Source of the DNA: Gammaproteobacteria bacterium
GTDB lineage: Bacteria > Pseudomonadota > Gammaproteobacteria > Enterobacterales > Kangiellaceae
NCBI GenBank assembly: GCA_013372875.1
Contig: JABXIW010000234.1
Coordinates: 1 to 57,559 of the forward strand
Direction of reading: 5' to 3'
DNA: 57,559 nucleotides
Part shown: in pieces, positions 1 through 57,559 of the stretch
Position numbering within the stretch: the first letter of the stretch is position 1
Layout of the letters: every line of letters starts with the position of its first letter
Position numbers and translations under genes: made by a program
Notes under the pieces: generated by a model
Database searches by the model: none
Told to the model about the DNA's origin: nothing
What the model saw: only the letters and a program-made list of their open reading frames with translations

Positions 1-1401
1 CTGGATGAGCCCACCAACCATTTGGATTTGGAAGCGGTGATCTGGCTGGAAAAATGGCTCAAAGCCTATCAAGGCGCCATTATGCTAATCTCTCACGATC
101 GAGATTTCCTCGATCGGGTGGTTAACCGAATTGCTCATATTGAGCAGCAAGGCATCAAACTTTATAGCGGCAACTATTCCGACTTTGAAGTCCAGCGCGC
201 TGAACAACTGGCACAGCAGCAGAGTCAATTTGAGCGTCAGCAGAAAGAAATCGCTCACATGCAGTCATTCGTGACTCGCTTTAAAGCCAAGGCCAGTAAA
301 GCCAAGCAAGCGCAGAGCCGAGTTAAAGCGCTAGAGCGAATGGAGTTGATTGCACCTGCGCATGTGGATTCGCCATTTGATTTTGCCTTTCCTGAGCTAG
401 GTCATGTGCCAGCGCCATTGTTGCAACTAAAAACCGTTGATGCAGGTTATCAAACCGAGCAGGGTGCAGTTAAAATTTTAGAACACATAGGCTTCTCTTT
501 ATTGCCAGGTGATCGAATTGGACTGTTAGGAAAAAACGGTGCAGGTAAGTCAACTCTGATTAAATCCTTAGTTGAGGAAATTCCTTTGTTATCTGGCGAG
601 CGAGTTGCAGCTAAAACCATTAATATTGGCTATTTCGCCCAACACCAGCTCGATCAATTGCACCCTGAAATGTCGCCACTGCAACATTTGCAACGCGATT
701 ATCCCGATGCTACCGAGCAAGAACTGCGTAATTTCTTAGGCGGTTTTGACTTTAATGGTGACAAAGCGATTGAGCCAGTTGCGCCTTTCTCTGGTGGCGA
801 AAAAGCGCGCTTGGTCTTGGCCTTATTGGTGTATTCCAAACCGAATCTGCTACTACTGGATGAGCCAACCAACCATTTGGACTTGGAAATGCGCCATGCC
901 ATGACAGTGGCGTTTCAGAATTTTGGCGGTGCTATTTTGCTGGTGTCGCACGACAGACACATGCTCAAAACCGTTTGTGATGACTTGTATTTAGTAGCAG
1001 ATGGCAAGGTAACTCAATATAACGGTGATTTGGATGACTATGCCAAATGGACGCTCGAACAAGCCAGAGAGCAAGCTAAATCGCAAAGTGAGGCTGAGCA
1101 AGTTGTAAGTCAAAACACTGGTGATGAGCTTTCCAGAAAAGAACAACGAAAATTAGATGCGGAAAAGCGTAAGCAGCTACAACCGCTAAGAAACAAACTT
1201 AAAAAGTTAGAGCAGCAGATGGATTCTGCTCAAGAGCGGTTAGCTCATCTTGATGAAATCATGGCTGATAGCTCTTTATATACGGAAGCCCGCAAAGATG
1301 AGGTGTTGCAGGTCACTGGCGAGTCGCAAAATTTAAAAGGCCAATTAGAGTTATTAGAAGAAGAATGGCTTGAGATTAATGAAACGCTTGAGTCTGCCTA
1401 A
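1..1401 (+). CDS. yheS: ABC-F family ATPase, YheS-like (5' end outside window)
   Basis: C-terminal 466 residues of a duplicated ATP-binding-cassette protein without membrane segments. The window opens inside the first nucleotide-binding domain at LDEPTNH (Walker B and D-loop). The ABC-F linker follows, rich in Gln, Lys and Arg. The second domain has Walker A GKNGAGKST (about nt 529-555), signature FSGGEKARL (about nt 787) and a second LLLLDEPTNHLD. A charged coiled-coil tail ends the protein. Close resemblance to E. coli YheS through the linker and tail supports that subfamily over Uup or EttA. ABC-F proteins act on the ribosome in translation; the exact role of YheS is less certain. Partial: the start lies upstream of base 1. 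Confidence 0.93.
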   Translation: MDEPTNHLDLEAVIWLEKWLKAYQGAIMLISHDRDFLDRVVNRIAHIEQQGIKLYSGNYSDFEVQRAEQLAQQQSQFERQQKEIAHMQSFVTRFKAKASKAKQAQSRVKALERMELIAPAHVDSPFDFAFPELGHVPAPLLQLKTVDAGYQTEQGAVKILEHIGFSLLPGDRIGLLGKNGAGKSTLIKSLVEEIPLLSGERVAAKTINIGYFAQHQLDQLHPEMSPLQHLQRDYPDATEQELRNFLGGFDFNGDKAIEPVAPFSGGEKARLVLALLVYSKPNLLLLDEPTNHLDLEMRHAMTVAFQNFGGAILLVSHDRHMLKTVCDDLYLVADGKVTQYNGDLDDYAKWTLEQAREQAKSQSEAEQVVSQNTGDELSRKEQRKLDAEKRKQLQPLRNKLKKLEQQMDSAQERLAHLDEIMADSSLYTEARKDEVLQVTGESQNLKGQLELLEEEWLEINETLESA

Positions 1402-1548
1402 CTGAAGTCGTCTAAAAGGGCACAAATCCACTAGCACTAGTTCCAAAAACTGGCGAATTATGGAAATCCTGAAAAATCGGCTGAATGACGTTTCATATCG
1501 CGCAAAGCCTTGATAGACTTAGCTCAGAATAAGGCATGACAACAAACT

Positions 1549-2568
1549 ATGATCGAGCACGATAGAATTATCAATCCCAACGAGCTGACTGACGAAGACC
1601 ACTTTGACCGAGCAATCAGACCGACCAATCTGAAAGACTATGTCGGACAAGAAAAAGTTCGCGAGCAGATGGAAATCTTCCTTACGGCAGCGCAAAAACG
1701 TCAAGATGCACTCGATCATGTATTGATTTTTGGCCCACCAGGTTTGGGTAAAACCACTCTTGCCAATATTATCGCCAATGAGATGAATGTGGGCATCAAA
1801 CATACTTCGGGACCTGTATTGGAAAAGGCAGGTGATTTAGCCGCTATGCTGACCAACCTTGAGCCGAACGATGTGTTGTTTATCGACGAGATTCATCGCT
1901 TGAGTCCGCACGTTGAAGAAGTTCTTTATCCTGCGATGGAAGACTACCAGTTGGACATTATGATTGGTGAAGGTCCTGCCGCGCGTTCGATTAAGCTCGA
2001 TTTACCACCTTTTACTTTAGTTGGCGCGACTACTCGTGCGGGGCTTTTGACTTCACCATTAAGAGACCGTTTTGGCATTGTGCAGCGACTTGAGTTTTAT
2101 AATGTCAAAGATCTGACTGGCATTGTGATGCGTTCGGGCACCATTTTAGGGCTGAACATTGAAGAAGGCGGCGCGATGGAAGTGGCGCGTCGTTCTCGTG
2201 GAACCCCAAGAATTGCCAATCGTTTGTTACGCCGGGTACGTGATTACGCAGAAATTAAAGCCGATGGGGTGATTGACCAAAAAACCGCCAGCCGTGCTTT
2301 GGATATGCTTGATGTAGACGATAAGGGCTTCGATATGATGGACAGAAAGTTACTACTGACCATTATCGAAAAATTCTCAGGTGGTCCAGTTGGTCTCGAT
2401 ACACTTGCCGCAGCGATTGGTGAAGAAAGAGACACCATTGATGATGTGTTGGAGCCATTTTTAATACAACAAGGTTTTATTCAACGCACTCCAAGAGGCC
2501 GAATCGCCACTAAATTAGCCTATCAACACTTTGATATTGTCCCAAGTGATGGTGATTTGTTTAATTAA
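1549..2568 (+). CDS. ruvB: Holliday junction branch-migration ATPase RuvB
   Basis: AAA+ motor that, with RuvA, drives branch migration of Holliday junctions. 339 residues, close to the usual 336. Walker [10 protein letters not shown] at residues 62-70, Walker B DEIH at 113-116, the sensor/arginine-finger region [18 protein letters not shown] near 165-182, and the C-terminal winged-helix domain. The ATG is chosen because the N-terminus aligns with E. coli from MIE..DR onward. Oddity: ruvA and ruvC, its usual partners, do not lie directly upstream; an ABC-F gene does, so ruvB may be transcribed separately here. Confidence 0.97.
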
Positions 2569-2581
2569 TGGCTGATTTTAT

Positions 2582-3004
2582 ATGAGGAATAAGCTGGCAT
2601 TAATATTCAGTTTCATACTTACTGTTTTAGGAGTTGTTATTCCTGAAAGCTCATTAGCGATGATGCCTTTGGAGAATGGGGAGTTAGTTATCCCTCGGTC
2701 TCTAGGGGCTAATGATCCTTTTATTATTAAATTTGCTTTGAGTTCTTTTTCGGTAAGTCTCTTTTATTCAGCTATTTGCTTGGTATTTAATAAATGGCAT
2801 GGTTCTATTATTTATATTTTTGCTATTAATAGTATCGTTTACTTACTTTATACAGTGTTAATTTTATTGAATTCGAGCTTTATTATTGCTGCTAAGCATG
2901 GAAACTGGATTCCTTTATCGCAGTTTGCTGTATGGATATCGTTTATATTGATAATAGCTTGGCTATCATTCGATACAAACACCTTTAAAAAACACAAAAA
3001 TTAA
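2582..3004 (+). CDS. small integral membrane protein, unknown
   Basis: 140-residue hydrophobic protein 13 bases after ruvB on the same strand. An N-terminal signal-like segment (MRNKLALIFSFILTVLGVV) is followed by about three membrane-spanning stretches (near 50-70, 75-100 and 112-130) and a short Lys-rich tail. The codons are AT-rich compared with ruvB and the tol genes, suggesting later acquisition. I recognise no family. It lies between ruvB and the Tol-Pal operon and probably reads through from ruvB. Confidence 0.6.
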   Translation: MRNKLALIFSFILTVLGVVIPESSLAMMPLENGELVIPRSLGANDPFIIKFALSSFSVSLFYSAICLVFNKWHGSIIYIFAINSIVYLLYTVLILLNSSFIIAAKHGNWIPLSQFAVWISFILIIAWLSFDTNTFKKHKN

Positions 3005-3039
3005 CACTTTTTACCAAATCTTTGCGTTAAATTATTTAA

Positions 3040-3480
3040 ATGAATGATATAAAAAGAGCTGAATTTATTTTGCCGATTCGAGTCTATTATGAAGATACCG
3101 ATGTGGCGGGCGTGGTTTATTACGCCAATTATTTGAAGTTTTATGAGCGCGGTCGCACAGAATGGCTGCGCAGCCTTGGTTATGATCAGGACGTTTTGAT
3201 CGAGCAAGGCTTGGCTTTTGCTGTAGCTCATGTGGATGCCCGTTATTTTGCGCCTGCACGATTTAATGACCATTTATTGGTCAAGACACAAATCGTTAAA
3301 TCGCGTCGAGCAAGTGTGGTATTCCAGCAGCAAATTGTATTGAAAGATCCGGATGAAAACGGTGAACAAAAATTATTAAACGAAGCGACGATTAAAGTTG
3401 CCTGTGTGGATGTTAATACCATGATCCCAACATCCATGCCTGATTATTTAGTAGAGGAGATTGCCAGTGACTGGTGCTGA
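3040..3480 (+). CDS. ybgC: Tol-Pal associated acyl-CoA thioesterase YbgC
   Basis: Hot-dog-fold thioesterase that hydrolyses acyl-CoA or acyl-ACP at the inner face of the membrane; first gene of the tol-pal operon in most gammaproteobacteria. 146 residues. The active-site segment YYEDTDVAGVVYYANYL (residues 16-32) carries the conserved Asp, and the following ERGRTEWLR is typical. Its 3' end overlaps the tolQ start by 14 bases, implying coupled translation. Confidence 0.95.
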   Translation: MNDIKRAEFILPIRVYYEDTDVAGVVYYANYLKFYERGRTEWLRSLGYDQDVLIEQGLAFAVAHVDARYFAPARFNDHLLVKTQIVKSRRASVVFQQQIVLKDPDENGEQKLLNEATIKVACVDVNTMIPTSMPDYLVEEIASDWC

Positions 3481-4150
3481 TATGTCTATTGCGGACTTGA
3501 TTTTAAAAGCAAGTATTCCGGTACAGGCCATTATGGCTTTGTTGCTTTTGATTTCGATTGTTTCTTGGGCCATGATTTTTCAGCGCTCGGCTGTTTTGAA
3601 TAAAGCGGCTCGTGACGGTCGTAAATTTGAAGACCGTTTCTGGTCTGGTATCGATTTAAGTAAATTATTTGGCGATTTGAATCAAAGAACTAAGCCGGCA
3701 GTGGGTTTAGAGTCATTATTTCAGTCGGGCTATCGTGAATTTGTGCGTTTAAGAAGCCAAGAGGGCACTTCGGCCGATGCGGTGATGGATGGTACCCATA
3801 GAGCCATGCGCGTTTCTCATAGCCGCGAAATCGAAAAACTTGAACGCAACTTATCATTTCTTGCAACTGTTGGTTCGGTGACACCTTATATAGGTTTATT
3901 TGGAACCGTCTGGGGCATTATGAATTCATTTATTGCTTTAGGCGCAGTCAAACAAGCCACTTTAGCTATGGTGGCGCCTGGCATTGCTGAGGCATTGATT
4001 GCAACGGCTATGGGCTTATTCGCAGCCATTCCCGCGGTGATTGCCTATAACCGTTTTACTAATCGTTTGCAGCGCATCGAAACTCAGTATGAAAACTTCT
4101 TGGAAGAATTCTCGGGCGTGCTGCATCGTAAGGCGCATAGCAAAGGTTAA
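3467..4150 (+). CDS. tolQ: Tol-Pal system proton-channel subunit TolQ
   Basis: Inner-membrane ExbB/MotA-family protein that with TolR converts proton motive force into work on TolA. Three membrane spans are visible (near residues 15-38, 130-155 and 165-190), and the segment YIGLFGTVWGIM followed by ALGAVKQATLAMVAPGIAEAL is near identical to E. coli. I chose GTG 3467 (protein begins MTGADMSIADL, 227 aa) because AGAGGAGA at 3453-3460 is a strong ribosome site six bases upstream. TTG 3461 touches that site, and ATG 3482 is too far away. Confidence 0.96.
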   Translation: MTGADMSIADLILKASIPVQAIMALLLLISIVSWAMIFQRSAVLNKAARDGRKFEDRFWSGIDLSKLFGDLNQRTKPAVGLESLFQSGYREFVRLRSQEGTSADAVMDGTHRAMRVSHSREIEKLERNLSFLATVGSVTPYIGLFGTVWGIMNSFIALGAVKQATLAMVAPGIAEALIATAMGLFAAIPAVIAYNRFTNRLQRIETQYENFLEEFSGVLHRKAHSKG

Positions 4151-4158
4151 TTTTTATT

Positions 4159-4581
4159 ATGGCTCAGCTTATTCGTCGCACTAGACGCCGCCCAAAAGCA
4201 GAAATTAATGTGGTGCCTTACATTGATGTGATGTTGGTTTTGATGGTGATCTTGATGATCACTGCCACCGCCATTACTGCTGGGGTAGATGTGGATTTGC
4301 CCAGTGCTGCTGCACCGCCGTCAGAAGTTACTTACGATAACTCAATTATTTTGCAAGTTACGCTTGAGGGTGAATATAAGTTTGCTGACGATGATTTGAC
4401 TTACGCCTTAGACGAAGTGGTCAGTTTAGTGCAAACGCGTTTAGAGCAAAAGCCAGAATTGTTGGTATTAGTTGGTGGTGATCAAGGGGCTGACTATGGC
4501 AAGGTGGTAGAGCTTTTGAGCATGATGAATCAAGTAGCAGGCGTGGAAAAAGTCAGTTTAATGACCAACCCCGCAAAATAA
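4159..4581 (+). CDS. tolR: Tol-Pal system protein TolR
   Basis: ExbD-family partner of TolQ. 140 residues: short basic cytoplasmic N-terminus (RRTRRRPK), one membrane helix from about residue 20, and a periplasmic domain. The proton-carrying Asp of the helix is present at residue 23 (PYIDVMLVLM), the same position as in E. coli TolR. It lies 8 bases after tolQ and 20 before tolA. Confidence 0.96.
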   Translation: MAQLIRRTRRRPKAEINVVPYIDVMLVLMVILMITATAITAGVDVDLPSAAAPPSEVTYDNSIILQVTLEGEYKFADDDLTYALDEVVSLVQTRLEQKPELLVLVGGDQGADYGKVVELLSMMNQVAGVEKVSLMTNPAK

Positions 4582-4601
4582 ATGAGAATTAGGTAAACGA
4601 T

Positions 4602-5534
4602 TTGTCATATAAAAAGAATATAGTACCTACCGTTTTAGCCGTTTTATTGCATGTGGTGATTATTGGCTTATTGTTGTGGAACTTTGCTTTTGAAGCTGAT
4701 GAAGCGCCTAAGCAATTTGTGGATGCGCCAGTGCAAGCTAAGTTAGTCACAGCGCCAGAAACCCCAAAAAAAGATGCTACCAGTTTAAAGCGCAAGCAAG
4801 AAGAGCGAAAAAAACTGGAGCAAGAAAGATTAAAACGTGAACAAGAACAAAAGCGCGAGCAAGAACAAAAACGCCAGCAGCAGCTTGAACGTGAGCAACA
4901 ACAAAAACTAGAACAGCAACAGAAGCAGGCTGAACAAGAAAAGCTTGAGAAACAAAAATTAGAAGCGGATAAAATCGCGAAACAAAAAGCAGAAGAAGAG
5001 AAAAAACGCTTAGCCGCCGAAGCAGAGAAGAAACGTAAAGCAGAAGAGGCTAAAAAGAAAGCCGAAGCTGAAGCGAAAAAGAAAAAACTTGAAGAAGATA
5101 AGCGCAAAAAGGTGGAAGCCGAACGTAAGCGTAAAGAGGCAGAGCATAAAAAGCGTGAAGAAGCGGAGCGTAAACTTCGTGAGCTTGAAGAACAAATGGC
5201 TAGCCTTGATGACGAGCTATTTGAAGCCGATAAGGGTGATGTACGACAAACTCAGATCATGAACGATGTTGAAAAATATCGTGCAGCCATTGGTGCTAAA
5301 GTAAAACGTTATTGGTATGTGCCTGAGTCCGTTGGCTCTTGTGTCGTGAGCTTTAACATTGGACCTGGTGGTATTATTCTGGATATTTCAGATAATGGTG
5401 GTGATATTGAGTACTGTGAATCGGGTATTACAGCTATTAAGAAAGCGGTGCCGTTACCTGTGTCGGACGACCCAGAAGTGATGAAAGTATTAAAAGATGC
5501 TGTTATAAAATTTGATCCAAGTTTTAAACAATAG
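4602..5534 (+). CDS. tolA: Tol-Pal envelope-spanning protein TolA
   Basis: 310 residues in the standard TolA layout: membrane anchor at about 8-28, a long Lys/Glu/Ala/Gln-rich helix (about 60-205, repeated KKxEE and EQEQKR units) spanning the periplasm, and a C-terminal domain with two Cys (SCVVSF and YCESG) that binds TolB/Pal. The start is TTG with AGG at 4591-4593 upstream; no ATG or GTG candidate keeps the anchor. The repeated codons create a long antisense open frame that is not a gene. Confidence 0.94.
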   Translation: MSYKKNIVPTVLAVLLHVVIIGLLLWNFAFEADEAPKQFVDAPVQAKLVTAPETPKKDATSLKRKQEERKKLEQERLKREQEQKREQEQKRQQQLEREQQQKLEQQQKQAEQEKLEKQKLEADKIAKQKAEEEKKRLAAEAEKKRKAEEAKKKAEAEAKKKKLEEDKRKKVEAERKRKEAEHKKREEAERKLRELEEQMASLDDELFEADKGDVRQTQIMNDVEKYRAAIGAKVKRYWYVPESVGSCVVSFNIGPGGIILDISDNGGDIEYCESGITAIKKAVPLPVSDDPEVMKVLKDAVIKFDPSFKQ

Positions 5535-5563
5535 CAAAAACTAAAAAGTGGAATTTTAAGCAG

Positions 5564-6922
5564 ATGAAAAGAATTGTATTTTTAATATTGGCAGTATGTT
5601 TGAGCATAACTCAATCGCTTAAAGCGGAAATTGAAATTGTTATTACCGAAGGGCGCGATGATGCACGACCAATTGCAATTGTTCCATTTGCCTTTGAATC
5701 AAGCAGCGTTGTTGTTGCGCCGCCTTTTGATTTTGCCAAAATTATTGCTGACGATTTGGCGCGCTCAGGAAAGTTTAACCCCACCGAAATTGGCAAGTTG
5801 CCACAAAGACCTGCATCAATTGAACAGGTGGATTTAAGTCTTTGGAAGCAACTAGGCGTCGATGCGGTAGTCTATGGGGTTGTGAAAGAAAAAAGCCCTG
5901 GTACTTACCAAGTGTCTTATGATTTAGTTGACCCTTACAATGATAAGGCCATTTTTGAATCGGAAATTGCCGAAGGTTCGTATCCACTGATAGAGCAATC
6001 GCAGCATTTATTGTTGCTGAAAGACAAAATTTTGAGTAATGATAACTTCCGTTGGAATGCACATATCGCCGCGGATGAAATCTATGAGGCCTTAACAGGC
6101 GAGCGTGGTGCTTTTGCCACTCAGATTGCATATGTGGAAGTGGATAGAAGTCAGCCAAACCCTTATCAACTATTTGTATCCGACAGCGATGGTTATGGCG
6201 CTCAGCGTATTTTCTCTTCGCGTCGTCCGATCATGTCGCCAGCTTGGTCACCAGACGGCCAACAGCTTGCTTATGTATCATTTGAAAATGGTCGATCGGA
6301 AATTATCGTGCAAGATTTAGCCCGCGCACAGCGCTCAACCATTGCTAGTTATAAAGGCTTCAACAGCGCGCCAGCATTTTCGCCCGACGGTAGTAAAATG
6401 GCGATGGTGTTATCGAAAGATGGCAACCCTGAAATTTATATCATGGATCTAGTCACTCGTGATTTGCAACGCTTAACGCGTCACTATGCGATTGATACTG
6501 AGCCATCGTGGAGCCCTGATGGAAAAAGTTTGGTTTTTACTTCTGATCGCGGTGGCCGCCCACAGATTTATCAGGTCTTTCTAGGCTCAGGCGAAACTAA
6601 AAGGGTTACCTTTGAAGGCCGTTATAACGCTGGCGCTGAATTTTCACCTGATGGAAACTCTATTGTGATGGTGCATCAGAATAATGGCAATTTCCATTTG
6701 GCGAGTCAGGAATTAGACACTGGCGCTATAAGTATTTTGACCAAAACGCGCCTTGATGAGTCTTTATCGATTGCCCCGAACGGTAGTATGATTATTTATT
6801 CGACGGTGGACGGTCGACAAAAAGTATTAAGCACTATATCAATGGATGGGCGTTTTGGAATGCCGATCCCAAGTACCACTGGTGAAGTTAAAGCGCCTGC
6901 ATGGTCACCATTTTTGAGATAA
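5564..6922 (+). CDS. tolB: Tol-Pal periplasmic protein TolB
   Basis: Periplasmic protein linking TolA and Pal. 452 residues (E. coli 430). Cleavable signal peptide of about 21 residues ending SLKA, an N-terminal alpha/beta domain, then a six-bladed beta-propeller marked by repeated SPDG turns (PAWSPDGQ, PAFSPDGS, PSWSPDGK, AEFSPDGN, then variants). It follows tolA by 29 bases. Confidence 0.96.
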   Translation: MKRIVFLILAVCLSITQSLKAEIEIVITEGRDDARPIAIVPFAFESSSVVVAPPFDFAKIIADDLARSGKFNPTEIGKLPQRPASIEQVDLSLWKQLGVDAVVYGVVKEKSPGTYQVSYDLVDPYNDKAIFESEIAEGSYPLIEQSQHLLLLKDKILSNDNFRWNAHIAADEIYEALTGERGAFATQIAYVEVDRSQPNPYQLFVSDSDGYGAQRIFSSRRPIMSPAWSPDGQQLAYVSFENGRSEIIVQDLARAQRSTIASYKGFNSAPAFSPDGSKMAMVLSKDGNPEIYIMDLVTRDLQRLTRHYAIDTEPSWSPDGKSLVFTSDRGGRPQIYQVFLGSGETKRVTFEGRYNAGAEFSPDGNSIVMVHQNNGNFHLASQELDTGAISILTKTRLDESLSIAPNGSMIIYSTVDGRQKVLSTISMDGRFGMPIPSTTGEVKAPAWSPFLR

Positions 6923-6988
6923 GTTTGTAGTAGATTTTTTAACAAAGAGTTTTTAAATTATAAATCCTTCTGACATTTGGAGAACACA

Positions 6989-7513
6989 ATGAAACATTTA
7001 TTCAAATTATTGGCTTTAGCAGTATTTGCCTTGGCAATTTCGGCTTGTAGCACCACTAAACCTGCCGATACCAACGATACGGTTGTAGAAAATACAGGCC
7101 CAACTGCTGAAGAACTAGCTGAGCGTCAAGCTGCTGAAGAAGCACGTCGTCGTGCTGAAGCTGAAGCTGCACGTATTGCTGCTTTATTAGATAGCACTAC
7201 CGTTTATTTTGGCTATGACCAAGATGTGTTGGATGCAGAATACACCGAAATGCTGCGTTTGCACGCTGAGCGTATGGTAGCCCAAAACCGTAGTGTGACT
7301 TTAGAAGGTCATGCTGATGAGCGCGGCACTCCTGAATACAACTTAGCTTTGGGCGAGCGTCGTGCTAAAGCGGTAGCACAAATGCTAAGAACTTATGGTG
7401 TTGCGGACAGCCAAATTGAAGTGGTGAGCTTTGGTGAAGAGTCGCCTGCAGTAATGGGGCATGACGAATCATCTTGGGCGAAAAACCGTCGAGTAGAACT
7501 TAACTACAAATAA
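6989..7513 (+). CDS. pal: Peptidoglycan-associated lipoprotein Pal
   Basis: Outer-membrane lipoprotein that holds peptidoglycan and TolB. Lipobox ISAC with the lipidated Cys at residue 20; then an Ala/Glu/Arg-rich linker and an OmpA-type domain whose peptidoglycan-binding segment reads LEGHADERGTPEYNLALGER. The ATG at 6989 has TTGGAGA just upstream; a TTG four codons earlier lies inside that ribosome site, so I rejected it. 174 residues, the usual Pal size. Confidence 0.96.
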   Translation: MKHLFKLLALAVFALAISACSTTKPADTNDTVVENTGPTAEELAERQAAEEARRRAEAEAARIAALLDSTTVYFGYDQDVLDAEYTEMLRLHAERMVAQNRSVTLEGHADERGTPEYNLALGERRAKAVAQMLRTYGVADSQIEVVSFGEESPAVMGHDESSWAKNRRVELNYK

Positions 7514-7552
7514 GTCGTCCAACTATTAGCCATTTGAAAATACGGTATTTTT

Positions 7553-8281
7553 ATGAAGTTTAAGATTTTTGCAGCAGCGAGTTTATTGAGTTTTGGGTTT
7601 GCGGTACAAGCGGCGGCACCCGTAGTAGATGCACAAGATGCGCGGGCGCAACAGCAGGTTCGTTCTAGTCAACAAAATCAATTGATCGCGGAATTAGTGC
7701 TGCAGATAAATCAACTTCAACAGGAAGTTCGCCAATTACGCGGACAACTTGAAGAGCAAGAATACCGTATGAATCAAATGGCTAAGCAGCAAAGAGAGCT
7801 TTATATTGACTTGGATCGTCGTATTCAAGCGGGTGTTGTGGCTCAAACTACTGAAGATGGCGATGAGTCTGAAGATACGTCTGCTGACAACTCCCTAGCA
7901 ACTGCTAGTAGCGACGTACAAGCTGCTTATAACAAGGCTTTTACTCAATACAAAGACAAGAAGTTTGCGTTTGCTAAAAGCTCATTTAAGACTTTCTTGC
8001 AAGACTTTCCACAAGAACCATTGGCTTCCAATGCGCATTTTTGGCTCGGGCAACTGCATTTGAAAGACAATGAATACGATCAAGCTGAAGCCCAATTTAA
8101 AGCAGTTTATGAAGGCTTTCCAGCTGCTAATAAAACTGATGTGGCGATCTTAAAACTAGGTCAGCTTGAAGAAGCTCGCGGGGACACTGCTGCCGCCAAA
8201 GGCTATTATCAAAAAGTGGCGCAGGACTTTCCTGACACTACTGCAGGTAAATTAGCCAAAGCTAAGCTCGATACGCTTTAA
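7553..8281 (+). CDS. cpoB: Cell division coordinator CpoB (YbgF)
   Basis: Periplasmic protein that coordinates peptidoglycan synthesis with outer-membrane constriction through Tol-Pal. Signal peptide of about 20 residues, a Gln-rich coiled coil (about 45-90) that trimerises in the family, an acidic linker, and three TPR units from about residue 120 (FAFAKSSFKTFLQDFP, LGQLHLKDNEYDQAEAQF). Last gene of the tol-pal operon; a hairpin terminator follows 15 bases later. Confidence 0.93.
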   Translation: MKFKIFAAASLLSFGFAVQAAAPVVDAQDARAQQQVRSSQQNQLIAELVLQINQLQQEVRQLRGQLEEQEYRMNQMAKQQRELYIDLDRRIQAGVVAQTTEDGDESEDTSADNSLATASSDVQAAYNKAFTQYKDKKFAFAKSSFKTFLQDFPQEPLASNAHFWLGQLHLKDNEYDQAEAQFKAVYEGFPAANKTDVAILKLGQLEEARGDTAAAKGYYQKVAQDFPDTTAGKLAKAKLDTL

Positions 8282-8296
8282 ACGTATATTCTTTAT

Positions 8297-8320
8297 AAAC
8301 CGCCTTAGGGCGGTTTTTTT
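8297..8320 (+). terminator. Rho-independent terminator of the tol-pal operon
   Basis: Stem AAACCGCC/GGCGGTTT (8297-8304 with 8309-8316) with a 4-base loop and a run of T. It lies 15 bases after the cpoB stop. Confidence 0.9.
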
Positions 8321-8333
8321 ATACCAATTGGTT

Positions 8334-8362
8334 TTTATTTATGGGGTTCAATCGACTATAAT
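8334..8362 (+). promoter_or_regulatory. candidate promoter for queE
   Basis: Perfect -10 TATAAT at 8357-8362 followed by TCGCGC. The -35 at 17-base spacing (TTTATT) is poor, so support rests on the -10 and its position just after a terminator. Confidence 0.4.
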
Positions 8363-8392
8363 TCGCGCAATTATTGATATTGGCTATATATT

Positions 8393-9034
8393 TTGAGCAA
8401 GTTACGCATAACAGAGATATTTTATTCCCTTCAAGGCGAAAGTCTAACGGTCGGGTTGCCAACCGTATTCGTCCGATTAACAGGTTGTCCATTGCGTTGT
8501 GTTTATTGCGACACTGACTATGCCTTTGGTGGAGGTGAGTGGATGACTTACGAGGGAATAATGGCCGAAATAGCTCAATATGATTGCCCCAATGTTTGTA
8601 TCACGGGCGGCGAGCCACTGGCGCAAAAACGTGTTTTTGATTTTTTTACTCTGCTTTGCGACCAAGGTTATCAAGTATCAACCGAAACTGGCGGTGCTAA
8701 CGACATTGAGCCTTTAGATCCAAGAGTTATGACCGTGATGGATCTTAAAACCCCAGATTCTGGTGAAATGGCCAGAAATCTGTATACCAATATTGAGCAT
8801 CTAAAATCAGGGGACCAAGTCAAGTTTGTGATTTGTAGTCGTAAAGATTTTGACTGGGCAAAGATGACGGTTGAGCAGTATGATTTAACCAATAAATGTG
8901 AAGTGCTGTTTTCACCGAGTTATGGTCAAGTGGAATATCAACAATTGGCGGAATGGATTTTAAAGGATAAGCTGAGAGTGAGAATGCAGGTACAACTTCA
9001 TAAAGTCATTTGGGGAGAGAAGACTGGTGTCTAA
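8393..9034 (+). CDS. queE: 7-carboxy-7-deazaguanine synthase QueE (radical SAM)
   Basis: Radical SAM enzyme converting 6-carboxytetrahydropterin to 7-carboxy-7-deazaguanine on the route to queuosine. The cluster motif CPLRCVYC (spacing C-x3-C-x2-C) is near residues 32-39, preceded by the family signature EIFYSLQGES. ITGGEPL binds SAM. 213 residues; E. coli has 223. The start is TTG with no clear ribosome site, but the N-terminus aligns without loss. queC follows with one small gene between them; queD is not in the window. Confidence 0.93.
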   Translation: MSKLRITEIFYSLQGESLTVGLPTVFVRLTGCPLRCVYCDTDYAFGGGEWMTYEGIMAEIAQYDCPNVCITGGEPLAQKRVFDFFTLLCDQGYQVSTETGGANDIEPLDPRVMTVMDLKTPDSGEMARNLYTNIEHLKSGDQVKFVICSRKDFDWAKMTVEQYDLTNKCEVLFSPSYGQVEYQQLAEWILKDKLRVRMQVQLHKVIWGEKTGV

Positions 9035-9395
9035 TCGTATAAAAATAACTGATGAAGTGAGTATGGATATAGGAGAGCTCTTATCCTCGGATTTATGGCT
9101 CTCATTTTTCGAGTTGGTTTTTTATTTGATCTCTATTTTGATCATTATAGTCGCAGTATTTAAGTTACATAAAAACAGGCCTTCAAAAGGAACAATGCAG
9201 TTGTTGATGAGGAGTGTTATTTATTTATCACTGACTATTTTAGTAACTATAATGACGTTCATTTATTCGGAAGACATCCCTCATTTTATTTATATTATTT
9301 ATAAATTTTCGAGCTTATTCTTAGCAATTATATTTATGTTTTGTTCAATAGGACTATATAGATTCGTAAGCGGTTTGTTGGTAGAGAGAAAGTAA
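9027..9395 (+). CDS. small membrane protein embedded between queE and queC
   Basis: 122 residues, three predicted membrane spans (about 25-47, 60-80 and 88-115), no recognised family. GTG start with GGGGAG at 9012-9017 nine bases upstream. It overlaps the queE end by 8 bases, and its TAA shares a base with the queC ATG (TAATG at 9393-9397). It is therefore translated as part of the que operon. The base composition is much more AT-rich than its neighbours. Confidence 0.7.
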
Positions 9396-10099
9396 TGACT
9401 AAAAAAGCTGTAGTTCTTTTATCGGGAGGCTTAGACTCCACTACCGCTTTGGCGATTGCTAAAGAGCAAGGGTTTGAGTGCTATACCATGAGCTTTAACT
9501 ATGGCCAGCGTAGTTTGGCTGAGCTAAATGCTGCTAAGAAAATCTCGAAAAATTTTAATGCGGTTAAACATATCGAAGTCAACTTGGATATGACCGAAAT
9601 TGGCGGCTCAGCTCTAACAGACCATTCGATTGATGTTCCTGTGAATGAGCAGATAGAACAACAAGAAGTCATTCCCGTGACCTATGTACCTGCACGCAAT
9701 ACGGTTTTCCTTTCCATTGCGCTTGGCTGGGCAGAAGTGTTGGAAGCTAGTCATATCTTTGTTGGGGTAAATGCGGTGGATTATTCTGGTTATCCTGATT
9801 GTCGTCCAGAGTTTGTACAAGCCTTTGAAAACATGGCAAATCTAGCTACTAAAGCTGGAGTTGAAGGCCGTAAGCTCAGCATTGCCGCGCCGCTGATTGA
9901 TATGACCAAAGCCCAGATTATTGCCAAAGGTGTGGAATTAGGTGTTGATTACAGCCAAACGGTATCTTGTTATAAGGCTACCGATGATGGCTTAGCCTGT
10001 GGTGAATGCGATTCCTGTATTTTACGAGCGCAAGGTTTCAAAGGGCAAGGAGTTGCAGATCCCACTAAATACCAATCAAATGTCACTAACGAGTGTTAA
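9395..10099 (+). CDS. queC: 7-cyano-7-deazaguanine synthase QueC
   Basis: ATP-dependent enzyme turning 7-carboxy-7-deazaguanine into preQ0 with ammonia. PP-loop [11 protein letters not shown] at residues 9-19 and the C-terminal zinc site with clustered Cys ([18 protein letters not shown]). 234 residues against about 231 in E. coli. Start ATG 9395 overlaps the preceding stop codon. Confidence 0.96.
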
Positions 10100-10134
10100 A
10101 GTGCGTCAGGATGAAAAAGGTTGGGACTCTTTTC

Positions 10135-10401
10135 ATGAATAAAGAGGTTTTTATATTAGTGGCTTGTTTTTGCTTATTCGGCTGTATAAAGGATAAGAAC
10201 CTAGAAGCCCCAAAAGTTGGTGAGCCAGTTATCTCAATAACTTTTAGAGATATTGAGGATCATGAGCCACTAGAAATTGAAAAAATTCTTAGGAATGCGC
10301 ATTTTAATTCTTTTACTAGTAATTGCTTTGGACACGGAAATATTGACGATAAAGGGAGCGGGGCTTCAAGTGATGATACAGAAAGTAAAGATATTGAGTA
10401 G
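10135..10401 (+). CDS. small putative lipoprotein, unknown
   Basis: 88 residues beginning MNKEVFILVACFCLFGC, a lipoprotein signal with lipidated Cys at residue 17. The mature part is short, acidic and Ser/Asp-rich at the end; no known domain. ATG 10135 has TTGGGA about nine bases upstream. An in-frame ATG at 10111 would add eight residues before the signal. Probably co-transcribed with queC; the ndk promoter begins 18 bases after its stop. Confidence 0.55.
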   Translation: MNKEVFILVACFCLFGCIKDKNLEAPKVGEPVISITFRDIEDHEPLEIEKILRNAHFNSFTSNCFGHGNIDDKGSGASSDDTESKDIE

Positions 10402-10418
10402 TTGGTTATAGGCAGATA

Positions 10419-10447
10419 TTGCTGATTTATTGGGATCTCTGTATAAT
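10419..10447 (+). promoter_or_regulatory. sigma-70 promoter for ndk
   Basis: -35 TTGCTG (10419-10424), 17-base spacer, -10 TATAAT (10442-10447), then the GC-rich discriminator TCCGCGC. The predicted transcript starts near 10454, about 70 bases before ndk. Confidence 0.75.
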
Positions 10448-10521
10448 TCCGCGCAATTTCTGGGTTAGCTATGGCTAGCCCTTTGTTTTCTTTATTTTTT
10501 ATGATCAAAACGGAGTCCGAA

Positions 10522-10953
10522 ATGGCTATCGAACGTACTTTTTCTATCGTTAAACCTGATGCAGTTGCGAAAAACGTAATTGGCGAAATCTACAGCCGTT
10601 TCGAGCGCGCTGGCTTACGCATCGTTGCTTCTAAAATGATCCACTTATCTCGCGAAAAAGCTGAAGGCTTCTACGCAGAGCACGCTGAGCGTCCATTCTT
10701 CGGTGCTTTAGTTGATTTCATGACTTCCGGTCCAGTAATGGTTCAGGTATTAGAAGGCGAAAACGCCATCAAAGCTAACCGCGAAATCATGGGCGCTACT
10801 AATCCAGCTGAAGCTCTACGCGGCACTATCCGAGCAGACTACGCTGTATCAGTTGACGAAAATGCTGCACACGGTTCTGATAGCCCTGAGTCTGCTGAGC
10901 GTGAGATTAGTTATTTCTTCGGTGCAGATGAAATCTGCCCGCGCACTCGATAA
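10522..10953 (+). CDS. ndk: Nucleoside diphosphate kinase
   Basis: Transfers the gamma phosphate of ATP to nucleoside diphosphates through a phospho-histidine. 143 residues, the standard length. Start motif [12 protein letters not shown]; catalytic His in NAAHGSDS; C-terminal EISYFF. The ATG at 10522 has GGAG at 10512-10515; an upstream in-frame ATG at 10471 lies in the leader and is rejected. Monocistronic, with its own promoter and terminator. Confidence 0.97.
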
Positions 10954-10988
10954 AAACGGTTATTTTGTCCAATTTCTTTGTTAAAAGT

Positions 10989-11038
10989 TAAATTTCAGGC
11001 TTCTCATTAACTAGAGTTAACTACGAATCTGAAATTTA
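10989..11038 (+). other. nested inverted repeat in the ndk 3' region
   Basis: TAAATTTCAG at 10989-10998 is the exact complement of CTGAAATTTA at 11029-11038. The 30-base interior contains TTAACT/AGTTAA around AG. It has no T run and lies about 50 bases before the real terminator, so it is either an RNA structure in the ndk transcript tail or a small decayed repeat. Confidence 0.5.
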
Positions 11039-11088
11039 TCTTTTGCCTCGAACTTGAACAAAATCCTACGTTTTTTGGCAAGTTGTTT

Positions 11089-11124
11089 AAAAAAGGCTTT
11101 TCATTTCGATGAAAAGCCTTTTTT
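11089..11124 (+). terminator. terminator after ndk
   Basis: Sixteen-base perfect stem (AAAAAAGGCTTTTCAT with its complement) around a TTCG loop, ending in a T run. The A run on the 5' side would let it work on both strands. Confidence 0.93.
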
Positions 11125-11174
11125 AGTGTAAAATACAGTCGATTTAATAATTTAATCGCAAAAAGGTATCAGTA

Positions 11175-12341
11175 ATGAGTGTTCAACAGGTTAATGAAAA
11201 AATAAACCTACTCAACCTGACGCGCGATGGAATGGTGGAGTTCTTCAAAGAACTTGGCGAAAAACCATTTCGTGCCACTCAGGTTTTGAAATGGATCCAC
11301 CAATTCGGAGTCGAAGACTTCGACGAAATGACCAACATCAGCAAAGCATGTCGCGCCAAGTTACATGAGCTTGCTGAAATCAAAGGCCCTGAAGTGGTCG
11401 GCGTGCAAGAGTCTGCCGACGGCACTATCAAATGGGCTTTGCATATTCCTGGTGGCCAAGCCATTGAGACGGTTTTTATTCCTGATGGTAAGCGCGGTAC
11501 TCTTTGTGTATCTTCGCAAGTTGGTTGTGCTTTAGAGTGCAGCTTCTGCTCTACTGGCTATCAAGGCTTTAACCGTAACCTTTCTACTGCAGAAATCATT
11601 GGTCAAGTTTGGCATGCTGCGCGTTATCTCAATGGTAAGCATAAATCTGATGATCGCGTGATCACCAACGTAGTGATGATGGGTATGGGTGAGCCTTTGG
11701 CGAACTATGAGCCCGTGGTTAAGTCTATGGACTTGATGATGGAAGATAATGCCTATGGCTTATCTAAGCGCCGCGTAACATTAAGTACCTCTGGCATGGT
11801 GCCGCAGTTAAAACGTTTGATTGATGATATTGATGTGGCTTTGGCGATTTCTTTGCACGCGCCGAATGATCCGCTACGTGATATTTTAGTACCAATTAAT
11901 AAGAAATACCCAATTGCTGAATTAATGCCAGCGATACATCATTACTTAGATCGTTCTAATGCAGCGCGTAAGGTGACCATTGAGTATGTAATGCTGAAAG
12001 GTATCAATGATTCGTTGGAGCACGCCAAGGAACTTGCCACATTATTGAAAAATACACCTTGTAAAATCAACCTAATCCCCTTTAACCCGTTCCCACAATC
12101 GGATTATGAGACATCGACCCCACAAAGCATTGATTTATTTAGTGATTTTTTGATCAAGAAAGGGTATGTTGTGGTAACGAGAAGAACGCGCGGTGATGAT
12201 ATTGATGCAGCTTGCGGACAGCTTGCTGGCAAGATTAACGACAAAACAAAACGTCAATCGCGCAGAGAAGAAAATACTTCAACTGGCACACCTTCAAATA
12301 AGAAGTTCAAAAAGCAAATACCAGTGGAGTTGAGTAACTAA
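11175..12341 (+). CDS. rlmN: 23S rRNA A2503 / tRNA A37 C2-methyltransferase RlmN
   Basis: Radical SAM methyltransferase. The cluster Cys are at residues 118, 122 and 125 (CALECSFC), and the methyl-carrying Cys lies in AACGQLAGK near residue 348. 388 residues against 384 in E. coli. A basic, Ser/Thr-rich tail ([11 protein letters not shown]) extends the C-terminus. It heads the rlmN-pilW-rodZ-ispG-hisS-yfgM-bamB-der series. Confidence 0.97.
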
Positions 12342-12358
12342 CAAAGGATCAAATTGTC

Positions 12359-13153
12359 ATGAAATTAGTCGCTGTGACCTCTTTATTCGCATTAACGTTG
12401 TTAATGGGCTGTGAAACTACAACAAAGACTAATGTAAAACATGCCACCGATGACCAAATTGAAGTCGGCTCGCGTACCGCCGACTACAAGGCTGCCGCTG
12501 AAAAGCGCTTGGCTTTGGGTTTGGGCTATATTGAGCGCGGTCTATTGGAGCGCGCAAAAAGAAATCTGTTAAAAGCCGAAGAATATTCGCCTGATTCGCC
12601 AGATGTGATGTTTGGTTTAGCCTATTATTATCAAAGAGTATTAGAGCTTAATAAAGCTGAATCCTATTACAAAAAGGCTATTAATCTTGATCCTAATAAT
12701 CCTGACTATTTAAATGCTTACGGCGCTTTTTTGTGTACTTCGAAAAAAGATTACCAAGGCGCGGTCGAATATTTTTTGAAAGCGGTAGAGAAACCTGAAT
12801 ATACAGCAGTTGGCGAAAGCTATGAGAATGCGGGTTTTTGTACTCTAGAGTCGCAAAACTTTGAAATGGCAGGCCAATATTTTCAAAAGGCCATGACCTT
12901 TAACCCACGCTTAACTCGTCCCTTGTATGGTCTAGCTTTGATGTCTTTTGAGCAAGGCCAATATAATGCGGCGGAATCTTATTTATTACGATTTGAAGGG
13001 AAATCAAAACCTACAGCAGATAGTTTATTGTTAGGTTATAAAATTGGTCGTCGCTTGAATGACCGATTTTCTATGGAATCTTATGGCGCAAAATTAACTC
13101 AGTTATTTCCGAATTCTGAGCAAGCCATAATTTATCGTAGAATGAACGGCTAA
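12359..13153 (+). CDS. pilW: Type IV pilus biogenesis lipoprotein PilW/PilF
   Basis: TPR lipoprotein that helps assemble the PilQ secretin in the outer membrane. Lipobox LMGC with Cys at residue 18. About six TPR units follow (ALGLGYIERGLLERAKRN, FGLAYYYQRVLELNKAE). 264 residues. Seventeen bases after rlmN and twelve before rodZ, the arrangement known in pseudomonads and relatives. No other pilus gene lies in the window. Confidence 0.9.
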   Translation: MKLVAVTSLFALTLLMGCETTTKTNVKHATDDQIEVGSRTADYKAAAEKRLALGLGYIERGLLERAKRNLLKAEEYSPDSPDVMFGLAYYYQRVLELNKAESYYKKAINLDPNNPDYLNAYGAFLCTSKKDYQGAVEYFLKAVEKPEYTAVGESYENAGFCTLESQNFEMAGQYFQKAMTFNPRLTRPLYGLALMSFEQGQYNAAESYLLRFEGKSKPTADSLLLGYKIGRRLNDRFSMESYGAKLTQLFPNSEQAIIYRRMNG

Positions 13154-13165
13154 CATTAAATCATT

Positions 13166-14104
13166 ATGAGTGAAACAGAATCTGAAGTTGTAGAAATTGG
13201 ACCTGGTTCTTTATTAAAAGAGTTGCGTGAACAGCAAGGTTTGTCGGTGGCTGATGTCGCGGACAAATTAAAGTTGATGGAGCAATCGGTTCGAAATATT
13301 GAAGCCGACGACTACAAAGACATTCCTATCACTTTTTATAAAGGCTACATCAAAAATTATGCACAGTTATTAGGCATCGATCCTGATAAAGCCGGTGAAA
13401 GTTTCAGTCAATTTGCTCAGAATCATGGCTTAGAAAAAGCCACAAAGGTAACTTCTTCCTATCGCGCTGAGTCAGCCAATCGTCAGCGAAATATCAAAGC
13501 CGCTCGGTTCTTTGTCAAGCTCGTTTCTTTTTTAATGGTACTCGCTATCGTCTATTCCATTTATTACTTATTAGCAGAAAAGGGCTATTGGAATAAATTT
13601 ATTAACAGCTTCGATAAAGAAAATCCTGCGCAAGAGCAGCCTTTGGATACCGATGATAATGAAGGTGAGTTAATTCCAGAAACCGATACTAATTTAATTT
13701 CAATGACGCAAGCGGATGGCTCAACAAATAATCTTGAGTCAGAACAGGAAACATTAGCCATAGATTTAAGCCGTGAAAAAGAGTCTTCTAATGGCTCACT
13801 TGAGCTTAGCGATGCTCCAATAAATGCTTCTTCTGAGCCTCAAGAGACTTTAACAGTGGCTCTTGATAACAGCTTAACACTCGATTTTAGTGGCGACTGT
13901 TGGATCCAAGTGATTGATGCTACAGGAAAAGTTTTGGTTTCCGGCACTAAACGCGATGGCCATATTTCTAACGTAACAGGGCAGCCGCCTTACCGCCTGA
14001 CGATTGGTGATGTTTCAAGCGTTTCCATCCAATATCAAGGTCAAGCGGTGGACTTAACCGCTTATTCCTCCACAAAGATAGCAAAATTAGTTTTAGGCGC
14101 TTAA
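13166..14104 (+). CDS. rodZ: Cytoskeletal protein RodZ
   Basis: Bitopic membrane protein linking MreB to the wall machinery. An N-terminal Cro/CI-type helix-turn-helix (about residues 13-80, LKELREQQGLSVADVADKLK) binds MreB in the family. One membrane span lies near 115-135, then an acidic Ser/Thr-rich periplasmic linker and a C-terminal DUF4115 beta-domain (from about 230, DFSGDCWIQVIDATGKVL). 312 residues, close to the E. coli 337. Confidence 0.92.
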   Translation: MSETESEVVEIGPGSLLKELREQQGLSVADVADKLKLMEQSVRNIEADDYKDIPITFYKGYIKNYAQLLGIDPDKAGESFSQFAQNHGLEKATKVTSSYRAESANRQRNIKAARFFVKLVSFLMVLAIVYSIYYLLAEKGYWNKFINSFDKENPAQEQPLDTDDNEGELIPETDTNLISMTQADGSTNNLESEQETLAIDLSREKESSNGSLELSDAPINASSEPQETLTVALDNSLTLDFSGDCWIQVIDATGKVLVSGTKRDGHISNVTGQPPYRLTIGDVSSVSIQYQGQAVDLTAYSSTKIAKLVLGA

Positions 14105-14151
14105 AATAGCGCTACTAAAACTGCAATCAGCGCTATATCGTAACAGCAATT

Positions 14152-15288
14152 ATGAATAACAATTCTTGGATTAAACGACGCAAGTCTCATCAGATCATGG
14201 TGGGTAATGTGCCTGTGGGCGGTGATGCACCGATCGCGGTACAAAGTATGACCAATACCGACACTTGCGATGTGGACGCCACGGTTGGCCAAATCAAAGC
14301 CTTAGCAGAAACTGGTGCCGATATTGTTCGAGTATCAGTGCCGACCATGAAAGCCGCGGAAGCCTTTAAGCTGATCAAAGAGCAGTCGCCAGTGCCATTA
14401 GTCGCAGATATTCACTTTGATTATCGAATTGCTTTGCAGGTTGCAGAATATGGCGTGGATTGCTTGCGGATTAATCCTGGTAATATTGGCGCCGAAGCGC
14501 GAGTCAAAGCGGTGGTCGATGCAGCCAAGGCACGTAATATTCCGATTCGTATTGGCGTTAATGCAGGATCGCTGGAAAAAGATTTGCAGGAAAAGTATGG
14601 CGAGCCAACGCCCGAAGCCTTGGTGGAATCGGCTTACCGACATATCGAGTATTTAGAAAAATACAACTTTAAAGACTATAAAATCAGCCTCAAAGCATCC
14701 GATGTTTTTATGACGGTTGCGGCTTATCGCATTTTGGCCAAAGAAATTGATAAGCCATTGCATTTAGGCATTACCGAAGCGGGCTCATTCCGCTCAGGAA
14801 CCGTTAAATCCTCTGTGGGCTTGGGAATGTTATTGGCCGAAGGCATTGGTGATACCATTCGCATCTCCTTGGCCGCCGATCCAGTACAAGAAGTCAAAGT
14901 CGGTTATGACATATTAAAAAGCCTTGGCTTGCGTCAACGCGGTATTAACTTAATTGCTTGTCCCTCATGCTCACGCCAACAGTTTGATGTGATTAAAACC
15001 GTCAATGCCTTGGAAGAACGCTTAGAAGATGTGAACGAACATATTGATGTAGCGGTGATCGGTTGTGTAGTTAATGGTCCAGGCGAAGCTAAAGAAGTGG
15101 AAGTTGGCTTAACGGGCGGCTTTAAAAAGTCGATGCTTTACACCAATGGTGAGAAAAGTCATAAAGTTGCTAATGAAGATTTGGTGGATGAGCTGGAAAA
15201 GCAGATTCGCGATAAGTTGGCGGCAAAACAAGCGCAAAAAGAGGCTTTAACTAAAGGAGAAAACGAAGTTGAGATTAAACAACTTTAA
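14152..15288 (+). CDS. ispG: 4-hydroxy-3-methylbut-2-enyl diphosphate synthase IspG
   Basis: [4Fe-4S] enzyme of the MEP isoprenoid pathway. Cluster Cys in ACPSCSR and in [16 protein letters not shown]-barrel N-terminus with VQSMTNTDT. 378 residues. The 3' end overlaps the next gene, and a strong ribosome site for that gene (AAAGGAGA at 15253-15260) lies inside its last codons. Confidence 0.97.
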
Positions 15289-15724
15289 GTATTGTTTCTT
15301 TTTAGCTTTATTAAGTTTTAACCTCATCGCACAAGATAAGGAACCAAATATGAAAACCGTCAAAGGAAGTTTTGAAGTCAATTTAAACCCAGCGCAAGAT
15401 GATATTGATATGGGGCGTTTTTTACTAGATAAGACTTATCAAGGCCCTTTATCGGGTAGTGCTAAAGGGCAAATGTTAAGCCATAGAACCAGTGTTGAAG
15501 GTTCCGCTGGCTATGTGGCGCTAGAGCACTTTGAAGGCGAGCTTGATGGCAAAAAGGGTGGTTTTTCTTTGGTGCACAAAGGTTTAATGGAAAATGGCAC
15601 TAATTCTTTAAATATCACCATTATCCCTAACTCTGGTAGCGGTGAACTACGCAGTATTTCCGGCTCTTTGGAGATTATCATTGAAGATGGAAAGCACTTT
15701 TATGAATTGAACTACCAATTATAG
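15269..15724 (+). CDS. secreted DUF3224-like protein
   Basis: 151 residues: signal peptide of about 21 residues ([19 protein letters not shown]), then a small beta-barrel-like domain resembling DUF3224 ([49 protein letters not shown]). The function of that family is unknown to me. The TTG at 15269 has a near-perfect ribosome site and keeps the signal. The ATG at 15350 (MKTVKGSF) is the alternative and would give a cytoplasmic protein. Overlaps ispG by 20 bases. Confidence 0.7.
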
Positions 15725-15735
15725 CGAACGTTAAA

Positions 15736-16065
15736 GTGATTGTTGACGTAGATTGTTCTTTTATTGCTGATGAAGACTCATTCCACGAAGTTTTCAAAAG
15801 AACTTTTGGATTCCCAGACTTTTATGGGAAAAATTTTGATGCATGGATTGATTGCATGACTTATCTAGACGACCCAAACTCTGGAATGGCAAAAGTTAAT
15901 GTAAGTCATGGTGAAATTTGTACTCTTAACCTTATAAATGCCAAAAATTTTCACAAAAATGCTAAATCGCTATTTCATACGCTAAACGAGCTGGTTGCCT
16001 TTGTAAATTATCGAAGAATCGAAATGAATGAAAATCCTCTTTTAGCAATCAGCTATTTCGTTTAA
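15736..16065 (+). CDS. barstar-family protein (orphan RNase-inhibitor fold)
   Basis: 109 residues with the barstar core: an N-terminal strand, SFHEVFKRTFGFPDFYGKNFDAWIDCMTYL (about residues 16-45, with the family FYGxNxDA element), and a C-terminal helix/strand. Barstars bind and block secreted ribonucleases. No ribonuclease gene lies nearby. GTG start, no obvious ribosome site, 11 bases after the preceding gene, suggesting coupled reading. Confidence 0.72.
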   Translation: MIVDVDCSFIADEDSFHEVFKRTFGFPDFYGKNFDAWIDCMTYLDDPNSGMAKVNVSHGEICTLNLINAKNFHKNAKSLFHTLNELVAFVNYRRIEMNENPLLAISYFV

Positions 16066-16102
16066 AAACATTAAAAACCCTACTGTTTTCCTGCAAATCC
16101 GC

Positions 16103-16108
16103 TATAAT
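16103..16108 (+). promoter_or_regulatory. candidate -10 element for hisS
   Basis: TATAAT at 16103-16108 followed by CTCGCTC, 45 bases before hisS. I could not find a convincing -35, so this is tentative. Confidence 0.35.
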
Positions 16109-16152
16109 CTCGCTCTTATTTGTAGAATTAATCGTACCAATCGGAAAACGCC

Positions 16153-17427
16153 TTGAGTCAGAAAATCCAAGCCATTCGTGGCATGAATGATATTTTGCCG
16201 CAGCAAACGCCTTATTGGCAGAAGTTGGAAGCAATTTTGCGCCAGCTGATGGCGTCTTATGGCTATAACGAAATTCGTATGCCGATTGTGGAAAAGACCA
16301 GTCTTTTCAAGCGCGCGGTGGGTGAAGTGACCGATATCGTCGAAAAGGAAATGTACACTTTTGACGATAGAAATGGCGACAGCTTGAGCTTGCGTCCAGA
16401 AGGTACTGCCTCTTGCGTACGAGCAGGGATTGAGCATGGTTTGCTTTATAACCAAGAACAGCGCTTATGGTATATGGGCCCCATGTTCCGTCATGAGCGC
16501 CCGCAAAAAGGTCGTTACCGCCAGTTCCACCAATTGGGAGTGGAAACTTTTGGTGTGGCGACGCCGGATATTGATGCGGAATTAATCTTAATGACCGCGC
16601 GTTTATGGCAAGCCATTGGCATTGATGATTCGGTGCGTTTAGAGATTAATTCTTTGGGCTCGAACGAAGCGCGAGCGGAATATCGTGATGCTTTGGTGGC
16701 CTTTTTAACGCCGATTAAAGATGAGCTAGACGAAGATAGCCAAAGACGTTTGGATACTAACCCTTTGCGCATTTTGGATACGAAAAACCCGCAGACTCAA
16801 GAGTTAGTGGCCGATGCACCAAAGCTGGCGGATTACTTAGATCAAGAGTCTAAAGAACACTTTGCGCGTTTATGCCAAATTTTAGATGCCAATGGTATTG
16901 AGTATCAGGTCAATCAAAAGCTAGTGCGTGGTTTGGATTACTACAATCGCACAGTATTTGAGTGGATCACGGATAAATTAGGCGCTCAAGGCACTATTTG
17001 TGCCGGTGGCCGTTACGATGGCTTGACTGAGCAATTAGGTGGCCATGCAACCACCGCTAGCGGTTTTGCCATGGGTATCGAGCGCATCGTGGCCTTGATG
17101 GAAGAACTGGCGCCGATTGAGATTAAAGATGCCGATATTTATATGGTGGCATTGGGCGATGCCGCTGAATTAAGCGCTATCAAGTTAGCAGAGGCTATTC
17201 GCAGCCAATTTGACTCGGTAAAAGTTAGAACCAACTTTGGTGGTGGAAACTTTAAGAAGCAATTTAAACGCGCTGATAAAAGTGGTGCTGAGATTGCTTT
17301 AGTCATTGGCGAGCAAGAAGCCTTGGATAATACGGTTGGGGTTAAATTTTTGCGCCAACATAAAGAACAACTGGTGGTTTCGCAAAATGAAATTACCGAA
17401 AAATTACAACAAATTTTAGAAATTTAA
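16153..17427 (+). CDS. hisS: Histidyl-tRNA synthetase
   Basis: Class II synthetase charging tRNA-His. 424 residues, identical to E. coli in length. Start [12 protein letters not shown]; motif-2 region [16 protein letters not shown]; histidine-binding [16 protein letters not shown]-terminal anticodon-binding domain from about 330. TTG start: the next Met (residue 11) would cut into the conserved RGMND motif, so the TTG is needed. Confidence 0.97.
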
Positions 17428-17446
17428 GAGAAGTAGGAGGCCAGTC

Positions 17447-18073
17447 ATGGCTTATGAAACCGAAGAACAACAAGTCGAAGCGATAAAGAATTTTTGGAAA
17501 GAAAATGGTACAGCCATTATTTTAGGCGCTGTTATTGGTTTAGGCGGCTTGGCAGGTTGGGTATTTTACAAAGATCATAAAACTGCTCAGGCAGAAGCTG
17601 CATCGACGAACTATAACGAAGCCTTAGCTGCAATCACTGCGGGTCAAACAGAAAACCCTGAGTTTGTTGCGCAAGCAGAAGCCTTAATTAAAGAACATCC
17701 AGAGACCAGCTATGCTTCTATGGCGGCTTTAAAGTTGGCTCAGCAATACGTTGAGCAAAATAAATATACTGAAGCTGCGGAACAATTACGCTGGGTAGCG
17801 GACAAAGGTAGTAGTACCTTTAAAGCCTTGGCTCAAATTCGCTTGGCGCGCGTTTTGTTGCAATTAGATCAATTTGCAGAAGCAGAAACAGTTGCTAAAG
17901 CCATTGAGTTTGACGCGCACAAAGCAACTAGCTTGTTGTTGCAAGGCGAGGCTTTATTGGGTCAAGGTAAACAAGATGAAGCGATTGCATTTTATAAGCA
18001 AGCCAAAGAAGCGGCTGATGGTGCGATTGAGCCAATGTTGGCAATGCGCTTAACCGAATTCGGTATTGAGTAA
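17447..18073 (+). CDS. yfgM: YfgM, ancillary SecYEG translocon subunit
   Basis: Inner-membrane protein with one N-terminal span (about 20-40, AIILGAVIGLGGLAGWVFY) and a periplasmic TPR domain (repeated Ala/Gln-rich helices). The family associates with SecYEG and PpiD. 208 residues (E. coli 206). GTAGGAGG just upstream is a strong ribosome site. Conserved position between hisS and bamB. Confidence 0.93.
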   Translation: MAYETEEQQVEAIKNFWKENGTAIILGAVIGLGGLAGWVFYKDHKTAQAEAASTNYNEALAAITAGQTENPEFVAQAEALIKEHPETSYASMAALKLAQQYVEQNKYTEAAEQLRWVADKGSSTFKALAQIRLARVLLQLDQFAEAETVAKAIEFDAHKATSLLLQGEALLGQGKQDEAIAFYKQAKEAADGAIEPMLAMRLTEFGIE

Positions 18074-18111
18074 TCAAATTCCCATTGCGTCGGGACTAGT
18101 AGGAAAACTTT

Positions 18112-19332
18112 ATGTCACAACAAAAAAAACGATTCATGAATAGTAAGATTTTTTCTAAATTGGCAATGGTCAGCTCGATTGCTTTGTTGGCTGCTTGTGC
18201 CGATGCACCTTTGAATGAGCCAACAGAGTTGGTGGATATTCAGGAGAAATTTGAGCTTGATCGTGAATGGCGTGAAGTGATTGGTAATAGCGACAATGGT
18301 CTGTTTAACAGTTTACGTCCAGCGATTTGGGAAGAAAAAATCATTACCGCCGATCCAGCGGGTCTAGTCAGTGCGTTCGATAAAAACACGGGTGATTTAA
18401 TCTGGGAAAAAGAGTTGGGCTTGCCTTTGTCGGGCGGCGTAACGGCGGATGCTGGCGTAATTGCTATTGGTACCAAAGACGCCGAAGTGGTTGTATTGGA
18501 CGTGAATGATGGCTCAGAGCAATGGCGCTCAGAAGTCAGCAGTGAAATTTTAGCACCTGTTGCCATTGATGAAGGCAAATTGGTAGTCAGAACTGCCGAT
18601 GGCCAAATATTCGGTTTAGATTTGCAATCAGGCAAACAAGATTGGTTCTATGACCGTGTATTGCCAAAACTTACTTTACGCGGCACATCGGCGCCATTGG
18701 CGACAGGTGGTATTGCGGTTACAGGTTTTGCTAACGGTAAAATTGGCGCATTTAACGTATTAAATGGCGACTTATTGTGGGAGCAGCGCTTGTCATCGCC
18801 GCGCGGTAGCTCGGACATTTCTCGAATTGTTGATGTGGACGCAAGCCCTGTGATTTACGGCTCTAATCTTTATGCCGCTGGCTATGATGGTTATGCGATT
18901 GCATTAGATTTGCAAAATGGTCGCTTCTTATGGCGTCATTCGACTTCAGTTTTGCGCGATCCATTAGTAGATACGCGCCATGTGTATTTAGTTAATACCG
19001 ATGGCGAAGTAGAAGCCTTAGATCGCTTGAGTGGGGACTTGGTATGGAAAGCAGAAGGCTTAAAATACCGTAATTTAACTGCCGCTGCGGATAATGGAAC
19101 AACCATTATTGTTGGTGACTTCGAAGGCTATTTGCATTGGCTAGACAAGTCGAGTGGCGAAGTGGTTGCACGCACTCATTTAGACGATTATGGCGTTTCA
19201 GGCACTCCAATTGTGACTCCTGAAATGATCTACGCCACTAGCCGTTATGGTTATTTGTACGCTATTAAGAACCCAAACTATCGTCCAGTTGAGCAGCCGA
19301 TCGACACTGAAGCCGTAATGGATTCAGAGTAA
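18112..19332 (+). CDS. bamB: Outer membrane protein assembly lipoprotein BamB
   Basis: Beta-propeller subunit of the BAM complex. Lipobox LAAC with Cys at residue 29; eight repeats of the PQQ-like type (LDVNDGSEQWRSEV, FDKNTGDLIWEKEL, LDRLSGDLVWKAEG). 406 residues against 392 in E. coli; part of the excess is the eight residues before an alternative ATG at 18136. TAGGA upstream favours 18112. Confidence 0.95.
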   Translation: MSQQKKRFMNSKIFSKLAMVSSIALLAACADAPLNEPTELVDIQEKFELDREWREVIGNSDNGLFNSLRPAIWEEKIITADPAGLVSAFDKNTGDLIWEKELGLPLSGGVTADAGVIAIGTKDAEVVVLDVNDGSEQWRSEVSSEILAPVAIDEGKLVVRTADGQIFGLDLQSGKQDWFYDRVLPKLTLRGTSAPLATGGIAVTGFANGKIGAFNVLNGDLLWEQRLSSPRGSSDISRIVDVDASPVIYGSNLYAAGYDGYAIALDLQNGRFLWRHSTSVLRDPLVDTRHVYLVNTDGEVEALDRLSGDLVWKAEGLKYRNLTAAADNGTTIIVGDFEGYLHWLDKSSGEVVARTHLDDYGVSGTPIVTPEMIYATSRYGYLYAIKNPNYRPVEQPIDTEAVMDSE

Positions 19333-19378
19333 TCGGTAACGATTTTTAGGCTTTTATAAGGATCTTGGTACTCTCTAT

Positions 19379-20779
19379 ATGTTACCTGTCATTGCCCTAG
19401 TTGGCCGTCCAAACGTCGGTAAATCGACGCTTTTTAATCGCTTGACGAAATCACGTGATGCCTTGGTTGCTAACCTTCCAGGGCTTACTCGCGATCGTCA
19501 GTATGGGCAAGCCACACTCAAAGGCCAGAAATTTATTGTGGTCGATACCGGCGGTATTGCGGGCGACGAAGAGGGTATTGATGGCTTAATGGCTGAGCAG
19601 TCGCTCCAAGCCATAAAAGAAGCGGATATTGTTTTATTCTTGGTGGATGCGCGCACTGGCATGACGGGCGCAGACGAATTTGTTTCTGAGCATTTACGCC
19701 GTCAAAACAAGCCAGTTTTGATGCTGGTGAATAAAGTCGATGGTGTGCATGAAGAAGCAGCCATGGCTGAATATTACAGCATGGGCTATGAGCACGTTTT
19801 GCCGATGGCCGCAGCCCATGGTCGTGGTGTTAATAATGTTATTGAGAATATTTTCGAGCAACTTGAGCTAGAAGAAGTTGATCCTGATGCGGAAGCCGAA
19901 GAAGCCGCACAAGGCGTTAAACTTTCAATTGTTGGTCGTCCAAATGTGGGTAAATCAACTCTGGTAAACCGATTCTTAGGCGAAGATCGAGTGGTGGTTT
20001 ATGATATGCCAGGCACGACTCGCGATTCGATTTATATCGAAATGGAGCGCCGTGATAAAAACTATACTTTGATCGATACCGCAGGAGTTCGTCGTCGCGG
20101 TAAGGTAAAAGAAGCGGTCGAAAAGTTTTCGGTATTAAAAACCCTGCAAGCGATTAACGACTCCAATGTTGCCATTATGGTGATGGATGCGCGTGAACCG
20201 ATTACCGATCAAGATCTAAGTTTAATCAGCTATATTGTCGATGCTGGTCGCTCAATGGTGATTGCCATTAACAAATGGGATGGCATGACCGAAGATGATC
20301 GTAATGAAGTTAAAGAAGAAATCGATCGCCGCTTAGGTTTTATCGATTTTGCTAAAATTCACTTTATTTCAGCATTACACGGTTCTAATGTAGGTCACTT
20401 GTGGGAGTCTGTGGACGAAGCCTGGGAATCGGCACAAGTGGAAATGACTGCTTCGCAATTAACCAAATTGCTAGAAGAGGCCTACGACAAACATCAACCA
20501 CCGATGATTAAAGGACGCCGTGTTAAACTCCGTTATGCTCATCCCGGCGGTCATAACCCGCCAATTATCGTAATTCACGGCACTGCCTGCTCTAAACTCG
20601 GCGATAGCTACAAACGCTATTTGATTAATTTCTTTAGAAATAAACTAAAGTTGATTGGCACACCAATTCGATTAGAGCTTAAAGAAGGTGACAATCCCTT
20701 TAAAGGCCGTAAAAACGAAATAACCCGCCGCCAAAGACTCAAGCGCAAAAGAGCTATTAAGAAGTTTGGTAAGAAGTAA
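19379..20779 (+). CDS. der: Ribosome-assembly GTPase Der (EngA)
   Basis: Two tandem GTPase domains and a KH-like domain, required for 50S maturation. Walker [14 protein letters not shown] near residue 8 and [13 protein letters not shown] near 186; G3 DTGG and DTAG; G4 NKVD and NKWD. 466 residues (E. coli 490). Its stop lies one base from the stop of the facing gene, with no terminator between. Confidence 0.97.
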
Positions 20780-20780
20780 T

Positions 20781-21218
20781 TTACCCATGTAGTTTAGTAT
20801 CAGGTAAATGCTGCTTTATATAGTTATATGCATCATCGCTAATATCAGTATCTAAGAAAGATATAAACCTAAGATTTTTTAAAGATGTAAGTTTTTTGAA
20901 CCCATCATCTGTAATTTTAGTATCTTCTATCCAAAGCTCTTCTAAACGTTTGAAACTTATAAGCTTATCAATTGACTTATCAGTTATCTTTGTCGAATCT
21001 AGATCAATACATTTCAACATTGTAAGTTGAGGTAATGACATGATTCCTTTATCAGTAATAATTGCATTTTCTAGAGTTAAGCAAATGGTATCAATAGGTA
21101 CATTACTTAGATCATCATCATGCCAACTAGTGGCATCCAAGTAGTTTTTTTGTTTTCTTAAAGCAAATATTTGTGGATATTTCTTTCTACTAATAATGTT
21201 TTTTATAAAGGCTATCAT
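20781..21218 (-). CDS. small leucine-rich-repeat-like protein coupled to xseA
   Basis: 145 residues. A basic N-terminus is followed by about four 23-25-residue repeats with the pattern LxxLxxI-DTKITDxxxxxL (STKITDKSIDKL, DTKITDDGFKKL, DTDISDDAYNYI), as in LRR/F-box-like proteins. No enzyme motif. Its ATG overlaps the xseA TGA (21215-21218), so translation is coupled. AT-rich relative to xseA. Function unknown; repeats of this type usually bind other proteins. Confidence 0.65.
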   Translation of the reverse strand: MIAFIKNIISRKKYPQIFALRKQKNYLDATSWHDDDLSNVPIDTICLTLENAIITDKGIMSLPQLTMLKCIDLDSTKITDKSIDKLISFKRLEELWIEDTKITDDGFKKLTSLKNLRFISFLDTDISDDAYNYIKQHLPDTKLHG

Positions 21219-22582
21219 TTCGAAACCTTGATACTCCTAACTTCCCCATCTACAAACTTAGTTGTTAATTCTTTAGCCTTTTGTACTTGTTTTACCGAAG
21301 TCAGAGTTTTGCCAGTTTCATCTTCAGTAATGGTGTAGCCGCGTTTTAGCGTGGCTAATGGGCTTAGGTCATTGAGCTGTTGCATGCAAAGCGCCATTTG
21401 CTGCTGTTTATCTTTGAGCAGGCTATTAAAGGATTTTACTAGGTTTTCTTTAGCCAAAACTAGATCGTCTTGTCTTTGCTCCAGCTCGAATTCAGGATCG
21501 AAGGTTTGCAATCGGTAATTCAAATCCACTAAATCGCTGGAATGCTCGGTAATTAATTCGCGAAAGGCGACTAACAGGTTTTGTGTCAGTTCTCTGAGCT
21601 CGGCTCGTGATTCCATCAGCTTTTCTTTAGGATGAACGATCTGTGCGGTTATTCGATCCAATAAGGCTTGTGCGACTTCTAAACGGTGCTGAGTTTCATT
21701 CGCCAAGCGCCTTTTGAATTGGTTTAGCTTTTGTCGATATTCGTCTTGATCTGGCACTAGCAATTCTGCAGCAGCCGATGGCGTAGGGGCGCGCAAATCC
21801 GCCACCATATCGCTAATGGAAATATCCACCTCGTGACCAACTGCAGAGACTATCGGCAATTCACTGGCAAATATGGTTTCAGCTAATGATTCGTCATTAA
21901 AGCACCACATGTCTTCTAATGAGCCGCCACCGCGAGTAACCAGTAGCACATCGCAAGTCTTCTCTTGATTAGCTTGCTCAATTTGCTTAATCAAACTCTT
22001 TGCTGCCGATTCGCCTTGCACCAAACTAGGATAAATCATCACTGGTACTTGTGGCATACGGCGCTTTAATACGGTTAAGACATCCCTGATAGCGGCGCCA
22101 CTGGCGGAAGTGATGATGCCAATCTTATTGGGTACTTTAGGAATGGGCTTTTTATGAGCTTGATCAAATAAGCCTTTATCTTTGAGTTTTTCTTTTAGCC
22201 GATTAAAAGCCACTTGTAGGGCGCCTTCGCCCGCGGGTTCTATATATTCGCCAATCAGTTGTAAGTCGCCTCGTGGCTCATACAGGCTCAACTTGGCGCG
22301 GATCAAGACTTGTTGACCATCTTCAGGGGTAAAACGTGCCGAGCGATTTCGATTTTTGAAAATGGCGCATTTAAGCTGAGCATTGGCGTCTTTAAGGGTA
22401 AAGTACCAATGGCCAGATGCTGGTTGCATAAAGTTAGAAATTTCACCAGTGATCCAGATTTGACCAATTTCGCGCTCAAGCTGTCGTCGAATGGTTAGCG
22501 CCATTTCGGAAACTGAAAAGACTTTCCTTGTTTCGGTTGGTGCCTGCGATGTTTTCTGGGGCTGCAAAATGGGTTGGATCAT
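21215..22582 (-). CDS. xseA: Exodeoxyribonuclease VII large subunit
   Basis: Single-strand nuclease subunit. 455 residues (E. coli 456). N-terminal OB-fold (IWITGEISNFMQPASGHWYFTLKD), catalytic domain (RGGGSLEDMWCFNDE; VGHEVDISISDMVADLRAPTPSAAAEL), then a long coiled coil and a C-terminal KRGYTITED element. Divergent from guaB, as in E. coli. Confidence 0.97.
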   Translation of the reverse strand: MIQPILQPQKTSQAPTETRKVFSVSEMALTIRRQLEREIGQIWITGEISNFMQPASGHWYFTLKDANAQLKCAIFKNRNRSARFTPEDGQQVLIRAKLSLYEPRGDLQLIGEYIEPAGEGALQVAFNRLKEKLKDKGLFDQAHKKPIPKVPNKIGIITSASGAAIRDVLTVLKRRMPQVPVMIYPSLVQGESAAKSLIKQIEQANQEKTCDVLLVTRGGGSLEDMWCFNDESLAETIFASELPIVSAVGHEVDISISDMVADLRAPTPSAAAELLVPDQDEYRQKLNQFKRRLANETQHRLEVAQALLDRITAQIVHPKEKLMESRAELRELTQNLLVAFRELITEHSSDLVDLNYRLQTFDPEFELEQRQDDLVLAKENLVKSFNSLLKDKQQQMALCMQQLNDLSPLATLKRGYTITEDETGKTLTSVKQVQKAKELTTKFVDGEVRSIKVSK

Positions 22583-22638
22583 GATTTATGCTATTTATTA
22601 GTCTATAGAAAATAATTATTAAGCACTGAATTTATTTG

Positions 22639-22668
22639 TTTACCTTATGAATAGTTAAAAGGTATAAT
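22639..22668 (+). promoter_or_regulatory. promoter for guaB
   Basis: -35 TTTACC (22639-22644), 18-base spacer, -10 TATAAT (22663-22668), then AACGCGC. The predicted start near 22675 leaves a leader of about 60 bases before guaB. Confidence 0.6.
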
Positions 22669-22683
22669 AACGCGCTTCATCAA

Positions 22684-22716
22684 GCCAGAGCAGGGTAATC
22701 GGACCCGATTTCTGGC
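22684..22716 (+). promoter_or_regulatory. leader hairpin before guaB
   Basis: Two-part stem: GCCAGA/TCTGGC (22684-22689 with 22711-22716) enclosing GGGT/ACCC (22693-22696 with 22703-22706). It occupies most of the predicted guaB leader and ends 20 bases before the ATG, which lacks a clear ribosome site. No T run, so not a terminator. Confidence 0.5.
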
Positions 22717-22736
22717 GAATAAATGTGGTATACGAT

Positions 22737-24197
22737 ATGCGCATTATAGAGGAAGCTCTTACCTTTGACGATGTTTTATTAGTACCTGGTCATTCGACTG
22801 TACTACCTGCGGATGCGGACTTACGCACCAAAATCACGCGCGACTTTTCTTTGAATATTCCATTAGTTTCTGCCGCTATGGATACGGTGACTGAAGCTCG
22901 TTTGGCGATTGCTTTAGCTCAAGAAGGCGGTATTGGTTTTATTCATAAAAATATGACTATCGAGCAGCAAGCCGATAATGTTCGTCGTGTTAAAAAATTC
23001 GAAAGTGGCATCGTAAAAGATCCTATTACTATTCCTCCTCATACTACTATTGGCGAAGTTAAAGCCATGACAGAGCGTCACGGTATTTCTGGAATGCCAG
23101 TGGTTGATGGCGATCAATTGGTAGGTATCGTGACCAATCGCGATATTCGATTTGAAACTAATTTAGATCAGCCTGTTTCCAATGTCATGACGCCAAAAGA
23201 GCGTTTGGTGACAGTTAAAAAAGATGCCTCAAATAATGAAGTTTTAGAGAAACTTCATCATCACCGTATCGAAAAAGTATTAGTGGTTGATGATGCTTTT
23301 AACCTAAAAGGCCTAATAACGGTAAAAGATATTCGCAACGCCGAAAATAAGCCAAATGCTTGTAAAGACAGCGAAGGTCATTTGCGTGTTGGTGCTGCGG
23401 TAGGTACGGGGGCCGATACTGAAGATCGAGTAGAAGCGCTTATCGAAGCGGGCGTTGATATTATTTTAGTGGATACTTCGCACGGTCATTCGCAAGGCGT
23501 TTTGAACAAAGTGAAGTGGGTAAAACAAAAGTATTCTCACAAGCAAGTCATCGGCGGCAATATCGCGACAGCAGCTGGCGCACGAGCTTTAGTTGATGCC
23601 GGCGCTGATGCGGTAAAAGTCGGTATTGGTCCAGGCTCAATTTGTACTACTCGTATTGTAACGGGTGTGGGTGTACCGCAAATTTCCGCGATTTCAAATG
23701 TAGCGCGTGAACTAAAAGGTTCTGGCGTTCCATTTATTGCTGACGGCGGTATTCGTTTCTCTGGTGATATTTGTAAAGCGCTAGCCGCTGGTGCTTACTG
23801 TGTAATGGTGGGTTCAATGTTAGCGGGTACCGAAGAAGCGCCAGGCGAAGTTGAGCTTTATCAAGGCCGTTCTTACAAGTCTTATCGTGGCATGGGTTCA
23901 CTTGGTGCTATGAGTCAGAAGAACAGCTCAGCAGATCGCTATTTCCAAAGCTCAAATGCAGCGGATAAATTAGTACCAGAAGGTATTGAGGGTCGAGTGC
24001 CATATAAAGGCGCGATGAACCAGATTATTCATCAAATGATGGGCGGCTTACGTTCAAGCATGGGCTTAACGGGCTGCGGAACTATTGATGAGATGCGTAA
24101 TAAAGCTGAATTTGTGAGAGTTACGAATGCGGGCATGAACGAGAGTCATGTGCATGATGTGACGATTACTAAAGAAGCACCAAACTACAGGAGATAA
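22737..24197 (+). CDS. guaB: IMP dehydrogenase
   Basis: Oxidises IMP to XMP, the first committed step to GMP. Catalytic loop [15 protein letters not shown] near residue 300; CBS pair at about 90-205 ([25 protein letters not shown]); flap MGSLGAMS. 486 residues. I start at ATG 22737 ([13 protein letters not shown]), which aligns with E. coli; a GTG four codons earlier is possible but unneeded. Confidence 0.97.
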
Positions 24198-24202
24198 ACT
24201 GT

Positions 24203-24308
24203 ATAGATTTATCGATCTCTTCGTTAGAGTTTTTATTCAGTCATGCTCGTGTACTGACTGTACACTGCGCAGCTTCATAAAACTCTGCCTTGACCTCAAT
24301 AAATCTAT
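24203..24308 (+). other. nested inverted-repeat structure between guaB and guaA
   Basis: Three concentric pairings: ATAGATTTAT (24203-24212) with ATAAATCTAT (24299-24308); AGAGTTTTTAT (24226-24236) with ATAAAACTCT (24277-24286, one bulge); central GTGTAC/GTACAC (24249-24254 with 24260-24265). No coding potential and no T run. Either a structured RNA in the gua transcript or a miniature inverted-repeat element. Confidence 0.6.
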
Positions 24309-24353
24309 CCGTTTCTCTCAAGTGCAACAAACAAGTTGTGCAAACGTTGTACC

Positions 24354-24382
24354 AAAACCGTGGATTTGTTCTGCGGTTTTTT
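24354..24382 (+). terminator. probable terminator between guaB and guaA
   Basis: AAAACCG (24354-24360) pairs with CGGTTTT (24374-24380) across a 13-base loop, followed by more T. Weaker than the other terminators here; it may only attenuate read-through to guaA. Confidence 0.55.
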
Positions 24383-24447
24383 GATTTAAGAAATTATTGA
24401 AAATTTTTATAGCTAACTGTTGTTTTTAACCTAAGAAGGTAAAGCTG

Positions 24448-26019
24448 ATGCAAGCGAATATTCATGACCATCGAGTTCTAATTTTAGATTTTGGTTCGCA
24501 ATACACTCAATTGATTGCGCGTCGTGTGCGCGAAATTGGGGTTTATTGTGAGTTGGTGCCGTTCGATATTAGCGATGATTTTATTCGTGAGTTTAATCCA
24601 AAAGGGATTATTCTTTCTGGCGGACCTGAGTCGGTAACTTTAGAAGATACACCGCGTGCTCCAGAGTTGGTATTTGAATTGGGCGTGCCAGTTTTGGGTA
24701 TTTGCTATGGTATGCAAACCATGGCGCATCAGTTTGGTGGCAAGGTTGGTTCATCGGATAAGCGCGAATTTGGTTACGCCGAAGTAACTGCGGTTGATAA
24801 TGATTTATTTAATGGTATCGAAGATCGAATCGTTGGCGACAAAGCGATTTTAGATGTCTGGATGAGTCATGGTGATAAGGTTGTTGAAACACCAGCAACT
24901 TTTAATGTGATTGCTTCTAGTGATAATGCGCCAATAGCCGCAATAGCTCATAAAGAAAAACCTTTCTATGGTATCCAGTTCCACGCTGAAGTGACTCACA
25001 CCAAGCAAGGCGGTCGTATTTTAGAGCGTTTTGTTGCGGATATTTGTGGTTGTGAAAAGTTGTGGACTTCTGCAAATATTATTGAAGATGCCATTGTGCA
25101 AATTAAGCAGCAAGTTGGTGATGAAGAAGTCGTATTAGGCTTATCAGGCGGTGTGGATTCATCGGTAACTGCAATGTTATTGCATAGAGCCATTGGCGAT
25201 AAACTCACTTGTGTATTTGTTGATAACGGTTTGCTGCGTTTAAACGAAGGCGATCAAGTGATGGATATGTTTGCCGGCAAGTTTGGCTTAAACATTATCC
25301 GAGTTGATGCAGAAGCTCGTTTTTTAGGTGAGCTAAAGGGCGAAGATGAGCCAGAAGCTAAGCGTAAAATTATTGGTAAAGTCTTCGTTGATATTTTCGA
25401 CGAAGAATCGAAAAAACTGGTCAATGCAAAATGGTTAGCCCAAGGCACTATCTATCCTGATGTGATCGAATCAGCCGGTGCTAAAACGGGTAAAGCTCAC
25501 GTGATCAAGTCGCACCACAATGTGGGCGGTTTGCCAGAAGATATGGAACTGAAATTAGTAGAGCCATTGCGTGAGCTTTTTAAAGATGAAGTGCGCAAGA
25601 TTGGCCTTGAACTTGGCCTACCTTATGACATGCTTTATCGTCATCCATTCCCAGGCCCTGGTTTAGGCGTTCGTATTCTTGGCGAAGTTAAAAAAGAATA
25701 TGCGGATCTATTGCGTAAAGCTGATGCGATTTTTATTGATGAGCTTTACAAATGGGATCTTTACCATAAAACCAGCCAGTCATTCACTGTGTTTTTGCCA
25801 GTGCGCTCGGTAGGCGTCATGGGTGATGGTCGTAAATATGACTATGTGGTTGCATTAAGAGCTGTAGAGACGATCGATTTTATGACGGCTCGTTGGGCGC
25901 ATTTGCCTTATGAGTTCTTAGAGCATGTTTCCGGGAGAATTATTAATGAGGTGGATGGGATATCGCGTGTTACTTATGACATATCCAGTAAACCACCAGC
26001 AACTATTGAGTGGGAATAA
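24448..26019 (+). CDS. guaA: GMP synthase (glutamine-hydrolysing)
   Basis: Aminates XMP to GMP. N-terminal class I amidotransferase with nucleophile Cys86 in GICYGMQ and the His/Glu of [11 protein letters not shown]-pyrophosphatase PP-loop [11 protein letters not shown] near 230; C-terminal dimerisation domain ending PPATIEWE. 523 residues (E. coli 525). A good ribosome site (AAGAAGGT) precedes the ATG. Confidence 0.98.
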
Positions 26020-26024
26020 TTTCT

Positions 26025-26103
26025 AATGGGGTCAGAGTCAATTAAAGTTAACTGTGATAGTTCAAATTCTCGTAAAGAGAAATTAATTGACTCTGACTTC
26101 ATT
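26025..26103. mobile_element. 79-bp miniature inverted-repeat element at the guaA/tadA junction
   Basis: Terminal inverted repeats of 21 bases: 26025-26045 and 26083-26103 match at 19 of 21 positions (shared core GTCAGAGTCAATTAA and its complement). It starts six bases after the guaA stop. No transposase. The GGGGTCAGAGTC-type end resembles, from memory, short repeats scattered in gammaproteobacterial genomes; no second copy is in this window. Confidence 0.75.
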
Positions 26104-26559
26104 AGCTTCTCAAAGCAAGACCATCAGTTTATGCAACGAGCGATTGAGCTTGCTGCAATCGCTGAGGAAAAAGGTGAAGTGCCGGTAGGCGCGGTTTTAG
26201 TCAAGGATGATGAGATTATTGCGGAAGGTTTTAATCAGCCCATTCTAAATCATGACCCATCTGCACATGCTGAAATTATGGCACTGCGCCAAGCGGGTCA
26301 AAAGCTTCAAAATTATCGCCTTATTGATACTACTTTATATGTCACTTTAGAGCCTTGCGCCATGTGTGCTATGGCCTTAGTGCACGCCAGAGTTAAGCGA
26401 GTAGTATTTGCCACGGAAGACCCGCGCACTGGTGCGGCGGGTTCAGTTTTGAATGTATTACAACAGAATGAGTTTAATCATCATTGCATTGTTGAGAAAG
26501 GTTTGCTAAAACAGGACGCGAGCAATCAATTAAAACAATTTTTTAAGAAAAAACGATAA
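26026..26559 (+). CDS. tadA: tRNA-specific adenosine deaminase TadA
   Basis: Makes inosine at the wobble base of tRNA-Arg(ACG). Zinc site and proton shuttle in SAHAEIMAL and EPCAMCAMALVHAR; GAAGSVLNVL follows as in E. coli. The frame from ATG 26026 gives 177 residues, but residues 1-26 are encoded wholly by the 79-bp inverted-repeat element. The family homology begins around QDHQFMQRAIELA. No ATG/GTG/TTG lies in frame between the element and ATG 26131, so the start is either the element's ATG or 26131 (143 aa, trimming the first helix). Confidence 0.92.
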   Translation: MGSESIKVNCDSSNSRKEKLIDSDFISFSKQDHQFMQRAIELAAIAEEKGEVPVGAVLVKDDEIIAEGFNQPILNHDPSAHAEIMALRQAGQKLQNYRLIDTTLYVTLEPCAMCAMALVHARVKRVVFATEDPRTGAAGSVLNVLQQNEFNHHCIVEKGLLKQDASNQLKQFFKKKR

Positions 26560-26565
26560 TAATAA

Positions 26566-27093
26566 ATGGATAATCAGGCCTATCAGGCTCCTCAAGCAAA
26601 TCTTGATATAGAAATAGAAGAGCAATACCAATCTTATCAATACTTTAATTTAAGAGGCAGGATCAATCGATTAAAGTATTTGCAATTGGCTTATTTCTTG
26701 CCGACATTGTTATTCTTTGTATATTTGTTTGGCGTAGTTGCTGCATTATCCATTGTTAATCGAAATCCCACTTCTCAAGGCAAAGGGTTTTTAATGTTTT
26801 CCTATCTGAATTGGGGTTTGGTGGTGATTCTTGTGCTTGGCGTAATCAACGGATTGTGGCTCTCAGTACAACGCGCTCACGATATGGGATACAAAGGTGT
26901 TTGGGCGGTTTTGTGCTTATTGCCGTTAATTAATGCCGCTTTTTTAATTGTTCCACCTGAGGCTAAAGCTAATAACTATGGGCAGATGCCTGCTGAGAAC
27001 TCATTATTAGTCGCAATTACTGGCTGGTTAGGGCTGGCCGGAGTAGCACTATATTATTTATTATTCGCCATTTTGGTGAGTAATTTATTTTAA
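26566..27093 (+). CDS. DUF805-family membrane protein
   Basis: 175 residues. Tyr/Gln-rich N-terminus (NQAYQAPQANLD), then the DUF805 entry motif FNLRGRINRLKYL and four membrane spans, with the typical SVQRAHDMGYKGVWAVLCLLP between spans 2 and 3 and an NNYGQMP-type loop. Function unknown. Six bases after tadA; first of a tandem pair. Confidence 0.82.
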   Translation: MDNQAYQAPQANLDIEIEEQYQSYQYFNLRGRINRLKYLQLAYFLPTLLFFVYLFGVVAALSIVNRNPTSQGKGFLMFSYLNWGLVVILVLGVINGLWLSVQRAHDMGYKGVWAVLCLLPLINAAFLIVPPEAKANNYGQMPAENSLLVAITGWLGLAGVALYYLLFAILVSNLF

Positions 27094-27134
27094 CTTTCAA
27101 CACTTCAATACAACAATATATACAAGGGGATATT

Positions 27135-27704
27135 ATGGAAAACGTTTATCAAGCGCCAGAGAGCGATATTACAACTCATGACAATGACGCTACTCAGCCA
27201 GTAAAGTTATTTAATGCCAAGGGCCGTATGGGCCGTGTTCGTTATGTTGCTTATACAGTGGGGCTAACGTTATTAATCTATATGGCATTTCTATTAGTTG
27301 CGCTAGTTGCTGGCGCTTCCGTTGGAGCTGCTGGTGGCGGAGAAGGTCTGACTTCCGTTTTAGGGGGAGCGGGTATTATCCTTTTTGCTGCGTTTTATAT
27401 TTTTATTTTGGCGATAACAATTTGGGCAACTATCCAGCGCTGCCATGATTTCAATGTTTCGGGCTGGTTAACACTTTTACTGATTATTCCTTTTGCGGTG
27501 TTTGTTTTTTGGTTTGTGCCAGGCACCAAAGGTGAGAATAAATACGGTCTAAAGCCTGAGCCTAATAAAGCCATTCACTGGATCGGTGCGACTGTTGCAC
27601 CAATTTTGATGGTAGTGGGTATTTTAGCCGCAATCGCCATTCCTGCTTATCAAGATTATGTTGAAAGAGCGAAATCAGCTCAAACGCAATCATACGACGG
27701 CTAA
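27135..27704 (+). CDS. DUF805-family membrane protein with pilin-like tail
   Basis: 189 residues, paralogue of the preceding gene: shared N-terminal YQAPESD, FNAKGRMGRVRYV, TIQRCHDFNVSGWL and ENKYGLKPEP. After the DUF805 part, the last 25 or so residues read VVGILAAIAIPAYQDYVERAK, which is the alpha-1 helix of a type IV pilin without the preceding prepilin peptidase site. A terminator follows 19 bases after the stop. Confidence 0.82.
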   Translation: MENVYQAPESDITTHDNDATQPVKLFNAKGRMGRVRYVAYTVGLTLLIYMAFLLVALVAGASVGAAGGGEGLTSVLGGAGIILFAAFYIFILAITIWATIQRCHDFNVSGWLTLLLIIPFAVFVFWFVPGTKGENKYGLKPEPNKAIHWIGATVAPILMVVGILAAIAIPAYQDYVERAKSAQTQSYDG

Positions 27705-27723
27705 TCATATTAACTTCAAAGAT

Positions 27724-27747
27724 ACCCGCTTCGGCGGGTTTTCTTTT
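27724..27747 (+). terminator. terminator after the DUF805 pair
   Basis: ACCCGC/GCGGGT (27724-27729 with 27734-27739) around TTCG, followed by TTTCTTTT. Confidence 0.88.
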
Positions 27748-27787
27748 GCAAAAATGATAAATAGCCATAAACAATTAGATGTGTCTA

Positions 27788-27815
27788 TTGACATAAGAAG
27801 CTAATTAACTAGACT
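27788..27815 (+). promoter_or_regulatory. candidate promoter of the lysine leader
   Basis: Consensus -35 TTGACA (27788-27793), 16-base spacer, -10 TAGACT (27810-27815). Counting seven bases places the start at about 27822, which is the A of the leader ATG; the leader ORF would then be translated from a leaderless message. The true start site could differ by a few bases. Confidence 0.5.
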
Positions 27816-27821
27816 GAGGCT

Positions 27822-27899
27822 ATGAATTTACCAGTTTGCACTAAAGCCCTAACCAAGAAAGCTTTGAAAAAGAAGGCTATGGCGTATTGTTGCGGGTAA
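27822..27899 (+). CDS. Lys-rich leader peptide (putative lysine attenuator)
   Basis: 25-codon ORF whose middle reads TKALTKKALKKKAM: six Lys codons, five of them in codons 12-18, including a KKK run. It ends CCG-stop. The stop lies 25 bases before a strong terminator, with the lysine biosynthesis gene directly after. This is the layout of his, thr and trp leader peptides. TGAGG precedes the ATG by only two bases, so initiation is unusual. Confidence 0.65.
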   Translation: MNLPVCTKALTKKALKKKAMAYCCG

Positions 27900-27949
27900 A
27901 TAATTTAATTATAAATAGTTACTAAAGCCCGCATTTTGCGGGCTTTTTT
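27826..27949 (+). promoter_or_regulatory. attenuator: alternative hairpins 1:2, 2:3, 3:4
   Basis: Segment 1 ATTTACC (27826-27832) can pair with GGTAAAT (27895-27901). Segment 2 TGCGGG (27891-27896, overlapping the leader stop region) can pair with CCCGCA (27928-27933), with a small ATTTA/TAAAT hairpin (27903-27916) between. Segment 3:4 is the terminator. ACTAAAGCCC occurs twice, at 27840-27849 inside the leader and at 27921-27930 in the terminator arm. A ribosome waiting on the Lys codons would leave segment 2 free to block the terminator. Confidence 0.6.
27924..27949 (+). terminator. attenuator terminator before lysC-lysA fusion
   Basis: Ten-base perfect stem AAAGCCCGCA/TGCGGGCTTT (27924-27933 with 27937-27946), 3-base loop and T run, 22 bases before the ATG of the next gene. 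A terminator at this place makes sense only if read-through is controlled. Confidence 0.92.
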
Positions 27950-27971
27950 GTGGTTTAAAGAAAGGTGAAGT

Positions 27972-30557
27972 ATGACCAATGATACCCAATGGCAGTTATT
28001 GAAGTTCGGTGGCACCAGTGTTTCCAGTAGGGAAAACTGGCAAAATATATTGAATATAGTTAAACGAAAACTGCAAAAAGGGAAAAAGGTTTTTATAGTC
28101 CACTCGGCTTTATCAGGAGTTTCTAACCAATTAGAAGCCTTAATTGAGCAAGCGCAAAGTGGAGACTTAGAGTCTTATCAGGCTGGCTATCAAGGGATTG
28201 TTGCTCAACATAAAAATTTGTTGAAAGCGCTATCGCTAGCTGAAAACTTGCTGGATCAGGATTATTTGCACTTAAAGCGCTTGCTTGATGGTGTGGCATT
28301 GTTAAAAGAAGCTAGTGATAGAGTTCGAGCTGTTATTTTAGCCCAAGGTGAATTGCTTTCAACACGCATAGGACAAGGTTTTTTACAGCATAACTTGGAG
28401 CTGCATCCTTACTGGTTGGACGCGAGACAATTTTTGGTGAGTCAAGATAGTGATGATAATTTCTTAGCGGCAAATTGCACCTACACTCAAGATAATGATT
28501 TATTGGATTTAATATCTGACTCTAAACTAGTTATTACTCAAGGTTTTATAGCTTCAAACCAAGAGCAAGAAACTGTGTTGACAGGGCGTGGTGGATCGGA
28601 TGCCTCGGCAGCTTACTTCTCCGCTAAGATTGATGCGGAAAGGCTTGAGATTTGGACCGATGTCGCTGGTATTTTTACTGCTAATCCAAATCAGGTACAT
28701 AATGCTCGACTGCTAAAGCAGCTGGATTATAGTGAAGCGCAAGAAATGTCGTCAGCGGGGGCAAAAGTCTTACACCCAAGAGCTATTCGTCCCGCTAGAG
28801 ATTTTCAGATCCCAATCTATATCCGATCTACGATTAATCCTGAGTTAGATGGAACCAAGATTAGCAAGCAAGATACTAGCAAGGGTATCGTTAAGGCCAT
28901 TACAGCTAAAGAGGGAACAACTCTAATATCTATGGAAAGCCAGCGAATGTGGCAACAAGCAGGCTTTTTAGCTGATTTGTTTATCATATTTAAAAAGCAT
29001 CAAATATCCATCGACTTGGTTTCAACTTCTGAGACTAATGTTACGGTAACTTTGGATAGTTTGACTCAGGTGGTTTCGGAAAAGCAACTTGCAAAGTTGA
29101 GTCAAGAGCTGGCTGAAATATGCAGTGTTAAGGTAATACAAAATTGCTCAACAGTTTCTATAGTAGGTCAAGAAATAAGGGCAATCTTGCATAAAATGGC
29201 GTCAGCGCTCAGTATTTTTGAAACTTATCCTGTCTATCTGCTATCGCAGGCTGCCTCAGATTTAAATTTAACATTTGTCCTGGAGCAAGAGCATCAAGAC
29301 AAGGTGATCGCCGCCTTGCATGAAATTTTAATCAGTAACAACCCTAATAGTGCGATTCTAGGTCCAACGGTTGCTGAACTGGAAGATACCCAAGCTGAAG
29401 TAGAAAAAAAATGGTGGCAACAAAACTCCAAAGCTATCCAAGCGTTATGCGAAGAGGAGCAAAATGCCTACGTTTATAGCTTAGAGCGAGTTAAGGAAAA
29501 TGCTGGACAATTAAAAACGCTCGACCAAGTGAGCAAAATATTTTTCGCGGTAAAAGCCAACAATAACCCAGAAGTGCTGAAAACTATTTACCAGCAAGGC
29601 TTAGGCTTTGAGGCGGTCTCATTATCTGAAATTGAACTACTCTTAAAGCTATTCCCTGAAATATCAAAAGAACGAATATTCTTTACTCCTAATTTTGCAA
29701 GTAAAGAGGAATACCAAGCTGCGATTGATTTTGGTGTTTGCTTATCGCTTGATAGCAACTATCCTTTATTACATTGGCCAGATATATTTGAGAATCAAAA
29801 AATATTTTTAAGAATTGATCCTAATGTTGGCAAAGGCCATCATGAAAATGTACGTACCGCAGGAGCAACATCTAAGTTTGGGATCCCAATCTATGAATTA
29901 GCTTCAATTGACAAAATTATAATAGACAAAAACATCAAGGTTATTGGCCTACATACTCATGCTGGCAGCGGAATTTTAACGCCCCAGCATTGGGCGGAAC
30001 ATGCTCGATTATTAGTGAATATTGCTGGAAATTATTCAAATGTGCGCTATTTGAATCTCGGTGGTGGTCTTGGAATAAAGGAAAAAGATGGCCAGAACAG
30101 CTTGTCTCTAGCTGAAATGAATAATGCTCTGCGTGAAGTTAAAGAAGAATTTTCTCAGTACGATTTCTGGATTGAGCCTGGTCGATATTTGGTGGCCGAT
30201 GCAGGTGTTTTAGTTGCAAAAGTAACGCAGGTAAAGCAAAAGCAAAACTACTATTATGTCGGACTCAATACAGGCATGAATTCTCTTATGAGACCAGCGC
30301 TTTATGGCTCGTATCATCCTATAGTTAATCTAACTAAATTGAATTGTGAGAAAAATAAACTAGCGACTATTGTTGGGCCAATTTGTGAAAGTACTGATAA
30401 ATTGGGTATCGAAATTCCTTTTCCAGAAACAGAAGAAGGGGATTTGATATTAATTGAAAATGCTGGTGCTTATGGTTTTGTGATGAGCAATGAATATAAC
30501 CTACGAAAGCCAGCGCAAGAAGTTTGTCTTAATCAAAGATCTGATATTGATATTTGA
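27972..30557 (+). CDS. Bifunctional aspartate kinase / diaminopimelate decarboxylase
   Basis: 861-residue fusion of the first and last enzymes of lysine synthesis. N-terminal aspartokinase: LKFGGTSVSSRENW near residue 8, TGRGGSDASAAYFSAK near 205, WTDVAGIFTANP, then ACT regulatory domains (about 310-455). C-terminal PLP-dependent decarboxylase: Lys528 in FFAVKANNNPEV, glycine loop LNLGGGLGI, substrate Cys in GPICESTDKLG, and ENAGAYGF. Such fusions are known in Xanthomonadales and some other gammaproteobacteria. AAAGGTGAAG precedes the ATG. The 3' end overlaps a facing lipoprotein gene by 29 bases. Confidence 0.95.
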   Translation: MTNDTQWQLLKFGGTSVSSRENWQNILNIVKRKLQKGKKVFIVHSALSGVSNQLEALIEQAQSGDLESYQAGYQGIVAQHKNLLKALSLAENLLDQDYLHLKRLLDGVALLKEASDRVRAVILAQGELLSTRIGQGFLQHNLELHPYWLDARQFLVSQDSDDNFLAANCTYTQDNDLLDLISDSKLVITQGFIASNQEQETVLTGRGGSDASAAYFSAKIDAERLEIWTDVAGIFTANPNQVHNARLLKQLDYSEAQEMSSAGAKVLHPRAIRPARDFQIPIYIRSTINPELDGTKISKQDTSKGIVKAITAKEGTTLISMESQRMWQQAGFLADLFIIFKKHQISIDLVSTSETNVTVTLDSLTQVVSEKQLAKLSQELAEICSVKVIQNCSTVSIVGQEIRAILHKMASALSIFETYPVYLLSQAASDLNLTFVLEQEHQDKVIAALHEILISNNPNSAILGPTVAELEDTQAEVEKKWWQQNSKAIQALCEEEQNAYVYSLERVKENAGQLKTLDQVSKIFFAVKANNNPEVLKTIYQQGLGFEAVSLSEIELLLKLFPEISKERIFFTPNFASKEEYQAAIDFGVCLSLDSNYPLLHWPDIFENQKIFLRIDPNVGKGHHENVRTAGATSKFGIPIYELASIDKIIIDKNIKVIGLHTHAGSGILTPQHWAEHARLLVNIAGNYSNVRYLNLGGGLGIKEKDGQNSLSLAEMNNALREVKEEFSQYDFWIEPGRYLVADAGVLVAKVTQVKQKQNYYYVGLNTGMNSLMRPALYGSYHPIVNLTKLNCEKNKLATIVGPICESTDKLGIEIPFPETEEGDLILIENAGAYGFVMSNEYNLRKPAQEVCLNQRSDIDI

Positions 30558-30900
30558 TTTTTGTTTGATCCAAAAGTGTTTTCCACATTAGACAATAAGT
30601 ATTGCTTTGCGGCGCCGTAAACTGATCGGTTATTTGCGTGAGGTTGCGCTTACTAATTGGATAAACGGTTTCTTTGTCATGATGATAGTGCAAATTGAAC
30701 GTGACGGGAAAGTTGGCCTCAAACTTAAACTGAAAAGTCTGCCCAGCAATTAGTTCTGGGCAAACTTCGCCAATTTGGTTTTGATTGGCTTTGAAAATGC
30801 CGTGGTGAGTAGTAGATTTATCCTGAACACTCGCGGTTTTGCTAGCCTGACACGAAGCTAACAAAACGCAAATGCTGGAAAGGACAATTCTTTTAATCAA
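30529..30900 (-). CDS. putative lipoprotein coupled to valS
   Basis: 123 residues; lipobox LASC with Cys at residue 17. The mature part looks like a small beta-domain ([25 protein letters not shown], with YCLMWKT near the end) without a family I can name. Its ATG overlaps the valS stop (ATGA at 30897-30900), so it is translated with valS. Its 3' end overlaps the lysC-lysA fusion on the other strand. Confidence 0.65.
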
Positions 30901-33671
30901 AGGTTTTTCAAGCTCTCAATCTGTTCGTTTAATTTGCCAATCGTGGCTTCAACTTCTGCAAGTTTAGCTTTTTCTTTGGCAACCACTGCTTCTGGCGCTT
31001 TATCGGTAAAGTTTGGATTTGATAACTTGCCAGAAATACGGGCTTGCTCTTTGTTGAGTTTATCAAGTTCTTTGTTAAGGCGAGCAACTTCTTGCTCCAC
31101 ATCAATCAAACCTGCCATTGGGATAAGAATCTCCATATCGCCTGCTAAAGCGGTTGCCGACATAGGTGCTTCGTCAGTAGCTTCAAGCCATTGAGTCGAT
31201 TCTAGTTTGGCTAGTTTGCCTAAGAAATTTTTATAGTCGTTAAGGCGACTTTGATCTTGAGCAGAGCCATTTCTGAATAGGGCGTTAAGCGGCTTACCAG
31301 GGGCTATATTCATTTCGCCGCGAATATTTCGAATACCAACAATTACAGATTTTAACCACTCGATATCATCATGTGCTGCTTGATCCAATAAGGACTCATC
31401 CGCTTTAGGGAATTGCGCTAACATAATACTGTCGCCTGCAACCCCAGCCAATGGCGCAACTTTTTGCCACACTTCTTCGGTAATAAATGGCATGAAAGGG
31501 TGTAACGAGCGTAATAGCTGCTCTAACACGGTGACCAAGGTATGGCGGGTACCGCGTTTTTCAGCATCGCTATAATCATCGCCATAAAGAATGGGCTTAG
31601 ATAATTCTAAATACCAATCGCAATAAGTATTCCAAGTAAATTCATACAAAGCATTGGCGGCAATATCGAAACGATATTGGGCAATAGCTGTTTCAAACTC
31701 ATTGATGGTGCTTTGCAATTTACTAATGATCCAGCGATCGGCAAGGCTTAACATTTTTTCCTCAGCGCCAAGACCATTGTCTTGATCTTCTGTGTTCATC
31801 AACACATAGCGCGCTGCGTTCCAAATCTTATTACAGAAATTACGGTAGCCTTCAACGCGATTTAAATCGAAGTTAATGTCGCGCGAAGTAGAGGCCATGG
31901 CGCAGAAGGTAAAGCGCATGGCGTCGGTGCCGTAAGAAGCAATACCATCTGGGAATTGCTTGCGAGTGCGCTTGGCAATTTTCTCCGCTGCCTGCGGATT
32001 CATCATGCCATAGGTGCGTTTATTCACTAAGTCATCAAGTTCAATGCCATCAATCAAATCTATTGGATCTAACACATTGCCTTTCGATTTCGACATCTTT
32101 TGGCCTTGCTCATCACGGATAAGGCCTGTGATATAGATTTCTTTGAAAGGAACCTTGTCGGTAAATTTCAGAGTCATCATGATCATTCTGGCAACCCAGA
32201 AGAAGATGATATCAAAACCCGTAACTAAAACATTGGTCGGTAAAAAGGTTTCTAGCTCAGGCTTTTCTTCTGGCCAGCCTAATGTGGCAAATGGCCAAAG
32301 GGCAGAGGAGAACCAAGTATCAAGTACGTCTTGATCACGTTTTAATTCAATATCGCCAAGGTTATGCTTTGCGCGAACTTCTTCTTCACTGCGACCTACA
32401 TAAACTTTGCCATCATTGTCATACCAGGCTGGAATTTGATGTCCCCACCATAACTGGCGCGAAATACACCAATCTTGAATGTTTTCCATCCAATGGTAGT
32501 AGGTGTTCGACCAGTTTTCTGGGACAAACTTAATATCACCATCTTTAACCGCTTTTAGCGCTGGCTCAGCCAATGGCGCAATTTTTACGTACCATTGATC
32601 GGTTAAATAAGGCTCAATCACTACGCCCGAGCGATCGCCTCTGGGCACTTTTAATTTGTGCGGCTCAATTTTTTCTAACAGACCTAAGGCTTCAAAATCT
32701 TCAACAATCTTTTTACGCGCGTCATAACGCTCCATGCCTTGATAGACTTCTGGTGCATTGTTATTGATATGAGCGGTTTCGGTTAGAATATTGATCATAG
32801 GTAAATCATGGCGTTTACCCATTTCATAATCATTAAAGTCGTGCGCAGGGGTAATTTTTACACAACCTGAGCCGAAATCTTTTTCCACATAATCATCGGC
32901 AATGATTGGAATTTCACGATCCGTTAAAGGCAATTTGATCATTTTGCCGATCAAGTGTGCATAGCGCTCATCTTCAGGGTGCACCGCAACAGCAGTATCA
33001 CCGAGCATGGTTTCTGGACGAGTTGTGGCAACGATTAAATGACCAGAGCCATCAGCCAATGGATAGCGTAAATGCCACAAGTGACCATTTTCTTCTTCTG
33101 ATTCAACTTCTAAATCGGAAACCGCGGTTAATAGTTTTGGATCCCAGTTGACCAGCCTTTGGCCACGATAGATTAAACCTTCTTCAAACAGCTGAACAAA
33201 GACTTCCAAAACCGCATTAGATAAATCGTCGTCCATGGTAAAGGCTTCGCGTGACCAGTCACAGGAATCGCCCAAACGACGCATTTGGCGAGTGATAGTG
33301 CCGCCAGACTCTTCTTTCCACTGCCAAACTTTTTCGATAAATTTTTCGCGGCCTAAGTCATGGCGACTAATATTCTCAGCGCCCAACAAGCGCTCAACCA
33401 CCATTTGGGTAGCGATACCAGCATGATCAGTGCCAGGTTGCCATAAAGCATTATCGCCTTTCATACGATGATAACGTGTCAGTGCATCCATAATGGTGTG
33501 CTGGAAAGCGTGCCCCATATGCAAGCTGCCCGTGACATTGGGCGGCGGGATCATGATGCAATAGCCATCTTGGCCTGCTTGGTTCTCGGCGTTGGATGCG
33601 AAATAATTGCTATCTTCCCACTTTTTATAAATGTCTTGTTCGATAGCTTGAGGATCGTATGCTTTATCCAT
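30897..33671 (-). CDS. valS: Valyl-tRNA synthetase
   Basis: Class I synthetase, 924 residues from the ATG at 33671 ([18 protein letters not shown], aligning with the E. coli start). HIGH element [14 protein letters not shown] near residue 40; KMSKSKGN near 550; editing domain with [14 protein letters not shown]-terminal coiled coil ([18 protein letters not shown]). A GTG five codons upstream is possible. Downstream of pepA-holC as in E. coli but with a methyltransferase gene inserted before it. Confidence 0.97.
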
Positions 33672-33710
33672 GGATTTGTCGGGCACTAATTTTATGGCGT
33701 AAAACCTTGA

Positions 33711-33738
33711 ATTATAGCGCTTGTAGGGGAATTATCTA
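33711..33738 (-). promoter_or_regulatory. candidate promoter for valS
   Basis: On the minus strand, TAGATA, 16-base spacer, then TATAAT (33716-33711), about 40 bases before the valS ATG. Good -10, moderate -35. Confidence 0.45.
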
Positions 33739-33761
33739 CAGCTTATTGATGCTGAGATGAA

Positions 33762-34301
33762 CTATTTTTTACAGATATAAATAAAAGCAGGCGGGGCATT
33801 GCGCAAAACGAACTTGAGCTTGTTATGGCTAAAGAATTGATTGATAAATTTGCGATCTTTTAATGAATATTGATATTGGATGAACAAGCCACCAGGCTTT
33901 AGTGCCTGATGAATGGCTTCCATCAGTTCCTGTTTCATCGAATCTTTGAATAATGCTAGTGGTAAGCACGAAACCACCACATCAATCGAGTCGGCGGCAA
34001 AATCATTAGAAATTTCCAGTGCAGAGCGCTCTAAAACCGTTAAGCGTGGATCGGCTACATTGTCTTTGAGCAGCTTGATAAATTCTTGATTAATTTCATA
34101 GCAGTTTAGCGATGCATCATCTGACAAGTGGCTCAAAAGGCTTTTAGTCACAGCGCCGTTACCAGCACCAAGCTCCACTACTGACTTTGTATCAGCTGGC
34201 ATTAAGCTACTGATTTTATTAGCTAAAAATCGCGAGCTTGGAAAAAAAGTACCGGTGCTTTTTAGGTTGCTAATGGCGTTTTTGGTGAATATACGGCTCA
34301 T
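33762..34301 (-). CDS. SAM-dependent methyltransferase, PmtA/KsgA-like
   Basis: 179 residues. FFPSSRFLANKISSLMP near the start, then the SAM motif VVELGAGNGAVTKSLL (about 41-56), an acidic post-II residue in NCYEINQEF, and VVVSCLPLALF as motif IV. The overall pattern resembles bacterial phospholipid N-methyltransferases and the KsgA group, but the substrate cannot be read from sequence. Placed between holC and valS, 37 bases after holC. Confidence 0.72.
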   Translation of the reverse strand: MSRIFTKNAISNLKSTGTFFPSSRFLANKISSLMPADTKSVVELGAGNGAVTKSLLSHLSDDASLNCYEINQEFIKLLKDNVADPRLTVLERSALEISNDFAADSIDVVVSCLPLALFKDSMKQELMEAIHQALKPGGLFIQYQYSLKDRKFINQFFSHNKLKFVLRNAPPAFIYICKK

Positions 34302-34338
34302 GCAATAATCTTTTGGTCAGTCTTATAAGTAAGATGTT

Positions 34339-34767
34339 TTAATGCTTATGATGTTGCAGTGGATAGCCATGGCTGCGATAAAATTTATAGCGCTCGCGAG
34401 CCTTTTCTTTGGCTTCTTCTTGATTCGGCACAATTTCTAAGCAAGACAGAAAATAACTAAAGAACTTCTGTACTTCAGTCGAAAGGTTTATCAAACAGTC
34501 GTGCTGATTCTGTGGCGGCTCGGCAAAACCAATTTGCACTGGCGGTGCTTTGTTTGGCCCTTCACCGACTAGATTATGCGGAATAAAATCCTCTAAATCT
34601 TGCGTCCACAACCATTCGTCGATGGCTTTGGCCTGTTCTTCGTTGTTTGCATGAACATAGATTTTTCGTGATTGACGGTACAAATTTTGGATCTGTTGGC
34701 CTATCAACTGTAGATAGGCCTGATCACCAGTGGCATCATCCAATATGTGAAATTCAACTTGGGTCAT
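34339..34767 (-). CDS. holC: DNA polymerase III chi subunit HolC
   Basis: 142 residues (E. coli 147). N-terminal VEFHILDD, the helix with LYRQSRKIYVHANNEEQAKAIDEWLWT, then DFIPHNLVGEGP and PPVQIGF. Links the clamp loader to single-strand binding protein. Fifteen bases after pepA, before valS: a conserved neighbourhood. Confidence 0.93.
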   Translation of the reverse strand: MTQVEFHILDDATGDQAYLQLIGQQIQNLYRQSRKIYVHANNEEQAKAIDEWLWTQDLEDFIPHNLVGEGPNKAPPVQIGFAEPPQNQHDCLINLSTEVQKFFSYFLSCLEIVPNQEEAKEKARERYKFYRSHGYPLQHHKH

Positions 34768-34782
34768 AAGCCTAGAAGCTGA

Positions 34783-36282
34783 TTAAGACGCTTTTTCGAC
34801 GCGGTTCAGCACGATCTGACTTAATAAAGGCACTGGACGACCCGTTGCACCTTTTTGAGCGCCACTTTTCCATGCTGTACCTGCGATATCTAAATGAGCC
34901 CAACGGTATTTTTTAGTGAACTTAGCCAAGAAACAGCCTGCGGTAATCGAGCCAGCAGGGCGGCCGCCTAAGTTACTAAAGTCTGCAAAGTTAGATTTCA
35001 ATTGATCGTGATACTCATCCCAAATAGGCAAGCGCCAAACACGATCTTGAGTCATATCACTGGCGTTTTCGATTTCGTGCGCTAATGGGTTGTTATTACT
35101 CATTAAGCCTGTGGCTTGATGACCAAGTGCAATAATGACGGCACCTGTTAAGGTGGCAATATCAATCACGATTTCTGGATCGTATTTTTCAATATAGGTT
35201 AAAGCATCGCAAAGCACCAAACGGCCTTCGGCGTCAGTATTTAAAATCTCAACAGTTTGACCTGAAAGAGTCGTAACTACGTCACCTGGGCGAGTAGCGT
35301 TACTGGCTGGCATATTCTCTGCCGCGGCGACAAAACCAATTACATTAATTGGTAATTCCATTTCGGCAATAGATTTCATTAAACCAAATACGGATGCTGC
35401 GCCACCCATGTCGAACTTCATTTCGTCCATAGCTGCGCCAGGCTTCAATGAAATGCCACCGGTATCAAAAGTAATACCTTTGCCCACAAACACTAGAGGC
35501 TTTTCGCCTTCTTTGCCACCCATATATTCCATAGCAATCATTTTGCCAGGTTGAGCCGAGCCTTGAGCTACTGAAACGAAAGCGCCTGCGCCCATTTCTT
35601 TTAATTCTGACTCATCCAACACGTCAACGCTCATTGGTGCATATTCTTCAGCCATAGCTTGCGCCTGCTCAGCCAAATAGGTCGGATGGCAAATGTTGCC
35701 AGGTAAATTAGCTAAATCTTTAGTCAGGCTTTGCCCTTTACTGATGGCTTCTGCGTGATTGATGGCCAATTCAGATTGAGGTAAATCTGCACGTGAATCG
35801 ATTAAGTAAGTTACTTTTCTAAGCGGACGGCGGGTTTCAGATTTTTTGCTTTTAAGCTGATCAAAGCTATAAAGTGAATCATTGGCTGCTTCAACAGCAA
35901 AACGAATTTTCCAATACAAATCTTGGCCTTTTACATTCAGCATGGCTAAACAGTTCAAAGCGTCGGTAGTGCCTGTCTCGTGCAGTATCTTAATGATTTT
36001 CTTAGATATTTTTTGGTAGTTGCTAACACTGAATTCGCGTTCTTTGCCACAACCTACCAATAAAATACGGTCGCAATTGCTGTTTGGAACCGAGTGTAAT
36101 AATAGCGTTTGGCCTAGTTTGCCTTCCATATCGCCACGACGAAGAATGCCACTTAAATAGCCGTCACTTAGCTCATCAACTAATTGGGCTTGTGGGCTTA
36201 ATTTTCTTGAGTCGAAAATGCCTAAAATTAAGCAGCCTGCTTTTTGTTTATCTGAACTGCCGCTTTTGACAAAGAATTCCAT
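34783..36282 (-). CDS. pepA: Cytosol (leucyl) aminopeptidase PepA
   Basis: Two-metal M17 aminopeptidase, 499 residues (E. coli 503). Metal and catalytic segments GKGITFDTGGISLKP (about 268-282) and the family signature NTDAEGRL (348-355). In E. coli the protein also binds DNA; I cannot tell whether this one does. Divergent from lptF across 137 bases. Confidence 0.97.
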   Translation of the reverse strand: MEFFVKSGSSDKQKAGCLILGIFDSRKLSPQAQLVDELSDGYLSGILRRGDMEGKLGQTLLLHSVPNSNCDRILLVGCGKEREFSVSNYQKISKKIIKILHETGTTDALNCLAMLNVKGQDLYWKIRFAVEAANDSLYSFDQLKSKKSETRRPLRKVTYLIDSRADLPQSELAINHAEAISKGQSLTKDLANLPGNICHPTYLAEQAQAMAEEYAPMSVDVLDESELKEMGAGAFVSVAQGSAQPGKMIAMEYMGGKEGEKPLVFVGKGITFDTGGISLKPGAAMDEMKFDMGGAASVFGLMKSIAEMELPINVIGFVAAAENMPASNATRPGDVVTTLSGQTVEILNTDAEGRLVLCDALTYIEKYDPEIVIDIATLTGAVIIALGHQATGLMSNNNPLAHEIENASDMTQDRVWRLPIWDEYHDQLKSNFADFSNLGGRPAGSITAGCFLAKFTKKYRWAHLDIAGTAWKSGAQKGATGRPVPLLSQIVLNRVEKAS

Positions 36283-36419
36283 ACTACACCTGCAAATTAT
36301 TGATTTTTGGTTATAATGCCTAAAAAGTTGGATTAGTTTAACTGAAATTGGGATTAATGCCAGTTTCTATTGTCCGATTAAATTATATTAAAAGTGCTTA
36401 AATTAGCAGGGTCTAAAGT

Positions 36420-37535
36420 TTGATCATAAGCCGCTATCTCAATCGCGAAGTCTTTACCAGCACCAGCGCCATTTTAGGGGTGCTCTTCGCCATTTTTATC
36501 AGCCAAAGAATCGTCAAATACCTTGGTCAAGCGGCCAGCGGCGATATTTCTGGGGTGATGGTATGGCAAATGGTTGGTTTATTTTCACCCGTATTAATTG
36601 GCTTCCTATTACCATTGGCTTTTTTCTTGGGCTGTTTATTAGCTTTTAGCCGTTTGTATGTGGATAGCGAAATGGCGGTGTTGCGCTCATCAGGCGTAAG
36701 CGAATACCAGCTGATCAAGATGTTGCTACCCATTGCCATTATTATCGCGTTGATTGGTGGTGCGGTAACTTTATGGATTTCACCTTGGGCTAATGAAACT
36801 ACCTATCAATTACGAGATGAGCAGGCTAGTAAGTTAGAATTAAGTATGTTGAGTCCTGGTCGCTTCCAAACCTTCCAAAAAGCCAAAGGGGTGGTTTATG
36901 TTGATGAAGCCACTGAAGACTCGGATTCTGCACTAGGTAACTTTTTTCTAGCGGAGTTGCCTGAAACCGAAGAGGGTAAAACTCGTTTGGTGTCGGCAAA
37001 ATCGGCCGAAAGGTTTTACGATGAGGCGCAAGACAAAAACTTTCTACAGCTCAACGATGGCTTTGTTTATGAGCTCGATGAAAATAAGCAGGTGCGCAAA
37101 GTCACTCAGTTTGAACATTATTATGCACGCTTGGATGCGGAACAAAGCATCACTTCTCGTCGAAAAATTTCAGCGACACCAACTGCTAAATTATTGGAAT
37201 CAAGAGATCCATTAAGTTGGGCTGAACTTAATTGGCGTTTAGCAGTGCCTTTGTCAGTTCCTTTTTTATTATTATTGGCCATTCCGCTGAGTCGTGTTCG
37301 TCCCAGAGAGGGCAAATTCGCCAAAATTTTACCCGCGTTACTAATTTATATTGGCTACATTATTTTTATCGTGGTATTTAGACGCTGGATTGAAGATGGC
37401 AAAATTCCTGGGTGGATCGGTTATATTCCAATCTATTTGGTGATGGCCTTTTTAGCGGTTCGCCTTTTGTATCTGCATAGCAGAGCAAATACTCATAACA
37501 ACAAGAAAACAGCCAAAGACGAGGAATTAGCATGA
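36420..37535 (+). CDS. lptF: LPS export permease LptF
   Basis: YjgP/YjgQ-family permease of the LptBFGC transporter. 371 residues, six membrane spans in two groups of three separated by a periplasmic beta-jellyroll (about 115-270). TTG start: protein begins MIISRYLNREVF, aligning with E. coli MIIIRYLVRE; no ATG alternative keeps the first helix. Ends by ATGA overlap with lptG. Confidence 0.94.
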   Translation: MIISRYLNREVFTSTSAILGVLFAIFISQRIVKYLGQAASGDISGVMVWQMVGLFSPVLIGFLLPLAFFLGCLLAFSRLYVDSEMAVLRSSGVSEYQLIKMLLPIAIIIALIGGAVTLWISPWANETTYQLRDEQASKLELSMLSPGRFQTFQKAKGVVYVDEATEDSDSALGNFFLAELPETEEGKTRLVSAKSAERFYDEAQDKNFLQLNDGFVYELDENKQVRKVTQFEHYYARLDAEQSITSRRKISATPTAKLLESRDPLSWAELNWRLAVPLSVPFLLLLAIPLSRVRPREGKFAKILPALLIYIGYIIFIVVFRRWIEDGKIPGWIGYIPIYLVMAFLAVRLLYLHSRANTHNNKKTAKDEELA

Positions 37536-38596
37536 ACATTCTTCGTTTTTATATTGGTAAAACCATCCTATCGATGTCATTGATTACTTTGTTCGCGCTA
37601 GCGGTCATACGTGTTTTATTTACTCTAATCGATGAAATGAATGACTTGGGTAAAGGCAGCTATGAATTCATGGATGGCATGATATATTCACTGATGCTGG
37701 CGCCCAAATACATTTATGAATTTTTCCCCATGGCGGTTTTAATTGGGTCAATTGCTGGCTTAGGCTTACTTGCATCAAAGTCGGAGCTAACGGTGATGCG
37801 GGCTGTCGGGAAAACCACCGGGCAGATCGTTGGTTCGGCTCTAAGTTATGGTCTGATATTGATAGCCGTTGCTATTTTTATTGGTGAATTTGTCGCGCCC
37901 AAAGCTACCCAAGCCGCCGAGAATCTAAGAAATAGAGCCATTCACGGCGATGCGCTATTTAAAAGTGGCAAAGGAATGTGGCTGAAAGATGCGCGCCAAA
38001 TGATCCATTTGGATGAGCTGATAGGTAAGAGTAAACTCAAAGGCGTTACCATTTATTTGTTGGATGACAAACAAGCCTTAACTCGGATTACCCAAGCGGC
38101 CTCAGCCACTTTAGTGAACGATGCGTGGCAGTTAGCAAATGGTAAGCACTCTTACATTGATGACGCGCAAATTAGAACTGAAACCTTCGATGCTTGGCAT
38201 TGGAACACTAAAATTTCCTTGGACCATCTAGCGGTATTGCAACTCAAACCTGAAAACTTTAATGCTTTAAGTTTATTCGAGTACTCGAATTACTTAGATG
38301 CCAATGGGCAAGACACTACTAACTACGATTTGGCTTTCTGGCGTAAGGTTTTTCAGCCATTAAGCACTGCTGTGATGATTTTATTGGCTGCTTCTTTTAT
38401 TTTTGGTCCCATGCGTAGTGTTTCTATGGGCGCTAGAGTTTTGGTGGGTGTCATTACCGGCTTAGTCTATTTCTTCACGGTTAGAGCCTTCGGTCCAGTG
38501 AGCTTAGTGTTTGGCTTACCTGCGATCTTAGGTGCGCTTTTGCCCCCAATAATTTTTGCAGGCATCGCTTGGTATTTGCTGAAAAAAGCAGGTTGA
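37532..38596 (+). CDS. lptG: LPS export permease LptG
   Basis: Partner of LptF, 354 residues. Same 3+3 membrane layout with a periplasmic domain between. Begins MNILRFYIGKTIL; contains SELTVMRAVGKT, the coupling segment facing LptB. Overlaps the lptF stop by four bases. Confidence 0.95.
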   Translation: MNILRFYIGKTILSMSLITLFALAVIRVLFTLIDEMNDLGKGSYEFMDGMIYSLMLAPKYIYEFFPMAVLIGSIAGLGLLASKSELTVMRAVGKTTGQIVGSALSYGLILIAVAIFIGEFVAPKATQAAENLRNRAIHGDALFKSGKGMWLKDARQMIHLDELIGKSKLKGVTIYLLDDKQALTRITQAASATLVNDAWQLANGKHSYIDDAQIRTETFDAWHWNTKISLDHLAVLQLKPENFNALSLFEYSNYLDANGQDTTNYDLAFWRKVFQPLSTAVMILLAASFIFGPMRSVSMGARVLVGVITGLVYFFTVRAFGPVSLVFGLPAILGALLPPIIFAGIAWYLLKKAG

Positions 38597-38643
38597 TATT
38601 CAGTTTAAGTCTATAGCTGTAATATCAATAAGTTACTTTAGCT

Positions 38644-39408
38644 TTAATCCTTAGTTATTGGTTTACAAAAGTGGCGTTGATTTGCTCTTAACATCGGATA
38701 GCTAAACTTTATTCTGTAATCATGATCTTGTAGTAACTGAGCCATATTCTTCTTGTTAAACAGTCGTAAATGTTCAACCGCAATCACTTCGCGCCACGAC
38801 ATTAAATCTTTTGGAACTTTATAATGCCCAGTATCGGGGGTGGTTAGAAATAAAGTGGTATTCGGATGTGAAACTTTTCTGATAGCCTCTGTAAAACCAT
38901 GTATATCAGGAACGTGCTCGATAACTTCACTGCAATAAATGATGTCAAAGGTTAAGCCTTTGTTGGCGAATTCTTGAATTGTGGTGTTGTGATAGTTGCT
39001 TTGTGGATATTTCTTTTTGGCAAAACTTACCGCTTCGGCATTCAGTTCAATACCGTGCGATTCACATCCTAAACGGCGTGCACTTTCAGTGAAGTAACCA
39101 GCGTTAGAGCCTATATCTAAAAACTTGATTGGTTCTTTAATTCCTTTGAAAAAACGCTTAATTTTTGTGTAAAAAATGATCGGCATCAGCTTCAAAGTTT
39201 TACGGTGGATATTTCTTACGGTGAAACCGCCAGCGTAAGCTTGATCAAACAATTCTTGGCTAGGGACAACAGGATCAAAGATTAACTCGCAACTTAAACA
39301 GCGGTGATATTCAAAGGTTTCTCCCCAGGCTTTTTTGGTTCCAATAAGCGTTGATTCTTGGCTTTGGCATAAAGGGCAGCTTACTGACTGCATCGCTGAA
39401 TCGGTCAT
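38644..39408 (-). CDS. class I methyltransferase with N-terminal Cys pairs
   Basis: 254 residues. CPLCQS (11-16) and CLSCELIFDP (about 37-46) form a zinc-ribbon-like pair as in C-methyltransferases of the NDP-sugar/hypothetical Methyltransf_23 type. SAM motif FLDIGSNAGYFTESARRLG near 94; IIYCSEVIEHVPD near 153; FLTTPDTGHY. Substrate unknown. Six bases upstream of it on the same strand lies the RDD protein gene. Confidence 0.8.
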   Translation of the reverse strand: MTDSAMQSVSCPLCQSQESTLIGTKKAWGETFEYHRCLSCELIFDPVVPSQELFDQAYAGGFTVRNIHRKTLKLMPIIFYTKIKRFFKGIKEPIKFLDIGSNAGYFTESARRLGCESHGIELNAEAVSFAKKKYPQSNYHNTTIQEFANKGLTFDIIYCSEVIEHVPDIHGFTEAIRKVSHPNTTLFLTTPDTGHYKVPKDLMSWREVIAVEHLRLFNKKNMAQLLQDHDYRIKFSYPMLRANQRHFCKPITKD

Positions 39409-39414
39409 ATATTG

Positions 39415-39897
39415 CTATCCTTTCTTTAGAGATTCTGTTTTTTTCGGATCGGGCATGAGAACTACACGGGTGCCTGTAATCAAGTCATGCCAGCCGCGTT
39501 TTTGAGCATTGAACACGCTCGAAAGAATGCCAGCTCCAAAAATCGACAAAATGGCTCTGATGGTGGCTTGCCCCCAAGTGACTTTGGTGCCGTCAGTTTT
39601 GACCAAACGCAACTTCCAGGCACTCATGCCTACCGTTTGGCCTGATATTACATGGTTGTAGACAAAATAGAGTAAGACCAGAATCCAAGGCGTAATCATG
39701 TAGTAAAGGTAAGCTGGGTGTTCACGCCAACTAGTATCAGCTAACCAGTCTTGGTTTCCACCAATAATCCAGCGGATCAAAGGTGAGGTAAAAGTTACCC
39801 ATAAGAAATAAATAGCAATGGCAATCAAGGCATCATAAAGCCAAGCGCCTAGCTTCTTGCCAAGTGGGGCGGGTGTGGTAACAACAGAGCTACTCAT
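39415..39897 (-). CDS. RDD-family membrane protein
   Basis: About 160 residues with the RDD pattern: an Arg/Asp-like first helix (KKLGAWLYDALIAIAIYFLW), three membrane spans, GQTVGMSAWKLRLVKTDG before the last part, and a C-terminal KRGWHDLITGTRVV. The ATG at 39897 begins MSSSVVTTPAPLGKK and lies after a promoter-like TACACT. An upstream ATG (39948) would add 17 residues unlike the family. Confidence 0.82.
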   Translation of the reverse strand: MSSSVVTTPAPLGKKLGAWLYDALIAIAIYFLWVTFTSPLIRWIIGGNQDWLADTSWREHPAYLYYMITPWILVLLYFVYNHVISGQTVGMSAWKLRLVKTDGTKVTWGQATIRAILSIFGAGILSSVFNAQKRGWHDLITGTRVVLMPDPKKTESLKKG

Positions 39898-40053
39898 AGT
39901 TAAATGACCAATTTCAAAGTTGGCGCTAGTGTAGCAAAAGACATTCATTCTAACTAGTCACTGAGTTTCGTATTAAGAAATTGTCAATTGGGCTTTCGAT
40001 AGGTTGTTTTTCTTGTTATAACCGAAGCAAGTTTAACTAGGTATTACTTGAAG

Positions 40054-41844
40054 ATGAAAACGATAAAGATGGTACTTTGTGTGGTCTTGCTAGGCAGCAG
40101 CCAGTGGCTAGTGGCCGCTGATTCGAAGGAAAGATCTAATGATGCTGATAAGCTGCATCAACTTTTTGATGATGTTTCGGCTTATCAATTGACTTTAAAC
40201 CCAATTACCGCGGCCAATCAAGGTGATGACTCGGCAAAGGGTAAGTTGGCTGATGTGTCGCCCGCAGCCTATGACCAGCAATTTGAAAAATATAATGCCT
40301 TTAAGCAACTTCTATTAAATATTGATAGTGCCAAGTTAGATAAAACTGATCGGGTCAGCCATCAGATGATGTTGCGCGAGTTAGAAGTACGCTTGTCTGA
40401 TATAGAGCATAAAACTTATCAAATGCCGCTTAATTCGGAATATGGTTTCCATATTCCTGTCGCTGGTATTGCTAATCAACTGCGTTTTAGAAGCCTAGCT
40501 GACTACGAAAATTACTTAACTTTGCTCGAACAGATGCCAAAGTTGTTTGCACAAAATATTGAAAACATGCGGGCAGGCTTAAAGCGTGGTTTCAGCGTGC
40601 CGAAAGCTGTTCTAGCAGGTTATAGTGATAGCATTAAGGCATATATTCAAGATGATCCAACCAAGAGTGTTTGGTATCGACCTTTTGACTCAATATCTGA
40701 CTCGATTACCGAACAGCAAGCACAAGAGCTGCAGAACAAAGCTAAAAACATAATTCAGAATAAAGTTATTAGCCAATACCGAAGCTACTTAGAATTCTTT
40801 GAAAAGAATTACTATCCCAATGCAAAAAAGACCATTGCCGCGACCGATTATCCAGATGGAAAAGCATTCTATAAAGCGCAAATTAAGCGCTATACCACTT
40901 TGGATTTAACGGCAGAAGAAATCCATGAAATAGGGCGCCAAGAAGTTAAACGTATTCGTGAAGAAATGGAACAGGTGATTCAAGATACTGGCTTCGGAGG
41001 AACTTTTGCAGAGTTTTTGCACTTTCTACGAACCGATCCACAGTTTTATGCAAAGACTCCAGAAGAGTTGTTAAAAGAAGCAGCTTACATTTCTAAAAAA
41101 ATGGATCATAAGTTACCCAAGTTTTTTGGCAAGCTGCCGCGCCAACCTTATGGAGTTGTGCCAGTAGCGCCTGAAATTGCCCCGAAATACACAACCGGTC
41201 GTTATTCTGGAGCGCCTTTAGATAGTGATAGAGCAGGGGAGTATTGGGTTAATACCTATGCGTTAGATAAGCGTCCTTTATATAATTTGGAAGCGCTATC
41301 ATTACACGAAGCTGTGCCAGGCCATCATTTGCAAATAGCGCTTTCAAAAGAGTTAACGGACTTGCCTAAGTTCCGCCAAAACACTTACATTTCAGCTTTT
41401 GGTGAAGGTTGGGGGCTTTACTCTGAGCGACTCGGTTTAGAAGCTGGCTTTTATACTGATCCTTACTCAAACTTTGGTCGATTAACCTATGAAATGTGGC
41501 GCGCCATGCGTTTGGTAGTGGATACAGGTATGCATGCGATGGGCATGAGTCGTGATGAAGCCATTAAATTGATGGAAGAAAATACGGCGCTTTCTACCCA
41601 CAATGTGCGAACCGAAATTGATCGCTACATCAGCTGGCCAGGACAAGCGCTTTCTTATAAGTTGGGGGAGATTAAAATTCGTGAGCTTCGTGCCAAAGCA
41701 GAAACGGAACTCGGAGAAGATTTTGATATCCGTAAGTTTCATGATGCCGTACTTGGACAAGGCTCAGTTCCGCTATCAGTATTAGAAGCACAGATTTATG
41801 ACTTTATTATGGAGCAAAAAATGGAGTCTGCTGAAAAGGATTGA
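40054..41844 (+). CDS. DUF885-family putative metallopeptidase, secreted
   Basis: About 596 residues. Signal peptide MKTIKMVLCVVLLGSSQWLVAA (a TTG two codons earlier is a possible start, with AGG six bases upstream). The catalytic-looking segment LHEAVPGHHLQIAL near residue 418 has the HExxxGHH arrangement of this family, followed by FGEGWGLYSERLG (second Glu). DUF885 proteins are thought to be zinc peptidases; substrate unknown. Monocistronic. Confidence 0.85.
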   Translation: MKTIKMVLCVVLLGSSQWLVAADSKERSNDADKLHQLFDDVSAYQLTLNPITAANQGDDSAKGKLADVSPAAYDQQFEKYNAFKQLLLNIDSAKLDKTDRVSHQMMLRELEVRLSDIEHKTYQMPLNSEYGFHIPVAGIANQLRFRSLADYENYLTLLEQMPKLFAQNIENMRAGLKRGFSVPKAVLAGYSDSIKAYIQDDPTKSVWYRPFDSISDSITEQQAQELQNKAKNIIQNKVISQYRSYLEFFEKNYYPNAKKTIAATDYPDGKAFYKAQIKRYTTLDLTAEEIHEIGRQEVKRIREEMEQVIQDTGFGGTFAEFLHFLRTDPQFYAKTPEELLKEAAYISKKMDHKLPKFFGKLPRQPYGVVPVAPEIAPKYTTGRYSGAPLDSDRAGEYWVNTYALDKRPLYNLEALSLHEAVPGHHLQIALSKELTDLPKFRQNTYISAFGEGWGLYSERLGLEAGFYTDPYSNFGRLTYEMWRAMRLVVDTGMHAMGMSRDEAIKLMEENTALSTHNVRTEIDRYISWPGQALSYKLGEIKIRELRAKAETELGEDFDIRKFHDAVLGQGSVPLSVLEAQIYDFIMEQKMESAEKD

Positions 41845-41868
41845 TGATTTTTTTCAATGAAACTTAGA

Positions 41869-41902
41869 CTTAAAAGTCTCGATATGAAGCGAGGCTTTTA
41901 AG
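41869..41902 (+). other. stem-loop after the DUF885 gene
   Basis: CTTAAAAGTCTCG (41869-41881) pairs with CGAGGCTTTTAAG (41890-41902) over 13 positions with a single G-T; 8-base loop. No T run follows, so it is not a standard terminator; it may protect the 3' end of the message. Confidence 0.5.
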
Positions 41903-41980
41903 AGCAGTGATTAATAGATCATTCACACTAGTTTCACTTCCTAAAGCCGATAATCAACAAAATTTTATTTTTCTAAGCTT

Positions 41981-43135
41981 ATGATAAATAAAGAAGTTAT
42001 CCCTAGTCTGTTACTTATAGCAAGCACAGTTTTGGCTTTACTTGTGGCTAATACGGCTCTTGTTAAATATTATAACTTACTCATAGATATACCTTTTTCA
42101 ATCAGCCTAGGAGATTTTCAATTAAGTAAGCCTTTGTTGTTATGGATTAACGACGGGTTGATGGCGGTATTTTTCTTTTTACTTGGGTTAGAGCTCAAAA
42201 GAGAAGTCGTAGAGGGAAAACTATCGAAGCCTGCTGATATGGCGCTGCCTGGTGCTGCTGCCGTAGGCGGAATGCTTGTTCCTGCTTTTATTTATACCGC
42301 TATTAATTGGCAAGATCCGGTTGCTTTGCAAGGTTGGGCAATTCCAGCCGCGACAGATATTGCCTTTGCGTTAGGTGTTTTGGCACTGATTGGCAAAGCT
42401 ATACCGACAAGCCTTAAAGTTTTTTTGATCTCACTAGCAATTATTGATGATATCGGCGCCATTTTAATTATAGCGATTTTCTACACCAGTAAAATCTCTA
42501 TCCTATCCCTTATCATTGGCTTTGTTTGTATGGTGCTTTTGTTTATTTTTAATCGATTGAATATTTATAAACTAGCGCCTTACATGATTGTAGGTTTAAT
42601 AATGTGGGTTGCGGTTTTGAAATCAGGAGTTCATGCCACCTTGGCTGGGGTGGTACTGGCGTTGTTTATCCCTATTAAATCAAGAGAGCATTCTGATTAC
42701 TCCCCAGCGAAAAGATTAGAGCGGGATTTACATGGCTTTGTAGTGTTATTTATTATCCCTTTGTTCGCTTTTGTAAATTCTGGTGTTGAGTTAAAAGGTA
42801 TGTCCTTAGGTAATGTATTACACCCAATTACTTTAGGGATTATAGTAGGGTTAGTTGTCGGCAAGCAGATTGGGGTCTTTTTATTTTCGTATGTCGCGGT
42901 TAAGCTCGGCTTTGCAAGGTTGCCGTCGGATATGAGCTGGAAAATGGTTTATGGTGTCTCGGTTATTTGCGGTATCGGTTTCACGATGAGTTTATTTATC
43001 GGCTCTTTGGCTTTTGAGGAAACAGGTGTTAATTTACTAGTCGATGAGAGACTGGGCATCTTGATGGCTTCACTAATTTCAGGTGTTTTCGGTTATTACA
43101 TTTTAAAACGCGCGGTTAAGCCAAACAGTTACTAA
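41981..43135 (+). CDS. nhaA: Na+/H+ antiporter NhaA
   Basis: 384 residues (E. coli 388), about 12 membrane spans. Ion-site acids are present: Asp126 in AATDIAFALG and Asp156-Asp157 in IIDDIGAIL. C-terminal GIGFTMSLFIGSLAF is typical. It exports Na+ in exchange for protons, in line with a marine or saline habitat. Sixteen bases before a response regulator gene, likely one transcript. Confidence 0.97.
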   Translation: MINKEVIPSLLLIASTVLALLVANTALVKYYNLLIDIPFSISLGDFQLSKPLLLWINDGLMAVFFFLLGLELKREVVEGKLSKPADMALPGAAAVGGMLVPAFIYTAINWQDPVALQGWAIPAATDIAFALGVLALIGKAIPTSLKVFLISLAIIDDIGAILIIAIFYTSKISILSLIIGFVCMVLLFIFNRLNIYKLAPYMIVGLIMWVAVLKSGVHATLAGVVLALFIPIKSREHSDYSPAKRLERDLHGFVVLFIIPLFAFVNSGVELKGMSLGNVLHPITLGIIVGLVVGKQIGVFLFSYVAVKLGFARLPSDMSWKMVYGVSVICGIGFTMSLFIGSLAFEETGVNLLVDERLGILMASLISGVFGYYILKRAVKPNSY

Positions 43136-43151
43136 TAGGGACGAGTATTTA

Positions 43152-43829
43152 ATGTCATACAGTGTTTTATTGGTGGAAGACCATAAAGAGTTATCAGCAA
43201 CAACTGGTGAGTATCTTGAGCTTTGCGGCTATATTGTTGATTATGCGATGGATGGTAATGCAGGTTTAAATCTAGCTCTAGAAAATACGTATGATGCACT
43301 TATCTTGGATGTAATGCTGCCAGGTATTGATGGCTTTGAAATTTGTCAAAAAGTCCGAAAAGAAGGTAAGTCTGATATTCCAATATTAATGTTAACTGCG
43401 CGAGATCAATTGGAGGATAAACTTGATGGGTTTGATGCTGGTGCCGATGATTATCTGATTAAGCCATTTGACTTTGAAGAATTAGAAGCTCGTTTGAAGG
43501 CTATTATTCGTCGCTATAAAGGTGATCTAGACGCAAAAACTTTAGTTATCGAAAAGCTAGAACTTGATCCAAGCACTATGCAGGTCACACGTGAAGGTCG
43601 ATTGTTAAAATTATCACCAACGGGTCTGCATATTTTGAAGTATTTGATGAGGAAGTCCCCTGAGCTTGTCACTAGAGATGAGCTAGAACGTGAATTATGG
43701 GGAGATATGCCACCCAACAGCGATGTTTTAAGGAGCCACTTATACAATTTAAGGAAAGTGGTTGATAAACCATTTGATAAGCAGCTGATACAGACCATAC
43801 CTGGCCTTGGTTTAAAAATAATTGCTTGA
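43152..43829 (+). CDS. OmpR-family response regulator
   Basis: 225 residues. Receiver domain with phospho-acceptor Asp53 (LILDVMLPGIDG), acidic pair in VEDHKE, Thr in MLTARD and Lys in DYLIKPFDF. C-terminal winged-helix DNA-binding domain (ELVTRDELERELWGD; LRSHLYNLRKVVD). Follows nhaA and faces a histidine kinase gene end to end (stops seven bases apart), its likely partner. Confidence 0.93.
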   Translation: MSYSVLLVEDHKELSATTGEYLELCGYIVDYAMDGNAGLNLALENTYDALILDVMLPGIDGFEICQKVRKEGKSDIPILMLTARDQLEDKLDGFDAGADDYLIKPFDFEELEARLKAIIRRYKGDLDAKTLVIEKLELDPSTMQVTREGRLLKLSPTGLHILKYLMRKSPELVTRDELERELWGDMPPNSDVLRSHLYNLRKVVDKPFDKQLIQTIPGLGLKIIA

Positions 43830-43836
43830 TTTTTAT

Positions 43837-45132
43837 CTACTTGATCAAAGTTAAGGAAACTTTTGTTCCTATACCTTTTTCACTAGAAACCTTAATATCC
43901 CAACCAAGCTGGTCACAAATTCTTTTAACGATAGACAGACCCAAACCAAAACCTTTTACCTCGGTTGATTGACGATCTGCACGAAAAAATGGCTCGAATA
44001 TCCTTGCTAGAGACTCTTCTGAGATGCCTTTGCCGGTATCGACTACTGACAGGGTGTCTTCATTGATAATGACTTTTATTTCACCACTGCGAGTATAGTT
44101 AAAGGCATTCATCAAAATGTTGTTAATACATATGGTTAATAATCGCTCAGGAACTTTTGCGTTGAATCTAGTCTTAGACTCTAAGGTGGTTGTTATAGCT
44201 TTGTCAGTAAAAAGTTTTTTAATTTGATCAAGTTGTTGTTGAGCTAATTGGTTTATGGATATTGGTTCTTCGGATATTTTTGGCTCTTGATTTCTTGATA
44301 GCAATAAAAGTGCCTCTAATAGCTCCTCCATTTCAAGCACCATAGGCTTCATTCTAGACACTATTCTTTGCTGCTTATCGGATAAATCGTGCTTAGATAA
44401 CAGTGATATTGAGCCTTTAAGTACCGCTAATGGTGTGCGAAGCTCATGGCTTGCGTAGCGAGTGAAGTTATTTTCTCTTTGTACATATAGCTCTACCTGT
44501 TCTGCATACTGCTCAAATGCGTCCAACAAAGTTAGTACTTCTGCATCAGCATTTTTTTCAATTTCAGTAAAGTTTAACCGTATATCTGAATGTTCGGATA
44601 CGGTCGTTTCTTCCATCAGCCTTGATAGCTTAACAACAGGTGAAATAGCCCTTTTTGAAAGCATGTAGCTAATCCAGGCAGGTAGGTAAATGATTAGGAG
44701 CACAAATGCCAAGGGTGCTATTCCAAAATAAAATGCTAGCCTTGAAACCTGACCTTCTTCAAAAACTAAAAATAAACGTTTGCCAAAATTTTCTGAAACA
44801 TGAACTAATGGTTTTTTGGTTTGAGACTCAAGGCGCTGATAACCTATCGGCATTTTGGAAATTGCTTCTGGAACTGAGGTATAGTCATTCTTCTGGGTAT
44901 CTGCAATGTAGCCAGTTAGGTTCAAGGTTTGCGGCAGCTTGAATTGATTGTCCTTTTCATAATGCTCCCAAAAAAAACGCGCTTCACCTTCTAGCGCTTC
45001 TTTAATAAGAACATTCTCTACTACCTTTGCAGCTCCATAAACGCTCAAAATGGTCACTAAGCTAATTAAGGTGAGCTGTATGGCCATTACCTTAATAAGT
45101 TTGCGGTGTATTCCTGGAGCGTTTTTCTTCAT
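43837..45132 (-). CDS. membrane sensor histidine kinase
   Basis: 431 residues. Membrane spans near 14-36 and 133-155 enclose a periplasmic sensor of about 95 residues without a known ligand domain. A HAMP-like linker, His229 in ASHELRTPLAVLKG, N box NNILMNAFNYT, G1 VVDTGKGI and G2 GFGLGLSIVK follow. It is the last gene of the lipid operon (five bases after the coclaurine-type methyltransferase), and faces an OmpR-type regulator. Confidence 0.93.
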   Translation of the reverse strand: MKKNAPGIHRKLIKVMAIQLTLISLVTILSVYGAAKVVENVLIKEALEGEARFFWEHYEKDNQFKLPQTLNLTGYIADTQKNDYTSVPEAISKMPIGYQRLESQTKKPLVHVSENFGKRLFLVFEEGQVSRLAFYFGIAPLAFVLLIIYLPAWISYMLSKRAISPVVKLSRLMEETTVSEHSDIRLNFTEIEKNADAEVLTLLDAFEQYAEQVELYVQRENNFTRYASHELRTPLAVLKGSISLLSKHDLSDKQQRIVSRMKPMVLEMEELLEALLLLSRNQEPKISEEPISINQLAQQQLDQIKKLFTDKAITTTLESKTRFNAKVPERLLTICINNILMNAFNYTRSGEIKVIINEDTLSVVDTGKGISEESLARIFEPFFRADRQSTEVKGFGLGLSIVKRICDQLGWDIKVSSEKGIGTKVSLTLIK

Positions 45133-45137
45133 AAAGG

Positions 45138-46172
45138 CTATTTTTTACTAAATAGGTAGTGCGCAACCATCCATTCATTACCATTAGCATAGCCGAATAA
45201 TTCAGCACAAGCCATAAAGAATATTCGCCATCTTTGGAACCATAGTTTTGCGAAGTCAGCGCCATAGCAGGCTTCAAATACAGGCATAATTTGATCTTTG
45301 TTTTTATCCATATTTGCAAGCCAAGCATTTGATGTCTTTTCATAATGGGTGCCACTTAATAGCCAGCGTTGCTCGAGAATTAGTTTGTCCTGAAAATGGA
45401 GAAAAGTATCCGCTGCAGGCATTTGTCCCCCACTAAAAAAATATCTTCCCATCCAGTTATCATCGCCTTCTTCATCGTATGGATACATTAAATATCGATG
45501 ACAAAAAATATGCAGGAATGCCTTGCCATCATCTTTTAGCCATTGGTTAACCTTTGAAAATAGTTCTTGGTAATTTCTAACGTGCTCAAACATCTCAATG
45601 GAAACTACGCGATCATGCAACTTGTTAGGCTCGAACTGGTTAATATCACAGGTGATGATGTTGATATTGTTGAGTCCTCTTTCCTGAGCTTGCTGCTGAA
45701 TAAACTCGCGCTGCGAGTTAGAATTCGAAACTCCTGTAATTTGGCTGTTCGGATATTTGCTAGCCAAGTAGAGAGTTAAGGAACCCCAGCCACATCCAAG
45801 TTCTAATATTTCTTGGCCGTCGATAAACTGTCCTCTTTGGCAATACAGCTCTAACATGGCTACTTCGGCTTCGGTTAATGATAGTGTATTGGGGCTCCAG
45901 TATGAGCTGCTGTATTTAAGATTTGAACCCAGCGCATAGTGATAGAACTCTGCTGGGACTTCATAATGTTGCTGGTTAGCTTCATCAGTCTTAATAGCGA
46001 TTTTGCTTTGCTTCAGTTCTAATAAAAATTCGTGAAACCGATCAGATTGAGCCTCACAATCATCGGAAAACTCTTCTAGCAACCTTTGCTTACAAAGCTT
46101 TCTAATTCCGCTTCTAATTAGCGTATCAGGCATTAAGCCTTTTTCAACGAGTTTAATTGCTTGGCCTATCAT
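45138..46172 (-). CDS. Cfa-like SAM methyltransferase, coclaurine N-methyltransferase type
   Basis: 344 residues. HYEVPAEFYHYALGSNLKYSSSYW, SAM motif ILELGCGWGSLTLYLA (about 122-137), GVSNSNSQREFI and VSIEMFEHVRNY place it in the Mycolic-acid-cyclopropane-synthase superfamily, in the branch that resembles plant coclaurine N-methyltransferases rather than true Cfa. It likely methylates an unsaturated acyl chain or a related lipid; not shown. Overlaps the preceding gene by four bases (ATGA). Confidence 0.82.
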   Translation of the reverse strand: MIGQAIKLVEKGLMPDTLIRSGIRKLCKQRLLEEFSDDCEAQSDRFHEFLLELKQSKIAIKTDEANQQHYEVPAEFYHYALGSNLKYSSSYWSPNTLSLTEAEVAMLELYCQRGQFIDGQEILELGCGWGSLTLYLASKYPNSQITGVSNSNSQREFIQQQAQERGLNNINIITCDINQFEPNKLHDRVVSIEMFEHVRNYQELFSKVNQWLKDDGKAFLHIFCHRYLMYPYDEEGDDNWMGRYFFSGGQMPAADTFLHFQDKLILEQRWLLSGTHYEKTSNAWLANMDKNKDQIMPVFEACYGADFAKLWFQRWRIFFMACAELFGYANGNEWMVAHYLFSKK

Positions 46173-46990
46173 GGAGCCTCCTTTAATACTTTAGGTTTGC
46201 CTAAAAAAAACATATTGGTAGTTTTTTGATAGCGACGATAAGCGTCGCCCTTACTTCGAATGTTTTGCTCTTCATTAAATGGAATACCTGTTAATTTGAA
46301 TAAAAAGATTAACATCACAAAAGGCGCCAGCAATAATATAAGGCCATCAATTGTCAGATGGGTTTCTAATGAGAATCCAATCAGCGGATAACAGAACCAG
46401 TGTATCCATTCAAAAAAGTAATTTGGGTGTCGCGAGTATTTCCACAACCCGACATTGCACACACCTTTATGCCCACTTTTTTTAAACTGGCTTAATTGCC
46501 AATCAGCAACAGTGACGCCTATCAAGGATACGCAGAGCAAGAGTATTGCTGCCATATCAAAGGCGCTGAATGTTTGTTCAAGATTGCTGATAATATAAGC
46601 GGGATAACTAAAGAACCACGCTAAAAGAGCTTGAAATAAAAAGAAAAATAACAGCTTGGTTTGTAGAGGTGCTATGCCATTTGCTTGCCAGTGCTTTCTT
46701 AAAGCCTGATAGCGACCATCTTCATGGTTAATTTGATATCTAGAAATAAGGTGCCAAGCAAGTCGTGAGTACCAAAGAATTGGGACTAATAAAATGATAC
46801 TGCTATGAAACTTTTCTCCTTGTGCCGTAAAAAAGTAAACTAGGGCACAAGTTACTATTAGTATCGTCCAACTGATATCAACAATATCTGTATTATTTGT
46901 CTTCCATTGCCATAGCCAGCTAATAAACTGCACCAACAAACACAAGCCAGCAGTTATCAGAAGTGGATGCAGGGCTTCGAGACTAGGCAT
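46169..46990 (-). CDS. DUF1295 / steroid-5-alpha-reductase-like membrane protein
   Basis: 273 residues with about seven membrane spans. The family motif VGLWKYSRHPNYFFEW (about 178-193) and the C-terminal TGIPFNEEQNIRSKGDAYRRYQ match DUF1295, related to isoprenylcysteine methyltransferases and steroid reductases. Probably reduces or modifies a lipid double bond; inference only. Overlaps DUF2878 by eight bases. Confidence 0.85.
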   Translation of the reverse strand: MPSLEALHPLLITAGLCLLVQFISWLWQWKTNNTDIVDISWTILIVTCALVYFFTAQGEKFHSSIILLVPILWYSRLAWHLISRYQINHEDGRYQALRKHWQANGIAPLQTKLLFFFLFQALLAWFFSYPAYIISNLEQTFSAFDMAAILLLCVSLIGVTVADWQLSQFKKSGHKGVCNVGLWKYSRHPNYFFEWIHWFCYPLIGFSLETHLTIDGLILLLAPFVMLIFLFKLTGIPFNEEQNIRSKGDAYRRYQKTTNMFFLGKPKVLKEAP

Positions 46991-47558
46991 GATAAGGACC
47001 CGCTTTGTTGATAGGTTTGTTTCTTGAAAGCAAATGGCTTGTTATTAATATAATTCCCATTACCAAGCCCCAGCTGAGAGCTAACAAAGGCAGTGCTAAT
47101 TTAGTATTGTGTATTTGAATTGCTCCTAACCTTTCTGCTGCCAGGTAAGACAGAGGGCCTCCCAAGGCTCCAAAAGCAATGGCTAATTTAGGGTGGTCAA
47201 ATACCCATTTCATAGAGCTGTTCAGAGAAAGTGCAAAGGTAATCCAAAGTATGCCAATCCAATATGGCGCTAAGAAGTTAAAGGGCAAAGACTCTTTGTA
47301 TTCTACAACTTGAAACCAAGCCCATAGGCTGTCTATCAGCAAGCCAGTGGGTAACAAAATCAAAGTGAAAATAATGTCTGCTAAGCTGCGATTACTGGGG
47401 CATAACTGCCAATAGATAAGGGCAGCAAACAAAATAAAAGCACTTATCATTGTGCCATTAGCGGCACCTAATACACATGCAAACCAAATGCCTTGGAATA
47501 AGACAAAGTTGATAGTCTTGTTCAGCGAAATGTTTTTTAATGTTGTAGAGATAGCCAT
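46983..47558 (-). CDS. DUF2878-family membrane protein
   Basis: 191 residues, about five or six membrane spans, FVLFQGIWFACVLGAANG at the start and GGPLSYLAAERLGAI near residue 135, as in DUF2878 proteins. Function unknown, but the family is seen beside cfa-type genes. Its start overlaps the end of cfa by 22 bases. Confidence 0.78.
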   Translation of the reverse strand: MAISTTLKNISLNKTINFVLFQGIWFACVLGAANGTMISAFILFAALIYWQLCPSNRSLADIIFTLILLPTGLLIDSLWAWFQVVEYKESLPFNFLAPYWIGILWITFALSLNSSMKWVFDHPKLAIAFGALGGPLSYLAAERLGAIQIHNTKLALPLLALSWGLVMGIILITSHLLSRNKPINKAGPYHA

Positions 47559-48805
47559 TGGGATCTCTTGTTGCTCGGCTTTGCAATTAATAAATGGACA
47601 TCGCTGATAGCCTTTTCCATAAACCCACCTTCACAGTAACATAGGTAGAACTCCCACATTTTGATGAAGGACTCGCTAAATCCTTGCTCTCTTACTGAAT
47701 CAAGGTTATCCAAAAAGGCCCGTCTCCAATCATGCAAGGTTTTTGCGTAGCTTTCACCAAAGTCTTCAAGATTGATTAGTCTGAAATCACCAGTTGCCTT
47801 CATGCTATTGACTATAGTGGAAACGGATGGAATGAAGCTGCCTGGGAATATATATCGTTTAATAAAGTCTACCGACGAGAGCGCTTGGTCATAGCGGTGA
47901 TCTTCTATGGTTATCGCTTGAATCAGCGCTAAGCCGTCATCTTTCAATAATCTGTTGCACTTGGAAATATATGTATCAAGATAGTGGTGTCCAACAGCTT
48001 CTATCATTTCTATAGATACCAGTTTGTCATATTGACCAGTTAGATTTCGGTAATCTTCTTTAAGCAAGGTGATCTTTTCGTTTAAACTAAGTGCTTCGAC
48101 TCTCTTTGCAGCAAATTGGTACTGTTGCTCAGAGATAGTTGTGGTTGTGACCTTGCAACCGTAATTTTGTGCCGCGTAAATGGCTAGACCACCCCAGCCT
48201 GTACCAATTTCGATTAGATGGTCATTGCTAGTTAATTGCAATTTTTCACAAATGGTCCTGAGTTTTAACTCTGATGCTTGCTCTAAGGTATTAGCTTCTT
48301 CGGTATAAATTGCAGAAGAGTACATTAGGTGCTTATCGAGGAATAATGAGAAGAACTCATTACCTAAATCATAATGGGCTGCAATATTTTTTCGGCTTCC
48401 TTGTTGATTGTTTTTATTAAGGCGGTGCCAAAACTTCAGAATGGCATTCTTTATCCATGCCGTCCCGCCTTCCATGTCATCCAATAAATCACGGTTTCTT
48501 ACTAGTAATTGAACTAGGGAAGTTAAGTTGTCAGTATGCCATTCGTCAGCCATGTATGATTCCGCTGCCCCAATGCTACCGTGAGTTGCAATTTGAGTAT
48601 AAAAACTGAACTTTTTAACCCAAACGTTGATAGTTAGATCATTGTTTTTTTTCTCACCTAGCTCAAGGGTCTCTATGCCGTCATGAATGATGAGCTGTCC
48701 AGACTTTATACCAGAAAGCTGCTGCAACACTTTCTTTCTAATATACTGATCGACTTTGTTAAGTTTGGTAGTTTCTGAGTCGTCTATTACGCTAACTTTT
48801 TCCAT
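47537..48805 (-). CDS. cfa: Cyclopropane-fatty-acyl-phospholipid synthase
   Basis: 422 residues. IAAHYDLGNEFFSLFLDKHLMYSSAIY, SAM motif LIEIGTGWGGLAIYAA (197-212), VSIEMIEAVGHHY, YIFPGSFIPS and YLCYCEGGF are all typical of the Cfa family that transfers a methylene or methyl from SAM to the double bond of membrane acyl chains. Within the operon it could act as a methylase giving a branched unsaturated chain rather than a cyclopropane. Confidence 0.9.
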   Translation of the reverse strand: MEKVSVIDDSETTKLNKVDQYIRKKVLQQLSGIKSGQLIIHDGIETLELGEKKNNDLTINVWVKKFSFYTQIATHGSIGAAESYMADEWHTDNLTSLVQLLVRNRDLLDDMEGGTAWIKNAILKFWHRLNKNNQQGSRKNIAAHYDLGNEFFSLFLDKHLMYSSAIYTEEANTLEQASELKLRTICEKLQLTSNDHLIEIGTGWGGLAIYAAQNYGCKVTTTTISEQQYQFAAKRVEALSLNEKITLLKEDYRNLTGQYDKLVSIEMIEAVGHHYLDTYISKCNRLLKDDGLALIQAITIEDHRYDQALSSVDFIKRYIFPGSFIPSVSTIVNSMKATGDFRLINLEDFGESYAKTLHDWRRAFLDNLDSVREQGFSESFIKMWEFYLCYCEGGFMEKAISDVHLLIAKPSNKRSQWLSLQH

Positions 48806-48845
48806 AAAAAACCTATTAGATGATATTAACTTAATGCTGCTAGGA

Positions 48846-49628
48846 CTATTTGCCTGAATACTTAGGGTGTGAATAAAAAGGGATTTTTTTAAGCCACAAT
48901 TTCAAGGCTTGCCAATAAATCCTCCACGCCATTTTCAGCGGCTGAAAAGAGTGCTTTAGTAGCATTCTATTAATATTACTTTGAGATAATGGTAGGTGGT
49001 TGCCTGTGAATGTGACGTCAATAACTTTTGAATTATTACTTTGGCTTGGTTCAGCGTTCTTCTTATTAACTTTCATGTGAATTCTTAATTGGTTTTGTTC
49101 TATCTTAAATAGCCATTGATAATCCATCTCCATGCTTACGAACGGCGATATGTGGAACTCCTTCTCAAAATTAAAAATATAGCAATCACCTCGTTTTGAG
49201 TCATTGTCACAAGAGAGTAAATAGGGATGTCTTTCACCCCATGGGGTGTTAGTGATTTCAGAGACGATATGCTCTAATACTCCTTGTTTATTAATACAAA
49301 AATAAAAACTGACCGAGTTGAAGTTAAAGCCTAAAAATCTCAAATGAGATAAAAGCAGTACTTTTCCAGAAAAGCATTTGCCTGTTTTTTCTTTTATAAA
49401 GTCCTGAATAGACCCTTTGTTAGTTTTATTATGGCGACAAAAAAAATCTTTTGCGCGAAATGATAGGATGTTCCACTTCTCGCTGGATAGATAGCTATAC
49501 TTGTTGCTGTTGGCTTCTACAAGTTCTAAATCAAGTAAGCTCCAGTACATAGAATACTCAAAGCGATGAGATTTTGGCTTATAGCGGTTATGTCGGATTT
49601 TGCCGATAAAAAAACCCTCTTCAAGCAT
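48846..49628 (-). CDS. DUF1365-family protein
   Basis: About 260 residues. FFIGKIRHNRYKPKSHRFEYSMYWSLLDL at the N-terminus and FLGFNFNSVSFYFCINKQG in the middle are the DUF1365 hallmarks. Biochemical role unknown; it nearly always sits beside the FAD oxidoreductase and Cfa genes. ATG 49628 follows GAGAAGG; an ATG three codons earlier is also possible. Overlaps the upstream gene by eight bases. Confidence 0.85.
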   Translation of the reverse strand: MLEEGFFIGKIRHNRYKPKSHRFEYSMYWSLLDLELVEANSNKYSYLSSEKWNILSFRAKDFFCRHNKTNKGSIQDFIKEKTGKCFSGKVLLLSHLRFLGFNFNSVSFYFCINKQGVLEHIVSEITNTPWGERHPYLLSCDNDSKRGDCYIFNFEKEFHISPFVSMEMDYQWLFKIEQNQLRIHMKVNKKNAEPSQSNNSKVIDVTFTGNHLPLSQSNINRMLLKHSFQPLKMAWRIYWQALKLWLKKIPFYSHPKYSGK

Positions 49629-50868
49629 CTTGAGCATCCTTCTCAAGCTCTAAGGCAGCTTGTTTGCCGCTTATAGCGCCGTCTTCATGAAAGCCCCACC
49701 CCCAATAGGCTCCGCAGAAATAACTATGCTCTTTCCCCTGAACTAAGTGTTTGTTTTGCTGAGCTCTGATTGTGCTTTTATTATAAATGGGGTGGTGATA
49801 GGTGATTGTCTTCCAAATTTTATTCGGATCAATCTTCTGCTGCATATTTAGGCTGACAATAACGGGTACATCTGTAGCTAAAGATTGCAGTAAATTCATA
49901 TAATAGCTAACTGTGCATTGCTTTGAGCTAGACTCATCTATAATTACATTCCAGCTTGCCCATGCTTTGCATTTTTTAGGCAAAACTGCTGTATCACTAT
50001 GTAGGCAGATAGTGTTCTCCTGATAAGCAATGGCTCCTAGCACGTGCTGCTCTTCTGCGGTAGGAGTATCAAGAAGCCTTAATGCCTGATCACTATGACA
50101 TGCGAAAATGACTTTATCGAACTGCTCTGTTGTCTCTAATAATTCTAGCTCGACACCAGCTTTATGACGTTTGATCCTTTTAACGGGTGTATTGGTTCGA
50201 ATAACAAATTCAGCATTTCGCTCGATTGCCTTTAGATATTGCCTTGAACCCCCTGAAATTGTTTTCCATACAGGGCGGTCAAATGCCTGCATCATTTGAT
50301 GATTTTGCATGAATGCGACTAAAAATTTTGCAGGGAAATCAAATATGGTTTTAGTATCACCCGACCAAAGGGCGCAAGTCATCGGAATGATATGCTCATT
50401 GATAAATATTGGTGAATAATTATTCTGTTGCAGATAATCACCGAGTGATATTTCGGTATCTTGATCAAGTAACGAAGGAGATTCTTTATAAAACCGAAAA
50501 ATATCTTTAACCATCCTGTAGAAGCTCGGTTTAAGTAAGTTTTTTCGTTGACAGAATAATTGATCGATACTAGATGCGTTATATTCTAGCCCCGATAATC
50601 GATTGGAAACAGCAAAGCTCATGTCGCTGTCTTTGTATTCGACTTGATACTTATTCAGTAACTCCATAAAAGTAGGGTAGTTATCAGGGTTGAAGACTAT
50701 AAATCCTGTATCAACAGCTATATGTTTGTTACCAACAATAATTTCGTGTGTGTCCGCATGCCCGCCAATTTGTTCATTGGCTTCAAATAGGGTCACGTCA
50801 TGATTGCTAGCTAAATGATCTGCTGCGCTTAGCCCTGAAATACCACTGCCAATAATCGCTATTTTCAT
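49621..50868 (-). CDS. FAD/NAD-binding oxidoreductase (amine-oxidase fold)
   Basis: 415 residues. N-terminal dinucleotide fold IAIIGSGISGLSAADHLA (GxGxxG at 7-12) with Glu at the end of strand 2 (DVTLFEANEQIGGHADT), and a C-terminal FAD segment FCGAYWGWGFHEDGAISGKQAAL. It matches the predicted NAD/FAD-binding family found with DUF1365 and Cfa. Likely desaturates or otherwise oxidises a lipid chain; substrate unproven. ATG 50868 overlaps the desaturase stop (ATGA). Confidence 0.87.
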   Translation of the reverse strand: MKIAIIGSGISGLSAADHLASNHDVTLFEANEQIGGHADTHEIIVGNKHIAVDTGFIVFNPDNYPTFMELLNKYQVEYKDSDMSFAVSNRLSGLEYNASSIDQLFCQRKNLLKPSFYRMVKDIFRFYKESPSLLDQDTEISLGDYLQQNNYSPIFINEHIIPMTCALWSGDTKTIFDFPAKFLVAFMQNHQMMQAFDRPVWKTISGGSRQYLKAIERNAEFVIRTNTPVKRIKRHKAGVELELLETTEQFDKVIFACHSDQALRLLDTPTAEEQHVLGAIAYQENTICLHSDTAVLPKKCKAWASWNVIIDESSSKQCTVSYYMNLLQSLATDVPVIVSLNMQQKIDPNKIWKTITYHHPIYNKSTIRAQQNKHLVQGKEHSYFCGAYWGWGFHEDGAISGKQAALELEKDAQDA

Positions 50869-51776
50869 GAAGTTATATCCTTGTGCGATGGTTTGTTGTA
50901 ACGCAGATCCCATACTATGCCCAGCTTTTCAAATAACTTCAAAATATAGTAGCTAAGGTCGATCTCCCACCACTTCACCCCTTGTTTTACTGAGCCAGGG
51001 TATTGATGATGGTTGTTATGCCATCCTTCCCCTAATGTTAGTATGGCTAAGATAAAATTATTACGGCTCTCATCACCAGTCGTATAACGCTGACTACCAA
51101 ATTTATGTGCTAAGGAGTTAATACAGAAGGTTATATGGGAAAGTAGGATTGTAGAAATAAAGAAACCCCAAATAAGTATTTGCCATCGATTAGCGCCAAG
51201 TTCAGGATGATAGCTTTCTATATAAATACCGATTAAAAGAATAATAAATGCAAAAATAACTGGTGGGATTATGTCGTATCGATCAAGATATCTTAGCTCA
51301 GGATATTTATTTAGATCTTTAACTCGTTCATATTGAGTCGGGAAATGCTTTTTATTTAAAAACCAGGTCATGTGACTTTTAAGAAAACCATGTTTAGGGG
51401 AATGAGCATCCTCATCGGTATCCGAGTGGATGTGATGATGCCGATGGTGAGCCGCCCACCATAAAGGGCCTCGTTGGGTAGAGCTTGTACCAATAAATCC
51501 AAAAATAGCCTGCATCGCGCGCGAGGTTTTGAAAGTTTTGTGCGAAAAGTAACGGTGATAAAACGCCGTGATTGCGAACATCCTAATGAAGTAAGATGCA
51601 AGGCATATGATAATTGCAGTCCAGGTTACTCCAGTGACAAATGCAAATAAGCATGTTATATGAATAGCTATAAATGGAATAACACGTGGCCAATCAATAT
51701 CACCTCTATTCATAAGAGATGAGTTATTTTTAGAAGCTATAACCTTTGTGTTATCAAACCATTGGGGGATTTTCAT
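50865..51776 (-). CDS. Fatty-acid (acyl-CoA type) desaturase
   Basis: 303 residues, four membrane spans. Three His boxes of the di-iron delta-9 family: HRYFSH (74-79), HHRHHH (110-115) and HNNHHQYP (about 257-264). First gene of the minus-strand lipid operon; it would make the cis double bond that Cfa-type enzymes act on. Confidence 0.93.
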   Translation of the reverse strand: MKIPQWFDNTKVIASKNNSSLMNRGDIDWPRVIPFIAIHITCLFAFVTGVTWTAIIICLASYFIRMFAITAFYHRYFSHKTFKTSRAMQAIFGFIGTSSTQRGPLWWAAHHRHHHIHSDTDEDAHSPKHGFLKSHMTWFLNKKHFPTQYERVKDLNKYPELRYLDRYDIIPPVIFAFIILLIGIYIESYHPELGANRWQILIWGFFISTILLSHITFCINSLAHKFGSQRYTTGDESRNNFILAILTLGEGWHNNHHQYPGSVKQGVKWWEIDLSYYILKLFEKLGIVWDLRYNKPSHKDITS

Positions 51777-51818
51777 GTGTTTTTTAAGAGCCAGTTTGAG
51801 ACAGATACTAGTTATTTC

Positions 51819-51870
51819 TATGTGAAATTGCCGTGAACATTAGTAATGTAAATATTCACATAATATTTAC
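51819..51870. promoter_or_regulatory. operator-like repeats in the divergent lipid promoter
   Basis: Perfect palindrome GTAAATATT-CACAT-AATATTTAC (51848-51870). TATGTGAA (51819-51826) is the complement of TTCACATA (51855-51862). TGTGAA (51821) and CGTGAA (51832) are 11 bases apart on one strand, the half-site spacing used by OmpR/PhoB-type regulators. Confidence 0.55.
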
Positions 51871-51893
51871 TTATGAGAAGCTATTGTTTTAGT

Positions 51894-52448
51894 ATGAAAA
51901 AGATATTTCTCCCAACAATACTGATATTAATAGCTGGCTGTGTAAGCAGTGGAAGCCACATGAAAAATCAACGAACCGACGAATTCCTTAGAATTATAGA
52001 ATCAATACCTTCTAGTGAGGTCGTGACCAATCCCAAAGAAAAGTTTTTATCTTTATTTGGTGACTTTAAACGGAGCACTACTGAGGATGTTATAAGAAGT
52101 TTATATGCTGAAGAGTTTTACTTTAATGATACTTTCAAGACATTTCGTAATAGAGACGAGCTCTCTGAATATCTACAAGAGACAGCAAATAATGTAGACC
52201 TAACTACGGTTGATATATTAGATGTTAGCAAAAGTGAAACGGATTATTATCTACGATGGGTTATGCACATGAAATTTACTGCAAAAGGAAAAGAGGTGGA
52301 TTCCAGATCAATTGGTATGACTCAAATACGTTTTAATGATGAAGGAAAAGTCATTTTGCACCAAGATTACTGGGATGGCGCCGAAGGCTTTTATCAACAC
52401 TTGCCAATAGTTGGATATATTGTTACTAAGATAAAGTCGAGTTTATGA
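51894..52448 (+). CDS. lipoprotein with SnoaL/NTF2-like domain
   Basis: 184 residues from ATG 51894: MKKIFLPTILILIAGC, lipobox IAGC with Cys at residue 16. The mature domain has the cone-shaped NTF2 pattern (LFGDFKRSTTEDVIRSLYAEEFYFNDTFKTF; GKVILHQDYWDGAEGFY). Family members of this type accompany Cfa/DUF1365 clusters. An ATG at 51873 would put seven residues before the signal. Divergent from the desaturase. Confidence 0.78.
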   Translation: MKKIFLPTILILIAGCVSSGSHMKNQRTDEFLRIIESIPSSEVVTNPKEKFLSLFGDFKRSTTEDVIRSLYAEEFYFNDTFKTFRNRDELSEYLQETANNVDLTTVDILDVSKSETDYYLRWVMHMKFTAKGKEVDSRSIGMTQIRFNDEGKVILHQDYWDGAEGFYQHLPIVGYIVTKIKSSL

Positions 52449-52993
52449 AAAGTCTTGTAACCTTAGTTCTGATAGCTATGCTGGCATTTTCCGGTCAATC
52501 TTTAGCAAACGATAACAAATTGCCAAAAACAGTTATTCATCCTAGCGGCTTGACTTTTCAATTGTGCTCTCAGCAAACAATTACCAAGGCATTCTTTTTT
52601 GATGTTGTTCACGTAGGCTTGTATTACCCATCATGCCCAGAAAAGATGACTGTATTTAATGATGATAGCAAACTTTTGCGCTTTCACTACTTACGGAAAG
52701 TGACTGGAAAACAATTCAAAAAAGGCGCTGAAGAGTATCTAACTTATAATTTGAATAAACATCAGCATGACAAGTGCTTTAGTAGATACAAAGATATAAA
52801 CGACAGCTATCTGGATGTAGATGATGGCGATTACTATGATCTTTTTCAAATTGAAAACAAAGGACTAGATTTGTTTTTGAATGAAAAATCTATTTCGGTA
52901 TTCAAAAATAAAGAATGTGAATCTTTATACTTTAATATCTGGTTCGGCAAAAAATCTATGTCAACAGGCTTTAAAAAGCTATTAAGCCAATAA
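52445..52993 (+). CDS. chalcone-isomerase-like secreted protein
   Basis: 182 residues with a signal peptide of about 21 residues (ending QSLA). The mature part resembles the bacterial chalcone-isomerase-like fold (AFFFDVVHVGLYYPS; LLRFHYLRKVTGKQFKKGAEE), a fold that can bind fatty acids. Catalysis not evident. ATG overlaps the preceding stop (ATGA). Together with the lipoprotein it forms the divergent arm of the lipid locus. Confidence 0.72.
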   Translation: MKSLVTLVLIAMLAFSGQSLANDNKLPKTVIHPSGLTFQLCSQQTITKAFFFDVVHVGLYYPSCPEKMTVFNDDSKLLRFHYLRKVTGKQFKKGAEEYLTYNLNKHQHDKCFSRYKDINDSYLDVDDGDYYDLFQIENKGLDLFLNEKSISVFKNKECESLYFNIWFGKKSMSTGFKKLLSQ

Positions 52994-53093
52994 GATATCA
53001 ATACAACTTTAACAGCCATTGAGCAATTTTTGAGTTCTATTCATTCCTTATATACCCGATCCCCTTTAACCAAACCACAAAATACAAAAAAAG

Positions 53094-53122
53094 TTGTCAA
53101 AGGTACTTTTTTACACCATAAT
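53094..53122 (+). promoter_or_regulatory. promoter of the XRE cassette
   Basis: -35 TTGTCA (53094-53099), 17-base spacer, -10 CATAAT (53117-53122). AAGGTA-type repeats lie over the spacer and just after the predicted start. Confidence 0.65.
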
Positions 53123-53160
53123 GAAACCTAAAGGTATCGGCGTGGTGTTTTAAGGTATCC
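53099..53160 (+). repeat. three AAGGTA repeats (operator candidate)
   Basis: AAAGGTAC at 53099-53106, AAAGGTATC at 53130-53138, and AAGGTATCC at 53152-53160. The first overlaps the promoter spacer, the second the likely start site, the third the leader: a layout expected for repression, possibly by the XRE protein encoded downstream. Confidence 0.5.
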
Positions 53161-53167
53161 TTATGAC

Positions 53168-53182
53168 ACCTCTAGTAGAGGT
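53168..53182 (+). promoter_or_regulatory. hairpin covering the ribosome site of the next gene
   Basis: ACCTCT/AGAGGT with a 3-base loop. The right arm contains AGAGG, the only ribosome-binding sequence for the ATG at 53190. Confidence 0.5.
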
Positions 53183-53189
53183 TTGAATT

Positions 53190-53669
53190 ATGAGTAAATC
53201 AGTAAATTGTGCAGAAGTATTAGATCGTATGCAAAAGGGCGTTGCCTGGGGAATGATAGTTTGTGGTATCACATATTTCTTTGTAGCTGCGGAGAAAGTG
53301 TTTGAGGAAAACCCTTTAAATGACTATTTGGATTTTGCCAGTGCTGTGGGGGTGTTTTTCACTTTCGTCGTAACTTTTATTGCTATATTTCCGGTGGCAA
53401 AACTCAAACTGCAAGGAAAAATGAAAGATCAAAAGGAGCCGGAAAGCTTTGTAGCACAATCCTTAATGACCAGTATTGTTCGTTCTTTTCATATCAATAT
53501 CATATTTCTGGTATTGCTGTTGGCTTTCCAAAAGCCACTTGATGATTGGGGAATGCCTCCTTCGTTTTACTTAATCTTGATATTTGGATCTATGGTGTTT
53601 TGGGTAGGTGCAAACTTCTTATATCTCACTCGAAGTGATGATTTTGATGAAGACGAATTGGAGGAATAG
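53190..53669 (+). CDS. four-span membrane protein, unknown
   Basis: 159 residues with membrane spans near 17-37, 45-68, 98-115 and 122-145, and an acidic tail (DDFDEDELEE). No recognised family. First of three genes transcribed together: two bases before the XRE regulator. Small membrane proteins paired with a YozG-like regulator are a recurrent arrangement, function unclear. Confidence 0.72.
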   Translation: MSKSVNCAEVLDRMQKGVAWGMIVCGITYFFVAAEKVFEENPLNDYLDFASAVGVFFTFVVTFIAIFPVAKLKLQGKMKDQKEPESFVAQSLMTSIVRSFHINIIFLVLLLAFQKPLDDWGMPPSFYLILIFGSMVFWVGANFLYLTRSDDFDEDELEE

Positions 53670-53671
53670 TC

Positions 53672-53881
53672 ATGAGTAGCGAATTAGATAATCGTATTCG
53701 GGTTTTTCGTGCCGAGCATCGCATGAGTCAAAGTGATTTAGCCGAGGCCATTGGAGTTTCGAGAAAAACCATTAGCACCATTGAAGTAGGGCGTTTTGTA
53801 CCCTCAACGGTGATTGCCTTGAAAATCGCCCAATACTTTAATGTGCCAGTAGAAGAAGTGTTTTCCCTCACTGGCAATTAG
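53672..53881 (+). CDS. XRE/Cro-family small transcriptional regulator
   Basis: 69 residues, almost entirely a helix-turn-helix: RVFRAEHRMSQSDLAEAIGVSRKTISTIEVGRFVPS, ending VPVEEVFSL as in YozG-like single-domain regulators. Likely represses or activates its own operon. GGAGGAATAG just before the ATG overlaps the preceding stop region. Confidence 0.92.
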   Translation: MSSELDNRIRVFRAEHRMSQSDLAEAIGVSRKTISTIEVGRFVPSTVIALKIAQYFNVPVEEVFSLTGN

Positions 53882-53896
53882 GTTTGGAGAGGGCGA

Positions 53897-54133
53897 ATGA
53901 GCAGCAAATATTATATGTTATTGGCCATTTTAATGGTGATCAGTGCCTCGGTGTTGGTTAAAAGCGCCTTTGTCAGCAATCAATATGTGGGCAGCCAGCA
54001 TAAAGCCATGATCATCAATGGAGTTGAGCTGACAGTTAAAGTGGATATATACCAAAATGCACATGGCATTCAGCGCTTTGAAGTGAGCAATCCGATTGAA
54101 ATCAAGCCGTTAAAATTAGGTGTAAATAAGTAG
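53897..54133 (+). CDS. small exported or membrane-anchored protein
   Basis: 78 residues: a hydrophobic N-terminal helix (YYMLLAILMVISASVLVKSAF) and a short hydrophilic domain with beta character (MIINGVELTVKVDIYQ; FEVSNPIEI). No family known to me. GGAGAGGG upstream; third gene of the XRE cassette. Confidence 0.65.
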   Translation: MSSKYYMLLAILMVISASVLVKSAFVSNQYVGSQHKAMIINGVELTVKVDIYQNAHGIQRFEVSNPIEIKPLKLGVNK

Positions 54134-54144
54134 CCATTTCTATC

Positions 54145-54172
54145 TTGCAAAAGCACCTATATTGTTTATAAT
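54145..54172 (+). promoter_or_regulatory. promoter of the tRNA-Leu gene
   Basis: TTGCAA (54145-54150), 16-base spacer, TATAAT (54167-54172), then the discriminator GCCTCGC. Start predicted near 54179. Confidence 0.75.
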
Positions 54173-54220
54173 GCCTCGCACTTTTGGGAGCTATTTTGCG
54201 ACCATAAAGTAGTAGCAATA

Positions 54221-54240
54221 AGTAGCGTTTTTACGCTACT
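54221..54240 (+). other. hairpin between tRNA promoter and tRNA-Leu
   Basis: AGTAGCGT/ACGCTACT with a TTTT loop, followed by TTCT. It ends 11 bases before the tRNA. It may be a 5' processing structure, or the terminator of the upstream cassette. Confidence 0.5.
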
Positions 54241-54251
54241 TTCTAAATTCA

Positions 54252-54338
54252 GCCAGAGTGGTGAAATTGGTATACACAGGGGATTCAAAATCCCCCGCCC
54301 TTAAAAGCGTGCCGGTTCGAGTCCGGCCTCTGGTACCA
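54252..54338 (+). tRNA. tRNA-Leu (anticodon CAA)
   Basis: 87 bases including encoded CCA. Acceptor GCCAGAG/CTCTGGT, discriminator A, anticodon stem GGGGA/TCCCC around TTCAAAA (anticodon CAA, reading UUG), a long variable arm as in class II tRNAs, and T-loop GGTTCGAGTCC. Confidence 0.97.
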
Positions 54339-54345
54339 TCTTTTT

Positions 54346-54375
54346 AAAGCCCCATTCGTTGGGGCTTTATTATTT
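54346..54375 (+). terminator. terminator after tRNA-Leu
   Basis: AAAGCCCC (54346-54353) pairs with GGGGCTTT (54361-54368), 7-base loop, then ATTATTTT. Confidence 0.85.
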
Positions 54376-54707
54376 TACAATTCAAAACGCCAACCCCGTC
54401 ACGTTTCTAACCATATTAATCATTCTTATCAAGTCAGATCTGATTTAGATCTACACCATCTTGTTTTAAACATGCTTGGCTCGATCTTCCAATCCTTATT
54501 TATCTATATATTAACCCTTTAATTTAGCGTAAAAAATATACAAACCAATGTCAGCTTAATGTTTTTTGCGGATATTAGCGTTTTAAACAAACGTTTTTTA
54601 CAATTAGAATAACTAGTGGTATAACCTCTTACGCTTTAGAAAAACTAATAGCAATTGATCGTAAGTATATATTTTTTAATACTTAATCAAAATTTATGGG
54701 GGTTGTT
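54376..54707. other. 332-base AT-rich gene-free stretch
   Basis: No ORF with coding character on either strand. AGATCT occurs twice, at 54436-54441 and 54447-54452, each self-complementary. Several TA-rich patches could serve as promoter for the hydrolase gene, but none pairs a good -35 with a -10 convincingly. Confidence 0.6.
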
Positions 54708-55559
54708 ATGTTAAAAAAATTCATAGCACTAGTTGTATCTATGCTTGCACTATGCGTTCAAGCTAACGAGGGAGTCGCCTTTGTACACGGCACTGGCAGT
54801 CAATCCGATGCCTATAATGATTATTGGACTGGCTCAAATATCCAATCCATAGTTTCAGGTTTACCCAACTCAAGTAATTACACCGTCATTAACTGCGATT
54901 TCACACAATATATGTGGGATTCAGCAGCTTCAGGTTGTTTAGCACAACAGTTGACGGATTTTATAAATGCTAAAGGCATTACCCAGATGACGCTGATCAC
55001 TCACTCTAATGGTGGCAATGTGGTCAGATGGATCTTATCGAATCCTACTTGGGATAGCCGTTATCCAAACATTATCAACAAAACTAAAGAAGTGATTGCG
55101 CTAGCGCCTTCGAGTGGTGGCACGCCACTAGCCGATGCAGTGATCGATGGCAATGTGTTTGAATCAGCGCTGGGTTGGCTATTAGGTTATGCCAATGACG
55201 CTGTGAGAATGCAGCAAGTTTCTTGGATGGCATACTACAATCAAAACTGGCTACACGGCACTGCGGGTCGTCCATCGCTGTCAAAGCCATTTGTTAATGT
55301 AGTGGGAACTGATGTGGATTCAGCGATTTGGGATAGTGATAGCTATTGCGGCGGTTACTCGCAACAAGTGGGTTTGGAATTTACTCAAAACTGGCTGGAT
55401 AGCTGCTCCGATGGTTTCTTGAACTGTAGCTCGCAAGAAGCGGCGGGTACTTTATGGTTCCGTGATAAATCGAAAACTCGTGGTCGTGAGCCATTGAGTC
55501 ATCAGCAAAGTCGTCGTAAGTGCTTTAACTTAGACGTTTTCTTACGCGATCGCATTTAA
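54708..55559 (+). CDS. secreted alpha/beta hydrolase (lipase-like)
   Basis: 283 residues from ATG 54708 (GGGGG six bases upstream). Signal peptide of about 19 residues ending VQA. Oxyanion-loop motif AFVHGTGSQSD near 24-34 and nucleophile elbow THSNGGN with Ser100; the first position is Thr instead of the usual Gly. At least seven Cys in the mature part (Cys63, Cys77 and a C-terminal group) suggest disulfides. Probably an exported lipase or esterase; substrate unknown. Ten bases before the next secreted protein. Confidence 0.8.
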   Translation: MLKKFIALVVSMLALCVQANEGVAFVHGTGSQSDAYNDYWTGSNIQSIVSGLPNSSNYTVINCDFTQYMWDSAASGCLAQQLTDFINAKGITQMTLITHSNGGNVVRWILSNPTWDSRYPNIINKTKEVIALAPSSGGTPLADAVIDGNVFESALGWLLGYANDAVRMQQVSWMAYYNQNWLHGTAGRPSLSKPFVNVVGTDVDSAIWDSDSYCGGYSQQVGLEFTQNWLDSCSDGFLNCSSQEAAGTLWFRDKSKTRGREPLSHQQSRRKCFNLDVFLRDRI

Positions 55560-55569
55560 GGAGTCCATT

Positions 55570-56841
55570 ATGAATTACAAAATTACTATGATCGGAATGG
55601 CTCTAGTGACCTCAATGGCGTTTACTGCGTCGGCAAATGAGCCAAGAAACTTAGAACTTGAAGATAGAGTTATTTTCAACAAAATTGGTGTGCAAAATCC
55701 GTCAATGGTTCAACCTAGCTTCCAGCCAAGAGCAGAGCCAAACGTTCGCGATTTTGAGCCGAGAGTTCCTGGTCAGATCCGCGCGCCGTTCCTGAATAAG
55801 TCCGTCAGCTTTAGTTTCCCTGTGACGGATGCGATGCCGATGGACTTTTCGGAAAAACAGGCACACAGCCAAAGCCGTCAATACCGCATGGAAGTGACAG
55901 GCAAAGAATTGCGCCAAGGCGTTAGCTTGAAAACAACAGCGCCAGGTGCCTTGGTTAGAATTTCTGGGTTTAATACCAGCAATCCGGTTGAACCACAAAA
56001 CTTGAACTTGCATATCGCCAATCAAAAGTTTGCCAAAGGCAGCGCTTTTGATACTTTGGTGGATAGCCGCATGATGACTAAAACTGGGGTTGGATTCCAG
56101 CAAGGCACTACTGGCTTTAAGATTTCTGAGCAAGTAGGCAATGGTCACTTTAAATTGCAAACTGAACAATCCTTGGCAGATTCGGATCGCTATCTAGTTA
56201 ATGTATTTGAGAAAAATAGTGATGTTGAGTTGCATCTAACTGCGAATAAAAGCAGCTATTTGAAAGGCGGTTTGATGACAGTTAATACAGCTTTGTGGGA
56301 TCAAGGCTCAAAAGTGCCATTGAGCTCAGTAAAAAGTTCACTAATTTCACCTAATGGCGAGCGTATGCCATTAGTGGCGAATAAATCTGGCCAAATGCAA
56401 TTGCCGATGAATATGCGTGCAAGCAATGTGCCTGGAGCACTTTGGACTTTAGAAACTGAAGTGGATGCCATGATCAATGGGGTCGAAGTGAAGAGAATTG
56501 CCAAAGTGGCTTTTGCTTATGCTGATAAAACGGCGACTTTGTCTAAGATGCAGCCATTGGTTGACGAAAGGGCGGGTAGGCTATCAGCAATGATCCCTGT
56601 GCATGCAAATAAACAAGGGCGTTATGAAGTTCGCGGAGTTTTATATGCGACAAATGCTGATGGCAAAATGATACCAGCAATGGTTACTCATTCGGCTAAT
56701 AGCTTAAATCCAGGTGTTAGCATGATCAATATGCAGTTTGATAAAAACATCTTAGCCGCTAAGGGTTTAAGCGCGCCATTCGCCTTGAAAAACTTACAGC
56801 TTCGCGATCAGCTGCGTATGGCGGTACTTGAAACAAAGTAA
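55570..56841 (+). CDS. secreted DUF4785-like protein
   Basis: 423 residues with a signal peptide of about 22 residues (ending TASA). The rest is beta-rich and lacks enzyme motifs. A segment near 225-330 (DVELHLTANKSSYLKGGLMTVNTALWD; LTANKSxYLxGG-type) resembles bacterial Ig-like modules, and overall it resembles DUF4785 proteins. Transcribed with the hydrolase; may assist its secretion or act with it outside the cell. Good ribosome site AAGGAG at 55558-55563. Confidence 0.65.
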   Translation: MNYKITMIGMALVTSMAFTASANEPRNLELEDRVIFNKIGVQNPSMVQPSFQPRAEPNVRDFEPRVPGQIRAPFLNKSVSFSFPVTDAMPMDFSEKQAHSQSRQYRMEVTGKELRQGVSLKTTAPGALVRISGFNTSNPVEPQNLNLHIANQKFAKGSAFDTLVDSRMMTKTGVGFQQGTTGFKISEQVGNGHFKLQTEQSLADSDRYLVNVFEKNSDVELHLTANKSSYLKGGLMTVNTALWDQGSKVPLSSVKSSLISPNGERMPLVANKSGQMQLPMNMRASNVPGALWTLETEVDAMINGVEVKRIAKVAFAYADKTATLSKMQPLVDERAGRLSAMIPVHANKQGRYEVRGVLYATNADGKMIPAMVTHSANSLNPGVSMINMQFDKNILAAKGLSAPFALKNLQLRDQLRMAVLETK

Positions 56842-56865
56842 GATTTTTACTAAAAATAAAACTTC

Positions 56866-56891
56866 AAAAGGCAGCAATCGCTGCCTTTTTT
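56866..56891. terminator. bidirectional terminator
   Basis: AAAAGGCAGC/GCTGCCTTTT (56866-56875 with 56880-56889) around AATC, with T runs on both strands, between two converging genes. Confidence 0.9.
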
Positions 56892-56895
56892 GATT

Positions 56896-57559
56896 CTATT
56901 TGTTCTCTTTCGAAATTTGCCAAAACAATAATAGGTTGGAGACGAACCATAAGTCTTTAATTAAAAAGTGCCCTCCAGTGGTCAGCAAAGTATCCGAAGC
57001 GGTGGATGCAGCCCAGCTAAATAAGAACGTTTGGGTAACAACAAATACAGCGCCTGACATGAGTATAGCTGGAATAAGGAAGCGTCTGTTGTAGATGGCT
57101 ATGATAAGCAAGACTGCAGCAACTAAATCATAGATGCCAATAATATTAGACGTAGTTTGCAAGTCCCACACAAGATACATCCAAGCCATAAGCGGCGAAC
57201 TTTGCACTAAAGTTTCGATGCCTTTTGCTTCAAACGCCATAAACTTCATACCACCAATCCAGACTAATACAAGCAATACTGGAAATACAGCAATCCACTT
57301 ACTAGCAGTATTTGAGATATTGGGAGAAAGCAATAAGACACCAATAGATAACAAGGCTGCATATTTAATAACACCTTGACCAGAGCCGATAATTGGAAAG
57401 CCACCTAGTGATTCTATCCACATAGATTTACTGAAAAGTGCTACTAGCGGAATTAGACTGATTGCTATCAGGAGATAGCCTAGCAAGGTCTTAAACTGTG
57501 TTTTTGTGATGGCCAAAATTGACAGTAGGGCAGTGGCTGCAAAAGCTGTCACAGCAATA
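56896..57559 (-). CDS. DUF417-like (YkgB-type) membrane protein, probably cut by window edge
   Basis: At least 218 residues, six or more membrane spans. LVWIGGMKFMAFEAKGIETLVQSSPLMAWMYLVW and IGIYDLVAAVLLIIAIYNRRF resemble the YkgB/DUF417 core; the N-terminal 90 residues add two or three spans. A GTG at 57552 could start it, but the frame stays open to the window edge, so the real start may lie outside. Confidence 0.7.
   Translation of the reverse strand, partial: IAVTAFAATALLSILAITKTQFKTLLGYLLIAISLIPLVALFSKSMWIESLGGFPIIGSGQGVIKYAALLSIGVLLLSPNISNTASKWIAVFPVLLVLVWIGGMKFMAFEAKGIETLVQSSPLMAWMYLVWDLQTTSNIIGIYDLVAAVLLIIAIYNRRFLIPAILMSGAVFVVTQTFLFSWAASTASDTLLTTGGHFLIKDLWFVSNLLLFWQISKENK

Follow-up and report, generated by a model that had tools for sequence, protein, structure and literature searches.

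The window, a stretch of 57,559 nucleotides on contig JABXIW010000234.1 of a gammaproteobacterium of the Kangiellaceae, carries a fused lysC-lysA gene whose product scores 1176.9 bits against NF006515 (bifunctional aspartate kinase/diaminopimelate decarboxylase; cut-off 802) and whose closest named counterparts, 63-66% identical, come from Kangiella. The gene is preceded by a short Lys-rich open reading frame (ORF) and an intrinsic terminator (Table 1). An earlier note on this DNA had described a 25-codon ORF with six Lys codons, five of them within codons 12-18, ahead of a lysC-lysA fusion, and both the sequence and NF006515 confirm that description; the Lys residues occupy codons 8, 12, 13, 16, 17 and 18. 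On the 5' side of the leader lie a cytidine-deaminase-family gene, which we take to be tadA, and then two tandem DUF805 genes (26566-27704), the second of which has a pilin-like C-terminal stretch (E 8.5e-4, a weak NCBIfam match); at L108, one of the related loci, the leader likewise follows a C-terminal end resembling it. On the 3' side of lysC-lysA, the opposite strand holds a small unassigned gene and a gene that is presumably valS, judging from its translation.

Table 1. Features of the lysC-lysA leader region, in window coordinates (A2, alignment of the window and 16 relatives; SD, Shine-Dalgarno).
Feature	Position	Strand	Support or remark
Promoter-like site: TTGACA (27788-27793), 16 nt, TAGACT (27810-27815)	27788-27815	+	10/12 matches; most relatives have a similar site, equally far from the leader ATG
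Leader ORF MNLPVCTKALTKKALKKKAMAYCCG, 25 codons, six Lys	27822-27899 (ATG to TAA)	+	Lys and coding-type substitutions conserved
Segment 1, ATTTACC, 5' arm of the window's outer 1:2 helix	27826-27832	+	sequence not conserved, equivalent helices are
Hairpin within Lys codons, AGCTTT (27860-27865) with AAGGCT (27873-27878)	27860-27878	+	covariation
Segment 2 over leader stop: TGCGGGT (27891-27897) pairs with segment 3; GGTAAAT (27895-27901) pairs with segment 1	27891-27901	+	
Segment 3, AAAGCCCGCA, common to antiterminator and terminator	27924-27933	+	
Intrinsic terminator 3:4, 10-bp stem; T run 27944-27949	27924-27946	+	kept in 17/17 A2 rows
Shine-Dalgarno-like AAGGTGA of lysC-lysA	27962-27968	+	anti-SD energy in the window -4.3 kcal/mol
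lysC-lysA fusion, aspartate kinase/diaminopimelate decarboxylase, gene presumed regulated	27972-30557	+	NF006515

Considered as a single sequence, the leader RNA of the window is unremarkable: its fold has a z-score of -1.52, with 20 of 200 shuffles equally good, and the part before segment 3 has a z-score of 0.21. Two promoter-like sites of this quality occur in the 901 bases scanned, and the window site is no evidence on its own because shuffles give about as many (1.6). At least six Lys codons arise in 0.1% of base shuffles of the window ORF. Among 826 candidate ORFs on the forward strand and 787 on the reverse strand (alternative starts counted separately), this is the sole ORF of 15-40 amino acids with at least six Lys and a G+C-rich hairpin plus T run within 90 nt, although the scan flatters the leader in that the hairpin pattern was fitted to the window's own terminator. 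Since the window RNA is statistically weak by itself, the case for an attenuator depends on its relatives.

Within the family, 25 of 40 genomes encode the fusion at E <= 1e-150, 19 at an identity of at least 60% and six at 44-48%, and the other 15 have no fusion at that threshold; in an order-level draw of 394 genomes searched at E <= 1e-240, 17 have a fusion 60-67% identical and four one 46-47% identical. All 19 Kangiella-type genomes whose fusion is at least 60% identical have, in the same position ahead of it, a Lys-containing leader ORF followed by a terminator, as exemplified by L097 (MNIQLIVKKHSKKALKKRALFCCG), L094 (MNINICNKAFAKKALKHKAMAWYCG), L108 (MNLSTCNKKRTKKVSKKDAKANYCG) and L096 (MTLSQAKKPIKKTLKKCVPWFCAW), all written here up to the stop. 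By the terms of the earlier note, relatives that keep the terminator without conserving the ORF or its Lys codons would have spoken against the proposal; in all 19 relatives the Lys leader is retained. No such leader precedes the fusion in the five examined of the six at 44-48% (L109, L110, L112, L176 and L177, 44-47%), nor does one at L111; L175, where the fusion match begins at residue 118, lies outside the leader count.

Alignment A2 holds 17 rows, the window and 16 relatives, with L082/L083, L101, L173 and L174 outside it. At L101 the leader runs across two contigs, and its halves were read separately (the other half is L206); because the 5' part is on another contig, L101 is also left out of the outer-helix and Lys-shuffle tests and the fold model. 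L173 and L174 are counted in the checks of leader presence, Lys number, promoter spacing and the hairpin only. A covariance model built from the 17 sequences matches 19 of the 40 family genomes at E <= 2.4e-13, exactly those with a fusion at least 60% identical; 16 of these 19 were training members, and the three genomes outside the training set match at 1.8e-16, 5.6e-19 and 6.0e-22. The best matches in the remaining 21 genomes have E values of 5.3e-4 upward.

Kangiella-type leaders contain three to eight Lys each; composition alone predicts 1.4-2.9. In 16 of the 17 rows the Lys count is reached by at most 4.3% of base shuffles, the exception being L093, which has three Lys in 29 codons (reached by 32% of shuffles) and four internal Met as well. 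The usual pattern of recurrence is KK..KK..KK. Six aligned codons have Lys as their most frequent residue (13-17 of 17 rows), with AAA and AAG interchanged, at three of these codons as 9:6, 8:8 and 14:3. Pairwise differences at codon positions 1, 2 and 3 number 18, 48 and 157 over 12 codons in a clade of ten, and 394, 463 and 771 over all 17 rows. This third-position excess, together with the conservation of Lys, indicates that the leader peptide is probably under selection. The residues between the Lys pairs vary (HS, HT, HN, LT, FA, PI, RT) while Lys stays. Recurrence is not confined to Lys: ALKK and a C-terminal CG come back, and CCG does so in many leaders; the C-terminal CG is also dictated by the RNA of segment 2.

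RNAalifold, run with no structure supplied, predicts the terminator, whose 10-bp stem is found as the earlier note had drawn it, and a hairpin internal to the ORF. This hairpin within the Lys codons, which the note had not named, is the best-supported helix of the leader: every one of the 85 cells of its five pairs is a standard pair, each of the five shows two to four pair types, with compensatory changes, and its covariation of 0.774 is reached by 0 of 500 shuffles (shuffled mean 0.398). Two of the five hairpin measures, double-change pairs and further pair types, are not above shuffles (242 and 293 of 500). The hairpin is kept in all three rows outside its definition (L101, L173 and L174), and L173 has a U-A pair at a position where it was unseen before. 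A longer 1:2 structure folds around it in the leaders. The previously proposed helix of ATTTACC with GGTAAAT is present in the window, and relatives form an equivalent outer helix from other bases, so that it is rejected as a conserved sequence; over the set, leaders pair better with their own outer-helix partners than they do after reassignment (0 of 20,000 as good), with the own partner ranking 14th of 17 in the window and 15th of 17 in L093. All 18 sequences compared allow segment 2, which overlaps the leader stop as previously described, to pair with segment 3, as do all 17 of those modelled. Taken singly, the 2:3 duplexes are equalled by 5-159 of 1000 shuffles; nor are own 2:3 partners generally better than foreign ones, a comparison that is uninformative with segment 3 nearly invariant. 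Of what had been expected from an alignment, the conservation of the Lys codons and the terminator is thus seen, while the 2:3 core hardly varies and leaves little room for a covariation test of compensatory changes.

The response of the leaders to ribosome position was modelled thermodynamically, on the assumption that the segments fold before segment 4 is made. A ribosome stalled on the first Lys codon was represented by barring pairing for everything up to 14 nt beyond the first base of that codon; in this state, and as long as segment 4 is absent, the antiterminator is predicted with a probability of 0.66-0.85 in all 17 leaders; with the ribosome at the stop it is 0-0.01 in 16 of them and 0.31 in the window, and the terminator reaches at least 0.97 once segment 4 is added. 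When no ribosome is present, the antiterminator stays below 0.5 in 12 of 17 and takes values of 0.85 in the window and 0.50-0.69 in L092, L093, L105 and L108, so that the model does not show 1:2 protection of segment 2 in these five. The outer helix has support over the set, but in the window it protects segment 2 poorly according to the model. A switch of at least 0.6 is obtained for 16 of 17 real leaders vs 48 of 1020 shuffled ones; the window reaches 0.55, equalled by 8 of 60 shuffles. In the model, the ribosome-position switch behaves as had been claimed in all 17 leaders, which supports the mechanism with the above corrections, and by the same model no member of this family, which is well supported, is weaker than the window.

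Comparison among the relatives finds the ORF, its Lys codons, the hairpin and the terminator conserved and no L-box, and a lysine-specific ribosome-mediated transcription attenuator is very probably the best explanation of the locus. Transcription is predicted to begin on the leader ATG or no more than two bases from it, which would let a ribosome load on the new 5' end at once. The nascent leader would fold into the 1:2 structure, with the covarying inner hairpin lying in the Lys codons, and this hairpin may pause RNA polymerase. In the modelled switch, ample charged Lys-tRNA would let the ribosome reach the stop and cover segment 2, the 3:4 terminator would form and lysC-lysA would go unread; scarce charged Lys-tRNA would stall the ribosome on the Lys codons, opening 1:2 and allowing segment 2 to pair with segment 3 and transcription to continue. 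Without translation, the model has 1:2 holding segment 2 in most relatives and not in the window. We infer the leaderless start, the pausing and the response to lysine.

Kangiella-type Lys leaders are probably leaderless, as the spacing of their promoter-like sites suggests. The best -10-like hexamer ends 6-8 nt before the ATG in 19 of 20 leaders, being a poor AAGTAT in L094 and L095; in the exception, L096, TTGACA/TAGACT ends 33 nt before the ATG (read by eye, having been missed within the 60-nt scan). Of the 20 leaders, 15 have an anti-Shine-Dalgarno energy of 0.0 and 17 one no stronger than -1.0 kcal/mol. The exceptions are L108 (-3.2), L095 (-3.8) and the window (-5.6 kcal/mol), and the GAGG of the window leader would fall upstream of the predicted transcription start. 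The mean energy is -0.9 over 22 leaders, L082 and L083 included, vs -6.3 over 18 lysC-lysA starts. A comparable arrangement is given in passages of PMC7298713 for the trpL attenuator leader of Sinorhizobium meliloti, whose 5' end begins at the ORF ATG; it differs in concerning tryptophan and an alphaproteobacterium.

Twelve weaker matches to the Lys covariance model were also retrieved (L198-L209), comprising nine Trp leaders (MKTLYVKNIWWWHVT and kin), two Ile/Val-rich leaders and the one L101 half, the Trp and Ile/Val peptides being partly read by eye. According to family scans, the Trp leader of L201 lies ~325 nt before a DAHP synthase gene, and the Ile/Val leaders precede ilvC (L200) and an acetolactate synthase gene (L205); the other Trp cases have a similar frame. 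Like the Lys leader, these place an ORF behind a promoter-like site and a terminator before a biosynthetic gene; they differ in their runs of Trp or Ile/Val and in scoring 35-43 bits with the Lys model vs 91-140 for Lys leaders. Their like layout implies that Kangiella-type genomes carry leaders of the classical attenuator type. Six of eight Trp leaders (L198, L199, L201-L203, L207-L209) have no clear Shine-Dalgarno sequence, and the ATG lies 6-7 nt after the -10 in seven of the eight scored; leaderless attenuator leaders may therefore be general in such genomes.

Like the his, thr, trp, leu, ilv and pheA attenuators of enterobacteria, the Lys leader has an ORF with many codons for the pathway product, 1:2, 2:3 and 3:4 pairings that exclude one another, a segment 2 located at the stop codon of the ORF and a terminator ahead of the first gene. 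It differs in the amino acid proposed to be sensed, in the hairpin inside the control codons and in its probably leaderless start. The Rfam leader families are rejected for the window as below their cut-offs (Trp 30.4 of 41, Leu 22.7 of 50, Phe 22.6 of 55 and Thr 16.2 of 55 bits), and these sub-cut-off matches arise mostly through the terminator.

Lysine control of lysC is usually credited to the lysine riboswitch (L-box). Such an element would govern the same enzyme step and can also act by termination, but it binds lysine directly, whereas the proposed Lys leader would read Lys-tRNA. The L-box (RF00168) is rejected here, with none in the window and none in the 40 family genomes at E <= 0.001, in a search whose control set of 14 genomes gave matches in four, including E. 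coli. No Rfam riboswitch is found in the window, where tRNA is the only Rfam match and the T-box gives none at the gathering score. A lysine riboswitch or other ligand-binding RNA, with the ORF incidental, would suit the common control of lysine genes by L-boxes, the presence of a covarying hairpin and the different conserved RNA that precedes the fusion in another clade; it is nevertheless very improbable in view of these searches, the substitutions at third codon positions and the finding of no large conserved unpaired core in A2. Even harder to credit is a constitutive terminator or ordinary small RNA gene whose Lys-rich ORF is a by-product of A-rich DNA. The statistical weakness of the window in isolation and the Lys expected from composition fit that idea; the ORF, the distance from promoter to ATG, the hairpin and the behaviour of the switch, all conserved among relatives, speak against it.

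The same RNA switch could also serve an arrest or translation-sensing peptide, in which stalling would come not from Lys-tRNA charging but from the peptide, free lysine or a general slow-down. Its RNA would look identical, and ALKK, the C-terminal CG and CCG do recur besides Lys. Yet the residues between the Lys pairs vary while Lys stays, the C-terminal CG is also forced by segment 2, and codon sensing is suggested by the Trp and Ilv leaders, which are laid out alike, so that an arrest peptide appears unlikely, and the lysine attenuator remains the preferred reading.

Passages of PMC1262725 assign lysine to the L-box and his, thr and phe to attenuators, and the L-box is reported for lysC of Shewanella (PMC2659441) and predicted for lysC1 of Vibrio natriegens (PMC12925634). 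The word lysine is absent from the main text of PMC2965389 and PMC1183508. A short ORF of S. meliloti, SEP5, with six Thr and three Lys codons, has been proposed as a possible leader peptide before a gene called aspartate dehydrogenase (PMC10117765); it differs from the Lys leader in being Thr-dominated and in not preceding lysC or lysA, and the relevant passages of that paper give no attenuator structure. Searches of the open-licence literature turned up no described lysine leader-peptide attenuator, and the phrases 'lysine leader peptide', 'lysine attenuator' and 'lysine-rich leader peptide' do not occur there. The main survey of proteobacterial attenuators is that of Vitreschak 2004; with the searches confined to open-licence papers, the novelty of a lysine attenuator is provisional.

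Beyond the Kangiella-type genomes, L082 (MKLIITLIKKHKPAKPVLELF) and L083 (MINIIKHKTKKPQPLNC), from a distant clade with fusions 50-51% identical, have a Lys leader and terminator of their own. Folded separately, their antiterminators at the leader stop reach -14.8 and -13.5 kcal/mol, and their Lys numbers are reached by 0.4% and 16% of shuffles, respectively. Both stand outside A2, the outer-helix test and the shuffled-switch test, and their fold-model values of 0.14 are uninterpretable, as the segment definitions do not fit them. The Lys leader region of L082 (1281-1387) matches RF00624 (Pseudomonas sRNA P9) at 30.2 bits, and identity with P9 is rejected at a cut-off of 43; P9 ends in the same kind of terminator, and it may therefore be no free sRNA but an attenuated leader. 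In Bacteroidota, Lys-rich ORFs followed by a terminator-like hairpin precede the fusion in Myroides odoratimimus L072 (MKKMFISIIKKGKKQYLRPTS, 6 Lys of 21) and in the Bacteroidia MAG L043 (MKNPYLCGNISFLRKKKIKN, 5 Lys of 20), both drawn from 35 upstream regions scanned, seven of which had a terminator-like hairpin. Tentatively, Lys leader attenuation may have arisen more than once before lysC-lysA (in Kangiellaceae, in L082/L083 and perhaps in Bacteroidota like L072 and L043), with a leaderless Kangiellaceae leader in which the Lys-codon hairpin would set a polymerase pause synchronising a 70S ribosome at the 5' end; this broader scenario is possible rather than probable.

A different conserved structured RNA, of ~180-190 nt plus a terminator, precedes lysC-lysA in another gammaproteobacterial group, as at L035 (4722-4908), and is found before 21 fusions in all (alignment A3: L035, L113, L118, L121, L125, L130, L133-L135, L143, L150, L151, L153, L155, L161, L164, L165, L167-L169 and L171). 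Of its 1005 cells, 95.7% are paired, covariation exceeds 500 of 500 shuffles, and one helix changes on both sides in all seven pairs. The RNA is spanned by an ORF (..KHIK.MARQRCVGASGNCTG, to the stop), but its differences do not fall at third codon positions; this ORF analysis excludes L089 and L002, which duplicate L113 and L125, and also L103/L107, where the pattern matched by chance. Rfam scans of two members and one sub-stretch gave no explanatory match at E <= 1. This RNA is a candidate new riboswitch-like element.

If true, the lysine attenuator would extend the list of amino acids known to be controlled by attenuation and would show what substitutes for the L-box in lineages without one, with a control element that reads the charging of Lys-tRNA and not free lysine. 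Moreover, a covarying helix placed in the control codons of a probably leaderless ORF would offer a test case for the synchronisation of transcription and translation.
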